Shown here piece by piece: positions 1-43,931 of a stretch of DNA of 43,931 nt. The stretch's first letter is position 1, and the number at the start of each line of letters is the position of its first letter. Where the stretch lies: positions 1 to 43,931 of the IMG/VR virus record IMGVR_UViG_3300048837_000836; one strand, 5' to 3'. The position numbers and the translations under genes are program-made. The notes under the pieces are model-generated. The model had not been told where the DNA came from. It was given only the letters and a program-made list of their open reading frames with translations, and ran no database searches. The stretch comes from a virus.

Positions 1-253
1 TTTCATAGTCTTCTGTTACATCAGATGGAATACTAAACCTTATCACTCCAGTTGCAATATCGATTATACCCTCAATTGTGTCTAAATCGGTAGATACATC
101 ATCTGTATAAATTATCATCTCTGCGTCATATCCTGACAGATCAGCTGGCAATCCCGAGCATTGGTTTGTAACTAAAATATCAGCAAAAAAAGTAACCCCG
201 GTGTGGCAAGATAGATCTCCACAATCTGTTTTGACAAAGTCTATAGTACTCAT
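1..253 (-). CDS. Tail-fibre-type protein, N-terminal part (runs off left edge)
   Basis: The first 84 codons of a gene that leaves the window on the left. The ATG at 253 follows AAAGGGATGTC, a good ribosome binding site. The visible part alternates short beta strands (VTFFADILVTNQ, YDAEMIIYTDD) with acidic loops and no membrane segment. This is the look of the small beta-sandwich domain at the start of many phage tail or fibre proteins. It lies directly downstream of three fibre paralogues, so it belongs to the tail-fibre end of the late module. It could be the N-terminal domain of the collagen-like fibre that enters from the right edge, although the two ends do not join in frame as given. Family not identified. 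Confidence 0.6.
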   Translation of the reverse strand, partial: MSTIDFVKTDCGDLSCHTGVTFFADILVTNQCSGLPADLSGYDAEMIIYTDDVSTDLDTIEGIIDIATGVIRFSIPSDVTEDYE

Positions 254-265
254 GACATCCCTTTA

Positions 266-943
266 TTATGCGGTGTAATTTTTTAATAAATCCCACTTAT
301 CCCCAGAGGATCTAATTACTATAGCGCCCCATTGAGCAAGGTTTGTTGTGGCATTGCCAGCAATTGTTGACCCACCATTAACAACAATAGAGCATGTTCC
401 TGAGTTGATATTCTTAATGACGATCTCTCGCCCTTTGTTTGCTTCTGATGGTGTGGGCACGGTTATTGTTATTGCTGTAGCTTTATTCGCAAAAACAGCA
501 TGGATATCATAAGCTACAGAATAATTATCCTCCGGTGATATGACTCGATTTTCTAAAACTAGCTTCCATTTTGTTGTGTCGCTCAAAGCATTATTTAAAT
601 TATCGTCGGCAACAGACATGAATACTCTACCATCAGATTCTTTGATAAATGAACCGATATAATATGTTTTAGCAGAATCCCATTCAGAAATACCTTCCTC
701 AGCTAAATAAACTAATTGCGAAGTAAGCACATAAAATAAAGTATTTAAATCTTGTATCATCGGACAATTATTTACATCTACCGCTGATGAAAATCCATCA
801 TTCCATGCATCCCTAGATTGTAGATCATCGATATTTTCAGAATAAGTAGGATCAGATTCAGCATATGACCCAAATTCTGACAACACTCCTGTAGCCCCTA
901 CACTTGCAAATATTTTTGTTCTTTTTTGAATCAACCTTGCCAT
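266..943 (-). CDS. Tail fibre paralogue 1 (CBM5/12-like module)
   Basis: 225 residues. An upstream in-frame start at 991 is possible, but the ATG at 943 has AAAGGA seven bases upstream and its protein (MARLIQKRTKIFA) aligns with the starts of the next two genes. Residues 1-60 hold the shared motif KIFA..G..xxFGS, then QSR.AW.xG, then QDLNTLFYVLTSQLVYL. A segment EWDSAKTYYIGSF...VFMS..DDNLNNALSDTTKWKL follows the W...Y..G......Y....N......W pattern of chitin/cellulose-binding CBM5/12 modules. The C-terminal third is a beta-rich domain. Role inferred: virion attachment to a surface glycan. First of three tandem paralogues, probably from gene duplication. Confidence 0.75.
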   Translation of the reverse strand: MARLIQKRTKIFASVGATGVLSEFGSYAESDPTYSENIDDLQSRDAWNDGFSSAVDVNNCPMIQDLNTLFYVLTSQLVYLAEEGISEWDSAKTYYIGSFIKESDGRVFMSVADDNLNNALSDTTKWKLVLENRVISPEDNYSVAYDIHAVFANKATAITITVPTPSEANKGREIVIKNINSGTCSIVVNGGSTIAGNATTNLAQWGAIVIRSSGDKWDLLKNYTA

Positions 944-957
944 AAAAAATCCTTTAC

Positions 958-1701
958 TTAAGCTGGAGAAAGATTGTCGATAAGATGCCAAGACGAACCA
1001 CTACAAATAAAATGAGCATGAGCGCCAGACTTTGGTAAGGTTATAAATGCATTGCCATCTATGGTTGATGAATCTTTAACATACACTCTAACAACTCTTA
1101 GTGTTGGAGGAGAATACCATCTATTTGAAACGATAACCGTTCTACCTTTTAACCCGTTAGATGCTGTCGGCAAATAAACAGATATAGGAGAAGAAGAATG
1201 TGTATAAACTGTATAAAAATAATCATCATAACTTATATCTGTTGAAATGCCTCCTGCTCCAGTAACGTAGGCTGTTATAATATTTGTTTTGATGCATCTC
1301 CATTTGGTCAAGTCAGATAGTTGATTATTTAAATTATCATTTGTTAATGATTCAAAAATAGCTACACCACGTCTATAATCACTCCATACATATTTAAGTA
1401 CTAAAGAACCCTCATAATATGTCACCAAGCTTGACCATTCAGTTAGGCCTTGTTGTTGCAAATAAGAAATTTGTCTAGTTATTACATAAAGCAAAGAGTT
1501 GATATCTTGCACAGCAGGATTATAATTGTTAATTAATGCAGATTGCAAACCATCTACCCATGCCGTCCTTGATTGAATTTCAGCAGGATCATCTGAATAA
1601 GCTATTGAACCATCTTTGAGAGATCCAAACTCTGCCAAAATATTATTAGCCGGCACATCACCAGCAAAAATTCTTTGATATTTTTTTGTTATCTTAGCCA
1701 T
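958..1701 (-). CDS. Tail fibre paralogue 2 (CBM5/12-like module)
   Basis: 247 residues, start ATG preceded by AAAGGA. It shares with its neighbours the N-terminal motif (MAKITKKYQRIFAGD...FGSLKDGS), the IQSRTAWVDGLQSALIN segment, the QDINSLLYVITRQISYLQQQG helix and the EWSSLVTYY.GS....DNLNNQLSDLTKW carbohydrate-binding-like stretch. Here that stretch holds an insert (KYVWSDYRRGV) that the other two lack. The C-terminal domain differs from paralogues 1 and 3, so this part probably carries the distinct binding face. It sits 14 bases upstream of paralogue 1 and is likely co-translated with it. Confidence 0.75.
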   Translation of the reverse strand: MAKITKKYQRIFAGDVPANNILAEFGSLKDGSIAYSDDPAEIQSRTAWVDGLQSALINNYNPAVQDINSLLYVITRQISYLQQQGLTEWSSLVTYYEGSLVLKYVWSDYRRGVAIFESLTNDNLNNQLSDLTKWRCIKTNIITAYVTGAGGISTDISYDDYFYTVYTHSSSPISVYLPTASNGLKGRTVIVSNRWYSPPTLRVVRVYVKDSSTIDGNAFITLPKSGAHAHFICSGSSWHLIDNLSPA

Positions 1702-1715
1702 TCAAATTTCCTTTG

Positions 1716-2435
1716 TTATGCATAAGGTGATGCAAAACTGCCCAAAACAATTTTCCATCTTCCTGAAAATGAATTATCAGCTATGAATGTCAATGATTGA
1801 TATATATTAGTTAGGGTAGCCACAAGAATAGCATCACCCGTATATATTTTAACATCAAATGATGCGGCAGTAGGAACCTCACTCATAACTGAAATTTTTC
1901 TTCCAACATAGTCAAGACCAGAAGATCCTGAACTTAACGGCAATTTTATTATAATGTCCTCGCTTGGAGCTGCGTTAACAACCCTTATATGTTCTTCATC
2001 ATACGCTACAACATGCTCATACCCCGTAACTGTAACCGTTTTACCGTTACAAAATAATTTCCATTTAGCTGTATCACTCAAAGCATTGTTTTGGTTATCA
2101 TCGACTAATGACATAAAGATAATGCCATTCTCTTGCGCTAAACAACCTATATAATAAATGGTATTTTCATCCCATTCTGGTATCCCTGTTTGTTGAAAAT
2201 ATGCAACTTGTCTTGTCATGATATTAAACAAAGCATCAAACTCTTGAATCGCAGGTGGAGCCTGATTAATCAAAGCTGATCCCAAGCCAGAACCAAAATA
2301 TGTTAATGCCTGAATAACATCTGGATCATCTGAGTATGTAGGATTCCCAGCTTTCAATGAGCCGAATTGAGCGAGTTTTCCATCGGCTGCAACATTGGCG
2401 AAAATCTTTTGTAATTTATAAGGTAAACGAGCCAT
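1716..2435 (-). CDS. Tail fibre paralogue 3 (CBM5/12-like module)
   Basis: 239 residues, beginning MARLPYKLQKIFAN after a GGGGAT ribosome binding site. Same order of parts as the two downstream paralogues: N-terminal adaptor-like segment, IQALTYFGSGLGSALIN, QEFDALFNIMTRQVAYFQQTG helix, then EWDENTIYYIGC...IFMSLVDDNQNNALSDTAKWKLF, a CBM5/12-like pattern. The C-terminal beta domain (residues about 135-239) is different again. It starts one base after the stop of the DUF2612 baseplate gene, tying the fibre set to the baseplate operon. Whether the three form heterotrimers or separate fibres cannot be told. Confidence 0.75.
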   Translation of the reverse strand: MARLPYKLQKIFANVAADGKLAQFGSLKAGNPTYSDDPDVIQALTYFGSGLGSALINQAPPAIQEFDALFNIMTRQVAYFQQTGIPEWDENTIYYIGCLAQENGIIFMSLVDDNQNNALSDTAKWKLFCNGKTVTVTGYEHVVAYDEEHIRVVNAAPSEDIIIKLPLSSGSSGLDYVGRKISVMSEVPTAASFDVKIYTGDAILVATLTNIYQSLTFIADNSFSGRWKIVLGSFASPYA

Positions 2436-2436
2436 T

Positions 2437-3183
2437 TTATATCCCCATTGTATAATCTAAAAATTCGGCTGTTGACGTATCGCCTTCATAATCTGAAAAC
2501 CCATCTGTAGCTAAATAAGATGTCTCATAATCACCCCATACCCAAACGTTGAGAGGATCAATTACTGAAAATACATTTTTGATACCAACTCCCATTGGTT
2601 TTGGCAATAAATCGGCAAGATACCCAGTTGTTACAATAAAGACAGTATAAGACTCATTGCTGATAAAATAAGTTATTGTCATGTCTAAATTGTCAAACAT
2701 GATAATCTTGTCATCAAAGAATTGCTTCAAAGAATCCGTTATTTCATAGTAAGTATTTTTTGACAAATTCAAGAAAAGTTTAAGCTTTAAAAGAAATCTG
2801 TAATCATCATCATTCAATGATGATTCTCCTGATGTTGCATTGATATAACTATAAAAATATATCCCTAAATTGACAGTTGAATCATTATAGTCAGTAAGAC
2901 CATATGTTGTACCAGCTAAAAATTCTTGATCATCAAATTTTAAATATGTCCTCCTAATTGGTACAGATAGAACCCTTGATAACCCTATGTATTCTCCCAA
3001 TACATCAAGTTGTTTTCCAATAGCGGTTTCAATGTTAAACGCTTGATCCAAGTCTTTTGCGACGAGATCGCAAATGGCAACATCGACTAAAGCCGCGATA
3101 GTAGCTTTAGCCTTCGGTTGATTGATATATTGATATAAAAGGAGTTCGACATAATAATTTTTGGTATCTTCTAATTCTGTCAT
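2437..3183 (-). CDS. Baseplate/tail protein I-like (DUF2612 family)
   Basis: 248 residues. I take the ATG at 3183 (MTELEDTKNYY), two bases after the stop of the J-like gene; an upstream in-frame start would overlap that gene. N-terminal helix with a YYVELLLYQY.NQP.A motif, then AFNIETAIGKQLDVLGEYIGLSR, and a C-terminal WGDYE...DGFSDYE...AEFLDY. This matches my memory of the DUF2612 family, which takes the place of tail protein I / gp48 at the end of the baseplate wedge in several myophages. Its place between the J-like protein and the fibres supports a role in attaching fibres to the baseplate. Confidence 0.75.
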   Translation of the reverse strand: MTELEDTKNYYVELLLYQYINQPKAKATIAALVDVAICDLVAKDLDQAFNIETAIGKQLDVLGEYIGLSRVLSVPIRRTYLKFDDQEFLAGTTYGLTDYNDSTVNLGIYFYSYINATSGESSLNDDDYRFLLKLKLFLNLSKNTYYEITDSLKQFFDDKIIMFDNLDMTITYFISNESYTVFIVTTGYLADLLPKPMGVGIKNVFSVIDPLNVWVWGDYETSYLATDGFSDYEGDTSTAEFLDYTMGI

Positions 3184-3185
3184 AG

Positions 3186-4388
3186 TTACACCACTATAAT
3201 TGCAATTTTTGCACCCGATATAATCCACCTACCATTTATAGTTGGAGGGGCAATATATGAGTCTGTAGGCGAAGGCGCTGAACCTACACCACCGCTTGCG
3301 ATTACTGCTAATGGATCAATTGATTTGACATGAGCGGCAATCTCAGAGTAATCGGCCATTTCATTAATCCCGTACACAATATTTGAAAATATCGATGATT
3401 TGATGAAATCTGTATCAATAGTATGTGACACGTCTTTGCTTGTTATTGTTAGTTCAATATAGAGATCGTAATAGGTTGGCCTTGAAAACAAGATATCAAT
3501 GGGAACACCATTGACTTGTGTAATTGTAACCGACTTTGCTGTTCCTGTAGGGCCTGTCGGGCCTGTCCCGTAGTACATTCCACAGCCAGCGTTTCTTTTC
3601 TTATTTATAATGTCCGCTATATCGTCTTCATCACCACCGTCAACAATAGGCCAAATAGAGTGTGGCGGTATTCCGTTTGCGTCTGTCACCGAAGTGTTGT
3701 TTTCAAAAACAAGAGCGTAAAGAACCTCTTCAATGCCGAGTAGAGCACTTGTTAGTCCGTCAAGATATCCCGTTGAAGGGTTTGCTACCGATTGAGTCCT
3801 TCTAAATCTAAGCTGTGCATCTGTTTCCTCATTCGCGCCTTGGATAATCGCTCCACTTGGGTTATTGGCTGTGAGAACCCCTAATGTCACGGTTTCGATG
3901 TTTGTAATGGTATCGTCAATGACTTCAACGGCACCTGCTTCTTCTGCGGAAAATAAAAGAGAGTTCACACCGTTAATTGTGGTTGTAGCGGTGATTAAAT
4001 TGAATTTGTTTCCAGATCCATCAGACACCGTGAAAGGGATTGAACCTACCGTGTCGAGTCCGGGAAGAGATGCCACACGGTCTGTTGTGATATCTAAATA
4101 CACAGTAGTCCTTGTAGCTGCTTTACGCACAACACCATTGATTGCACACCGTTGGTCAAGCGTTGAGCCAATTGCGCTTGTAGGTGAAAATGAGTTGTAG
4201 ACTTGAGAGATGAGATCCAACATGTCAATTTTTGCTTGCGCAAATATGTTTATCATTTGCCCATCAGGACTATTGGCGTCAACATTGATATCTTCGCCAT
4301 AAATCTCTTTAAAACTCGTTTCTAGGTCTGTTACTATATCGGCCAAACTTTCGAGGACTAAACCTGTTTCATCAATGTAGTTTGTCAT
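3186..4388 (-). CDS. Baseplate J-like protein (Mu gp47 family)
   Basis: 400 residues, the full length usual for phage baseplate J / gp47 proteins. Typical N-terminus: IVTDLETSFKEIYGEDINVDANSPDGQMINIFAQA, then a GSTLDQRCAINGVVRKAATRTT segment. The middle contains GAIIQGANEETDAQLRFRR, a hallmark of the family. This protein builds the wedge ring of contractile tails. Odd feature: residues 274-282 are GTGPTGPTG, a short collagen-like tract in a loop before the C-terminal domain. Overlaps the gp25-like gene by four bases. Confidence 0.9.
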   Translation of the reverse strand: MTNYIDETGLVLESLADIVTDLETSFKEIYGEDINVDANSPDGQMINIFAQAKIDMLDLISQVYNSFSPTSAIGSTLDQRCAINGVVRKAATRTTVYLDITTDRVASLPGLDTVGSIPFTVSDGSGNKFNLITATTTINGVNSLLFSAEEAGAVEVIDDTITNIETVTLGVLTANNPSGAIIQGANEETDAQLRFRRTQSVANPSTGYLDGLTSALLGIEEVLYALVFENNTSVTDANGIPPHSIWPIVDGGDEDDIADIINKKRNAGCGMYYGTGPTGPTGTAKSVTITQVNGVPIDILFSRPTYYDLYIELTITSKDVSHTIDTDFIKSSIFSNIVYGINEMADYSEIAAHVKSIDPLAVIASGGVGSAPSPTDSYIAPPTINGRWIISGAKIAIIVV

Positions 4389-4732
4389 ATGTTTATAGTC
4401 CCTCTCAATCTATCTGCGTAAAGCGTTTTGATATCATAAATTATTTCTAATTCCCTATTTACAGAATAGGAGTATTCTAATTCTTTAACACCCAAAACAC
4501 CATATAATTCAGAGATTGCCCCTTTGAGGATTAGAACCACAGCTGCCTTGTCTCTCAAGGTGATAAGGTCAAACCAAGGCTGGCCGATATCAGGGTTGAA
4601 AAAGCACTCCCCGAAAAATGTTCTGATAGTCGTTTCGATGTTTAATACAATGGCTTGATTGAAATTTGCGTACGCCTGACGACCATTGCCAAACACCCAA
4701 TCCCGTCCACCGTCTAATGACCTGAATCTCAT
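4385..4732 (-). CDS. Baseplate wedge subunit, gp25/gp46-like
   Basis: 115 residues with SD GGGGA. Contains GGRDWVFGNGRQ, then NIETTIRTFFGECFFNPDIGQPWFDLI and a C-terminal DIKTLYADRLRGTI. Small wedge proteins of the T4 gp25 / P2 gpW type carry the same order: central NI.TR....  and W.  It sits between the spike and J-like genes, the usual spot for this wedge subunit. It would link the baseplate wedges to the sheath. Coupled by ATGA-type overlaps on both sides. Confidence 0.75.
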   Translation of the reverse strand: MRFRSLDGGRDWVFGNGRQAYANFNQAIVLNIETTIRTFFGECFFNPDIGQPWFDLITLRDKAAVVLILKGAISELYGVLGVKELEYSYSVNRELEIIYDIKTLYADRLRGTINI

Positions 4733-5496
4733 ACTATTTCCCCTTCATCGAGAAGTTTTTCTATCTCCTCAGTAAGCTCTGTAATGTCTGTTTTAATGCT
4801 ATCTAATTCAGTATTGAAATTAGTGAAAGCCCCATTTGCTGATTCGAAAGTTGCCTTATTAAGTGGAACTGTTGAAGTCCCTGGAGCTGCGGAGACTGTT
4901 ACCGTTATTGCTGCTATAGCTGTCATAATATCCGCACTTTTACTATTCATTTTTTTAATTTCATCAATCAAACTAGAAAGCGTAGTATTGAGGCTTGTCA
5001 TAAGACTTTTTAAATCAGTATCATCATTTTTGATTGCGATCTTCTTTGAACCACCGTCCAGAGTTGGGACGCTCGGGTATACCTTTAAATCAGCCAGGGA
5101 TCTGATCCCAACCAGCACAATACCATCTGCAATAGAGTGAATACGGTTATCCGCTGGGGCCTTCACCTTTCCCGTCAAATACCAATCATCCATGTTTTTA
5201 TCATTAAATAAAACTAAACATGTATCGCCTTTTTCAACAGGCATTGACAGTGAGGAGTCCCCACCCGAGAAGACAAACACCGGGCAATCTTCAAGAACAG
5301 GATAGGAGACTTCATCACCATTTTTAAGAAGCACTTTGAAATTGATTGAAACCTTTGCGGTGTTGTTAGATGAATTGTAATCTTCAATGGTCCCGATTTG
5401 TACGCAATTTATCGATAATGCTGTTTGCCTTTGTACGTCACCCAAAAGATAATTAAGAGTGGGATCGGCCTTTGGCCCTATTGTGTTTACTGTCAT
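4729..5496 (-). CDS. Baseplate central spike protein (Gp138-like N-terminal domain)
   Basis: 255 residues. Residues 1-115 look like the Gp138 N-terminal OB-fold: INCVQIGTIEDYNSSNNTAKVSINFK, a PVLEDCPVFVFSGGDSSLSMPVEKGD segment and VLFNDKNMDDWYLTGKV. The second half is helical and Thr/Ser-rich with possible coiled coil (TTLSSLIDEIKKMNSK, NTELDSIKTDITELTEEIEKLLDE). The protein would cap the tail tube as the membrane-piercing spike. I see no lysozyme domain in it. It overlaps both neighbours by four bases, so it is translated together with hub and wedge. Confidence 0.8.
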   Translation of the reverse strand: MTVNTIGPKADPTLNYLLGDVQRQTALSINCVQIGTIEDYNSSNNTAKVSINFKVLLKNGDEVSYPVLEDCPVFVFSGGDSSLSMPVEKGDTCLVLFNDKNMDDWYLTGKVKAPADNRIHSIADGIVLVGIRSLADLKVYPSVPTLDGGSKKIAIKNDDTDLKSLMTSLNTTLSSLIDEIKKMNSKSADIMTAIAAITVTVSAAPGTSTVPLNKATFESANGAFTNFNTELDSIKTDITELTEEIEKLLDEGEIV

Positions 5497-6419
5497 TGTT
5501 GCTCCGCTCTGTACTCATTCTTTGATACATCAAACACGACACGATAATTTTTTTGGTATTGCAGTGTCAAAGTGGTGATACAAGATCCCCCAACTGTCGC
5601 GGATATTGTCCCCCTGTGTACAATGCCCGTAACCTTGTAAACACCATTGAAGCGATCTTCGGTGATGGTTTTCAATTCAAGCAGCTGTGAAGGTTTTATC
5701 CTTGGCTCAAATATCATGTCTATTTCAGTGTAAAGTTCGCCTCTCCTCGGTGTGCCTATGATCCCATTATTAGAGTCAATCAAGCGTAATTCACCGTTCA
5801 CCACCTCAGAGTCATCTAAAATATAGGCATTGCCGGAATCAATGTAAAACTTGTCATTTGATAGCTGTTTCACTACATCAATGATGTTGCCAAAAATTGA
5901 AGTGGCTCTCTTTGCAACATTGGCAAGGTCAGGCGATCTCCCGACAGTGACCGTATCCACTCCCTGCATCGATGAAGTTAACTTTGTAAGAAGAGCAAGG
6001 TTTGTTGTTCCTGCTGGAGTTGTTTCGTGTACTACTTTTGAGTTAGAAGATATGCTACCATCGAAGCACTCAATTATTGTTTTGAAGTCTGATCCCGACC
6101 TTTGGGAATATGCTCTTTTGATTTCACCTCGGAAACATCTTGGCAAAAGATCGGTAGGCTTTTCAGAGTACCCTGCAAAGAATTCAATTTGTCGCCTTAT
6201 TTGTGGCGTATAAACATCTTTAAAAATCTTTCCCCTGTTATCTTTTGAAAGATTATAAATGGTGAAGTTTGCGGTATTCGCATCTGCTAGATTGCTGCGA
6301 ACAATCTCAAATTCAACGGAGAAAGGAGACTTGATCTCTAAAAACTCATTGTCTCCAACTTCAACATTCATAATGAACGCCCTATTTGATTTTAGAATTG
6401 GAGTTGTTTCACTGGACAT
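5493..6419 (-). CDS. Baseplate hub protein (gp27/gpD-like)
   Basis: 308 residues, SD GAGG. The N-terminus FSVEFEIVRSNLADANTANFTIYNLSKDNRGKIF followed by VEFFAGY-type (IEFFAGYSEKP) and RCFRGEIKRAYSQRSGSDFKTIIECFDG is characteristic of phage hub proteins that form the trimeric ring below the tube. The C-terminal part has an LLELKTITEDRFNGVYKVTGIVHRGT segment typical of the family. Lies between the plug and spike genes, as expected for a hub. Overlap of 11 bases with the plug gene. Confidence 0.8.
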   Translation of the reverse strand: MSSETTPILKSNRAFIMNVEVGDNEFLEIKSPFSVEFEIVRSNLADANTANFTIYNLSKDNRGKIFKDVYTPQIRRQIEFFAGYSEKPTDLLPRCFRGEIKRAYSQRSGSDFKTIIECFDGSISSNSKVVHETTPAGTTNLALLTKLTSSMQGVDTVTVGRSPDLANVAKRATSIFGNIIDVVKQLSNDKFYIDSGNAYILDDSEVVNGELRLIDSNNGIIGTPRRGELYTEIDMIFEPRIKPSQLLELKTITEDRFNGVYKVTGIVHRGTISATVGGSCITTLTLQYQKNYRVVFDVSKNEYRAEQQ

Positions 6420-6744
6420 ATAATGCCTCTACTTCAGCGAGATCATTTTGATCAAGAACGTAAAACTTCCACCCTGTGAGCCATGCATCAATCGCAAAAG
6501 GATCAATATCGTCTACCCCTGATATCGCAATTCCAAACGGCAAAACATTGGAGAACTGTCCTAAAATGTTAGGCGAAGCAACAACTCTCATCTGTTTAAT
6601 CCCTACCGTTCCCCAAGTGAGATTTATAAACCATCCTTGCTGCAAAGGTTTAAACTCTAAAAGAACCTCAGCAGATTCATAATTTTCAATAGTGATGAAA
6701 AATGATTGCTTGGGATAATCATTGATTGTCGTAATTTGTCTCAT
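6409..6744 (-). CDS. Baseplate plug protein (Pam3 gp18-like)
   Basis: 111 residues. Pattern FFITIENYESAEVLLEFKPLQQGWFINLTWGTVGIKQMRVVASPNILGQFSNVLPFGIAISG: a central FKPLQQGWF, a GIKQMRVV strand and LPFGI. This matches small baseplate plug proteins described for simple myoviruses such as cyanophage Pam3. Such a plug closes the tube above the spike. Its place between the Dit-like protein and the hub fits. No signal peptide or membrane segment. Confidence 0.65.
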   Translation of the reverse strand: MRQITTINDYPKQSFFITIENYESAEVLLEFKPLQQGWFINLTWGTVGIKQMRVVASPNILGQFSNVLPFGIAISGVDDIDPFAIDAWLTGWKFYVLDQNDLAEVEALYVQ

Positions 6745-7532
6745 TTAACCACTCCCAATCCCTTCAATGCAGACACACCGAAACTTTCATCTTTTGAGCC
6801 TGTCTGTACACCCTTATTAAGTATCTTGCTTGCTTGCTCTGCAATGCGGCCTTTCAATGTCCCCACATTCGACTTCGTTTCAACAAACTTGACCTGTTTG
6901 AATGTAATTGTAAATGTGGTCTCTTCTGTTGAGTTCTGATCTTGATCCGCTGCAAACTGTTCAATCACCATGTCTGTGTATGTCCTCCATGGTGTTTCAA
7001 CCGAAAGCCTCGCTCTTCCTAAAAAATAAGATTCAAATTTGTAATAGGCTGTTTGTTGTCTATTTAGAGAGGGATTGTCGGTAAACACGTCCGATAATGA
7101 ATTAAGAGCTTTTTTTGCACTTGTTATAGCCGACAATGCTTGGTTTGCGGAAGCGATTGCTTTTTGTGCTTGCCCTGATTGCGCTGGGCTTAATACTCCA
7201 AGGGGGGCTAATCGGTCGGCAACAGCAGTAAGAAAAGAAAGTGAAGCTTGCTTAGTGTAAACAAGCTCTGCAACCTTACCTGTGAGAGTGATACTGATCG
7301 GGTTTAATGCAACATGGTCTTGGAGTGTGGTGTTATCTTCGATGTAGTGATTTGTAATGTTTGATGACATAGTGATGTTTTCCGTCAATGGGACATCAAA
7401 CAAAAAACCATCGATCCCTCTTTTTAGGTCCTTATTGCGGATTAAAGAGGTTCCCATGCCGATCAATGACAGAGCTGAGCCTCCTATATTGATCGCCTTT
7501 GCTGCTCCGCTGATTGAATTTAAAATGGACAT
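6741..7532 (-). CDS. Dit-like / hub-adjacent tail protein
   Basis: 263 residues. I use the ATG at 7532, which shares one base with the stop of the tape measure gene and has GGAGGA upstream. The core (GFLFDVPLTENITMSSNITNHYIEDNTTLQDHVALNPISITLTGKVAELV) is typical of Dit-like N-terminal domains in myophage tail proteins that sit between tape measure and hub. A helical middle part (residues about 105-150) is Ala/Ser-rich. The end (YTDMVIEQF...EETTFTITFKQVKFVETK) is also typical of this group. Role: ring at the tube-baseplate junction. Confidence 0.7.
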   Translation of the reverse strand: MSILNSISGAAKAINIGGSALSLIGMGTSLIRNKDLKRGIDGFLFDVPLTENITMSSNITNHYIEDNTTLQDHVALNPISITLTGKVAELVYTKQASLSFLTAVADRLAPLGVLSPAQSGQAQKAIASANQALSAITSAKKALNSLSDVFTDNPSLNRQQTAYYKFESYFLGRARLSVETPWRTYTDMVIEQFAADQDQNSTEETTFTITFKQVKFVETKSNVGTLKGRIAEQASKILNKGVQTGSKDESFGVSALKGLGVVK

Positions 7533-8950
7533 TAGGCTAATCCTCCCTGCCGTTGCCAAAAGGCGTCACTAAGTTTTGTTTGCAGTGCATTGGCTGTTTG
7601 CTCCGGCGTTTTTGACTCATTGATGTTGATGTTAATATTGTTGACAGCACTGGTTTTGTCTCCCCCTGTTTTTTGAGGGGAAATAATTGGTGCAAGGACT
7701 TTGTTTTTAAGCGTGTTGATCGAGTCCATCAAACTCGGGTTTAAATTGATATCCTTGAACTGCTTATCAATCATTGCCTTGCGCTGATCCGCTCTTGCCT
7801 TTGCCTCGGGTGACTGCTGTTCCTCTTTGCGGTTTTTGAGCCAATCCTCTGCACCCTGCAACATCTCTTTTTCCATATTGTCGTAATATTCATCATAGTT
7901 GCCAATGGTCATGAGTTTGCGAAGTTGAATGTAAAAATGGATCAAGTCCTTCAGCCTTGCATTGATATCAGTGAGCCAATTAAACATCCTACCGAATAAT
8001 GAGTCTCCACCATTGACGAAAGTCCAAAGATCCTCTAACACCGCTGCAATGGCGATAAAGGCCGCTGTAACGGGCATGAACGCTGCAAATAAGGCCGCAC
8101 CAATTACGATAAGAGGGAGTAGGTGAGGACGAATAGACGTTGAGAATTTAGCTAGCTTTTGCCCTACACCCGAAAACATGTTGCCCATCTTTTCGAAATA
8201 GAAAAGAACTCCTTGAGCGATGGGAGCCAGGGCGACTGCAAATTGTTGCAAAACCTTTTTCGATTGATCGAATAACTTGTTGAACGTGAAGTTGAACTGT
8301 TTGAGCCTCTTAATCTCTTTGTCGCTCAATATCAACTCATCAGATGTAGGGGCGAGGTTATCAACGTTCTTAAGAAAGTAGATCAAATCATCTGACAGGC
8401 CGAGATCTCTTGCCATGGTAGTACCAAGAGCCACAGGCATGGTTTTAAGCTTCTTCGAAAGCTGATCGAGGATCTTAAGGGGATCTTCATGGGGATCAAT
8501 CCCTAAGAATTGATATGTCCCGATATTCCCACCTCTTCCGAGCTGGATGTTAATCGACTCCCGTTGAAAATGTTGAATTGCCCCCGTCAAATCGCCTATA
8601 TTCATTCCCGTTTGGGCTGCCATGGCTCCCAAGCGTTGAATGGTGCCAGTGGATAATCCGGTGAGGGCTTGGACTTTGTCGATCTCCACGGCAACATTAG
8701 AGGCGCTTTTGACGAAATAAACGAGTGCCGAAGCGGTGGCAGTGATTTGAAATTTTACACTGTTGAGTATCTGGCCAAGTTGACTCATCTTGCCCATCAT
8801 TGCAGTGGAAGTCTTTATGCCTTCTTGACGTGCTTCATTTGCCTTTGCTTCGGCTCCTGCAACCGTATCAAGGTTCTTTTGGAAATTCTTTACAACGTTG
8901 CCCCCGACAGACTTGAACCCGAGAGCAAAAATTAATTCACCGATATTCAT
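7532..8950 (-). CDS. Tape measure protein
   Basis: 472 residues, short for the role; by the rule of about 0.15 nm per residue it suggests a tail near 70 nm. Starts MNIGELIFALGFKSVGGNVVKNFQKNL after GAGGTCC. The N-terminal 130 residues are helical (NVAVEIDKVQALTGLSTGTIQRLGAMAAQTGMNIGDLTGAIQHFQRES), as in TP901-type tape measures. Residues about 277-305 form a hydrophobic stretch (LPLIVIGAALFAAFMPVTAAF) that could insert in the host membrane. The C-terminus has NINININESKTPEQTANAL. It lies after the frameshifted chaperone pair, the conserved arrangement. Confidence 0.9.
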   Translation of the reverse strand: MNIGELIFALGFKSVGGNVVKNFQKNLDTVAGAEAKANEARQEGIKTSTAMMGKMSQLGQILNSVKFQITATASALVYFVKSASNVAVEIDKVQALTGLSTGTIQRLGAMAAQTGMNIGDLTGAIQHFQRESINIQLGRGGNIGTYQFLGIDPHEDPLKILDQLSKKLKTMPVALGTTMARDLGLSDDLIYFLKNVDNLAPTSDELILSDKEIKRLKQFNFTFNKLFDQSKKVLQQFAVALAPIAQGVLFYFEKMGNMFSGVGQKLAKFSTSIRPHLLPLIVIGAALFAAFMPVTAAFIAIAAVLEDLWTFVNGGDSLFGRMFNWLTDINARLKDLIHFYIQLRKLMTIGNYDEYYDNMEKEMLQGAEDWLKNRKEEQQSPEAKARADQRKAMIDKQFKDINLNPSLMDSINTLKNKVLAPIISPQKTGGDKTSAVNNINININESKTPEQTANALQTKLSDAFWQRQGGLA

Positions 8951-9539
8951 TTTTTGGACCTCATCAAATAGAGTTGATGTTCGTATTTATTCTTGAAGAT
9001 CAGATAATCATAAGCATCGCATATTAAATCAACCCTTTCATTCATCAATACTTCAGGCGATCCAAACCCAGCACTTGCCAGCTCCATGACCATGAAAGTG
9101 TGGGTATCCATTGCAATTTCGATTTTAGGGGATTCTTGACAAGAATTATCGACTATTTCGCTTTGAAAAGAGAAACTAGATTTTCGAAAAAAGGGGAGAT
9201 ATTCTCCCAAATGACATGATAACAAACTATGATGAAATCTTTTCTAGCTTCTACATTTTCAAACGTGTCAACGTCGATTTTAAAGCCGTTGTAGGTGCAT
9301 TTTTTAAAACATGTCTTGGCCGCTTCAATAAGCTCTTCACTTGCTAAAACTGAACAAAGAGGCGTCTTAAGCCGAAGCATGTCTGTCTCTGTCAATGCAT
9401 CGAAAGCAATCCCGTTAAAATCGCTAAAATCAAGTTTCTTTACTTCTTTTAAAACAATCCTCGACACCTGCCAAGCTTCCCAGAAAGGAAGCAAGGTGAT
9501 ATCGAGAATTGCGCCGGATTCCAAAGTGATCTTCTTCAT
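8947..9539 (-). CDS. Tail assembly chaperone GT-type fusion made by -1 frameshift
   Basis: Inferred long product: 117 residues are read in the frame of the short chaperone to the slippery run at 9186-9196, then the ribosome moves back one base and reads about 80 more residues (FRKSSFSFQSEIVD...LYLMRSKK) to the TGA at 8947. Total about 197 residues. The second frame has no good start or ribosome binding site of its own: its first ATG lies at 9225, deep inside the upstream gene. It ends four bases inside the tape measure start. Lambda G/GT and many other tailed phages use the same design, in which the long form recruits the tape measure protein. Confidence 0.7.
9153..9539 (-). CDS. Tail assembly chaperone, short form (G-like)
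   Basis: 128 residues ending ENLVSLFKAK. It begins MKKITLESGAILDITLLPFWEAWQVSRIVLKEVKK, a usual opening of small tail chaperones placed between the tube and tape measure genes. Mostly helical with several Cys (CSVLASEELIEAAKTCFKKCTY). No membrane segment. It should coat or hold the tape measure protein during tail assembly, with the frameshifted long form at a fixed low ratio. Overlaps the tube stop by one base. Confidence 0.75.
   Translation of the reverse strand: MKKITLESGAILDITLLPFWEAWQVSRIVLKEVKKLDFSDFNGIAFDALTETDMLRLKTPLCSVLASEELIEAAKTCFKKCTYNGFKIDVDTFENVEARKDFIIVCYHVIWENISPFFENLVSLFKAK
9186..9196 (-). other. -1 ribosomal slippery site
   Basis: On the minus strand the run reads CCCCTTTTTTC. 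In the zero frame it is TCC CCT TTT TTC, which contains two canonical X XXY YYZ heptamers: C CCT TTT (9195-9189) and T TTT TTC (9192-9186). A -1 shift at either enters the open frame that ends at 8947. Position just before the short-form stop (TAG at 9153-9155) is right for a programmed shift. Confidence 0.75.
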
Positions 9540-9994
9540 TACGCTATAGCCCTGTCACTTGTTGCAAATACCCACGTGTAGACAGAGATTGCTTGTTCAG
9601 CATCGCCCTCAACATTCGACACGACTTCAACTTGTTTTGTTGGGACTCCACCAGTGAGAACATAGGCGTCAGATGCGACTTTGCCCGTTCCATCACCGAT
9701 CTTTTTAGCTAGCTCTGCATTCTGAAGGACAAACCCCGTTGGGTTTGAACGGTATCCTGTGAGGAGACTTTGGAGTGCCTTATCGTCGCCACTCCCTCTG
9801 ATAACTCTTAGTTCGAGCTCAGCTTGAAAGCCAGAGGCGTTTTGAACATAAATAGCATTGCCATTCTTGCCTGTCGTTACGGTAGCAAGCTCTGTTGGAA
9901 AGGAAATCTTTGCCACTTCGCCTTTGCCAAAGTCTGAAAGAATTCTTTCACCGATTTTTATTGTATCGCTGCCGAATAATGAAAAAGTGCCCAT
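9539..9994 (-). CDS. Tail tube protein
   Basis: 151 residues after SD AGGGG. Sequence GTFSLFGSDTIKIGERILSDFGKGEVAKISFPTELATVTTGKNGNAIYVQNASGFQAELELRVIRGSGDDKAL is all-beta, with the length and place (between sheath and chaperone) of contractile-tail tube proteins. It resembles the DUF3277 / KPP10 ORF10-type structural protein family as far as I can recall. It polymerises into the inner tube under the sheath. Separated from the sheath gene by 23 bases. Confidence 0.75.
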   Translation of the reverse strand: MGTFSLFGSDTIKIGERILSDFGKGEVAKISFPTELATVTTGKNGNAIYVQNASGFQAELELRVIRGSGDDKALQSLLTGYRSNPTGFVLQNAELAKKIGDGTGKVASDAYVLTGGVPTKQVEVVSNVEGDAEQAISVYTWVFATSDRAIA

Positions 9995-10017
9995 ATGTGA
10001 ACCCCTATTGGTTATGA

Positions 10018-11178
10018 TTATTTATTGACGTTTACAATGACATCGGTTGAGTGAATTGCTCCAGCAAATTTGATCGCTATTTGAACTACAGGTGCTTCTC
10101 TTGCGTTACGATCTGCGACGGGCTGGAGAGCCACTGGCTGTGAATAAATGTAAAAGCCGAAATCAGTGATGTTACGCTTGAAATCCTCGGGATCTCCAAA
10201 AGTATCGCTACCTGTCCAGCTGCCAGGGGCAATGAAACCATTGGATACAGCTTGCGAGCACACCCTACGGTATGCTGCTTTTAGTCCATCCATGCCTTGT
10301 TCCGTTTGTGGGATCTTTGTTCCTGTCTGCCGAAGGTAATTGAACCCTGCGACTTCAAGGGCTCCGACGAGCCAATCAAGGTTGTAGACATCGTCATAGA
10401 ATTCATTTGCGCCAAAAGACATGACACAAGCTTGACCTGCAATATTAACATAGACATCGGCTCCAACGGCCTTGGCTGCATTAAGCAGGGTTTGGTTCAT
10501 GCCTGAATCAGAGGATACCCCGGCAAGATTTTTGAGATGCATGGTAGATGCAACATTGATTGCAGAGAAGTTAGTGCTCATACCACGGCCAGCATATGCC
10601 CACTTGAAAGGTTCAAGCTGTCCTGACACTGAGTGATAAAGAACCCTCGCATGATCCAGCGAACGATCCTTAACTTCATATGCCAAACCGCCTGATTGCA
10701 ATGAGGCTGCATCATCGTCGGTAAGGAAAAGAAGTTTTCCAGCTGCCTCTGCAACAGCAGCGGCCCTGAGAGCTTCGAGGTTCGCTCCTGTTGCGCCAGT
10801 GTATCCGGTTGGCCCCGATACCCCTAGTTCATAAACCGCACCACATCCACCGAAGTATATCAGCTCTGATGCACGAGAGATCGCCTGTTCCAACACTTCA
10901 TCAGTTAGCATCGGAATGACGATGAATAAACCACCACCTGTCAGGATGTTGGGAGACTGAGAAAATACGGCAACTGCTGCTGCATGAACAGCCGAAGCGG
11001 TTCCCCATTGTGTCGCAACTTCGGAGGCACTTGCATAAGCTGCAAATGAACCTGTCAAGGCTACCGCTGGTGTTTCTTTTGTGAAACAAACAAGGTTGTT
11101 TATCGAATATGCAGCTAACCCGGCTGGGGGTGTTATTACGCTTATATTCACTACGTTTACAATATCGATCATACTCAT
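10018..11178 (-). CDS. Tail sheath protein (DUF3383-like)
   Basis: 386 residues after SD GAGGG. N-terminus INVVNISVITPPAGLAAYSINNLVCFTKE, a tube-side domain, and a C-terminal part (GFYIYSQPVALQPVADRNAREAPVVQIAIKFAGAIHSTDVIVNVNK) typical of the sheath handshake strand region. Length and position upstream of the tube gene match DUF3383-type sheaths. Odd: residues 122-131 are GPTGYTGATG, a collagen-like insert in the outer domain just before an Ala-rich helix. The insert may be exposed on the sheath surface. Confidence 0.85.
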   Translation of the reverse strand: MSMIDIVNVVNISVITPPAGLAAYSINNLVCFTKETPAVALTGSFAAYASASEVATQWGTASAVHAAAVAVFSQSPNILTGGGLFIVIPMLTDEVLEQAISRASELIYFGGCGAVYELGVSGPTGYTGATGANLEALRAAAVAEAAGKLLFLTDDDAASLQSGGLAYEVKDRSLDHARVLYHSVSGQLEPFKWAYAGRGMSTNFSAINVASTMHLKNLAGVSSDSGMNQTLLNAAKAVGADVYVNIAGQACVMSFGANEFYDDVYNLDWLVGALEVAGFNYLRQTGTKIPQTEQGMDGLKAAYRRVCSQAVSNGFIAPGSWTGSDTFGDPEDFKRNITDFGFYIYSQPVALQPVADRNAREAPVVQIAIKFAGAIHSTDVIVNVNK

Positions 11179-11191
11179 ATTTAAACCCTCA

Positions 11192-11686
11192 TTATTGAGT
11201 TAGAGAGACATCTGCATCTTGAAAAGTATCATAGTATTCTGCTGTAATCAGTTTATCGTATTTGCGAAGTACGGGCAACGTGATCGCTATCCGATAAAGA
11301 ATAGTTGTGCCTTCAATGGCAGACACATCATTTATCGCAATTGGGACTTGAGCAATGCGCAAACCAAGGAGTGCTTGCTTTTGTTGGCTGTATGTAGATA
11401 TCAGTGATCCCATCACCTCATGATACCTTTCAAGAGCCTCTGTGGTGTACGAGAAAACATTGATTGTTAGTGTTTCTTGTACATATTGGGAGGTTTCGTC
11501 TTTTTGTGTGGTGTGATTGAATTTTACATTATTCCCATACGGCTTGATAGTGACCACCCCTACCGTTACATACAATCGCTTGTCATACGTTACGGTTTTG
11601 CGCTGATTATAAATCCAAATTTGGTCATCACCCAACCCCATACCCTGTTGGATGATATCGCAAATTATTTGAGGAGTAGAGGTCAT
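11192..11686 (-). CDS. Tail terminator / neck protein (LIC_12616-like)
   Basis: 164 residues. Pattern QIICDIIQQGMGLGDDQIWIYNQ, then LYVTVGVVTIKPYGNNVKFN, a QETLTINVFSYTTEALERYHEV segment and a final helix/strand. This matches phage neck-terminator proteins found just upstream of the sheath gene in small myophages. It would cap the tail tube and join it to the neck. Overlaps the head-closure gene by four bases (ATGA); its own ribosome binding site is poor, so coupling is likely. Confidence 0.65.
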   Translation of the reverse strand: MTSTPQIICDIIQQGMGLGDDQIWIYNQRKTVTYDKRLYVTVGVVTIKPYGNNVKFNHTTQKDETSQYVQETLTINVFSYTTEALERYHEVMGSLISTYSQQKQALLGLRIAQVPIAINDVSAIEGTTILYRIAITLPVLRKYDKLITAEYYDTFQDADVSLTQ

Positions 11687-12021
11687 ATATAATCGCTTTT
11701 TATTGTGTATTCTAAAAATCCATGCTCTGAGTAATTGATGTTGTCAATGACTCTGAACTTTTCGCCTTCTTTGCAATCAAAGATTATAATGTCATCATTT
11801 TTAAGTATCAGGCTGTTGTCACAAAATAATCTTTCAGTTGTCACGTTACGCTGCCCATCTGGAGTCATCTCAAGAGTACGAGATCCTCTTGCACGAAAAA
11901 TGCTGACAGTCTTTTCATAATACGATTCAACTGTTTTGAAATCTTGCTGCCGTTTGGCAACAATGAAAACCTTTGTTGGTTTTGCCCATGCCATAACTGC
12001 ACTATTAAGGTTGGGTAACAT
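11683..12021 (-). CDS. Head-closure (stopper)-like protein
   Basis: 112 residues. I take the ATG at 12021, which overlaps the upstream TGA (TGATG). The segment DFKTVESYYEKTVSIFRARGSRTLEMTPDGQRNVTTERLFCDNSLILKNDDIIIF.CKEGEKFRVID is a small beta-barrel, the usual fold of stopper proteins. Its place between the gp10-like protein and the terminator also points to the head-tail junction. No clear family name from sequence alone. Confidence 0.5.
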   Translation of the reverse strand: MLPNLNSAVMAWAKPTKVFIVAKRQQDFKTVESYYEKTVSIFRARGSRTLEMTPDGQRNVTTERLFCDNSLILKNDDIIIFDCKEGEKFRVIDNINYSEHGFLEYTIKSDYI

Positions 12022-12524
12022 CAAACCACCTCATAGTTGATTGATCGCAAGAGCTGCCCTGTATCCCACAAAATGGAAAACTTTTCTTTGTTTGAGTTGT
12101 TTTTTGCTCGGCCTGTTTTGCTCCGCTGTGCAATCCTTCGGGGAGATAGAGCATCCCACCCTGGCCCTTGAGCAACAAAAGTTTGCTGGACATACCCAAC
12201 CCATTTCATCCCTATTTCATTCAAAACAACATCACCCTCACCATTGGCAATTTTTTCAAGGATGATATTCTTTGCCGCTTCATAGTCCTTTTTAAAATCA
12301 TCCTTGCGATTGATAAATGTTTTTCTTAGAAATGACCGTTCGGGTATATTTTGTACTTCAGATCCAAATTCATGAACCATCGCTAATGCGAGAGCACCGA
12401 TACCTTTTTCTTTACGCTGTTCAGCTGATGCGAGAACGCCAATTTTGACAGAATGATTTGCATCGATAAACTTTTGAATGTTATCGATCTGCTTCCTGTC
12501 AAATTTGATTGCACTCTTTACCAC
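12021..12524 (-). CDS. Head-tail joining / virion morphogenesis protein (HK97 gp10 or Mu gpG-like)
   Basis: 167 residues. Contains VKIGVLASAEQRKEKGIGALALAMVHEFGSEVQNIPERSFLRKTF, the signature 'A.VHEFG....IPERSFLR' of this group, and a C-terminal ILWDTGQLLRSINYEVV that ends with the usual 'DTG.L..SI' motif. Family members act in head completion and tail joining. Overlaps the DUF4054 gene by seven bases and the stopper by one. Confidence 0.75.
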   Translation of the reverse strand: MVKSAIKFDRKQIDNIQKFIDANHSVKIGVLASAEQRKEKGIGALALAMVHEFGSEVQNIPERSFLRKTFINRKDDFKKDYEAAKNIILEKIANGEGDVVLNEIGMKWVGYVQQTFVAQGPGWDALSPRRIAQRSKTGRAKNNSNKEKFSILWDTGQLLRSINYEVV

Positions 12525-12994
12525 GGTGTAGTTGCACCCTCATACACTTGCACGTTGCCAATCAACAATGGTTTCAGAAGAGAAATGTATTTAATGCCAT
12601 ACCTTGTTGTTGCGAAGGCACCTAATACAGGATCTTCTGATACCCATGCTGGTATTGTGTATGACTCACTCACACCTCCAATCGATCGGGAACTTACTGG
12701 AAAAGATGAACCAGCTCCCAAAGGTTGTTTTGATGTGGTGAGATCGTACACTAAATAATGAGCCGTTAAATACAAAAACATCATTTTCAATTGATCATCA
12801 TCGGAGTAGAGCGATTCATTGAAATTGATTTTAGCCTCTAAAAAAGCCCTGTTGATATCGTCGTCAGTGATCATCTCTTTTTGTATGTCACACGGGAATG
12901 AAGAGGTTGTAGCCCCTATTGCGATAGCATACGTAAAATCTCTTTTGAAAAGAGTTTTAAAATCATCGACGACGATATCAGAGACAGTGATCAT
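12518..12994 (-). CDS. Head-tail connector protein (DUF4054 family)
   Basis: 158 residues after GGAGATTAA. DDDINRAFLEAKINFNESLYSDDDQLKMMFLYLTAHYLVYDL is the helical core typical of DUF4054 / head-tail adaptors. SIGGVSESYTIPAWVSEDPVLGAFATTRYGIKYISLLKPLLIGNVQVYEGATTPW matches the conserved end (GxVS.SY.......L..F..T.YG..Y). Adaptor of this type sits under the portal ring. Lies in the connector cluster between capsid and gp10-like genes. Confidence 0.75.
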   Translation of the reverse strand: MITVSDIVVDDFKTLFKRDFTYAIAIGATTSSFPCDIQKEMITDDDINRAFLEAKINFNESLYSDDDQLKMMFLYLTAHYLVYDLTTSKQPLGAGSSFPVSSRSIGGVSESYTIPAWVSEDPVLGAFATTRYGIKYISLLKPLLIGNVQVYEGATTPW

Positions 12995-13200
12995 TTAATC
13001 TCCATCATGAATTCAGGAAAGGATTTAAATAACCATTCCGCTACTTCTTTTGAGACAATAACGGCTTTTTTAAACTCCACTAATGTCCCATCTGGACACC
13101 CAACTGCTCCCGGACGTGTAGAGAACACTCGGACATCCGAGCATTCTTGTTCTACCACGTTCATCTTTTTAGCGTTTTTATTTTCAACATTTTTTTGCAT
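12991..13200 (-). CDS. Small structural-module protein, unknown
   Basis: 69 residues, MQKNVENKNAKKMNVVEQEC then VRVFSTRPGAVGCPDGTLVEFKKAVIVSKEVAEWLFKSFPEFMMEIK. No signal or membrane segment. The short beta-rich core with a helical end resembles small genes found between the major capsid gene and the connectors in similar phages. Overlaps the connector by four bases. It may be a minor head component; function not known. Confidence 0.6.
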   Translation of the reverse strand: MQKNVENKNAKKMNVVEQECSDVRVFSTRPGAVGCPDGTLVEFKKAVIVSKEVAEWLFKSFPEFMMEIK

Positions 13201-13210
13201 CGTTCAGCTC

Positions 13211-14191
13211 TTAGGTTGCAGTGTTACCAAAATACAGCATTTCAGCAGGACGTTGTGCTAGAACACCTGTGAATGATCCATAACCAACGTTTTCCCAGTT
13301 GAAGCCGTTGAAAGTTCCGGCCTGTGTCATGGTGTAGTCGATTGGGAGATCCATTTTGACGCTAGCCTCATCGTAGTTTGTGAGGACGTAACGGTTGTTG
13401 GTTGCATCAAAGTTTGCCTTGTCGCAGTAGGCGCAAGGAAGAATTTTGAAATTTGCATTGGCTGTGATGGTTTTGAAAGCTTCTGTCAACAACTCCAACT
13501 TTGTTTTGAGCGGATAATCAGCGTTAGGGAAGTTGACCAGGCCGTTCCAATCAGCTTCAGGGATAATGAAAAGTGAGGGCTTGGCTGTGCGTGAGCAGTT
13601 TGCACGATATGCTTCATAAATTGCACCGGCAAAAGTGTTGAACTCTGCACTCGTCATTGTTGGAATGCGCTTGGTGATAACCGTTGTATTCACAGTCACG
13701 CCGGCTTGGTTAAGCAGTCCTTTGTCGGAGCCGTAACCCAAGAAGGCAACTTCCTGTAAACCAAGGTCCCACTCCTTACGGCGTGCAATTTCTCTCGCTT
13801 CAATCAGGGAGAAGATCGTACCAGCTTGCATCGCTTCTTCAAGCTCAAAAATGTTTAGGATAACACCTTTGGCCCAGTTGTAGATCGGCTGGGTTAATTG
13901 ATCGTATGCAGCGTCTACATAGTTCATTTGAGAGTTGTTTGAAGAGTTGCTGATAACGCCAGTTTTGAAACCTTCGCCCTTGACGAAAGTACGCCAGTTG
14001 ATGATCGATCTTTGAAACGCACCGTTGCCGACAACAACTGGAACATACTCTGCAAAGTCGATTTCATAGAATTTTTGCTCTGAAACCTTCTTGCCAACAG
14101 CTGTCAGTGTAGTAATCAGCTGTGAATAACCAAGAGAGTTTTTGTTAATCTCGTTCTTGTTTACGTCAAAAAATCTAAATGGATTTTTCAT
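13211..14191 (-). CDS. Major capsid protein (DUF2184 family)
   Basis: 326 residues with SD AAAGGA. Contains LGYSQLITTLTAVGKKVSEQKFYEIDFAEYVPVVVGNGAF, then INIFELEEAMQAG...LIEAREIARRKEWDLGLQEVAFLGYGSDKGLLNQ, and a C-terminal QRPAEMLYFGN. These match the DUF2184 capsid proteins of small myophages, an HK97-fold group. Position after cement protein and before connectors supports this. It should form the icosahedral shell; no collagen-like tract is present here, unlike in the cement protein. Confidence 0.85.
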   Translation of the reverse strand: MKNPFRFFDVNKNEINKNSLGYSQLITTLTAVGKKVSEQKFYEIDFAEYVPVVVGNGAFQRSIINWRTFVKGEGFKTGVISNSSNNSQMNYVDAAYDQLTQPIYNWAKGVILNIFELEEAMQAGTIFSLIEAREIARRKEWDLGLQEVAFLGYGSDKGLLNQAGVTVNTTVITKRIPTMTSAEFNTFAGAIYEAYRANCSRTAKPSLFIIPEADWNGLVNFPNADYPLKTKLELLTEAFKTITANANFKILPCAYCDKANFDATNNRYVLTNYDEASVKMDLPIDYTMTQAGTFNGFNWENVGYGSFTGVLAQRPAEMLYFGNTAT

Positions 14192-14214
14192 GTATCAATT
14201 CCTTTTCGTTTACA

Positions 14215-14231
14215 TGGGCCACTAAGGCCCA
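14215..14231 (-). other. Perfect hairpin between cement and capsid genes
   Basis: TGGGCC / TTAGT / GGCCCA on the minus strand: six base pairs with a five-base loop, and no T run after it. It lies 24 bases upstream of the capsid ATG. It could slow RNA decay or weakly attenuate transcription between two highly expressed genes; neither is shown. Confidence 0.5.
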
Positions 14232-14251
14232 CAATTATTAATCAAGAAAAA

Positions 14252-14791
14252 TTAGGCTCCAGTGGGACCAGTAGGACCTGTTGGGCCAGTAGCGCCCGTT
14301 GCACCCGTTGCACCCGTAGCGCCCGTAGCGCCCGTTGCACCGCTTATTGCAGCCCTGAAAACCATCGCCCTGAACAGAGAAGCGTTACCAGCTGCATTTT
14401 CCATAGCGATACCAACCACTGTGTTGCTGTCGGCATGTGTTGCAACCTTCTTGGTATCATGCGCATACTGCAAATTAGCACCAGCAGTGATTGCACCGCT
14501 TGCTTCAAGGATTACTAAAGATCCCATGAGAGCGATTTCAAGCTTTTCGCCAACTGCATATGATTCTTTGAGAGGGTTTGTTAGAACCACACCAAAGTAA
14601 GCATCAGTGAGGTTTGCTCCAGCAGTCACTTTTGTGACTTGACCTGTTGCTGTTGATCCAATCAACACGAATTCACCGGGGGTAATTGTGTCTGTACCTG
14701 TTGCAGAGTAAAACTCTACTGTCATTGATTTGCCCGAAATTAAGGTCCCCTTGAGAGTGGACATCCCGAACTGATTCTGATTTAAAGCCAT
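14252..14791 (-). CDS. Capsid cement/decoration protein with collagen-like tail
   Basis: 179 residues. The ATG at 14791 sits eight bases after AGGAG; a GTG three codons upstream is less likely. Residues 1-150 (GKSMTVEFYSATGTDTITPGEFVLIGSTATGQVTKVTAG..TDAYFGVVLTNPLKESYAVGEKLEIALMGSLVILEASGAITAG) match the DUF2190-like cement/decoration fold. Residues 151-179 are a run of GAT and GPT triplets ending the protein, a collagen-like tail of about ten triplets. It probably projects from the capsid surface. Next to the major capsid gene and likely equimolar with it. Confidence 0.8.
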   Translation of the reverse strand: MALNQNQFGMSTLKGTLISGKSMTVEFYSATGTDTITPGEFVLIGSTATGQVTKVTAGANLTDAYFGVVLTNPLKESYAVGEKLEIALMGSLVILEASGAITAGANLQYAHDTKKVATHADSNTVVGIAMENAAGNASLFRAMVFRAAISGATGATGATGATGATGATGPTGPTGPTGA

Positions 14792-14849
14792 TTTAATCAC
14801 TCCTAATATTTTTATTGCTTATCGCTAACTTTTGTCGCTTGCTAACTAA

Positions 14850-15869
14850 TTAAGCTCTACGTCCGTAACGCTTTTTGCCCAGCTCCACTTTTTCACGAGT
14901 AGACATAAAATCAGTCTCAATACTGTATGTCACACCGTTTTCGTGCAGCTCTTTTACCATTTTAAAGTTTTTATCTGTCTCTTCATCTTCAAGAGAGTTT
15001 TCTTTTTTCTCTTCTTTTTTATCTTCACAGTCTGTTTCGTTTTTCTTTTTTGATGCACGATACATCTCTTTTAGAGAAGACATTTTGATCTCTTCACCAT
15101 CGATATCGACAGTAGAGCTGTCTTCATTTTCCTTTTTATCTTCTTCTTCTTTTTTGTCTTCTTCATTTTTCTTGTTGAGTTTCAGCTCCTCAACTTGTGA
15201 AACGAGGCTTTTGTTTTGGGCGAGTATGTCTTTGATCGACAGCTCTTTGCCTTCAACTTCAATTACGAAGTCTTCGCCTTCATTCGTTTTCAGCTCTTCT
15301 TTTTGTGTAAGCTTTTTAAATATTCTCCCAATCATGCCTTGGTCCCTCTTCTCGATGTTTTTATTAGTTACTATTGTAGCTGGTTCTTCGCTATTTTGCA
15401 AAGTTTGCGAATTTAGGAAAATGGGGTTATTGGCCATTTCATACCGAGGGTTTTTGACAATTGCCAAATGCTCGTATCTTCCCTCTACCAATTCTCGGTC
15501 GTATGGGACATTGTTCAGCGTTCCACCTTCGAGGTATTTATCGCCAAACCATGCTGTGCTGACACCCCAACCGTTTTGTAAAAGGTTCACTCCCTCTTGA
15601 TCGTCAAGCACAAATTCTGCAATCCAAAGATCGGAATACTCGTCGTATTCCATTGTGCTGACACGTCCCACGATTTTAACACGGTCAATCGTCTCATCTG
15701 TGAGCAGCTCTTGAGGATGATCGATAACAACCGGGATGCCCATTGCTGATTGTGACATTTGCCACAATGCCTCTTGCGAAACCAAGATTGTTTCGTTTGG
15801 ATAGGCGCAAAGTCCCTTACGCATACATGCCATTCGGATTACTTTGCCTGTCACCAATTTTTCACTCAT
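14850..15869 (-). CDS. Prohead protease/scaffold fusion (DUF2213 family)
   Basis: 339 residues from the ATG at 15869 (SD GAAGGG, spacing seven); an upstream TTG would overlap the glycosyltransferase. Residues 1-155 (GIPVVIDHPQELLTDETIDRVKIVGRVSTMEYDE..DLWIAEFVLDDQEGVNLL..GWGVSTAW) match DUF2213 proteins, regarded as maturation proteases. Residues about 185-300 are highly charged and coiled-coil-like, rich in K and E (EELKLNKKNEEDKKEEEDKK), as in scaffolds. Such fusions drive shell assembly and then cleave the scaffold. The antisense strand has a long empty reading frame here caused only by this K/E bias. Confidence 0.75.
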   Translation of the reverse strand: MSEKLVTGKVIRMACMRKGLCAYPNETILVSQEALWQMSQSAMGIPVVIDHPQELLTDETIDRVKIVGRVSTMEYDEYSDLWIAEFVLDDQEGVNLLQNGWGVSTAWFGDKYLEGGTLNNVPYDRELVEGRYEHLAIVKNPRYEMANNPIFLNSQTLQNSEEPATIVTNKNIEKRDQGMIGRIFKKLTQKEELKTNEGEDFVIEVEGKELSIKDILAQNKSLVSQVEELKLNKKNEEDKKEEEDKKENEDSSTVDIDGEEIKMSSLKEMYRASKKKNETDCEDKKEEKKENSLEDEETDKNFKMVKELHENGVTYSIETDFMSTREKVELGKKRYGRRA

Positions 15870-15870
15870 A

Positions 15871-16617
15871 TCAAAACCCTTCAAAATTTATGGTGCTGCA
15901 TGTTGTGTGGATCGGGAGATACTTTGCCCATTTCAGTCTGATGTATGTCTCACTTTGATAATAACACGGTGGTAAAGTTTTTAAAGATGAATTATGAGAG
16001 CATGGTGCATCTATAACATAAGATTTTTTCCCGAGCTGTTTCGCTTGCAAGCAAAGATCAGTCCCAAAGAGGTGATGGTGCGGTATTTTTTCATCGAATG
16101 TTATTGCAGGATAGAGGGTTTTATTGAAAACGATGAGCAATTCGTCAAGAGTTTGAACAGCTGTCGGTTTGAAATCCTTGGTAATGAGCGGATAACCCCG
16201 ATCTATGACATTAGCTGATAAGGTCCCCATTTTGGTCTTGCCAGCCACTCCTAACACCGCCCAAGGGCAATCAGAGAGCAGATGAAGCGCCCGATCCAAG
16301 GACGGGAAAAAATCATCATGCAGCACAACATCCTGATGAACAAAAATTACAATATCATTTTGACATGTTTTTAAAGATTTATTATATGCTTTCTTAACAT
16401 TATTATTACAATCTTGGCTTTTAATAACTTGCAGGTCATGAAGCATGATATCTTTCGAATGCAGCAAGTTATCGTAAAGCACTTGAGAATTATTTGAGCA
16501 GCAAACTATCGAATAGATTTTAAGTCCCTCCCATGAGATAAAACCTTCGGCCCAGCCTAATGCCGGAAAACCGTTAGGCTCAGTGGATCGAGCCCACGGG
16601 CCATCAAATAATCTCAA
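15871..16617 (-). CDS. Glycosyltransferase, GT2-like (StrF-type domain)
   Basis: 248 residues. The likely start is a TTG at 16617 overlapping the upstream TGA; no ATG lies before the catalytic domain. IYSIVCCSNNSQVLYDNLLHS begins the Rossmann-type domain, then NVKKAYNKSLKTCQNDIVIFVHQDVVLHDDFF holds the acidic HQD motif that replaces DxD in this group. VLGVAGKT and a late HHHLFGTDLCLQAKQLG are also typical. Expected to move a sugar from a nucleotide sugar onto an acceptor. It sits inside the head module in an accessory island; target could be the virion or host surface, unknown. Confidence 0.7.
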   Translation of the reverse strand: MRLFDGPWARSTEPNGFPALGWAEGFISWEGLKIYSIVCCSNNSQVLYDNLLHSKDIMLHDLQVIKSQDCNNNVKKAYNKSLKTCQNDIVIFVHQDVVLHDDFFPSLDRALHLLSDCPWAVLGVAGKTKMGTLSANVIDRGYPLITKDFKPTAVQTLDELLIVFNKTLYPAITFDEKIPHHHLFGTDLCLQAKQLGKKSYVIDAPCSHNSSLKTLPPCYYQSETYIRLKWAKYLPIHTTCSTINFEGF

Positions 16618-16952
16618 ACTTCATCTTTGCAAAGCATTGAATACCTGAGAGCCTTACTTGATCGGCCTCTTTTACATGACCAAGTATCTGTGCCTGTTTT
16701 GTTACAAAAATGGCGAGACTCTCCCGGAAATTCCATGATCAGGTAGGTATCACTTTTGAAATAATACATCCCGATATTGTCCGAAGGTGTGTTATTAGGC
16801 CCAAAATAGTAGACCTGCCCTTCAGCTCCCGGTGCCCCAAAGTCCCCATAAAATTTCGATTCTGCATCAAGTGCATTATTAGAACAGTAAAAGGTTGCTT
16901 CTGCGACAGCTGCATTCAGTAACAATAAACCTGCGATTAAAAACTTACTCAT
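16614..16952 (-). CDS. Small secreted Cys-containing protein
   Basis: 112 residues after a strong AAAGGAG. N-terminal Sec signal: MSKFLIAGLLLLNAAVAEA with likely cleavage after AEA or AVA. The mature part has four Cys (FYCSN, HFCNK, WSCKR, MLCKD) that could form two disulfides, plus aromatic beta strands (YYFGPNNTPSDNIGMYYFKSDTYLIMEF). No family recognised. It sits between a glycosyltransferase and methyltransferase in the late operon, so it is made late and exported to the periplasm. A superinfection or receptor-blocking role is possible but not shown. Confidence 0.65.
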   Translation of the reverse strand: MSKFLIAGLLLLNAAVAEATFYCSNNALDAESKFYGDFGAPGAEGQVYYFGPNNTPSDNIGMYYFKSDTYLIMEFPGESRHFCNKTGTDTWSCKRGRSSKALRYSMLCKDEV

Positions 16953-16956
16953 GATC

Positions 16957-17409
16957 TTACTCCTTTATTGCTTTCAAAAAGGCAATAACCCAACAAATTT
17001 TGTCATGCGTCATTGCCGAAGTACAAATATTGACAATACCAAACTTTGGCTTGATATCGTAAAGCTGGCGATACCTGTCATCTGTGTAATACAAAAAACT
17101 GTTCTCATTCCAAAAGCTATAATGTGTAGGGTCCTGAAAAGCCCCCCGACCATCTGTTGACGGTGTTTGAGAAATGAAAATACCATTTGGTTTTAATATC
17201 CGCCAAATCTCCGACATGATGTGGATGCGCTTATCGTTATTGATATGCTCTAAAAAATCAAAAGCGACAATCTCATCAGCGCAATTATCTTGCAGAGGTA
17301 TTGTTTGATTGCAATCGCACACAAGGTCAACACCATCCAGCTGTTGACAATCGATTCCAAAATAGTCTGGCCTTTTCCTTCTCCCACAACCTAAATCAAT
17401 CTTCATCAT
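16957..17409 (-). CDS. SAM-dependent methyltransferase 2 (class I)
   Basis: 150 residues from ATG 17409 (GAGGAA upstream). Motif I is at the very N-terminus (IDLGCGRRKRPDYFGIDC, residues 4-21). Then DEIVAFDFLEHI (post-I/motif II region) and EIWRILKPNGIFISQTPS. This is the short 'Methyltransf_11-like' layout, with no target-recognition domain for DNA, so DNA is an unlikely substrate. Overlaps the end of methyltransferase 1 by 14 bases. Substrate unknown; may act on a glycan or metabolite with the nearby glycosyltransferase. Confidence 0.75.
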   Translation of the reverse strand: MMKIDLGCGRRKRPDYFGIDCQQLDGVDLVCDCNQTIPLQDNCADEIVAFDFLEHINNDKRIHIMSEIWRILKPNGIFISQTPSTDGRGAFQDPTHYSFWNENSFLYYTDDRYRQLYDIKPKFGIVNICTSAMTHDKICWVIAFLKAIKE

Positions 17410-17947
17410 CAAATTCCTCTTTTCTTATTCCGTAAAATCTCAAATCAGCCCCAAATGTTTCAATCTTATATTCGCTGAAATAGTTGTCCCAATTCAGGAC
17501 AGCCAAAAGATCACTTTCTGTTATGTTTTTGTAATGATCGTTTGTATGCGGACTATGTCCAGCCCAATGAGCTGTGGTCCCATGTTCAGGAGTGCCTGTC
17601 GATGCACAGCTGAAGGCGAACAACCCTTTTGGTTTCAAAAGATTGAACACGATATTTTCGATTGATTGATTGAACCTGCTATCATGCTCAAAAGCGTTGG
17701 AGCTAATGATCGTGTCAAATTGAGGATCTTCGCCATACAACTCAGGATGAAAATCGGCCACATGTTGCACAATATCAACATTGTTACCCGGCCCCATGTC
17801 TAACCCGATATATGCGCAATTCTCAAACAGATATTTGTTAGTGCCGTTGACATCGAGAGATCCAACGTCCAAAACGAATTTCTCTTTGAAATGCTCTGAG
17901 TATTTTCTTTTGACCATTTCCATGAAATCTTTTGAAGCCTGATGCAT
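17396..17947 (-). CDS. SAM-dependent methyltransferase 1 (class I)
   Basis: 183 residues. ATG at 17947 chosen for its AAAGGATC binding site; upstream ATGs fall inside the Mu F-like gene. Motif I VLDVGSLDVNGTN (about residues 25-37), then YIGLDMGPGNNVDIVQHVADF, DTIISSNAFEHD and NIVFNLLKPKGLFAFSCAS. The fold is a class I methyltransferase. The second half has no recognised substrate domain. Paired with methyltransferase 2 by overlap, so the two may act in turn or as a complex. The pair begins an insert between the two usual head-gene neighbours. Confidence 0.75.
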   Translation of the reverse strand: MHQASKDFMEMVKRKYSEHFKEKFVLDVGSLDVNGTNKYLFENCAYIGLDMGPGNNVDIVQHVADFHPELYGEDPQFDTIISSNAFEHDSRFNQSIENIVFNLLKPKGLFAFSCASTGTPEHGTTAHWAGHSPHTNDHYKNITESDLLAVLNWDNYFSEYKIETFGADLRFYGIRKEEFDDED

Positions 17948-17958
17948 TTTGATCCTTT

Positions 17959-18963
17959 CTACCATCCTACAATTGGCTGTGCTATACATCTACAATTGAA
18001 ATCTTCGCCGGGGTGTGCCCTACGTCCTGATTTCTCATCTACAATGGGTGGATGATCCCAATCAATAATTTCTCCATCCAGCTCATTATGTCTTTCTCTA
18101 ACTTTGTGATCTCCTACCGTAACCCATTTGTATTGATTGATGCCATACTGTTGATATTGAGATTTTTTAAACTTGGTTGTCAATAGTGCCGTTTCTTGCC
18201 TTGCGATAAACTTGGCCCTCGTTTTTGAGATGTTGAGTTCAGCCATGATTGTTTTTTTGACCGTATCTCTTGACCTGCCGTCTAAAATGAGAGTTTGAAG
18301 TTTGCTCCTCAATTTTTCTACAATATCCTGTTCAAAATTTTCAATTGCCTTGGTCGCTCCCTCTTCAAACTCCCTCAAGAGCTTTTTCCGAATAGGAAGG
18401 TCAATTGTGGTTAGGTAGTCCTTGGAGATCTTCTCCAACCCAATTTCATCAAGTTGAGGCTGAACAGCAACATTTTTTCGAATAGTGCGCTTAAACTCCT
18501 TGCTGACACGATCCATGGTTGACACACCCATACTTTGGATTGTCATGTTTTTGACTAATACAGATGTTTTGCCGACCATGTTATCAAGTTGTTTAGTGAT
18601 ACGCTGTTGCAACAGTTCCGACTTAGCCTTGTTGATTGCAATGGCTCTTTTCAATTTCAAAGGTAGTTTTGTCGGGTGAACAATCCATGCTCCGTCAATG
18701 AATTTTCCACCGAGGTCTTTAAGCTCCCTTGAAATCTTAGCTGAAAAGTCCCCGGTGAATTGATTGCCGTTGTATTCAATCAATCCTTTTTTCAAAGCCT
18801 CTTCTAATACTGTATCTTTTTCGTTTACCATCAATTCAATGTCATCAATTTCCTGCATCAATGGTTTGAATACCGAAAGAAATATTGTCTTGTAAATCTC
18901 TCGATACAATGCAATATGCCACTTGTCCTGATAGATGATTGGCCTTAATGTTTTTGTCTTCAT
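17959..18963 (-). CDS. Phage head morphogenesis protein (Mu gpF / SPP1 gp7-like)
   Basis: 334 residues. The C-terminal third carries the family mark: RAKFIARQETALLTTKFKKSQYQQYGINQYKWVTVGDHKVRERHNELDG...PPIVDE...AHPGEDFNCRCIAQPI, with the conserved RpG-E-F-NCRC ending. The N-terminal two-thirds is helical. Proteins of this family sit inside the procapsid and are ejected or packed with DNA. Overlaps the portal gene by four bases, the usual pairing. Confidence 0.85.
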   Translation of the reverse strand: MKTKTLRPIIYQDKWHIALYREIYKTIFLSVFKPLMQEIDDIELMVNEKDTVLEEALKKGLIEYNGNQFTGDFSAKISRELKDLGGKFIDGAWIVHPTKLPLKLKRAIAINKAKSELLQQRITKQLDNMVGKTSVLVKNMTIQSMGVSTMDRVSKEFKRTIRKNVAVQPQLDEIGLEKISKDYLTTIDLPIRKKLLREFEEGATKAIENFEQDIVEKLRSKLQTLILDGRSRDTVKKTIMAELNISKTRAKFIARQETALLTTKFKKSQYQQYGINQYKWVTVGDHKVRERHNELDGEIIDWDHPPIVDEKSGRRAHPGEDFNCRCIAQPIVGW

Positions 18964-20306
18964 AATTCACTAGTACCTGCAACGCTAGTTTCATTTGCTG
19001 ATTCTAACTTATCGACACCCATTTTCTTCAATTCATCTAAAGATATCGCCTCATTTTCATCTAGTTCGCTGCAAAATATCTTTTCGCCATTTATCAACTC
19101 GACTGCTTTTTCGCTTGTGCAAAGTCCGCTGTTTACTGCTGTTGTTATGCGATTTAAAGCGTTCGTTTTCATCGCAGATTCTTGTTCCGCATTGACAATT
19201 CTGAGAGGTTTAAACTCAAATGCGAGGTTTTCAGGTATATACCCAAGAGTTTTTTGACTACAGATCGAAATCACTTTCAATAAACCTAATTTGACCTTTG
19301 ATCTGATTTCAGATTCAATCATCCCATTATAATTTTCGATATCATCAAGCCCTGAATTAAAGCCAGACGCTGATAAACCGAAAAGCTTTGTCATAGGCAT
19401 TCTAAGATCACAAGCCAGGCCAATTCTGATCTGACTTAATATTTCTGAAACACCCGCAAATCCCAAAGTCTTTTGCTCGTAGTCATCTTCTTTATCAACC
19501 ACTAAAGCATTTTGATAATTTTTTATTTTTGAAGCTGCACTAATCCTTGTCGCTGTTTTTTGCGCCCCGTCCCGAGTAGCGATTGCAGAATTGAAACCAG
19601 ATATTTTGAACACGTCAACTTTTGACTCGTCTAAGATTTCATAAGTGACGTTTTGGTGTTTCAAATATTGATTGTACGATCTCATAATCTTTTCGACTTC
19701 AGAGACTCCCCACCCTGCAAATTGACCCCTGATAAGGGAAGGCGCTTCCTTGTTTTTAATCTTAATTACATTTTCTTTATGCAAAGGTTGACCGTAATAG
19801 TTATATGGGCAATCCAAAGTGTCATCAAGCTTGAATTGATCGACCATGGACATTCCGCTAGGTGAATACGAGAGTTCCCAGCGATCCACAGCATAAAACT
19901 CAAGAGGTGTTCTTTCTTTGATTGAATTGATATTAAGGGGCTTAGTCATATCTTGCCCAGCGTTTACGATGATACCAGCCCCGCCATACAGTCTTGACCA
20001 CTTGAGGGCCTGTGCGTATGTTTCAATGATTTGATTCATTGCAATGAAAGCGTCAAGTTTTTTCAAATCATCTGCTGACAATTCCGGGGAGCTTATTGTA
20101 ATTCCTCCCCTGAAAGCATCGTCAATCGGTTGATCTATTAAAACCTGAATTATTCCGTGCTCCAGATAGGTTTGCGACAATAGCGCCCTATTCAGCGTTA
20201 TTGCGTAAAACCTATTGTTATAAGCCAATGACTCTGTAGAACTCGAATTCGCAGTAAGCCCATTCATAAAGTCCATCATCGAATTTTCGTGTAAACTGTT
20301 TTCCAT
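18960..20306 (-). CDS. Portal protein (DUF1073 family)
   Basis: 448 residues with SD AGGGGTGATG. Contains LEHGIIQVLIDQPIDDAFRGGITI, ETYAQALKWSRLYGGAGIIVNAGQD, and IGLACDLRMPMTKLFGLSASGFNSGLDDIENYN, all strong DUF1073 portal marks. This family is also known in databases under an anti-CBASS (Acb1) label because of fused domains in some members; I see only the portal part here. It forms the dodecameric DNA entry ring. Its position between terminase and gpF-like fits, with an HNH gene inserted just upstream. Confidence 0.85.
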   Translation of the reverse strand: MENSLHENSMMDFMNGLTANSSSTESLAYNNRFYAITLNRALLSQTYLEHGIIQVLIDQPIDDAFRGGITISSPELSADDLKKLDAFIAMNQIIETYAQALKWSRLYGGAGIIVNAGQDMTKPLNINSIKERTPLEFYAVDRWELSYSPSGMSMVDQFKLDDTLDCPYNYYGQPLHKENVIKIKNKEAPSLIRGQFAGWGVSEVEKIMRSYNQYLKHQNVTYEILDESKVDVFKISGFNSAIATRDGAQKTATRISAASKIKNYQNALVVDKEDDYEQKTLGFAGVSEILSQIRIGLACDLRMPMTKLFGLSASGFNSGLDDIENYNGMIESEIRSKVKLGLLKVISICSQKTLGYIPENLAFEFKPLRIVNAEQESAMKTNALNRITTAVNSGLCTSEKAVELINGEKIFCSELDENEAISLDELKKMGVDKLESANETSVAGTSEL

Positions 20307-20350
20307 AATTACATCACCCCTATTTTATATTTATATGTTTCACAACTATT

Positions 20351-21043
20351 TTATGTATCCATTTTTGTATTATTGTATTTTATGGTGCAATAACGGGAAC
20401 AGCATTGTTTTAATTGATATTTGTTTACTTCAAATTCTTTGCTACAAAATTTGCATGATTTAACAATATTATCTACTCCTGACGCTCTTCTATTCCTGCT
20501 TACGCATACTTTTGAGCAAAATTGATTACAATGGTCGTGCCGTGTTGTTTTAAATTCTTTGCCGCAAAACGCACATTTTTTAGTGATCGGCACGAAATTT
20601 ATATACGATAATTTTGCTATCTTTTTATGAAACCCCTGCCCTTTTGGTGAATCTCTGAACTCTCTTGAAATTCTTGTATTACTAGCAATGCCCTCTTTAG
20701 TAGAATGCCATGAAGATGCTAATGGTCTGACATTTTCAAGATGTTTTATTTGCTTTGTTAACCTATCATCATCCCATTTATGTTTTCTCATATGGTCTTT
20801 ATGCGTAAGCATCTCAAGGTTTTCAATTTTATTATTTGCTGGATCACCATCAATGTGATGTATGTGCATCCCACTTGGAATTCCCCCGTTATAAAACTCC
20901 CATATTTCCCTGTGCATCCAAATAACTCTTCTTTTTAAATTTTCTTGCTCCCTTCTGTAAAAATAGGATTTCCGTTTTTTACCCTCTGTATTCGTACAGC
21001 GTATATATTTTTTCCCATTCCATTCTATTACTTCTTGCGCCAT
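20351..21043 (-). CDS. Free-standing HNH endonuclease with two zinc fingers
   Basis: 230 residues with SD AAAGG. Residues about 55-90 hold the HNH core: GMHIHHIDGDPANNKIENLEMLTHKDHMRKH, with the paired His at 62-63. The C-terminal half has two treble-clef-like fingers, CAFCGKEFKTTRHDHCNQFC and CKFCSKEFEVNKYQLKQCC. This is the layout of homing-type endonucleases that spread between phage genomes. It lies between the terminase large subunit (stop 12 bases upstream) and portal genes, a common homing site. The AT-rich coding and lack of overlap with neighbours suggest recent entry. Confidence 0.8.
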   Translation of the reverse strand: MAQEVIEWNGKKYIRCTNTEGKKRKSYFYRREQENLKRRVIWMHREIWEFYNGGIPSGMHIHHIDGDPANNKIENLEMLTHKDHMRKHKWDDDRLTKQIKHLENVRPLASSWHSTKEGIASNTRISREFRDSPKGQGFHKKIAKLSYINFVPITKKCAFCGKEFKTTRHDHCNQFCSKVCVSRNRRASGVDNIVKSCKFCSKEFEVNKYQLKQCCSRYCTIKYNNTKMDT

Positions 21044-21055
21044 CGGTTACACCTT

Positions 21056-22252
21056 TCACATAACCCCTTCATCATATATAGACTTCTTGTGCTGAATAAG
21101 AGAATTTAGCGCATACCTAACAGCGTCAATTCCGTGATCGAAGTCGTCGATCACAATAGGCAATACTTCATTTGTTCGCTTATCAACTTTAAAAGAAAAC
21201 CGCTTAAACTCTTCTATTATATTTTTGCATGAAGGATGTATTATAACTTTTGAAAACCCTTTTATGTACTCGATACCATCAATATTTGAGTTTGTCCACT
21301 TTTTAGCTGATTCAATATTCCAACCTTCATTTTTCAGGTAAGAAATAGTCTCTGGCCTAGCGCAATCAGCTTTTATTTTATAATACTCATTTGCTATGAC
21401 TTTTCTTATTAACTTCCCAAGATCATTAATCTCAACATGATAACCATACGCTTCAGCATCTATATAAAGATTTTTATCTCTTATGAAACATCTAATCACA
21501 GTTGATGGATCGTTGGCAAAACCAAAGTCCATACCATGATAAAATGCTTCAACGCCCTCAGAGCTAAACTCCTCCACCACGAATTTACCTTTGAAGACTT
21601 GGGCGTCTGAAACTGTCCTTAGCTCTCCTTCCCAAACGTGAAGATATTTTTCAAAGTCTGTCGCTCTCAAGTGAAGCCGTTCTTTTTCGAGAATCTCAGG
21701 AAAATAGTCATTGTCGTTATAATTCACCTTGACGACTAATGCATTATGTTGACCTTTGACAATAAACATTTGATAGACTGGATCATCCTCATTGGTAGGG
21801 TTGAATGTGATGATTAGTTTACTGCCTGGCTTTCGAATTGTGGGTATGAGAATATCCCAAGAGGATTGAGATACTTTATCAGCTTCTTCAATCCATACGA
21901 TATCGACACCCTCGGTTGACTTTACCGATTCAATGTTATGAGCGAGCCCTTTGAAAATAAAAACAGACTTATTGAATTTGCACTCAATAGAAGCTATTTT
22001 TATTGAAAAATACCTTTGGAGACCGTAGAAATAAATGATCTCTTTGAGCAGCGTATAAACTGATTCTGTAATTGAGTTTTGAAGCTCCCTTGCACACAGT
22101 ATTTTCGTTGTTTTTGAAAGTGCTGTATAGACTAAAAATCTTGCAATAGAATGAGATTTACCGCTACCACGTCCACCGTAGTAAACATAGTAACGATAAT
22201 CATCAAAAAGATCGTCGAATATTTCAGGCACGACTATTTCAATGTTACTCAT
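21056..22252 (-). CDS. terL: Terminase large subunit
   Basis: 398 residues, close to the PBSX/Terminase_3 length. Walker A GGRGSGKS at residues 26-33 (Lys32), Walker B IVWIEEAD at about 118-125, a coupling motif ITFNPTN near 148, then the nuclease domain with YHGMDFGFANDPS (Asp at about 242) and a late DDFDHGIDAVRYAL. It pumps DNA into the procapsid using ATP and cuts the concatemer. Overlaps the small subunit by four bases. No ribosome binding site of note, so it is probably translated by coupling. Confidence 0.92.
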   Translation of the reverse strand: MSNIEIVVPEIFDDLFDDYRYYVYYGGRGSGKSHSIARFLVYTALSKTTKILCARELQNSITESVYTLLKEIIYFYGLQRYFSIKIASIECKFNKSVFIFKGLAHNIESVKSTEGVDIVWIEEADKVSQSSWDILIPTIRKPGSKLIITFNPTNEDDPVYQMFIVKGQHNALVVKVNYNDNDYFPEILEKERLHLRATDFEKYLHVWEGELRTVSDAQVFKGKFVVEEFSSEGVEAFYHGMDFGFANDPSTVIRCFIRDKNLYIDAEAYGYHVEINDLGKLIRKVIANEYYKIKADCARPETISYLKNEGWNIESAKKWTNSNIDGIEYIKGFSKVIIHPSCKNIIEEFKRFSFKVDKRTNEVLPIVIDDFDHGIDAVRYALNSLIQHKKSIYDEGVM

Positions 22253-22623
22253 TTATCTGCTTTTTTATCTGCTCGCCTTGCTGCGAATGTCACTACTGGA
22301 ATAGTAGAATCTTGGCTTTGCGTGTCTGTCGTTATTTTATCAGACCAACCGAGAATGTTTTTTAGCGCAAAAATAAGGACAGCTGTATTGCCCTCATCAA
22401 TTTTCTGCCATGTTTTTCTTCTTAGACTAATCTTGCCTTTTGCCGCCTTTTGTCGCCATAGATCCGCAAAACCCTTTTTTTTCTCAGTTACGCATCGCCT
22501 TTCAATTGTATCCTCAGAGACATTAAAAAAACTTGCTATTTCTTCTAGCGTACAATGCATAGCGCAAAGTTTATCAAATTGATTCCAATCAATGGGAATT
22601 TTAGGTCTACCAATTTTAGACAT
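22249..22623 (-). CDS. terS: Terminase small subunit-like protein
   Basis: 124 residues from the ATG at 22623 (GGAG four bases upstream). The N-terminal half is a helix-turn-helix: CTLEEIASFFNVSEDTIERRCVTEKKKGFADLWRQK, the standard small-terminase DNA-binding opening. The second half (SLRRKTWQKIDEGNTAVLIFALKNILGWSDK) is the family's helical oligomer part with the NILGW motif. It recognises the packaging site and loads the large subunit. Directly upstream of terL. Confidence 0.8.
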   Translation of the reverse strand: MSKIGRPKIPIDWNQFDKLCAMHCTLEEIASFFNVSEDTIERRCVTEKKKGFADLWRQKAAKGKISLRRKTWQKIDEGNTAVLIFALKNILGWSDKITTDTQSQDSTIPVVTFAARRADKKADK

Positions 22624-23341
22624 ATGACTCCTCAATTACATCATTTCTATTTGTATTTTGATTTTTTGATTGGAGCGTATCGGTCAGACTTGCACTGCCT
22701 TCTGCTGCTTGGAAAGCAACCACTTCACTATCAAAGCTTGATACGCGTTTTGGATAGGGCTTTGCCAATTTCAATATCTTTGTTTTTATATCATCTGTCA
22801 ATGGCATTAAATATATATGTTTTTTAGTAGGTTTCCTAGTTTTTATATTGTTTTTTTGTGCAAATTTAAAACCTGCTTGCCCAAATTTAGCACCTACACT
22901 TCTATGGTGTGTCCATTTACCATTGATATAATATTCAAGTGTTCCACCAATTTGAGATAATCCAATATATATCCAATTTGTAGCCTGATATATTCCACCA
23001 TGATGGTTTTGCCTTGGATCTGCAAAACTTACAATAATCTTTAATCCTTCACATTTTTTTTTCAAATATTTTATCGCTATACTTAAAATTTTAGATACAT
23101 GATTTTTATGCTTGTTCAAAGCAATTCTAGTTAATTCACATCCTTCTATAGTTGTTAATCCATATGGGGTTAACAAATTATTGCAAGCACCCCTAGAAAA
23201 CAATACCACCCCTATAAACTTATTTTCCTCCCAAACGCCTATTTTAACAATTTTCCCTGCTGGCATACATTTGCTATAATGCCAATTTTCACAAGCATAC
23301 TTTGCAGCTTCATGCGTTGCCCAATCGATCTTAAGAGTCAT
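22616..23341 (-). CDS. Mom-like DNA modification protein
   Basis: 241 residues from ATG 23341, which overlaps the ParB-like stop (ATGA). The protein has the layout of phage Mu Mom relatives: ENWHYSKCMPAGK (residues 18-30), IGVWEENKFIGVVLFSRGACNNLL, CELTRIALNKHKNHVSKILSIAI, a core IIVSFADPRQNHHGGIYQATNW (103-124) and GKWTHHRS. Mom is a GNAT-fold enzyme that turns adenines into N6-(carbamoylmethyl)adenine, shielding phage DNA from restriction. I see no com-like regulator. The C-terminal tail (from about 200) is longer and less conserved. Being next to terminase fits modification before packaging. Confidence 0.75.
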   Translation of the reverse strand: MTLKIDWATHEAAKYACENWHYSKCMPAGKIVKIGVWEENKFIGVVLFSRGACNNLLTPYGLTTIEGCELTRIALNKHKNHVSKILSIAIKYLKKKCEGLKIIVSFADPRQNHHGGIYQATNWIYIGLSQIGGTLEYYINGKWTHHRSVGAKFGQAGFKFAQKNNIKTRKPTKKHIYLMPLTDDIKTKILKLAKPYPKRVSSFDSEVVAFQAAEGSASLTDTLQSKNQNTNRNDVIEESYV

Positions 23342-23808
23342 ATTTCTAACCCACAATGTGGACATATTTTTTTCTGTTTTTCATCAAGTTTCCCTTGATC
23401 ATCTTCTGTACCTGGATCGAAGTCTTTATCATCTAAACTAAAATCACAAAAACCAATATCCCCGATATCAAAGTCCTGCTTGTCAAGCCAATCAAGCTGC
23501 TCTTTAAGGATATCATCGTCCCACTCTGCAAGCTCGGAAGTTTTGTTGTCAGCCAGCGCAAAGGCCATTTTACCTAGCTCATCAAGCTCAGTTACCACAG
23601 CATTGATATGCGTCCAGCCGAGTTGTTTTGCAGCTTCCAGAGTGCCATTACCAGCTATCACAACATTTTTTGAATCGATCACAATAGGTTTTTGTTGCTT
23701 GAATTTAGCGAGCGAGCCCTTGATTGCCTTTAAATTTTTATCGCTGTGCTTCCGAGCGTTGTTCGGATCAGCTGCAAGCTTTGATATTTCTACCTTAATA
23801 ACGTTCAT
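23338..23808 (-). CDS. ParB-like nuclease-domain protein with zinc ribbon end
   Basis: 156 residues; ATG at 23808 has GAGG six bases upstream. Residues 1-90 are a ParB/Srx-type domain: VEISKLAADPNNARKHSDKNLKAIKGSLAKFKQQKPIVIDSKNVVIAGNGTLEAAKQLGW with the conserved GNGT/R motif. Such proteins in phages often precede DNA methylases or other modification genes. The C-terminus ends CPHCGLEI, half a zinc ribbon. The gene overlaps the Mom-like gene, so the two likely work together. First gene of the late minus-strand operon. Confidence 0.75.
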   Translation of the reverse strand: MNVIKVEISKLAADPNNARKHSDKNLKAIKGSLAKFKQQKPIVIDSKNVVIAGNGTLEAAKQLGWTHINAVVTELDELGKMAFALADNKTSELAEWDDDILKEQLDWLDKQDFDIGDIGFCDFSLDDKDFDPGTEDDQGKLDEKQKKICPHCGLEI

Positions 23809-23837
23809 ATCATTCCTCTCTTTGCCCATGTCTTTTT

Positions 23838-23894
23838 ATTATACATCATTTATGCCACGTTATATTATTAAACCAATTATAACAACACATTATA
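23838..23894 (-). promoter_or_regulatory. Promoter region for the minus-strand late operon
   Basis: Three perfect TATAAT hexamers on the minus strand at 23838-23843, 23876-23881 and 23889-23894, all upstream of the ParB-like ATG at 23808. No clean -35 box stands at 17 bases from any of them. The 190-base gap between 23808 and 23999 is very AT-rich and holds the divergent start for both strands. Confidence 0.45.
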
Positions 23895-23938
23895 AAATAA
23901 ATTTAAGTTTTTGTGGAAAATTGCCGATATGTTATTTA

Positions 23939-23966
23939 CAATTGGCAAGTGTCAATTGACAGGTGT
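23939..23966 (+). repeat. Tandem 14-base operator-like repeat before the early genes
   Basis: Two head-to-tail copies, CAATTGGCAAGTGT and CAATTGACAGGTGT, two mismatches. They enclose the perfect palindrome TGTCAATTGACA (23950-23961). They end 32 bases before the first early ATG (23999). Likely a binding site for a phage or host regulator of the divergent promoters; inferred from shape only. Confidence 0.5.
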
Positions 23967-23998
23967 CAAGGGCCAACAACAAACGAAAGGGCTACAAA

Positions 23999-24169
23999 AT
24001 GAAAACATTCAAAGTAACAATCAAAATTCAAGGTCTTATGGGCACAACAGAGAGAACCCATGAAATAAAGGCTAAAACTTTGGCATCAGCTCAGAAAAAA
24101 GCATTTGCGATCATTGGCAATCAAACAGGTGAAATAATCTCAATCATACAGTCAGGTATTCGTAAATAA
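23999..24169 (+). CDS. Small early protein, unknown (56 aa)
   Basis: MKTFKVTIKIQGLMGTTERT then EIKAKTLASAQKKAFAIIGNQTG. ATG at 23999 chosen because AAAGGG lies seven bases upstream; an upstream in-frame ATG has no binding site. The composition is basic and the pattern is strand-strand-helix-strand, as in small nucleic-acid or ribosome-associated proteins. First gene of the plus-strand early cluster. No family recognised. Confidence 0.65.
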   Translation: MKTFKVTIKIQGLMGTTERTHEIKAKTLASAQKKAFAIIGNQTGEIISIIQSGIRK

Positions 24170-24198
24170 TCACATGGTATCAATAATCACATGGTATC
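24165..24198 (+). repeat. Perfect 17-base tandem repeat
   Basis: AATAATCACATGGTATC occurs twice head to tail (24165-24181, 24182-24198) and continues for another four matching bases. The first copy includes the stop codon of the first early gene. Probably replication slippage or a regulatory site between tiny genes. Confidence 0.7.
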
Positions 24199-24230
24199 AA
24201 TACACAATAACAGACTGAAGGAATATGAAC

Positions 24231-24404
24231 ATGAAAAACAATAGAAGCTACAAAAACCACGGTTTTAGGTACATCACAAGAAAAAGTATTTTTTCAGTAG
24301 CGATAGTAGTTGACGGTGAAAGAGTTACCGCATGGCATAGGACTTTCTCAGAAGCATCAGCAGAATTTAGATCTCAGATTGACGACATAACTTCTCACCT
24401 ATAA
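24231..24404 (+). CDS. Small early protein, unknown (57 aa)
   Basis: Too short for the usual cutoff. Starts MKNNRSYKNHGFRYITRK; AAGGA lies eight bases before the ATG at 24231, while an ATG at 24225 is too close. Body: FSVAIVVDGERVTAWHRTFSEASAEFRSQIDDI. Basic N-terminus, beta core and a C-terminal helix. No signal or membrane segment. Part of the early tiny-gene run; function unknown. Confidence 0.55.
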   Translation: MKNNRSYKNHGFRYITRKSIFSVAIVVDGERVTAWHRTFSEASAEFRSQIDDITSHL

Positions 24405-24445
24405 CTTACTAAAGTTTTAATTGCGATCATAAAAGGATTATTGAG

Positions 24446-24553
24446 ATGACTAAAAAAACATGCTTTATAAAAAACGGAAAAGGTGAAATTACAGGAAAAA
24501 TAAATCTTTACTACAGCAAACAATTAGGTTGGGTATCATTACCCAAAAAATAA
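24446..24553 (+). CDS. Very small early protein (35 aa)
   Basis: MTKKTCFIKNGKGEITGKIN then LYYSKQLGWVSLPKK. AAGGA lies eight to nine bases before the ATG. Strongly basic and likely beta-hairpin. Its length is below the reliable limit, so it is supported mainly by the binding site and by the fit between its neighbours. Confidence 0.45.
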   Translation: MTKKTCFIKNGKGEITGKINLYYSKQLGWVSLPKK

Positions 24554-24627
24554 AAGAGGATTTAGGTGCTCGCTAATAACTGTCGAGCATAACTATACAA
24601 CAACAAACCAGAATTGAGAGCGTAAAA

Positions 24628-25137
24628 ATGAAAAAAATTATGGCAAAAAAACCGATGTTTGAAACACTGCTTTCAATTTTTAAAGCGCACGAAAAAAAGG
24701 CAATAAGAGATTATGCAAAAACGTTCCATGTCGCTGATGACTCAAAAATAGTTTACTCGGATGGTTTCTTTATTCTTGTTGCTGACATACCGCACAAATT
24801 CGCACGAAACGGAACCTACAATATTGACGGGAGTCCCTCATCATTACGTTATCCAAATTATCACTCGATCCTTCCCTGTGATCAAAAAAAGGTTTATGAG
24901 GCGAATGCTCTTTTAAAAATCGCTCGGCTTGTTGCACCGTCCACAAGAAAAACTGTCTTTATCAATCGATTTGGAGCCATTGAAAACTATGATGAGAAAT
25001 ATAATTGCAATCTTTCACATGCTGTCATTGCTGCAAAACTTGATTGCGAAGCTTGCAAAGAAACAAATGACGGGTTTTTTATATTTGAGAGCGAAACAAT
25101 AAAACTTTTATCGGCTGGAGTATCGACAAAAAAATGA
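24628..25137 (+). CDS. Early-region protein, unknown (169 aa)
   Basis: The largest gene of this cluster. Starts MKKIMAKKPMFETLLSIFKA after GAGAG; an internal ATG at 24640 is also possible. The segment VYSDGFFILVADIPHKF and YPNYHSILPCDQKKVYEANALLKIARLV recall the 'TDG...L' and 'P.Y..V.P' strings of sliding-clamp-like folds, but the match is weak. I treat it as unknown. Overlaps the next gene by four bases (ATGA). Confidence 0.65.
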   Translation: MKKIMAKKPMFETLLSIFKAHEKKAIRDYAKTFHVADDSKIVYSDGFFILVADIPHKFARNGTYNIDGSPSSLRYPNYHSILPCDQKKVYEANALLKIARLVAPSTRKTVFINRFGAIENYDEKYNCNLSHAVIAAKLDCEACKETNDGFFIFESETIKLLSAGVSTKK

Positions 25138-25307
25138 TTACCCAAAACTATGGAACTGCAATTTTAATAATAATCGGTTTTTTAACAATTCAATTTGGTG
25201 TCCCCATGTGTGTGAATAAATTCGCACCTGATGACGATATTCAACAACAACGAAAGGAACTAAAAAATGAACTACACGACCAAACAAGAGGAATTAATCA
25301 AGAGTAA
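25134..25307 (+). CDS. Small membrane protein (57 aa)
   Basis: Starts at ATG 25134 within the previous gene's stop. One membrane span near residues 8-27 (TAILIIIGFLTIQFGVPMCV), then a charged tail with DDDIQQQRKELKNELHDQ, likely a helix in solution. No cleavable signal. Size and layout are those of small phage membrane modulators. Coupled translation supports it as real. Confidence 0.55.
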   Translation: MITQNYGTAILIIIGFLTIQFGVPMCVNKFAPDDDIQQQRKELKNELHDQTRGINQE

Positions 25308-25392
25308 TTGCGATCCATGCTCTGAGAGTGAGTTGCATGAAAAATTGTTTCATTTCTCCCCAAGCTTGGGTGGGAGTTGCAAGAGAGATTAA
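25267..25392 (+). CDS. Very small protein with CxxC (41 aa)
   Basis: ATG 25267 has AAAGGA eight bases upstream, better than many neighbours. MNYTTKQEELIKSNCDPCSE with CDPC and a later GGSCKRD. It overlaps the membrane-protein gene in another frame by 41 bases, so one of the two may not be used. Possible metal or redox site; unknown. Confidence 0.45.
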   Translation: MNYTTKQEELIKSNCDPCSESELHEKLFHFSPSLGGSCKRD

Positions 25393-25427
25393 GGAAAAAT
25401 TCGAAACATACAACAAGGATAAATGAC

Positions 25428-25610
25428 ATGAAGATTGCACTTAAAAACAATGGCACAAATCGCTTCACCGTGTACGAGATTAAAGACGATGATACTCGGG
25501 TATGCCTTGGGCAATATGCGGGTTCCATTGCCACCGTAAGACGCCTTGTATCGACCAAGCATGGTTGTCACGTCGATGTTATCCGCTTCAATTCGAAAGG
25601 ATGGTATTAA
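25428..25610 (+). CDS. Small early protein, unknown (60 aa)
   Basis: MKIALKNNGTNRFTVYEIKD then DDTRVCLGQYAGSIATVRRLVSTKHGCHVDVIRFNSKGWY. ATG 25428 sits eight bases after AAGGA. An earlier in-frame ATG lacks a binding site. Pattern suggests a compact alpha/beta fold. No recognised family. Next gene starts one base after its stop. Confidence 0.6.
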   Translation: MKIALKNNGTNRFTVYEIKDDDTRVCLGQYAGSIATVRRLVSTKHGCHVDVIRFNSKGWY

Positions 25611-25611
25611 G

Positions 25612-25815
25612 ATGAAAAAAACCGTTTTAAAGTTGTATGAAAAATTGGCGTATGGTCGGGTGTTGATTTGTTGCGAAAACGAAACCGATCAAAAAAACAT
25701 CCACACCTTGACGGGCAAAAAAACTCTCTCACTTGCCGATGTTCAAGCATTGGAAGAGCTTGGCGTTACAATCGAATGGAAAAAAATGAGGTCAACACCA
25801 TGCCCGACAAAATAA
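25612..25815 (+). CDS. Small early protein, unknown (67 aa)
   Basis: MKKTVLKLYEKLAYGRVLIC then CENETDQKNIHTLTGKKTLSLADVQALEELGVTIEWKKM. AAGGA ten bases upstream of the ATG. Helix-rich, with a stretch resembling a short HTH-like or dimerisation region, not a clear domain. Overlaps the next gene by 16 bases. Confidence 0.55.
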   Translation: MKKTVLKLYEKLAYGRVLICCENETDQKNIHTLTGKKTLSLADVQALEELGVTIEWKKMRSTPCPTK

Positions 25816-25997
25816 TATTGCGCTTGGAACGCAATGAAACAGAATATTGGGAGCTTGTGGCGTATTCAATTTATGGAAGAGACATTTTGAAAAATCATGG
25901 CGAATTCCGGGAACGAAAAGACGCCATTTCCTATGCCTATACTTTTTTGCTTGATGATGATTTCAAATTTTGTTTTGAGGAACCGCACCATGTCTGA
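25800..25997 (+). CDS. Small early protein, unknown (65 aa)
   Basis: MPDKIILRLERNETEYWELV then AYSIYGRDILKNHGEFRERKDAISYAYTFLLDDDFKFCFEEPHHV. GAGGT seven bases before the ATG at 25800. Strand-strand-helix layout, acidic end. The start lies inside the upstream gene, as in other coupled pairs here. Unknown role. Confidence 0.55.
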   Translation: MPDKIILRLERNETEYWELVAYSIYGRDILKNHGEFRERKDAISYAYTFLLDDDFKFCFEEPHHV

Positions 25998-26071
25998 AAA
26001 ATACCCGTATCACCAAAGACTTGATAAGACCTTTTCAAAAAAATTAACAATTTATCTCCGATGCCGTAAAA

Positions 26072-26130
26072 CCCCGTTCTTCAGGACGGGGATATAAGGC
26101 ATCCGCCTGAGCTTCTGTGAGAACAGAAGC
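26072..26130 (+). repeat. Left-end hairpins and leader of the IS element
   Basis: Hairpin 1 (26072-26091), CCCCGTTCT/TC/AGGACGGGG, matches the right-end hairpin. Hairpin 2 (26111-26130) is an eight-pair perfect stem closed by the GAGA tetraloop. A TATAAT hexamer at 26157-26162 downstream could start tnpB mRNA. These ends are normally the transposase binding sites. Confidence 0.65.
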
Positions 26131-26188
26131 GATTCTCTGGTTGTCTCTCTATACATTATAATATATACAACTGGGCAGGGAGAAGACA

Positions 26189-27220
26189 ATGATTAAGACC
26201 TATAAATATCGAATCAAAGACGCATCAGCAGCTAAAAAGCTAAAGGCAGCGGCGAGAGCCGTAAACTTCGTGTGGAACTACTGCAACGAAATATCTATCT
26301 ATGCGATCAAAAATAGATCAAAATTCCTGTCTGGATTCGACCTATCAAATCTGACAAAAGGAAGCTCAAAAGAGCTATTCCTTCACTCGCAGACGGTTCA
26401 GGCCATTTGTGAGGAATATGCAACCAGAAGACAAAAAGCCAAGAAAATTAAACTTAGGTGGAGAGGAAAGCGATCCCTTGGGTGGATACCTTTCAAGAAA
26501 ACAGGAATTAAAATCGTTGGCGATAGCGTGACATACTCTGGAAATACGTTCAGACTTTTTCTATCAAGAGATATCCCTACTACAATCAAGACGGGATCTT
26601 TCAGCCAAGATGCAAGAGGACGGTGGTATTTCAATGTTGTGTGTGAAGTGGAGGAACATATTCGCTCGGCTGCTGGTGAAGTAGGGATTGATCTTGGTCT
26701 GAAGGATCTAGCAAATCTTTCAAATGGCCAAAAATTTAAGGCCAATAAATACTATCGTAAATACCAGCGCATCCTTGCCTTGTCGCAAAAAGATGGTAAG
26801 AAAAAGAGAGTGAAGGCAATCCACGCAAAGATTGCAAATAGCAGAAAAGATGAGATTCAAAAGATGAGTCATGAAGTAACAAGAGACTTCAGCCTCATCT
26901 GTGTGGGCGATGTATCGTCAGTCAAACTTGCAAAAACAAAGCTCGCCAAAAGCATCTATGATGCCTCTTGGTCGCAGCTCAAGTCCTGCCTCGAATATAA
27001 ATCGATTGCGAGAGGCGGGATGTTAGTCATAGTGAATGAACACATGACAACCCAAACCTGTTCCAACTGTCTGTCTACAGGCGTTGGCGCACCGAAAGGA
27101 GCGAAAGGGCTAGGGATAAGAGAGTGGGTGTGCAGCAGTTGCGGATCGACACACGACCGTGACACAAATGCGGCACTAAACATTCTCCGATTGGGAAGAC
27201 AATCGCTGGGTCTAAAGTGA
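26189..27220 (+). CDS. tnpB: TnpB RNA-guided endonuclease (IS605 OrfB)
   Basis: 343 residues after GGGAG. N-terminal YKYRIKDASAAKKLKAAARAVNFVWNYCNE, RuvC-I GIDLGLKDL (Asp168), zinc finger CSNC (291-294) ... CSSC (315-318), and RuvC-III DRDTNAALNIL (Asp325). At RuvC-II the usual Glu is absent: the segment reads ICVGDVSSVKL. A Glu sits later, in IVNEHMTTQTCSNC (Glu284), as in a TnpB group with a shifted acidic residue. Active TnpB cuts DNA guided by an RNA from the element's right end, next to a TTAAC-like motif. Confidence 0.85.
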   Translation: MIKTYKYRIKDASAAKKLKAAARAVNFVWNYCNEISIYAIKNRSKFLSGFDLSNLTKGSSKELFLHSQTVQAICEEYATRRQKAKKIKLRWRGKRSLGWIPFKKTGIKIVGDSVTYSGNTFRLFLSRDIPTTIKTGSFSQDARGRWYFNVVCEVEEHIRSAAGEVGIDLGLKDLANLSNGQKFKANKYYRKYQRILALSQKDGKKKRVKAIHAKIANSRKDEIQKMSHEVTRDFSLICVGDVSSVKLAKTKLAKSIYDASWSQLKSCLEYKSIARGGMLVIVNEHMTTQTCSNCLSTGVGAPKGAKGLGIREWVCSSCGSTHDRDTNAALNILRLGRQSLGLK

Positions 27221-27229
27221 TCTAGGAAT

Positions 27230-27259
27230 CCCCTTCCTTCAGGGAGGGGAGGGCTTCAA
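27230..27259 (+). ncRNA. Right-end hairpin and omega-RNA 3' region
   Basis: Hairpin CCCCTTCCT/TC/AGGGAGGGG (27230-27249), then GGGCTTCAAT. In this family the 3' end of the tnpB transcript plus this end forms the omega RNA, with the guide taken from the flank that follows (27265 on). Inferred from family knowledge; the RNA's 5' limit is not visible. Confidence 0.5.
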
Positions 27260-27348
27260 TTAACGATCTACACAACCCTGCTCGTTATTCTTATCCTGTT
27301 TATTGCAAAGTTAATTTTTGCGAGTTGAACCCGTCCACTCTTAATGCA

Positions 27349-27388
27349 ATGATGACCTATCATTAATTTTAATGGGAGGTCATTCATG
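27349..27388 (+). promoter_or_regulatory. Inverted repeat hiding the GH5 ribosome binding site
   Basis: Left arm ATGATGACCT (27349-27358) pairs with AGGTCATTCAT (27377-27387) through a bulged T. The right arm covers the GGGAGG binding site and the start ATG. A weak promoter-like pair, TTGAAC (27325-27330) and AATGAT (27348-27353), would start RNA near 27360, after the left arm. Transcripts from further upstream would contain both arms. Confidence 0.5.
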
Positions 27389-28840
27389 CGCTTTATTTTG
27401 CTGTCTTTACTACTTTTATCATCAACATTATTCGGTAACACCCTATACGATGGAGAGTCCAAACTTTTCGGGGGATCTGTTAAATGGGATAACAACGGAT
27501 CGATCCTGACTCAATCTCAGGAGATCCCCTTCTCCCCTCCAAATCATCTCAGGGTGTCTTTAGTAAATGTAAACTACTGGGGAGCGGCAGGATATGTCAT
27601 TGAAAAATGGAAGCCGATCAACTTCATTACCTACCACACTCTTAACCTTGTCATGAGAGCCGACAATAATGTGACGGTTGGCGTCCAGCTATTTGATGCT
27701 GGGAACAAAAGTAGCCCTGCTGTTAAAGTCGATCTGTCTTTCAGTCACCAGCTTATCAGCATCCCAATTTCGATGTTTAGCGATATTGATTTGACAAAAG
27801 TCACTGCAATTATCTTTTCTGTCTCGACACAAAAAGCTGAAAAGAAATATTTAGTTGATATCGATAACATTACAATTGAGCGTGAGATCCTGCCCCCGGA
27901 TGATGAGGATGATATCGATCCCCCGAACCAAGGTGTCATGAACACCAAAGGCCGCTCCCTGTATGACTCATGCAACAAGAAGGTTGTCCTGCGTGGTGTC
28001 AATCATATGACGTGTTACACGGATTGGGTAGGGACACCGAGGGACGGTGAGCCGATGTTCACTGAGATTGCTAAGACAGGGGCAAACTCGGTCAGGATCG
28101 TCTGGACTTACTCAGAGAATACCACCCCTGCGGAGCTAGATAGGGCGATCACCAATGCCGCTAAAAACCAGCTTATCCCTATGGTTGAGATATTGGATCA
28201 AACATGCGAATGGTCGAGAGCTGCTTTCGACAAGGTTTTGTCGTGGTGGTTACAGCCTGACATAGTGAAGGTGATGAAAAAGCATGAGAAGTATGTACTT
28301 CTAAACTTTGCTAATGAAATGGGAAATGGCGATACGACTCTTGAAAATTACAAATCAGAGTACAAGCGAGTCATTGAAAAGATGAGGGGAGCAGGGTTAA
28401 GAAGCACTATCGTTATCGATGCCCCTGGCTGTGGACAGAATGAAACAATCATGCTTGATGCTGCAAACTATTTAATCGAGTCTGATCCTCTTAAAAATGT
28501 AATGATGAGTTTGCACCTGTGGTGGGTTCCCCAAGACAAGGACCGTATTACAAACCTGATGACTCGTGCACACAAATTAAACATCCCTTTAGTGATCGGT
28601 GAATTTGCCGGTGTTGCTGTTGATTGTAAGACGCCTACTTTTTACTCACATCTTTTAAAAATTGCTCAAGATACTGAAACCGGCTGGATGCCATGGAGTT
28701 GGGATAAATCAAATGGGTGTCAAGCGCATAGCATGACTAAAGACGATACCTATTCGGGTCTGTTCGGATACGGCAAAGATGTTGCAATTGATGACCCCAA
28801 TTCAATCAAAAATACCAGCGTCCAATCCACATGTTTTTAG
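27386..28840 (+). CDS. Secreted GH5 glycoside hydrolase (mannanase/cellulase-like)
   Basis: 484 residues. Sec signal MRFILLSLLLLSSTLFG, a beta-sandwich N-terminal domain (about 20-165; YDGESKLFGGSVKWDNNGS...VDIDNITIE, like CBM11/CIA30-type sugar-binding jelly rolls), acidic Pro linker PPDDEDDIDPP (170-180), then a GH5 barrel. Acid/base Glu311 in NFANEMGNG, nucleophile Glu406 in VIGEFAG, plus RGVNHMTCYTDW and MSLHLWW. The layout is closest to GH5_8-type beta-mannanases, but cellulase cannot be excluded. Exported by the host. Tail overlaps the convergent thermonuclease by 39 bases. A sugar-degrading cargo gene is unusual for a phage of this type. Confidence 0.85.
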   Translation: MRFILLSLLLLSSTLFGNTLYDGESKLFGGSVKWDNNGSILTQSQEIPFSPPNHLRVSLVNVNYWGAAGYVIEKWKPINFITYHTLNLVMRADNNVTVGVQLFDAGNKSSPAVKVDLSFSHQLISIPISMFSDIDLTKVTAIIFSVSTQKAEKKYLVDIDNITIEREILPPDDEDDIDPPNQGVMNTKGRSLYDSCNKKVVLRGVNHMTCYTDWVGTPRDGEPMFTEIAKTGANSVRIVWTYSENTTPAELDRAITNAAKNQLIPMVEILDQTCEWSRAAFDKVLSWWLQPDIVKVMKKHEKYVLLNFANEMGNGDTTLENYKSEYKRVIEKMRGAGLRSTIVIDAPGCGQNETIMLDAANYLIESDPLKNVMMSLHLWWVPQDKDRITNLMTRAHKLNIPLVIGEFAGVAVDCKTPTFYSHLLKIAQDTETGWMPWSWDKSNGCQAHSMTKDDTYSGLFGYGKDVAIDDPNSIKNTSVQSTCF

Positions 28841-29146
28841 GTATTCGACCGCAAGTCTTTGCTCTAAAAGCGTCTCAGCAAAATTTTTGTTATTGATCCA
28901 AAGATCACATAAGCAGCGTCCAAAAGAGTCATAATGATAAAAATCAATTATGACTTTTTTATCAAGCAGCTTTTTGATTGCGTAGTTTTTGGCGTCAATT
29001 CCATCTTGATTCTTATGATCCATCTCAGGACAGTTGATGCCAAAGAGCCTGATTCTAATTTTTATCGTCAAATTAAAATCGAGGTCCACGATGCAATCAT
29101 AGGTATCGCCGTCAATAACATTTGTTATCGTGCCGTTATGGAGCAT
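28802..29146 (-). CDS. Thermonuclease (SNase-like)
   Basis: 114 residues. ATG 29146 chosen; the next upstream in-frame start lies deep inside the neighbouring gene. SNase core: NGTITNVIDGDTYDCIVDLDFNLTIKIRIRLFGINCPEMDHKNQDG...AKNYAIKKLLDKKVIIDFYHYDSFGRCLCDLWI. It has the catalytic Arg (IRIRLFGINCPE) and Asp (IDGDTY) set and the final Arg in SFGRCL. No signal peptide is visible, so it is cytoplasmic or needs another route; it may degrade host DNA. Overlaps the end of the zinc protease gene by 11 bases. Confidence 0.85.
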   Translation of the reverse strand: MLHNGTITNVIDGDTYDCIVDLDFNLTIKIRIRLFGINCPEMDHKNQDGIDAKNYAIKKLLDKKVIIDFYHYDSFGRCLCDLWINNKNFAETLLEQRLAVEYLKTCGLDAGIFD

Positions 29147-29897
29147 ACCAGCACCGAGGTCTTGCACATGTTGCTTTTGCATTTTTTGGGATCACTTTAT
29201 CATTCCACTCTTTATCACATACCGCACCTGCGAGGTAGGTATCAAGGCGACACTGGGCCGCTGGATGCTCCTGCTTTGTTTTTCTAACCACGGTTGGATC
29301 AAAAGTATCATATGAGGGCATGGGCTCATTATTTAATGTTGCAAGTAGTGTTGCGAGTGATAGTCCCGCTTTTAATGACCTCGCGCATGTTTTTTGCTCA
29401 TCTTCTGTTTTCAATACTTCGCAAAAGTAAGGTATCTCGGTTTCATCTGCTGAGTATTTTGAAAGCACTTTTCTTGCGCATACATGAGTAGCGTAATAAT
29501 CAGATTGACCTTCGTAAGAGGCCCACCCTGCATTAGGAAAGCCCCCGAGGTGATGACCAATCTCATGACAGATCACCATGCGAAACCCATCTAGTGTGAC
29601 TTCAGGCCGTCTTGCAAGTCCACCGAACATGTTGACATGATATTCCGATCCTGACCTGCTTGCATAAGCGTTGACTGTTGAATCATCCCAATTTCCTGAG
29701 AGGACAAACCAGCCGCCAAAACCTCTAATGATCGGTGAGTAAAGTTGTCTCATTTCATCGATGACAGCGTAAAATTCTGCCTCGGTGATATTCGACATAA
29801 ATTTATTGTCCTGTTTCCACAAGTCGTTTTCCGGGAGTGACGCAAATGAATGAGATGAGATTAGCAATGCAATGATTGCAAAAAGAATCTTTTTCAT
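29136..29897 (-). CDS. Secreted zinc metalloprotease (HExxH)
   Basis: 253 residues. Signal MKKILFAIIALLISSHSFAS. Active-site helix ICHEIGHHLGG (His111, Glu112, His115) with a likely third ligand in the following YEGQSDYYA segment (about 128-136). Eight or more Cys (VCARK, YFCEV, KTCARS, QCRLD, VCDKEW, TCARP, RCWY) suggest disulfides in the mature protein. Gluzincin-like family not named. Secreted into periplasm or medium. It overlaps the thermonuclease gene and follows the papain-like gene in one run. RBS GGGG lies inside a hairpin (next entries). Confidence 0.8.
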   Translation of the reverse strand: MKKILFAIIALLISSHSFASLPENDLWKQDNKFMSNITEAEFYAVIDEMRQLYSPIIRGFGGWFVLSGNWDDSTVNAYASRSGSEYHVNMFGGLARRPEVTLDGFRMVICHEIGHHLGGFPNAGWASYEGQSDYYATHVCARKVLSKYSADETEIPYFCEVLKTEDEQKTCARSLKAGLSLATLLATLNNEPMPSYDTFDPTVVRKTKQEHPAAQCRLDTYLAGAVCDKEWNDKVIPKNAKATCARPRCWYAP

Positions 29898-29902
29898 AAA
29901 AA

Positions 29903-29939
29903 CCCCGCTATAAGTTGTTATTCACAAATTATAGCAGGG
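29903..29939 (-). promoter_or_regulatory. Promoter embedded in an inverted repeat before the metalloprotease
   Basis: On the minus strand CCCTGCTATAA (29939-29929) pairs with TTATAGCGGGG (29913-29903), one mismatch, followed by TTTTT and the ATG. The RBS GGGG is in the right arm. The left arm also contains TGCTATAAT, an extended -10 (29936-29928). RNA from this promoter would start after the left arm and stay unmasked; read-through RNA would fold, and the T run could end transcription. Confidence 0.55.
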
Positions 29940-29957
29940 CGCATGGAGGATTACCTA

Positions 29958-31145
29958 TTATTTTTTATCGGCAGCCAAGACTTTTTCTTTCACGCCTCTG
30001 ATATTCTTAGAGACGTTGACTGTCGTAGAAGCTTTTGCTGTACCGCACTTGTTTGTTGCATACAGCGTAAGGGTTTTAGTAATTGCTGGCCTAAAGTCAA
30101 TCATCGATACTTCGGGTTTGCCGCCATTGTCGAATGGTGGGCTTGCTGTCCAGTAGTAAGATGTGTCTTTTCTTGGCTGCATACCAATTCTTACTGTCTG
30201 TCCCGATCTAATCCAGATTGAAGGTCCGAAGCCAGTTGATGCAACTGGCTTTGGTTTGCAATCCGGATCTGGCTTAGGATCAGGGTTTGGATTGGGATCT
30301 GGATCAGGAGTTGGAGTATCGTCGAAAACGACGTAGTTCGCCCACTCTCCTACTCCGTTAGCATTCCACCTGATTTTCATGTACCCCGACTCTCCCCAGC
30401 TTCCCCACGAGTTCTTCAATATCCAGTATTGCCCTGCATCAGACCAGCCCACAAGGTTCACAGCGTGATTGAGTTGGCGTGATCCTGAGTCTTGGAATAC
30501 TCCTCCCGTATATCTTGAAAAAGCATCGTCGGCAGCCACTCCCACACTTACAATTCCGTAGCGATATATAGCGGCTTTTATCTCATCAATTGATGGTTTT
30601 TCACCGCCCGGTGTGTACGACCATTGTTTAATTCTGAGTTGATGATTGAGTCCTGACTTGCATGGTTCATCACTTGCACTATACGGCCATGCGGATCCTG
30701 CAACACCCCCAAAAGGACTCATGTGGCGGTTGTAGTCGAAAAATCCACCGTTGCACGTCCACTCCCCCGGTTTTGTACACGAAAGGATATGCTGTTCGCT
30801 GGTATCATACTCTTTCCCGGTTTGATATTTGAATGCGTCCTGCACAGTGGCGGACATGGAAAATGCCCAGCAACTTCCGCAACTTAACTGGTTCTCAGGT
30901 GCTTTATATCCACCTGCTTTTACCCGAGCATCAAACTCAGCAGGGAGATCACCACGAAGTCCATCTCTTGCAGATTTTACGTTGGTCGGATTGAAGTCTT
31001 TTGGAACAACAAGACCTGTTGAATAAATTTGCCCGTTCGCACCCAAGAATGATACGGGCTGTTCTTTTTTCTCATTTGTTGTTGAGCACGATAAACTCAT
31101 GACAAGCGGCAAAAATGCTAAAAATAGTTTTCTGTACCAATTCAT
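29958..31145 (-). CDS. Secreted papain-like cysteine protease (C1A), lipoprotein-like
   Basis: 395 residues. Signal MNWYRKLFLAFLPLVMSLSC, with Cys20 in a lipobox-like site (L at -2, so not perfect). Catalytic domain from about 68: Gln86 and Cys92 in NQLSCGSCWAFS, His227 in QLNHAVNLVGW, Asn245 in ILKNSWGSWGESGYMKIRW, the full C1A set. Asp/Pro/Asn linker PDPDPNPNPDPKPDPDCK (about 280-297), then an Ig-like beta domain to the end. Made as a precursor or directly active; no clear pro-region. Rare in phages. May act on host or prey proteins outside the cell. Confidence 0.88.
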   Translation of the reverse strand: MNWYRKLFLAFLPLVMSLSCSTTNEKKEQPVSFLGANGQIYSTGLVVPKDFNPTNVKSARDGLRGDLPAEFDARVKAGGYKAPENQLSCGSCWAFSMSATVQDAFKYQTGKEYDTSEQHILSCTKPGEWTCNGGFFDYNRHMSPFGGVAGSAWPYSASDEPCKSGLNHQLRIKQWSYTPGGEKPSIDEIKAAIYRYGIVSVGVAADDAFSRYTGGVFQDSGSRQLNHAVNLVGWSDAGQYWILKNSWGSWGESGYMKIRWNANGVGEWANYVVFDDTPTPDPDPNPNPDPKPDPDCKPKPVASTGFGPSIWIRSGQTVRIGMQPRKDTSYYWTASPPFDNGGKPEVSMIDFRPAITKTLTLYATNKCGTAKASTTVNVSKNIRGVKEKVLAADKK

Positions 31146-31150
31146 AAAAT

Positions 31151-31187
31151 CCCCTTTTCGTTAAATTTAACTAAGGGCATTGTATCA
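31151..31187 (-). promoter_or_regulatory. Promoter-in-hairpin before the papain-like gene
   Basis: Minus strand: TGATACAAT, an extended -10 (31187-31179), then CCCTT (31177-31173), the palindrome GTTAAATTTAAC (31171-31160) and AAAAGGGG (31158-31151), which is the RBS. CCCTT and AAGGG pair. The promoter would start RNA at about 31172, leaving the left arm out, as at the metalloprotease gene. Confidence 0.5.
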
Positions 31188-31616
31188 TCTAAGAGCTGAC
31201 AGCTCATTCAAATTGAAGTTGGGACATGTTTTTTTTCGGTCAAAATGGTTATGAGGATAAACATTTTCTTTAGTGATCCTAAAGCGATCCATCAGGCTTT
31301 TGATTAAATCATTTGCAGCTGCGAATTGAATTTTTGTAAATTCATGCCTTCCCGATAAACATATTCCGATTGATTTGAGGTTTTGCCCGATGCAATGAGC
31401 ACCGATCCTATAAAGAGGCCTCCCGATTTCTATTTGCCCTGTTTTTCGGATGAAGTAATGATAGCCGACATCTGAGAATTTCCGCTCATGGTGCCATTGC
31501 CTGATTGTGTCGATGTTGTCATGTTGTGGGAGATCGCTATCAGAACAGTGAAGAATCAGCTTATCAATTATTTTGAGATCTCTCATTGTCTCTGATGTTT
31601 TACAATCAAACGCCAT
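31185..31616 (-). CDS. Endolysin, T7 lysozyme-like N-acetylmuramoyl-L-alanine amidase
   Basis: 143 residues with SD AAAGGAT. Zinc site: His in LILHCSDSDLP (about 23), His in YRIGAHCIGQN, His in PHNHFD and the Cys in KKTCPNFN. Also RQWHHERKFSDVGYHYFIRKTGQIEIGRP, the family core. It cuts the amide bond between MurNAc and the peptide. No signal or wall-binding domain, so a holin is needed for release. Stop lies close to the promoter of the papain-like gene. Compact single-domain form fits a Gram-negative host. Confidence 0.88.
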   Translation of the reverse strand: MAFDCKTSETMRDLKIIDKLILHCSDSDLPQHDNIDTIRQWHHERKFSDVGYHYFIRKTGQIEIGRPLYRIGAHCIGQNLKSIGICLSGRHEFTKIQFAAANDLIKSLMDRFRITKENVYPHNHFDRKKTCPNFNLNELSALR

Positions 31617-31620
31617 AATA

Positions 31621-32103
31621 CTATCCTTTTATGAATGTCCACTCTCGATAGACTTTTGACGTGAGCTGTAACAATCCCCAAGAGGCTATGTGGTATGCAT
31701 CAATCAGCCCGTCTTTGCTTTTACAAATTTTTGAAGTGGGATTAGCTTTTTTGAATGCAAGCCAAGAGCGCACTTTTGGATTATCGCCCTCGCATCCCCT
31801 GTGTGCCAGCTTTTGCCAATTTTTAGGTTCAACCTCATGGTAGTTTCGATTGTAGAGCCATGCTCGAATTAACCCACTGTTCGCCCCAAACTTGAAACAC
31901 ACAGAGCTTCCCCAGACTGAGCGGCCACGAACTTTTTCGATCCAAACCGGAACTTTTAGGTCAGAGAAGATCCTGTTCAATTTGTCGTAGTCGATCAATT
32001 TGTCATGCCTGTATGGAATGGCACAGTAAATGGCCTGCATGGTGTCAGTGTCGAGTTGCACGACATAGCCTGTGCTGCCGGGATCTATGCCTATAATCCT
32101 AAT
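31621..32103 (-). CDS. RuvC-like Holliday junction resolvase with apparent ATT start
   Basis: 160 residues if started at the ATT at 32103-32101, which has AAAAAAGGAG with a six-base gap. That gives MRIIGIDPGSTGYVV..., with catalytic Asp7 in GIDPG. The first standard start (GTG 32061) would remove that Asp, and no ATG, GTG or TTG lies in frame between the previous stop and the ATT. Other acidic residues: Glu56 in VWIEKV and Asp131/Asp135 in KDGLIDAYHIASWGL. It would resolve branched DNA before packaging. The start lies two bases after the HNH gene's stop. Confidence 0.75.
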   Translation of the reverse strand: MRIIGIDPGSTGYVVQLDTDTMQAIYCAIPYRHDKLIDYDKLNRIFSDLKVPVWIEKVRGRSVWGSSVCFKFGANSGLIRAWLYNRNYHEVEPKNWQKLAHRGCEGDNPKVRSWLAFKKANPTSKICKSKDGLIDAYHIASWGLLQLTSKVYREWTFIKG

Positions 32104-32104
32104 A

Positions 32105-32710
32105 TTATTCTCCTTTTTTAATGAGTAATTCTATTGTTTTTTCAGGAGATCCCGTAGTTTTTCTTATGAATTTATATTTTGACCTTTTGATTCCAAGTTT
32201 TTCGCATATTTGATTTATAGTTAAATACTCGTCAAAAAAATCATATTTTTTTGCATGAAGTTTTTTATGCTCGGATGCATTAGTTAAAAGTAAATTTTCT
32301 ATTCTGTTATCATCTTTTATACCATTGATGTGATGAACATGCTCATTTAATTTTAATTTTCTTCCTATATGTTTTTCCATCACATAACGATGTTCTGATA
32401 AATGTCTTTTTTTGCATTTTTCATGACCTTTTACCCATATTTCGCTATACCCACGATGACTAACCTTATATTTTTTTTTGCTATAACCTCCATTTTTTTG
32501 ACTATGGATTGCAAAACACGGTCTGGAGCAATATTTAGCTCCTCCTTTTCTTTGTTCACATTTAAAAGATTTAAATTCTTTGCCACAATTCAGGCAATTT
32601 TTAGTTTCTGATCGACAATTTTTTTGGTTATGAAAACAATTAAGAGAACAATATTTGGATTCAATTCTCCCAAAATATTCGATACCGCAGTAGGAACAAA
32701 TTTTTTTCAT
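32105..32710 (-). CDS. HNH endonuclease with zinc fingers and HTH tail
   Basis: 201 residues from the ATG at 32710 (AGGAG upstream). Three Cys-rich units near the N-terminus (CSYCG...CSLNC, CLNCGKEF...C, CSRPC), a core NEHVHHINGIKDDNRIENLLLTNASEHKKLH at about 123-152, and a helix-turn-helix LTINQICEKLGIKRSKYKF at 163-181. Homing-type endonuclease; related in design to the one next to terL. Inserted just before the resolvase start. AT-rich compared with the resolvase. Confidence 0.8.
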   Translation of the reverse strand: MKKICSYCGIEYFGRIESKYCSLNCFHNQKNCRSETKNCLNCGKEFKSFKCEQRKGGAKYCSRPCFAIHSQKNGGYSKKKYKVSHRGYSEIWVKGHEKCKKRHLSEHRYVMEKHIGRKLKLNEHVHHINGIKDDNRIENLLLTNASEHKKLHAKKYDFFDEYLTINQICEKLGIKRSKYKFIRKTTGSPEKTIELLIKKGE

Positions 32711-32764
32711 AAAACTCCTGGCTGTTGCTAATTTCATTTTGGGAGTTTTTGCGAAGATTACAAT

Positions 32765-32792
32765 AAAAAAAGGCCGCATGATGACTGCGACC
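32765..32792 (-). terminator. Intrinsic terminator, minus strand
   Basis: GGTCGCA / GTCATCA / TGCGGCC (seven pairs, one G-T) followed by seven T on the minus strand. It stands 55 bases before the HNH gene ATG, so it would stop transcripts coming from further upstream. Confidence 0.7.
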
Positions 32793-32830
32793 TTCTCTAA
32801 CAACGAAACGACTATATCCTGTCAACACTG

Positions 32831-32853
32831 AAAAAAAAGGCTCTTACGAGCCT
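32831..32853 (-). terminator. Intrinsic terminator, minus strand
   Basis: Minus strand AGGCTC / GTAA / GAGCCT then eight T or so. Perfect six-pair stem with a GTAA tetraloop. Second of three in the same direction within about 260 bases. Just upstream on the minus strand lies a GCGGG...CCCGC pairing (32858-32894 region), possibly part of a structured RNA. Confidence 0.75.
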
Positions 32854-33000
32854 GATTGCGGGAGCGAGTACCCCTTTGAAGATATCATCCCCGCTGGACC
32901 TTTATGTCATATTTAAATTTGAGAAACAAGAGGTTTATTTAGTGCTTGCCAAGATGGGTATAAACCATTAATAAAAATAACACTGTTTAGGGAAATGAAT

Positions 33001-33027
33001 AAAAAAAAAGGCCGAATTACTTCAGCC
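33001..33027 (-). terminator. Intrinsic terminator, minus strand
   Basis: Minus strand GGCTGAA / GTAA / TTCGGCC (seven pairs, one G-T) and then nine T. The TAA of the short minus-strand reading frame (33017) falls in its loop, which suggests this frame is a real gene that ends here. Confidence 0.75.
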
Positions 33028-33241
33028 AATTTTCGTTTCGTTTTAAGCAAAGCTCGAACTTCTTTGCTTGATGTTGAAGAAACTGTCCTAAACTAACACA
33101 ACCCAGAAAGACAAAGCCTCCTGCAACAAAAGGAGATATATTATTTTCTCCCAAATGCTGCAAGGGTTTTTCGAAGAAAGAAAAACCGATGTTAAAAAAT
33201 GATTTGAAATACTCACAAAAAAAATCCTTAAAATCAAAAAT
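33017..33241 (-). CDS. Possible small membrane protein, non-standard start
   Basis: A clean frame, ...FFEKPLQHLGENNISPF then VAGGFVFLGCVSLGQFLQHQAKKFELC, ends at 33017 in the loop of a strong terminator. It holds one membrane span. No ATG is present. Options are ATT at 33241 (GAGG eight bases upstream; 74 residues) or TTG at 33163 (48 residues). With ATT it overlaps the 5' end of the plus-strand gene if that gene starts at 33189. The terminator is the best evidence for it. Confidence 0.4.
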   Translation of the reverse strand: MFDFKDFFCEYFKSFFNIGFSFFEKPLQHLGENNISPFVAGGFVFLGCVSLGQFLQHQAKKFELCLKRNENWLK

Positions 33242-34163
33242 ATTCTTTGCCTCAAGTGGCGGTATTGCTTTAAACGCTGTTTATGCCATGGATGACTTAA
33301 ATGTTTATGAAACAACTGTGTTGATTTTCATCGGTGCTAATACCGATTTCCGAGAGCAAGAAATCATTTACCCTAGCATCCGTAAAAAAGACATACAAAA
33401 TGCCACAAAAATTAGCAGGGCGACTTTGACAAGGGTTCTTTGTCAGCTTGTTTCGAAAAGTTATCTTTACATTCAAAACAACAGCGATGAAAACGGTTAC
33501 GATGTCGAAAGTACATATTTTCTTACTGATTACCTGTTTTCTGAGTATGCCAAAAAATGGTATGCCATGTTTGGGGAGGCTCACAGAGAGCCCCCGGGAG
33601 GCTCACAGGGAGCCTGTTATTATACTAGCGTAGCGATTCCTTCCGAAGTTGCTCCCCCGTTTTCAGAAGAAAAAGAAAAAGAAAAAAATACCGCCTTTAA
33701 TAAACCGTGTGGTAGTCGAGCCGAAGGCGAAGGGCTAAGCCCACGTCAAATTGATGCTGTACCCCCCGATTCGCCTAAGGCGAATACGGCACACGATGAA
33801 TTGGAGGATATTTTCCCACCTTATGATATTCGACCAAAAACACAATTTGGAAAGCGCATTGAAAAGGCTAAGCATGATAACCCCGACTTAAAGTTTTTGA
33901 AGGTGACTGAATCTCACCGAAAAATGGTCATGATGTTCAAACCTGATCCAAGGCTAAAAAGCTTTGTGCGAGACAATGAAATTTATTTTATGACTGATCA
34001 AGTTTTGGAAATGTATGGTCATCAAGGACATGCCATTATAGAAAAACTGTTTATATATTTTAAAGAAAACTCCAAGTGCGGACAAATGGCTTGGAATGTC
34101 AATACTGTTTGGGATTTAATCCGAGCATCAAAAACAACGATCGAAAAAGGAAATTCAAAATGA
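33189..34163 (+). CDS. Replication initiator-like protein (winged-helix N-terminus)
   Basis: 324 residues. The start is uncertain: ATG 33189 or ATG 33288; neither has a good binding site. The N-terminal part (AVYAMDDLNVYETTVLIFIGAN...YPSIRKKDIQNATKISRATLTRVLCQLVSKSYLYIQ) is a winged helix as in phage O-type initiators. The middle (about 130-215) is a low-complexity linker rich in P, E, K and S. The C-terminal domain (VLEMYGHQGHAIIEKLFIYFKEN) is helical and of unknown type. It overlaps the next gene by four bases. The linker DNA holds iteron-like repeats (33574-33614), as lambda O does. Confidence 0.6.
   Translation: MLKNDLKYSQKKSLKSKIFFASSGGIALNAVYAMDDLNVYETTVLIFIGANTDFREQEIIYPSIRKKDIQNATKISRATLTRVLCQLVSKSYLYIQNNSDENGYDVESTYFLTDYLFSEYAKKWYAMFGEAHREPPGGSQGACYYTSVAIPSEVAPPFSEEKEKEKNTAFNKPCGSRAEGEGLSPRQIDAVPPDSPKANTAHDELEDIFPPYDIRPKTQFGKRIEKAKHDNPDLKFLKVTESHRKMVMMFKPDPRLKSFVRDNEIYFMTDQVLEMYGHQGHAIIEKLFIYFKENSKCGQMAWNVNTVWDLIRASKTTIEKGNSK
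33574..33614 (+). repeat. Two 19-base hairpin repeats in the initiator gene
   Basis: Two copies of GGGAGGCTCACAGAGAGCC (second copy has GGG for AGA at one spot), starts 22 bases apart, about two helix turns. Each is itself GGCTC/ACAGA/GAGCC. Further small hairpins follow: GGGC/TAA/GCCC and ATTCGCC/TAA/GGCGAAT (33769-33785). The dense hairpins in an otherwise AT-rich gene resemble a replication origin. Confidence 0.55.
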
Positions 34164-34807
34164 GTGATGAAATCAGCAACGCTTTTAAAAGAAATTCAAC
34201 ACTGGGCAATGACTTCACTGAAATTGATGAGGATAGAACTGAAGCGTTTATCCTCACCAAATCAATTTACCATCCTAGGCTGACTGATAAGAATGGGAAA
34301 CCTCGTTATTATCTTTCAAATGAAGAGATCCATTTCATCAGCAAAAGGGCACTAGCAAAGTATGGTTTGGATACAATCCGCAAATTTTATGAAAAAATGA
34401 AAGAAGACGATCTTCTTGGAAAAAGGGATGAATTTGACCTAGATGCCATGACAAATGACATAGATATATTTTTGGGGAAAAAACCAAAAGAAAAGCCTGT
34501 CAAAAAAACAGAGATTGCAAAAATATCAGATGCGGAACAATCAAATCGCTATATGCATCTTATTTATGCACCAAATAAAGTTAATGTCGATGTTTTAAAA
34601 GAAGAGCCAATAGAAGCGATAACTGTCCTCACCAACAGCATGGCCGTGAAATTCGGACATAAAGCAATAGAGATTTTAATAGATTATTGTACGATAAATA
34701 ATCTCATACCCAAAAAAGGAGCTTGGTCATACCTGTCTGTTCAAGAGGACATAAAAATGGCTATTAAATGGTCAATAGAAAATTCTCATGAGTACCCACG
34801 TGCTTAA
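34160..34807 (+). CDS. Replication-region protein, unknown (215 aa)
   Basis: Starts MSDEISNAFKRNSTLGNDFT at ATG 34160, overlapping the initiator stop. Contains two similar helical stretches (ALAKYGLDTIRKFYEKMKED and the middle of the second half, NSMAVKFGHKAIEILIDYC). The first resembles the YGHQGHAIIEKLFIYF stretch of the upstream gene, so the two may share a domain. No nuclease or ATPase motif. Likely a partner of the initiator, such as a helicase loader. Function not established. Confidence 0.6.
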   Translation: MSDEISNAFKRNSTLGNDFTEIDEDRTEAFILTKSIYHPRLTDKNGKPRYYLSNEEIHFISKRALAKYGLDTIRKFYEKMKEDDLLGKRDEFDLDAMTNDIDIFLGKKPKEKPVKKTEIAKISDAEQSNRYMHLIYAPNKVNVDVLKEEPIEAITVLTNSMAVKFGHKAIEILIDYCTINNLIPKKGAWSYLSVQEDIKMAIKWSIENSHEYPRA

Positions 34808-34822
34808 AAAAAGGATCCAAAA

Positions 34823-35842
34823 ATGAAAATAGGATTGGGCCTCATTGTCAAGAATGAGGAAATAGACATTGTGACATGCTTAAACTCTTTTTTGCCATTA
34901 GTCGACTGTGTGTGTCTTGTTGATACTGGATCAACAGACCGAACGTTGGAGATCGCTTATAAGATCATTGGAGCATCTGGAAAACCGAACAGGGTTATCA
35001 CTTTTATCGATGCGAACGATTCTGAAGGAAGGCTGTGCGATTTTTCAGCAGCCCGGAATGTCTACATCCGAGAACTCGAGTCTTTAGACATGGACTACAT
35101 TCTTTCAATCGATGCTGATGATACCTTCATAGGTCCCGCAGATCTTCGGTCCTACCTGTTAGACCACTCTGACATTGACGTTCATGGCCTTAAGTATTTT
35201 TTAAATGATGAGGTTTCGATCAATACCTATCGCCTTTGGAAAACCGGGTTTGGGATCAGATACGAGGGCAGGGTGCACGAGTGCATTACAATCCCTTGGG
35301 ATCGGGCAAAAGTGAGCGAAGGCGCTATAACGATCAAACACAATCCAACCTCCCATGAGGGCCAAGAGCACTCTGGACAGCGCAACATGCGCATACTCCG
35401 AAAAGAGATCTACCCTTCTTTCAGGGCAATGTTTTACTGGGCCAATGAGAACGTGGATGCTGGGAATTATGAGGAGGCTGTCAAATGGTATCTCGAATAT
35501 ATCAGGCGGTCAAAAGCAGGTGAAAAGCCTTGGATGATTGAGCTTGCCCATTGTTACTTCAGGGGAGCCCGTTGGTTGCACCACTTGAAGCGAACCAATG
35601 AGGCCGAGCGACTCTGTCTTGAGCTCCTCTCTTGGGACTCCAGCTGGTCAGAGGCTTGGTGCGAATTGGCTTATATCAATCGACTTCGAGGCGACTTTGA
35701 GAAGATGAAATTTTTCGCAAAAAAGGCGCTGGATAACAAATATGTCCCGAGGCTTTTCAGTGAGCCTGATAAATACACCACGACTCCAGCAAACATGCTC
35801 ATGATTGCAGCGATTCATGAAAAAATTGGTAAAAAAGAGTAG
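34823..35842 (+). CDS. GT2 glycosyltransferase with TPR-like C-terminus
   Basis: 339 residues after AAGGAT. GT2 core LIVKNEEIDIVTCLNSFLPLVDCVCLVDTGSTDRTLEIAYKIIG with the DxD-type SIDADDTF (about residue 96). Then HGLKYFLNDEVSINTYRLWKTGFGIRYEGRVHECI. The C-terminal third (about 215-330) has repeating helical units AGNYEEAVKWYLEYIRRSKAG and so on, TPR-like. Substrate not known. Position between initiator partners and the recombinase is unusual; it may be a late addition and act on host surface glycans. Confidence 0.8.
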   Translation: MKIGLGLIVKNEEIDIVTCLNSFLPLVDCVCLVDTGSTDRTLEIAYKIIGASGKPNRVITFIDANDSEGRLCDFSAARNVYIRELESLDMDYILSIDADDTFIGPADLRSYLLDHSDIDVHGLKYFLNDEVSINTYRLWKTGFGIRYEGRVHECITIPWDRAKVSEGAITIKHNPTSHEGQEHSGQRNMRILRKEIYPSFRAMFYWANENVDAGNYEEAVKWYLEYIRRSKAGEKPWMIELAHCYFRGARWLHHLKRTNEAERLCLELLSWDSSWSEAWCELAYINRLRGDFEKMKFFAKKALDNKYVPRLFSEPDKYTTTPANMLMIAAIHEKIGKKE

Positions 35843-35858
35843 ACAATTGTTTCGTTAT

Positions 35859-35884
35859 ATTGTAATTAAATATTGCAATTAAAT
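35859..35884 (+). repeat. Adjacent 13-base direct repeats before the recombinase
   Basis: ATTGTAATTAAAT (35859-35871) and ATTGCAATTAAAT (35872-35884) follow each other directly with one mismatch. They lie 19 bases before the recombinase ATG. Likely an operator or an AT-rich opening region; a TAATTAAA-type site could also be bound by a host regulator. Confidence 0.5.
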
Positions 35885-35903
35885 AACGACGAAAGGACAT
35901 GAA

Positions 35904-36839
35904 ATGGAAACAAAAAACAATGCGCTGGCGACACTTGAAAAAGGCTCGATTGAATATCTCATGAGCATGGCTGCTGTGCCTAAAAATCAGATCAGACGTG
36001 AGATGGATCGCAATTATTTGACGCTGCTCAAGAATTCAAATCCTCATCTTGATGATATTTATTTTATCGACTTCATTCATAAATGTCAGATCACGGGAGC
36101 CGATCCACGATTGAACCAGATCTATCTCATCTCGCATAAATCTTGGAATAAAGATCTAGGGCAACATGAGTATAAGGGCACTGTGATTTTCGCGTATTTG
36201 TTTTTTGTTCAAATGGCGCAAAGAACGGGTCAGTTAGAAGATTGGGGAGTGGAGTGTGTGGACGATACATACACTGATATCACTACCGGAAAAAAAAAGC
36301 CGTCTTACACTTCGACATGTTGGGTAAAGCGAAAGGGGCAAGCCAAAGTTACTTATACCGCCTATTTTTGGGAACTTGCAAAAACATATAATGGTAATCC
36401 AACAGCCACATGGGCAAATAGTCCAAAACTTATGCTTAATAAGTGTGCAGTAGCTAATGCATTCCGTTGGGCATTCCCCGAGACTTTGGGTTCATTTTAC
36501 ATTCAAGATGAAATTAAAGATGCTATCGATGTTGAATTCACCCCGATGGAACCTACTGCAAAGCCAGCTCCGCAACCAGCCGAGCAGGTGCAACAAGTCC
36601 AGCAAATCGAACAGACTGCACAGCAATTGGATAAAGAGACAATTGAAGCCGAGACATTCACTCCTGAGCGAGACATTGAAGATCTGAGAGGTGAGCTTAT
36701 TGAATTTCTTGGCAATGCCAGCCCTGAGTTTTTTGGAAAGCTTGGCAAAGACAAAGTCTCAATGCTCGATAAGGTAGTGAATACTAGAACCTACAGCAGC
36801 ATGAAGACTATCTATGAAATTTGTCTGGCGGTGAAATGA
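35904..36839 (+). CDS. bet: Single-strand annealing recombinase, Bet/RecT-like
   Basis: 311 residues with AAAGGA. Bet-type core: CQITGADPRLNQIYLISHKS...VIFAYLFFVQMAQRTGQLEDWGVECV, TAYFWELAKTYNGNPTATWANSPKLMLNKCAVANAFRWAFPETLGSFYIQDEI, the last being the family mark. A Q/P-rich linker (PAPQPAEQVQQVQQIEQTAQQ) and a helical end follow. It anneals complementary single strands in recombination-based replication. Next gene overlaps its stop (ATGA). I see no exonuclease partner nearby. Confidence 0.85.
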   Translation: METKNNALATLEKGSIEYLMSMAAVPKNQIRREMDRNYLTLLKNSNPHLDDIYFIDFIHKCQITGADPRLNQIYLISHKSWNKDLGQHEYKGTVIFAYLFFVQMAQRTGQLEDWGVECVDDTYTDITTGKKKPSYTSTCWVKRKGQAKVTYTAYFWELAKTYNGNPTATWANSPKLMLNKCAVANAFRWAFPETLGSFYIQDEIKDAIDVEFTPMEPTAKPAPQPAEQVQQVQQIEQTAQQLDKETIEAETFTPERDIEDLRGELIEFLGNASPEFFGKLGKDKVSMLDKVVNTRTYSSMKTIYEICLAVK

Positions 36840-37024
36840 TGAAAGCAAAACTAATAATTGATATGCCTGAAAAATGCGACCATTGCCGTTTTTTTTGTCA
36901 ATTTGAGGATGGAGAAGATTTTTGCTGTGCGCTTTCTTTTTTGAAATATTTTACTGATGATGAAATTGACTACGTTGGATCAAAAAGAGCCGATTGGTGC
37001 CCGCTTGAGGAGATGCCAGAATGA
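36836..37024 (+). CDS. Small Cys-rich protein (62 aa)
   Basis: MMKAKLIIDMPEKCDHCRFF then CQFEDGEDFCCALSFLKYFTDDEIDYVGSKRADWCPLEE. The C..C......CC......WCPL pattern is a recurrent small phage protein type with a probable metal site. Start at ATG 36836 or 36839 within the recombinase stop. No membrane part. Unknown role. Confidence 0.65.
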   Translation: MMKAKLIIDMPEKCDHCRFFCQFEDGEDFCCALSFLKYFTDDEIDYVGSKRADWCPLEEMPE

Positions 37025-37473
37025 ACTACCGAGGCAACAACCAACAATGTGACATCTGCTGCGGTAGGACCAAGTGTTCCTACTGCGGCAATGTCCCTCG
37101 GGAGATCCCCAAGAGGAAGTTCTCGACAATTCGCTGGTCGAAGCATCACGAATTTTACGAGTTGAAATTTGAAAGCAAGTCAATGGAATTAGACTGTGTC
37201 AATAACGAGTTTAATCCCATAGTCTCATCGTTAGTCATGCGTGATATCGATGTTGAAAGCGAAGAGTTTAAAGAGATCATCAATTTGACCACTGTAAGGA
37301 CGTCTCATGATGCTCATCTTTTTTTGGGCTGTACCGAGACATTCAAAGAATTTTTCAAACTTGATGAAAGTGACCTGCTTTTAACAACAGGCATTATTGT
37401 GACTGGTTTTAAGTATGGGGAATCTTCAATTCAAAAAATAATTGTCGGCATTGCGAGAGGGAAAGTCGAATGA
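37021..37473 (+). CDS. Protein with zinc-knuckle-like N-terminus, unknown (150 aa)
   Basis: Starts MNYRGNNQQCDICCGRTKCS then YCGNVPREIPKRKF; four to five Cys within 15 residues suggest a zinc site. The rest is alpha/beta (FSTIRWSKHHEFYELKFESKSMELDC...SHDAHLFLGCTETFKEFFKLDESDLLLTTGIIVTGFKYGESSIQKIIVGI). GAGGAG binding site. No family recognised. Overlaps both neighbours. Possibly nucleic-acid binding. Confidence 0.6.
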   Translation: MNYRGNNQQCDICCGRTKCSYCGNVPREIPKRKFSTIRWSKHHEFYELKFESKSMELDCVNNEFNPIVSSLVMRDIDVESEEFKEIINLTTVRTSHDAHLFLGCTETFKEFFKLDESDLLLTTGIIVTGFKYGESSIQKIIVGIARGKVE

Positions 37474-37688
37474 AACAAATCAAAGATGCGCTGAGGAAAA
37501 TAGATCACCCAGTTGAATTAGAGGCGCTGTCTCGTGCTTGGATAGAAATCACCTTGGAGCGAAATGATTACAACAGGTCACGGTCATGCATCGATTTAGG
37601 GATCTCACTAGCGAAGATGAGAGCCTATATCATCCAAGGAAAAATTACCGTGAAAGACTCTCCGGCTGGGAAAAGGGCGAAGGGTTAA
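37470..37688 (+). CDS. Fis-type HTH regulator (72 aa)
   Basis: SD AGAGGG. Residues about 20-58, AWIEITLERNDYNRSRSCIDLGISLAKMRAYI, match the Fis/NtrC C-terminal HTH (AL....GN...A...LGIS...LR). Only the DNA-binding part is present, so it may work as a dimer binding A-tract sites. Last gene of the plus-strand replication block and the only obvious transcription regulator seen. It could switch the early-to-late genes. Its TAA shares the TTAA palindrome with the convergent gene's stop. Confidence 0.7.
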   Translation: MKQIKDALRKIDHPVELEALSRAWIEITLERNDYNRSRSCIDLGISLAKMRAYIIQGKITVKDSPAGKRAKG

Positions 37689-38026
37689 CCTTCGCTGTCT
37701 TCTTGGAATGGATCTTCAGCTTCAACTTCTTCTTGAGCTTCAACGTCTTTTTTCTTACGCCCTCTTGACACGTAATACTTGCGCTCATAGTCTCTTGCAA
37801 AATCTTCTTTTGCACAGCAACAAAGCTCGCCTTTGGCTCCCCGGATGATCCAATCGCCTTTTTTGCATACAACGTCACCCTCTAATGTCGCAATTGAAAT
37901 ATCATCATTTTGCAGATCACAGGAATTCCATGTGATACGAGAGTCATACTTAAGACAGTCAATTGTCACACCCTCATACTGAATTGCTTCAACAGCTACA
38001 GGCTTCTTCACATATCTTTCAAACAT
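37685..38026 (-). CDS. PGDYG-like small phage protein
   Basis: 113 residues. Starts MFERYVKKPVAVEAIQYEG, the usual opening of a widespread phage protein with GDWIIRGAKGELCCCAKEDFARDYERKYY later. The C-terminus (after about 90) is a charged tail. Function unknown in the family. Its RBS AAGGGG lies in the right arm of an inverted repeat (38032-38063), so translation may be controlled. Confidence 0.65.
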   Translation of the reverse strand: MFERYVKKPVAVEAIQYEGVTIDCLKYDSRITWNSCDLQNDDISIATLEGDVVCKKGDWIIRGAKGELCCCAKEDFARDYERKYYVSRGRKKKDVEAQEEVEAEDPFQEDSEG

Positions 38027-38031
38027 AATTA

Positions 38032-38063
38032 CCCCTTCAATTGTTAATAGTGCAATGAAGGGG
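38032..38063 (-). promoter_or_regulatory. Inverted repeat covering the RBS of the PGDYG-like gene
   Basis: CCCCTTCA (38063-38056, minus) pairs with TGAAGGGG (38039-38032), eight perfect pairs, with an inner TTG/CAA pair. The right arm is the RBS. TGCCATTAT upstream (minus, 38072 region) resembles an extended -10 that would start RNA inside the left arm. Confidence 0.45.
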
Positions 38064-38081
38064 AATAATGGCAGGAATTAC

Positions 38082-38432
38082 TCAGAATTTCAAGGATAAT
38101 AGGAGCTTGATGATTGCGAATGGATTGCCTGTTTTGATAACTGCGATCCCTTGAATGAACGCTTTACCGATCTCAGCAATTGTCGAAAGATCAAAAGAAG
38201 ATTTAACCGGGACGATCTCTCCAGTTTCAGCATCAGGTGTTTCAGACTTGATTGCGTCGATCACATCAATTACAGCTTGCCCTACATTTTGGAATACAGT
38301 GATCGCTTCGATTGCATCAATGTCTTTCGCCTGTGCTGTGATCACTTCCAGATCAATTGAAGATAATGAAAGTGCGGTGCCTTTGAGGACATCAATCAGC
38401 TTATTGATTTCGTCGATACCTAAATTTGACAT
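38082..38432 (-). CDS. Helical protein in the lysis/fibre region, unknown (116 aa)
   Basis: Starts MSNLGIDEINKLIDVLKGTA. Almost all helix, with Ile/Val/Ala-rich stretches (AIEAITVFQNVGQAVIDVIDAIKSE, STIAEIGKAFIQGIAVIK). Acidic; no clear membrane span, though the last 15 residues (NPFAIIKLLLSLKF) are hydrophobic. Sits next to two small membrane proteins. Could be an anti-holin or structural protein; not assigned. Confidence 0.55.
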   Translation of the reverse strand: MSNLGIDEINKLIDVLKGTALSLSSIDLEVITAQAKDIDAIEAITVFQNVGQAVIDVIDAIKSETPDAETGEIVPVKSSFDLSTIAEIGKAFIQGIAVIKTGNPFAIIKLLLSLKF

Positions 38433-38433
38433 A

Positions 38434-38640
38434 TTAAAATCTCTCCTTCTTCAATAGCTCGTTAATAAAAGCGGTGTTGACCGCAAGGTTTTTATCTATG
38501 TCAGCCAGCTTGAAATTAATGGACTCTATTTTTTTCATAACGTTCTGAAAGCATTTAAAAAAGAATCCCGACACCGCACCAATTCCCGCTAATGCGCTAC
38601 CGCATATTGTTACGAGTTCGTGGAATGTAATATCAATCAT
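38434..38640 (-). CDS. Small membrane protein with coiled-coil tail (holin or i-spanin-like)
   Basis: 68 residues with SD GAGGGGATG. One membrane span near residues 8-28 (LVTICGSALAGIGAVSGFFF) and a helical charged tail (NVMKKIESINFKLADIDKNL). This N-in/TM/coil layout fits class III holins or i-spanin-type proteins. No endolysin is adjacent, but the amidase lies within the same genome. Name not firm. Confidence 0.5.
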   Translation of the reverse strand: MIDITFHELVTICGSALAGIGAVSGFFFKCFQNVMKKIESINFKLADIDKNLAVNTAFINELLKKERF

Positions 38641-38691
38641 TTATATCATCCCCTCATTTTTCGGCATGAAGCAATGATATAACATTAGCCA

Positions 38692-38841
38692 CTATCGCCA
38701 CAAGGATTTATGCCCCGAATTCCTGTTGGCATAAAATGATCTTCTTTGAATTATTAGAAGCGTGAATATTGCTGATATGAGACATGCTGGAATGGATATT
38801 GCGACAATAATGAAAAGGATAACGGCAGGTGGCATTATCAT
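38692..38841 (-). CDS. Small membrane protein (49 aa), holin candidate
   Basis: Below the usual length cutoff but with a strong AAGGAG four bases before the ATG at 38841 and a start just after the upstream stop. MIMPPAVILFIIVAISIPAC then LISAIFTLLIIQRRSFYANR, two closely spaced hydrophobic spans followed by a basic tail. The shape is that of small holins. Ends TGG CGA TAG at 38692. Confidence 0.55.
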   Translation of the reverse strand: MIMPPAVILFIIVAISIPACLISAIFTLLIIQRRSFYANRNSGHKSLWR

Positions 38842-38842
38842 T

Positions 38843-39655
38843 TTACTCCTTCTGCTTCATGTACTCGATATAAGCTTGCAACTGTTCGGCTTCCGATAAC
38901 TGCTTAGTTTGAGATACTAAGTGCCTGACTTTTGATCGAGTCACCAAAGCATGCTTGATACCTAATTTTTGTAGTTCGTCGGAATACACGTTATCAGAAT
39001 ACCAGAAATTCACGGTCTGACAAAGCTTCATCCCTTTTTCGTAGAAAATAGATCGTCTAGCGACAAGGCACCAACCACACACTTCGGCACCGATCCTGTA
39101 ACCTTCAATCATGTCTACATCGGGTATTCCACCGTACACCCGGCTATGCCACTCCCATTGATCATTCCACGGAGAAAAAGACTCCATGTCCTTGCGCATG
39201 TTATGAGCGATCACAATCTCCTGCATCCAACCCGGCTCAAAAATCAAATCATTGTTGGCAAAGACTACCCATTTGTTTAAACTCGCAATTAACCCCAGAT
39301 TAAGAGCCCGGTTATAACAAAAAACGTCATTACCGTAACGAATAGTTTTTTCCTGACCGCACTCTTTAATCTCGGGGCCTGACTCCACGACAATGACATT
39401 AAATTTTATTTTCTTTTCTGACGCTCTTAAACTATCAATGCAATTTTTCAAAAGTAGGAAATGTTTTTCGTCTTCTGTCTTTGAGACAATAATGACGTCT
39501 ACTGTTATTTTTGTTATCAAGAATTTCTCTATTTTCCCCCTGTCAGGATACCAAGTTTGATCCGTTGGAACTTTCATCAAATCATCACCGCTTGTCTGCA
39601 TCCGCTGTAACACCCTTCTATTGTTTTCTCGAATTATTTTTGATGTATCCTGCAC
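38843..39655 (-). CDS. Glycosyltransferase, GT2-like
   Basis: 270 residues from GTG 39655, which has AAGAGG six bases upstream. An upstream TTG (39712) is possible but has no binding site. Rossmann core: VDVIIVSKTEDEKHFLLLKNCIDSLRASEKKIKFNVIVVESGP, then VFCYNRALNLGLIASLNKWVVFANNDLIFEPGWMQEI with NND as the acidic motif. Then a C-terminal part with SRVRHLVS. It lies between holin candidates and fibre genes, so it may alter fibres or host glycans. Third glycosyltransferase of the genome. Confidence 0.75.
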   Translation of the reverse strand: MQDTSKIIRENNRRVLQRMQTSGDDLMKVPTDQTWYPDRGKIEKFLITKITVDVIIVSKTEDEKHFLLLKNCIDSLRASEKKIKFNVIVVESGPEIKECGQEKTIRYGNDVFCYNRALNLGLIASLNKWVVFANNDLIFEPGWMQEIVIAHNMRKDMESFSPWNDQWEWHSRVYGGIPDVDMIEGYRIGAEVCGWCLVARRSIFYEKGMKLCQTVNFWYSDNVYSDELQKLGIKHALVTRSKVRHLVSQTKQLSEAEQLQAYIEYMKQKE

Positions 39656-39698
39656 AAATAACCTCTTATTTGCTATGATTGATTTAGCAAATCTGTTA

Positions 39699-39818
39699 TT
39701 ATTGCCGTTCAAAATTGAGCTTGACTATTTCCGTCACAATACCACGTTTAATCTCGTCACACAACACGTCTATATCTGCAAAATAAACACTTCTAATCGG
39801 AAATAGATCAAGCCACAA
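39699..39818 (-). CDS. Possible small protein, TTG start (39 aa)
   Basis: TTG at 39818 immediately follows the TAA of the fibre gene upstream. The frame reads LWLDLFPIRSVYFADI then DVLCDEIKRGIVTEIVKLNFERQ, protein-like, ending at 39699. Binding site weak (TGGA). Could be noise. It fits the gap between two real genes. Confidence 0.3.
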   Translation of the reverse strand: MWLDLFPIRSVYFADIDVLCDEIKRGIVTEIVKLNFERQ

Positions 39819-40418
39819 TTATCCAGCTCTAACTGCTCTGATATATGTACAAGCTTCATTACCTGAGATCCCGTTTATAATGTTTGAATCATTTTTATAA
39901 ACAGTGACTGACCCAATGTTTGAGGATACAGAACATGCAAAACTTAACTTAAAAGTTTTCGGATTATTTTTTACAATGATCCTCTTTTTACCGTAAAGCT
40001 GTGTGATAACTTCAGCAGCTCCGTTGGGTGCCGAAATTGAGATAACTGACTCTGTCCCCTGCTCTGGTTTATCTTTATCATCAGTTATTCTCAATCTGCC
40101 GCCCACAGCTGAAACTCCACTTGATCTTGACGCAGCTACCGAAGCTGAATACTCCACGTCCCAAATGCCAATATCAAATGGAAGCAAACAGCCGGGAATA
40201 TCGATCTCTTTACCTGCTGTCACAGTTTTTGCCTCAGAAGTGCTGTATGCGATCACTTCCTCACCGATAACTTTTTCCGGGATCGGTTTGCCGTCTGTTC
40301 TGCCGGGGATGCCTTCGGCTGGGACTAACCCATCCGCTTCGCCCGGCTTTACTTTTTCGGGTTTCACCGTATCATCTTTATTTTTTTTATTCTTAACACC
40401 GATATCTACTATTGCCAT
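39819..40418 (-). CDS. Tail fibre-related protein, C-terminal domain paralogue
   Basis: 199 residues. N-terminus is charged and low-complexity (KNKKNKDDTVKPEKVKPGEADGL), then GRTDGKPIPEKVIGEEVIAYSTSEAKTVTAGKEIDIPGCLLPFDIGIWDVEYSASVAASRSSGVSAVGGRLRI. That block parallels the C-terminal domain of the collagen-like fibre ([21 protein letters not shown]...[27 protein letters not shown]), so the two share a fibre head domain. No collagen tract here. Likely a fibre tip or accessory. A 15-residue leader frame precedes and overlaps the start. Confidence 0.65.
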   Translation of the reverse strand: MAIVDIGVKNKKNKDDTVKPEKVKPGEADGLVPAEGIPGRTDGKPIPEKVIGEEVIAYSTSEAKTVTAGKEIDIPGCLLPFDIGIWDVEYSASVAASRSSGVSAVGGRLRITDDKDKPEQGTESVISISAPNGAAEVITQLYGKKRIIVKNNPKTFKLSFACSVSSNIGSVTVYKNDSNIINGISGNEACTYIRAVRAG

Positions 40419-40456
40419 ATGGTTTTCCCTTTTTTCTCATTATCTGATAAAAACAT
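40409..40456 (-). CDS. Possible leader peptide (15 aa)
   Basis: ATG 40456, with AAAGGA five bases upstream, begins a 15-codon frame (MFLSDNEKKGKTIWQ) whose TAG overlaps the start of the fibre-related gene. Good binding site and stop-start overlap hint at translational coupling; the gene itself has only a weaker GGGAAAA site. Not enough to call a function. Confidence 0.3.
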   Translation of the reverse strand: MFLSDNEKKGKTIWQ

Positions 40457-40535
40457 GTGAGTCCTTTCTTAATTGTTATTCCTTTTAAATTGGGCCGAGG
40501 AGGCTGATGCAGAATGAATTTGATAGTTTCATGGC

Positions 40536-41504
40536 TTACCCTATCGTATATGATGCAGTGTGCGCTAAAAAACCACCGTTCCCAGAACCCGCAAAAGAGG
40601 AGCCATTCCACTGTTGAAATATTTCAGCTGAACCGTCATAAAAAAGCACTATTCTACCGGGACGGTCTGGATACACAGTTGACTCATAAGTTGGTACTAA
40701 CCACTGAACCCCTCCACTTGCTGGCCTAATTGCTGCGGGAAACCCGTTTGCAGCTGGTATCACTACAGTTTGTGATTTATTTGTCGCAAAGATTGCTTCA
40801 TTCATAACAATAGTGACTTGTTTTCCAATGCGAACATATCGTCCAGTCAGATTTTGTGTCGTGGCAGTCCATGGCCCTTGAGATATTACCGAGAATGTTC
40901 CTTCTTCGTAGTGATTCAAGGTACTCTGCCCTGCCGCATCATCGAGCTTGAGACCATCATTATACGTCTTAACCCCAGCAAAAGTCTGCGCTTCTGTGCT
41001 AACCAAACCAGCCGCACTAGCACTAGCCGGACCAATCCAAACGTCAACCGCCGTCACGCCTTCCATGTTCGCTGCTGTGGTGTATGTTGTGGGTTCGGCG
41101 TTTAGTTCAACATCTCCTGAAAACGCATAATAATCAGTCGTCCCAGAAGCATGTTGATAAGATACATTCCCGGTATTGGCCGTGGTATATGCCTGAGAAA
41201 ACAGAGGACCGCCACCAGAAAATGCTACGACCGATTGGTCGGCTGTAGCTTTGAAAACTACATCCGCAATAGTCATTGTTGCAGATGTTCTGCTCCCGGA
41301 TGCTACAGTATAACGTACGTTGAATTTCATTCTCCAAACGCCCGAGCTATCTGCATAAAATACCGCTACAGCTCTAGTAACCGCAGATACGGTTGGATTG
41401 CTTGTGACTGCTGAACTTAGGTCTAATTGTTTCGTCCTCTTCGTCGCAGCTGAGTAAGGGACGAGAACGTTATTGTTGCGGATACCGATTATGTTTGAAG
41501 GCAT
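40536..41504 (-). CDS. Tail fibre / receptor-binding protein
   Basis: 322 residues after AAGGAG. N-terminal beta domain (MKFNVRYTVASGSRTSATMTIADVVFKA), then a fibre linker PASASAAGLVSTEAQTFAGVKTYNDGLKLDDAAGQSTLNHYEEGTFSV and a C-terminal domain with TGRYVRIGKQVTIVMN. The 'YEEGTF...GRYV.IG..V' string is frequent at the start of phage fibre heads. Three genes here act at the fibre end and no chaperone is seen. Expected to bind host surface. Confidence 0.75.
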   Translation of the reverse strand: MPSNIIGIRNNNVLVPYSAATKRTKQLDLSSAVTSNPTVSAVTRAVAVFYADSSGVWRMKFNVRYTVASGSRTSATMTIADVVFKATADQSVVAFSGGGPLFSQAYTTANTGNVSYQHASGTTDYYAFSGDVELNAEPTTYTTAANMEGVTAVDVWIGPASASAAGLVSTEAQTFAGVKTYNDGLKLDDAAGQSTLNHYEEGTFSVISQGPWTATTQNLTGRYVRIGKQVTIVMNEAIFATNKSQTVVIPAANGFPAAIRPASGGVQWLVPTYESTVYPDRPGRIVLFYDGSAEIFQQWNGSSFAGSGNGGFLAHTASYTIG

Positions 41505-41516
41505 GGTTACTCCTTG

Positions 41517-43931
<2,415 letters not shown>

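Follow-up and report, generated by a model that had tools for sequence, protein, structure and literature searches.

Two proteases predicted to be exported are linked to the endolysin gene of a phage whose hosts are probably predatory relatives of Bdellovibrio

Genes of the locus

The window, by which we mean the whole stretch of DNA analyzed, is IMG/VR record IMGVR_UViG_3300048837_000836, positions 1-43,931. A block of five genes lies on its minus strand. In order, these encode a RuvC-like Holliday junction resolvase (31621-32061; phrog_1770, 4.9e-8), an N-acetylmuramoyl-L-alanine amidase that is likely the endolysin (31185-31616; Pfam Amidase_2, 2.4e-16; phrog_822, lysis, 8e-37), a papain-like protease of 395 aa, here called C1 (29958-31145; Pfam Peptidase_C1, 2.1e-42), a secreted zinc metalloprotease of 253 aa, here called MET (29136-29897), and a staphylococcal-type nuclease, SNase (28802-29182; Pfam SNase, 5.2e-11, and alignment). 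The successive gaps are of 4, 39 and 60 bases, and the end of the MET gene then overlaps the start of the SNase gene by 47 bases. Neither the amidase nor SNase has a signal peptide. A pattern scan found no terminator-like stem within the block on the minus strand and placed such stems upstream of it on that strand, at 32838-32853 and 33010-33027, as pattern matches rather than functional evidence. The first gene past the stem encodes an HNH endonuclease (32105-32803, minus strand; Pfam HNH_3, 2.2e-10) and is not conserved in the block. Matches in a promoter scan were no more numerous than in shuffled sequence.

Convergent with the block, on the plus strand and beside a TnpB-like gene, is a gene for a secreted GH5 beta-mannanase-like enzyme of 484 aa (27386-28840; Pfam Cellulase/GH5, 5.5e-15), which scores 56 bits against the GH5 profile, with a cut-off of 23.5. 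Its best solved relatives are beta-mannanases (2whl, 7.8e-30, and 1bqc), to whose catalytic glutamates E311 and E406 align. The catalytic domain and both glutamates are shared with the bacterial beta-mannanases 2whl, 1bqc and 1wky; unlike these, the window enzyme carries a CBM11/CBM30-like N-terminal module (27386-27880, plus strand, including the signal peptide). This module is predicted to be a beta-sandwich near CBM11, CBM30 and CBM29, and it is a separate gene in the relatives G383 and G003. In G383, a close sister phage, only the module remains. In G003 the catalytic part is 69% identical, and the module and catalytic part lie in different frames beside a run of nine A (L005:4943-6372), so that a disrupted gene, a misassembly or two genuine genes are all possible. 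The TnpB-like gene, of the IS605 OrfB type (26189-27220), is followed directly by a GC-rich, hairpin-like sequence, and no counterpart was found in G383.

An earlier note on this DNA had described C1, MET and GH5 as a single clustered cargo of three signal-peptide enzymes, near a nuclease and the endolysin. The three open reading frames are real, with the coordinates given here, and all have export signals, that of C1 being of the lipoprotein type rather than an ordinary one. C1 and MET are indeed adjacent, and the conserved minus-strand block that holds them also includes the nuclease and the endolysin. GH5 stands outside it, and a single three-gene cargo was rejected because GH5 is on the other strand and the sister phage G383 has no full gene. 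Judging from these comparisons, we regard GH5 as an accessory gene and not as part of the conserved unit. It was also considered as a common host gene, and this was rejected, since only 2 of 369 Bdellovibrionota genomes contain a match.

Properties of the two proteases

C1 belongs to peptidase family C1A by its profile score (146 bits against a Pfam cut-off of 20.7), and it aligns with cathepsins and papains. Q86, C92, H227 and N245 are invariant in an alignment of 12 phage C1 proteins; with the alignments of GH5 described above, this bears out the earlier note's statement that the catalytic residues are intact. Identity is 61% to the C1 protein of G002 and 60% to that of G003. The Gln, Cys, His and Asn residues and the strong Pfam match (2e-42) are held in common with cathepsin L and papain. 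Unlike these, the window protein has a lipoprotein signal, a short TGLxVP prosegment in place of a full propeptide and, behind the protease part, a proline-rich linker and an extra C-terminal domain. The signal sequence (31086-31145, minus strand) ends at Cys20, which is invariant among the block phages. Canonical lipoboxes occur in relatives, whose sequences at this site are LTSC, ATSC, FTGC and MFGC; that of the window (SLSC) is not canonical, which weakens the prediction for this phage. C1 is nevertheless a predicted lipoprotein, and in a six-frame, home-made lipobox scan of the window no other ORF was convincing as a lipoprotein.

An alignment scan of genomes revealed no relative of C1, and a whole-genome search returned C1 proteins of distant kinship encoded on chromosomes, among them one whose prosegment, TGLxxP, is similar. 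Among 27 distant C1 loci that were scanned, a few adjoin lysis-type enzymes, namely a GH24 lysozyme (L018, 4e-36), M15-type peptidases (L042 and L040) and an Amidase_2 protein (L044). Most of the 27 have no recognized lysin within two genes, so the label of lysis protein does not extend to phage C1 proteases in general. In distant phages, C1 genes repeatedly have beside them a small protein with a single hydrophobic segment, a possible holin or partner (L018:9105-9344, L033:3750-3935, L041:239-433, L044:8802-9023 and L042:5825-6049).

MET contains the motifs HEIGH, EGQSDY and QCRLDT. HExGH is present in all 54 members of a broad alignment, in which EG.xDY and QCRxD are also conserved. The earlier note had listed HEIGHH among the intact catalytic residues; the second histidine is kept in only 42 of the 54, and the sister phages have HEIGHL. 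Because this residue varies, it is unlikely to be a metal ligand, and a metzincin reading of HEIGHHLGG was rejected. A likelier third ligand is E129 or D133 of EGQxDY, both of which are invariant. With the M48 or ZMPSTE24-type gluzincins MET shares HExxH, a downstream Glu and a weak profile score; unlike them, it reaches no Pfam cut-off (17.9 bits for the window protein against M48, where 20.3 are required), and its predicted fold (pLDDT 91) has no significant match in the PDB, ZMPSTE24 appearing at E 0.2 and TM 0.29. Membership in M48 was rejected on these two grounds. The M48 profile matches 23 of the 54 relatives at E <= 0.01, and no Pfam model lies reliably above threshold for the family.

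A motif scan of the genome collection placed nearly all MET loci, among the matches listed, in Bdellovibrionota; phmmer confirmed all but two of the loci listed, a few of which were from other Proteobacteria or Myxococcota. The genes are often in tandem, with as many as five copies among the matches listed (L055-L172; for example L122:182-4695 and L110:2474-6302). MET belongs to an unnamed metalloprotease family centered on Bdellovibrionota. A quick tree with long branches groups six phage MET proteins in a single clade (support 97), and the bacterial group beside it includes Oligoflexia and Silvanigrellales. In G383 the gene is duplicated (L210:1122-3092), and its second copy resembles that of G378 most closely, a likeness suggestive of recombination between these phages. 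In G003 the protein is shortened and HQIGH replaces HExGH (L005:9238-9816). Some other phages have MET by itself, and in one group it lies close behind the major capsid gene and away from an amidase (L212:5005-5838, L218:5994-6830 and L219:4154-5017). The earlier note had proposed a search for homologues in a host genome; the MET family is found in Bdellovibrionota and GH5 in only the two genomes mentioned above. That note had also called the combination of enzymes uncommon in phages, and this agrees with a search of 50,697 deposited phage records, which yielded no match to C1 or MET and one distant match to GH5.

The host and the recurrence of the block

G001 (L207, L208) is 100% identical to the window, circularly permuted, and represents the same phage. 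It contains an extra 685 bp of collagen-like tail-fibre repeat, absent between the ends of the window, from which we infer a genome of about 44.6 kb, circular or permuted. In the virion region 24 genes are homologous to and colinear with those of the Bdellovibrio phage phi1422 (NC_019525, lytic, 45 kb). Its terminase is the top-ranked relative of the window's terminase among deposited phages (45% identity over 96%); those of Nitratiruptor phages score slightly higher, but over a shorter stretch. TerL, portal, capsid, sheath and baseplate are shared with phi1422 and, unlike the window, phi1422 lacks the amidase, C1, MET, SNase and GH5 genes. The colinearity with phi1422 and the MET family centered on Bdellovibrionota together make a Bdellovibrionota host, of whichever genus, well supported, and this host is probably a predatory bacterium related to Bdellovibrio. 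The same evidence gives good support to the earlier suggestion that the host lives on other cells. A common prophage of Bdellovibrionota was rejected, because the terminase matches 1 of 369 genomes. The window also contains a Mom-like DNA modification gene (22616-23365; phrog_1384, 2.4e-59) that was not found in G383 and has a relative in L021, three similar genes in tandem with matches to tail-fibre profiles (266-2435), and two glycosyltransferase-like genes (34823-35842 and 38843-39712), each kept in G383.

Scans of IMG/VR and synteny searches found the block in eight distinct genomes, counting the window and G001 as one. The full order, RuvC, amidase, C1, MET and SNase, is present in the window and G001, G383, G002, G376 and G378. 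In G377 SNase is displaced about 0.8 kb further on, G379 has the block without MET, and G003 has C1, MET and SNase side by side but its amidase in a different place. The amidase gene precedes C1 by 10-45 bp in seven of the eight (39 bp in the window). All eight keep C1 and SNase, in the same order and with intact active sites at 45-60% identity. The members of the block share ancestry, and these recurrences are therefore not independent of one another.

These data bear on the possibility that the genes are linked morons with no joint function, exchangeable accessory genes from predator genomes that have settled in a permissive spot after the endolysin. The duplication of MET in G383, its loss from G379, its degradation in G003 and the reduction of GH5 to its N-terminal module in G383 would fit such a history, and modular exchange is evident. 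However, the retention of C1 and SNase just described and the grouping of the phage MET proteins in one clade imply that the block genes are old and maintained, and we consider it unlikely that they are linked morons with no joint function.

None of the window's genes for TerL, portal, sheath and capsid is matched at 1e-5 in G002, G376 or G378, although the block is. The block therefore moves separately from the virion genes. This argues against virion-associated or entry enzymes that would cut through the envelope of the prey or the predator as the phage enters. Such enzymes might be suspected from the position of MET beside the major capsid gene in some phages and from a weak resemblance of C1 to a tail-fibre profile, which comes through the proline-rich linker only. 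But co-inheritance with virion genes is not observed: the block is found beside unrelated virion genes and is absent from phi1422 despite homologous virion genes, and the signal sequences, with the lipid signal of C1, indicate that the proteins are exported from the cell and not assembled into particles. A role in the virion or in entry is thus very improbable, and the earlier statement that none of the enzymes is a virion protein is supported, since no relative shows C1, MET or GH5 as a virion component.

The position of the proteases relative to the amidase is also relevant to a digestive role, in which the proteases and the mannanase would be secreted during infection to keep digesting prey or matrix polymers and so feed phage replication in the predator, the site behind the endolysin being merely a convenient late transcription unit. 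The export signals on C1, MET and GH5, the derivation of MET from a family expanded in predators and often in tandem, its solitary occurrence in other phages, and the CBM-like module of GH5, which suits a glycan target, are all compatible with digestion. On the other hand, the adjacency of C1 and the amidase persists across unrelated virion modules, C1 is predicted to be lipid-anchored and not free, SNase has no export signal and GH5 is not conserved with the block. A digestive cargo is possible but, in our judgment, distinctly the less likely account. The term "cargo" used in the earlier note is weakened by the fixed order that binds both proteases to the amidase. Its statement that none of the enzymes is a lysis protein by type is likewise weakened, by this linkage and by the distant C1 genes beside a lysozyme, M15 peptidases and an amidase.

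A possible lysis and exit module

The presence of the proteases directly behind the endolysin in otherwise different viruses suggests a role in release rather than loose cargo. We therefore favor, with a probability of about 0.5 and from sequence evidence, the interpretation that the block is an enlarged lysis or exit module, whose exported proteases would help to breach the predator envelope, the surrounding prey shell, or both. As in the lambda S-R-Rz/Rz1-type cassette of Gram-negative phages, a lipoprotein gene comes immediately after the endolysin gene, in the same orientation. Here, unlike in that cassette, the predicted lipoprotein is a papain of 395 aa whose active site is complete, the genes behind it encode a secreted zinc protease and a nuclease, and there is no identified spanin pair and no confidently identified holin.

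Few phage genes encode lipoproteins, and those that do are usually a sign of spanins (PMC6139136). C1 resembles a spanin in its predicted lipidation and its place next to the endolysin. Spanins, however, have an inner-membrane partner or a C-terminal membrane segment, and a small helical or proline-rich ectodomain. C1 was not classified as one, being a globular protease that ends in no membrane segment and has no inner-membrane partner next to it. The home-made lipobox scan found no spanin in the window, and a spanin hidden in the missing 685 bp was rejected, since that stretch is the tail-fibre repeat. In one survey, about 13% of phages had no recognizable spanin (PMC6139136). Phi1422 is tabled without lysis genes (PMC3391216). 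At 42946-43435 of that genome (L229), gp71 and gp72 are annotated as hypothetical; gp71 has a membrane segment and a helix, and gp72, if begun at a start further upstream, is a 117-aa lipoprotein, so that the two could be a candidate spanin pair. Comparison of phi1422 with the window suggests that lysis systems may have been swapped on one virion backbone.

Several observations count against an exit module. The holin is a candidate only (38434-38640, minus strand), proposed from one membrane segment and a helix and lying 6 kb from the endolysin. The lipobox of the window's C1 is non-canonical. Four relatives have a second, unexplained lipoprotein; a gene common to G383, G002, G376, G377 and G379 has no counterpart in the window, and its product in G383 and G002 is a lipoprotein some 215 aa long. 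Finally, as described above, MET is absent from G379, degraded in G003 and alone near capsid genes elsewhere.

If the block is an exit module, it would be transcribed as a single unit late in infection. C1 and MET would be exported by the Sec route prior to lysis, C1 becoming lipid-anchored in the envelope. The holin would then free the amidase, and the proteases would weaken proteins of the predator envelope and, once released, those of the prey-derived shell, the bdelloplast. SNase would act inside the cell or on DNA set free, and GH5 with its CBM-like module would be an optional extra against glycan of the host, prey or matrix. C1 may take the outer-membrane role usually filled by spanins. 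The stronger proposal, that in predator phages an envelope-anchored papain and a secreted zinc protease replace spanins, so that progeny can cross both the predator outer membrane and the dead prey shell, is at present speculative and, in our judgment, unlikely.

Bdellovibrio replicates in an osmotically stable, dead prey cell, the wall of which is digested before exit (PMC4876506). A phage that lyses the predator there would meet an additional barrier, and may need to escape from a cell lying inside another, dead cell. Our literature search found no papers on phage escape from a periplasmic predator inside its prey, and none that join lysis cassette, cysteine protease, endolysin, lipoprotein and phage. 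As far as we have searched, a conserved association of an endolysin with a papain of lipoprotein type and a zinc protease has not been described, its individual parts being of known kinds. How the outer membrane is opened in phages that lack spanins is likewise an open question (PMC6139136). For both problems the block supplies named genes with intact active sites, and it draws attention to a metalloprotease family that is expanded in Bdellovibrionota and has no name, no family model over threshold and no solved fold.
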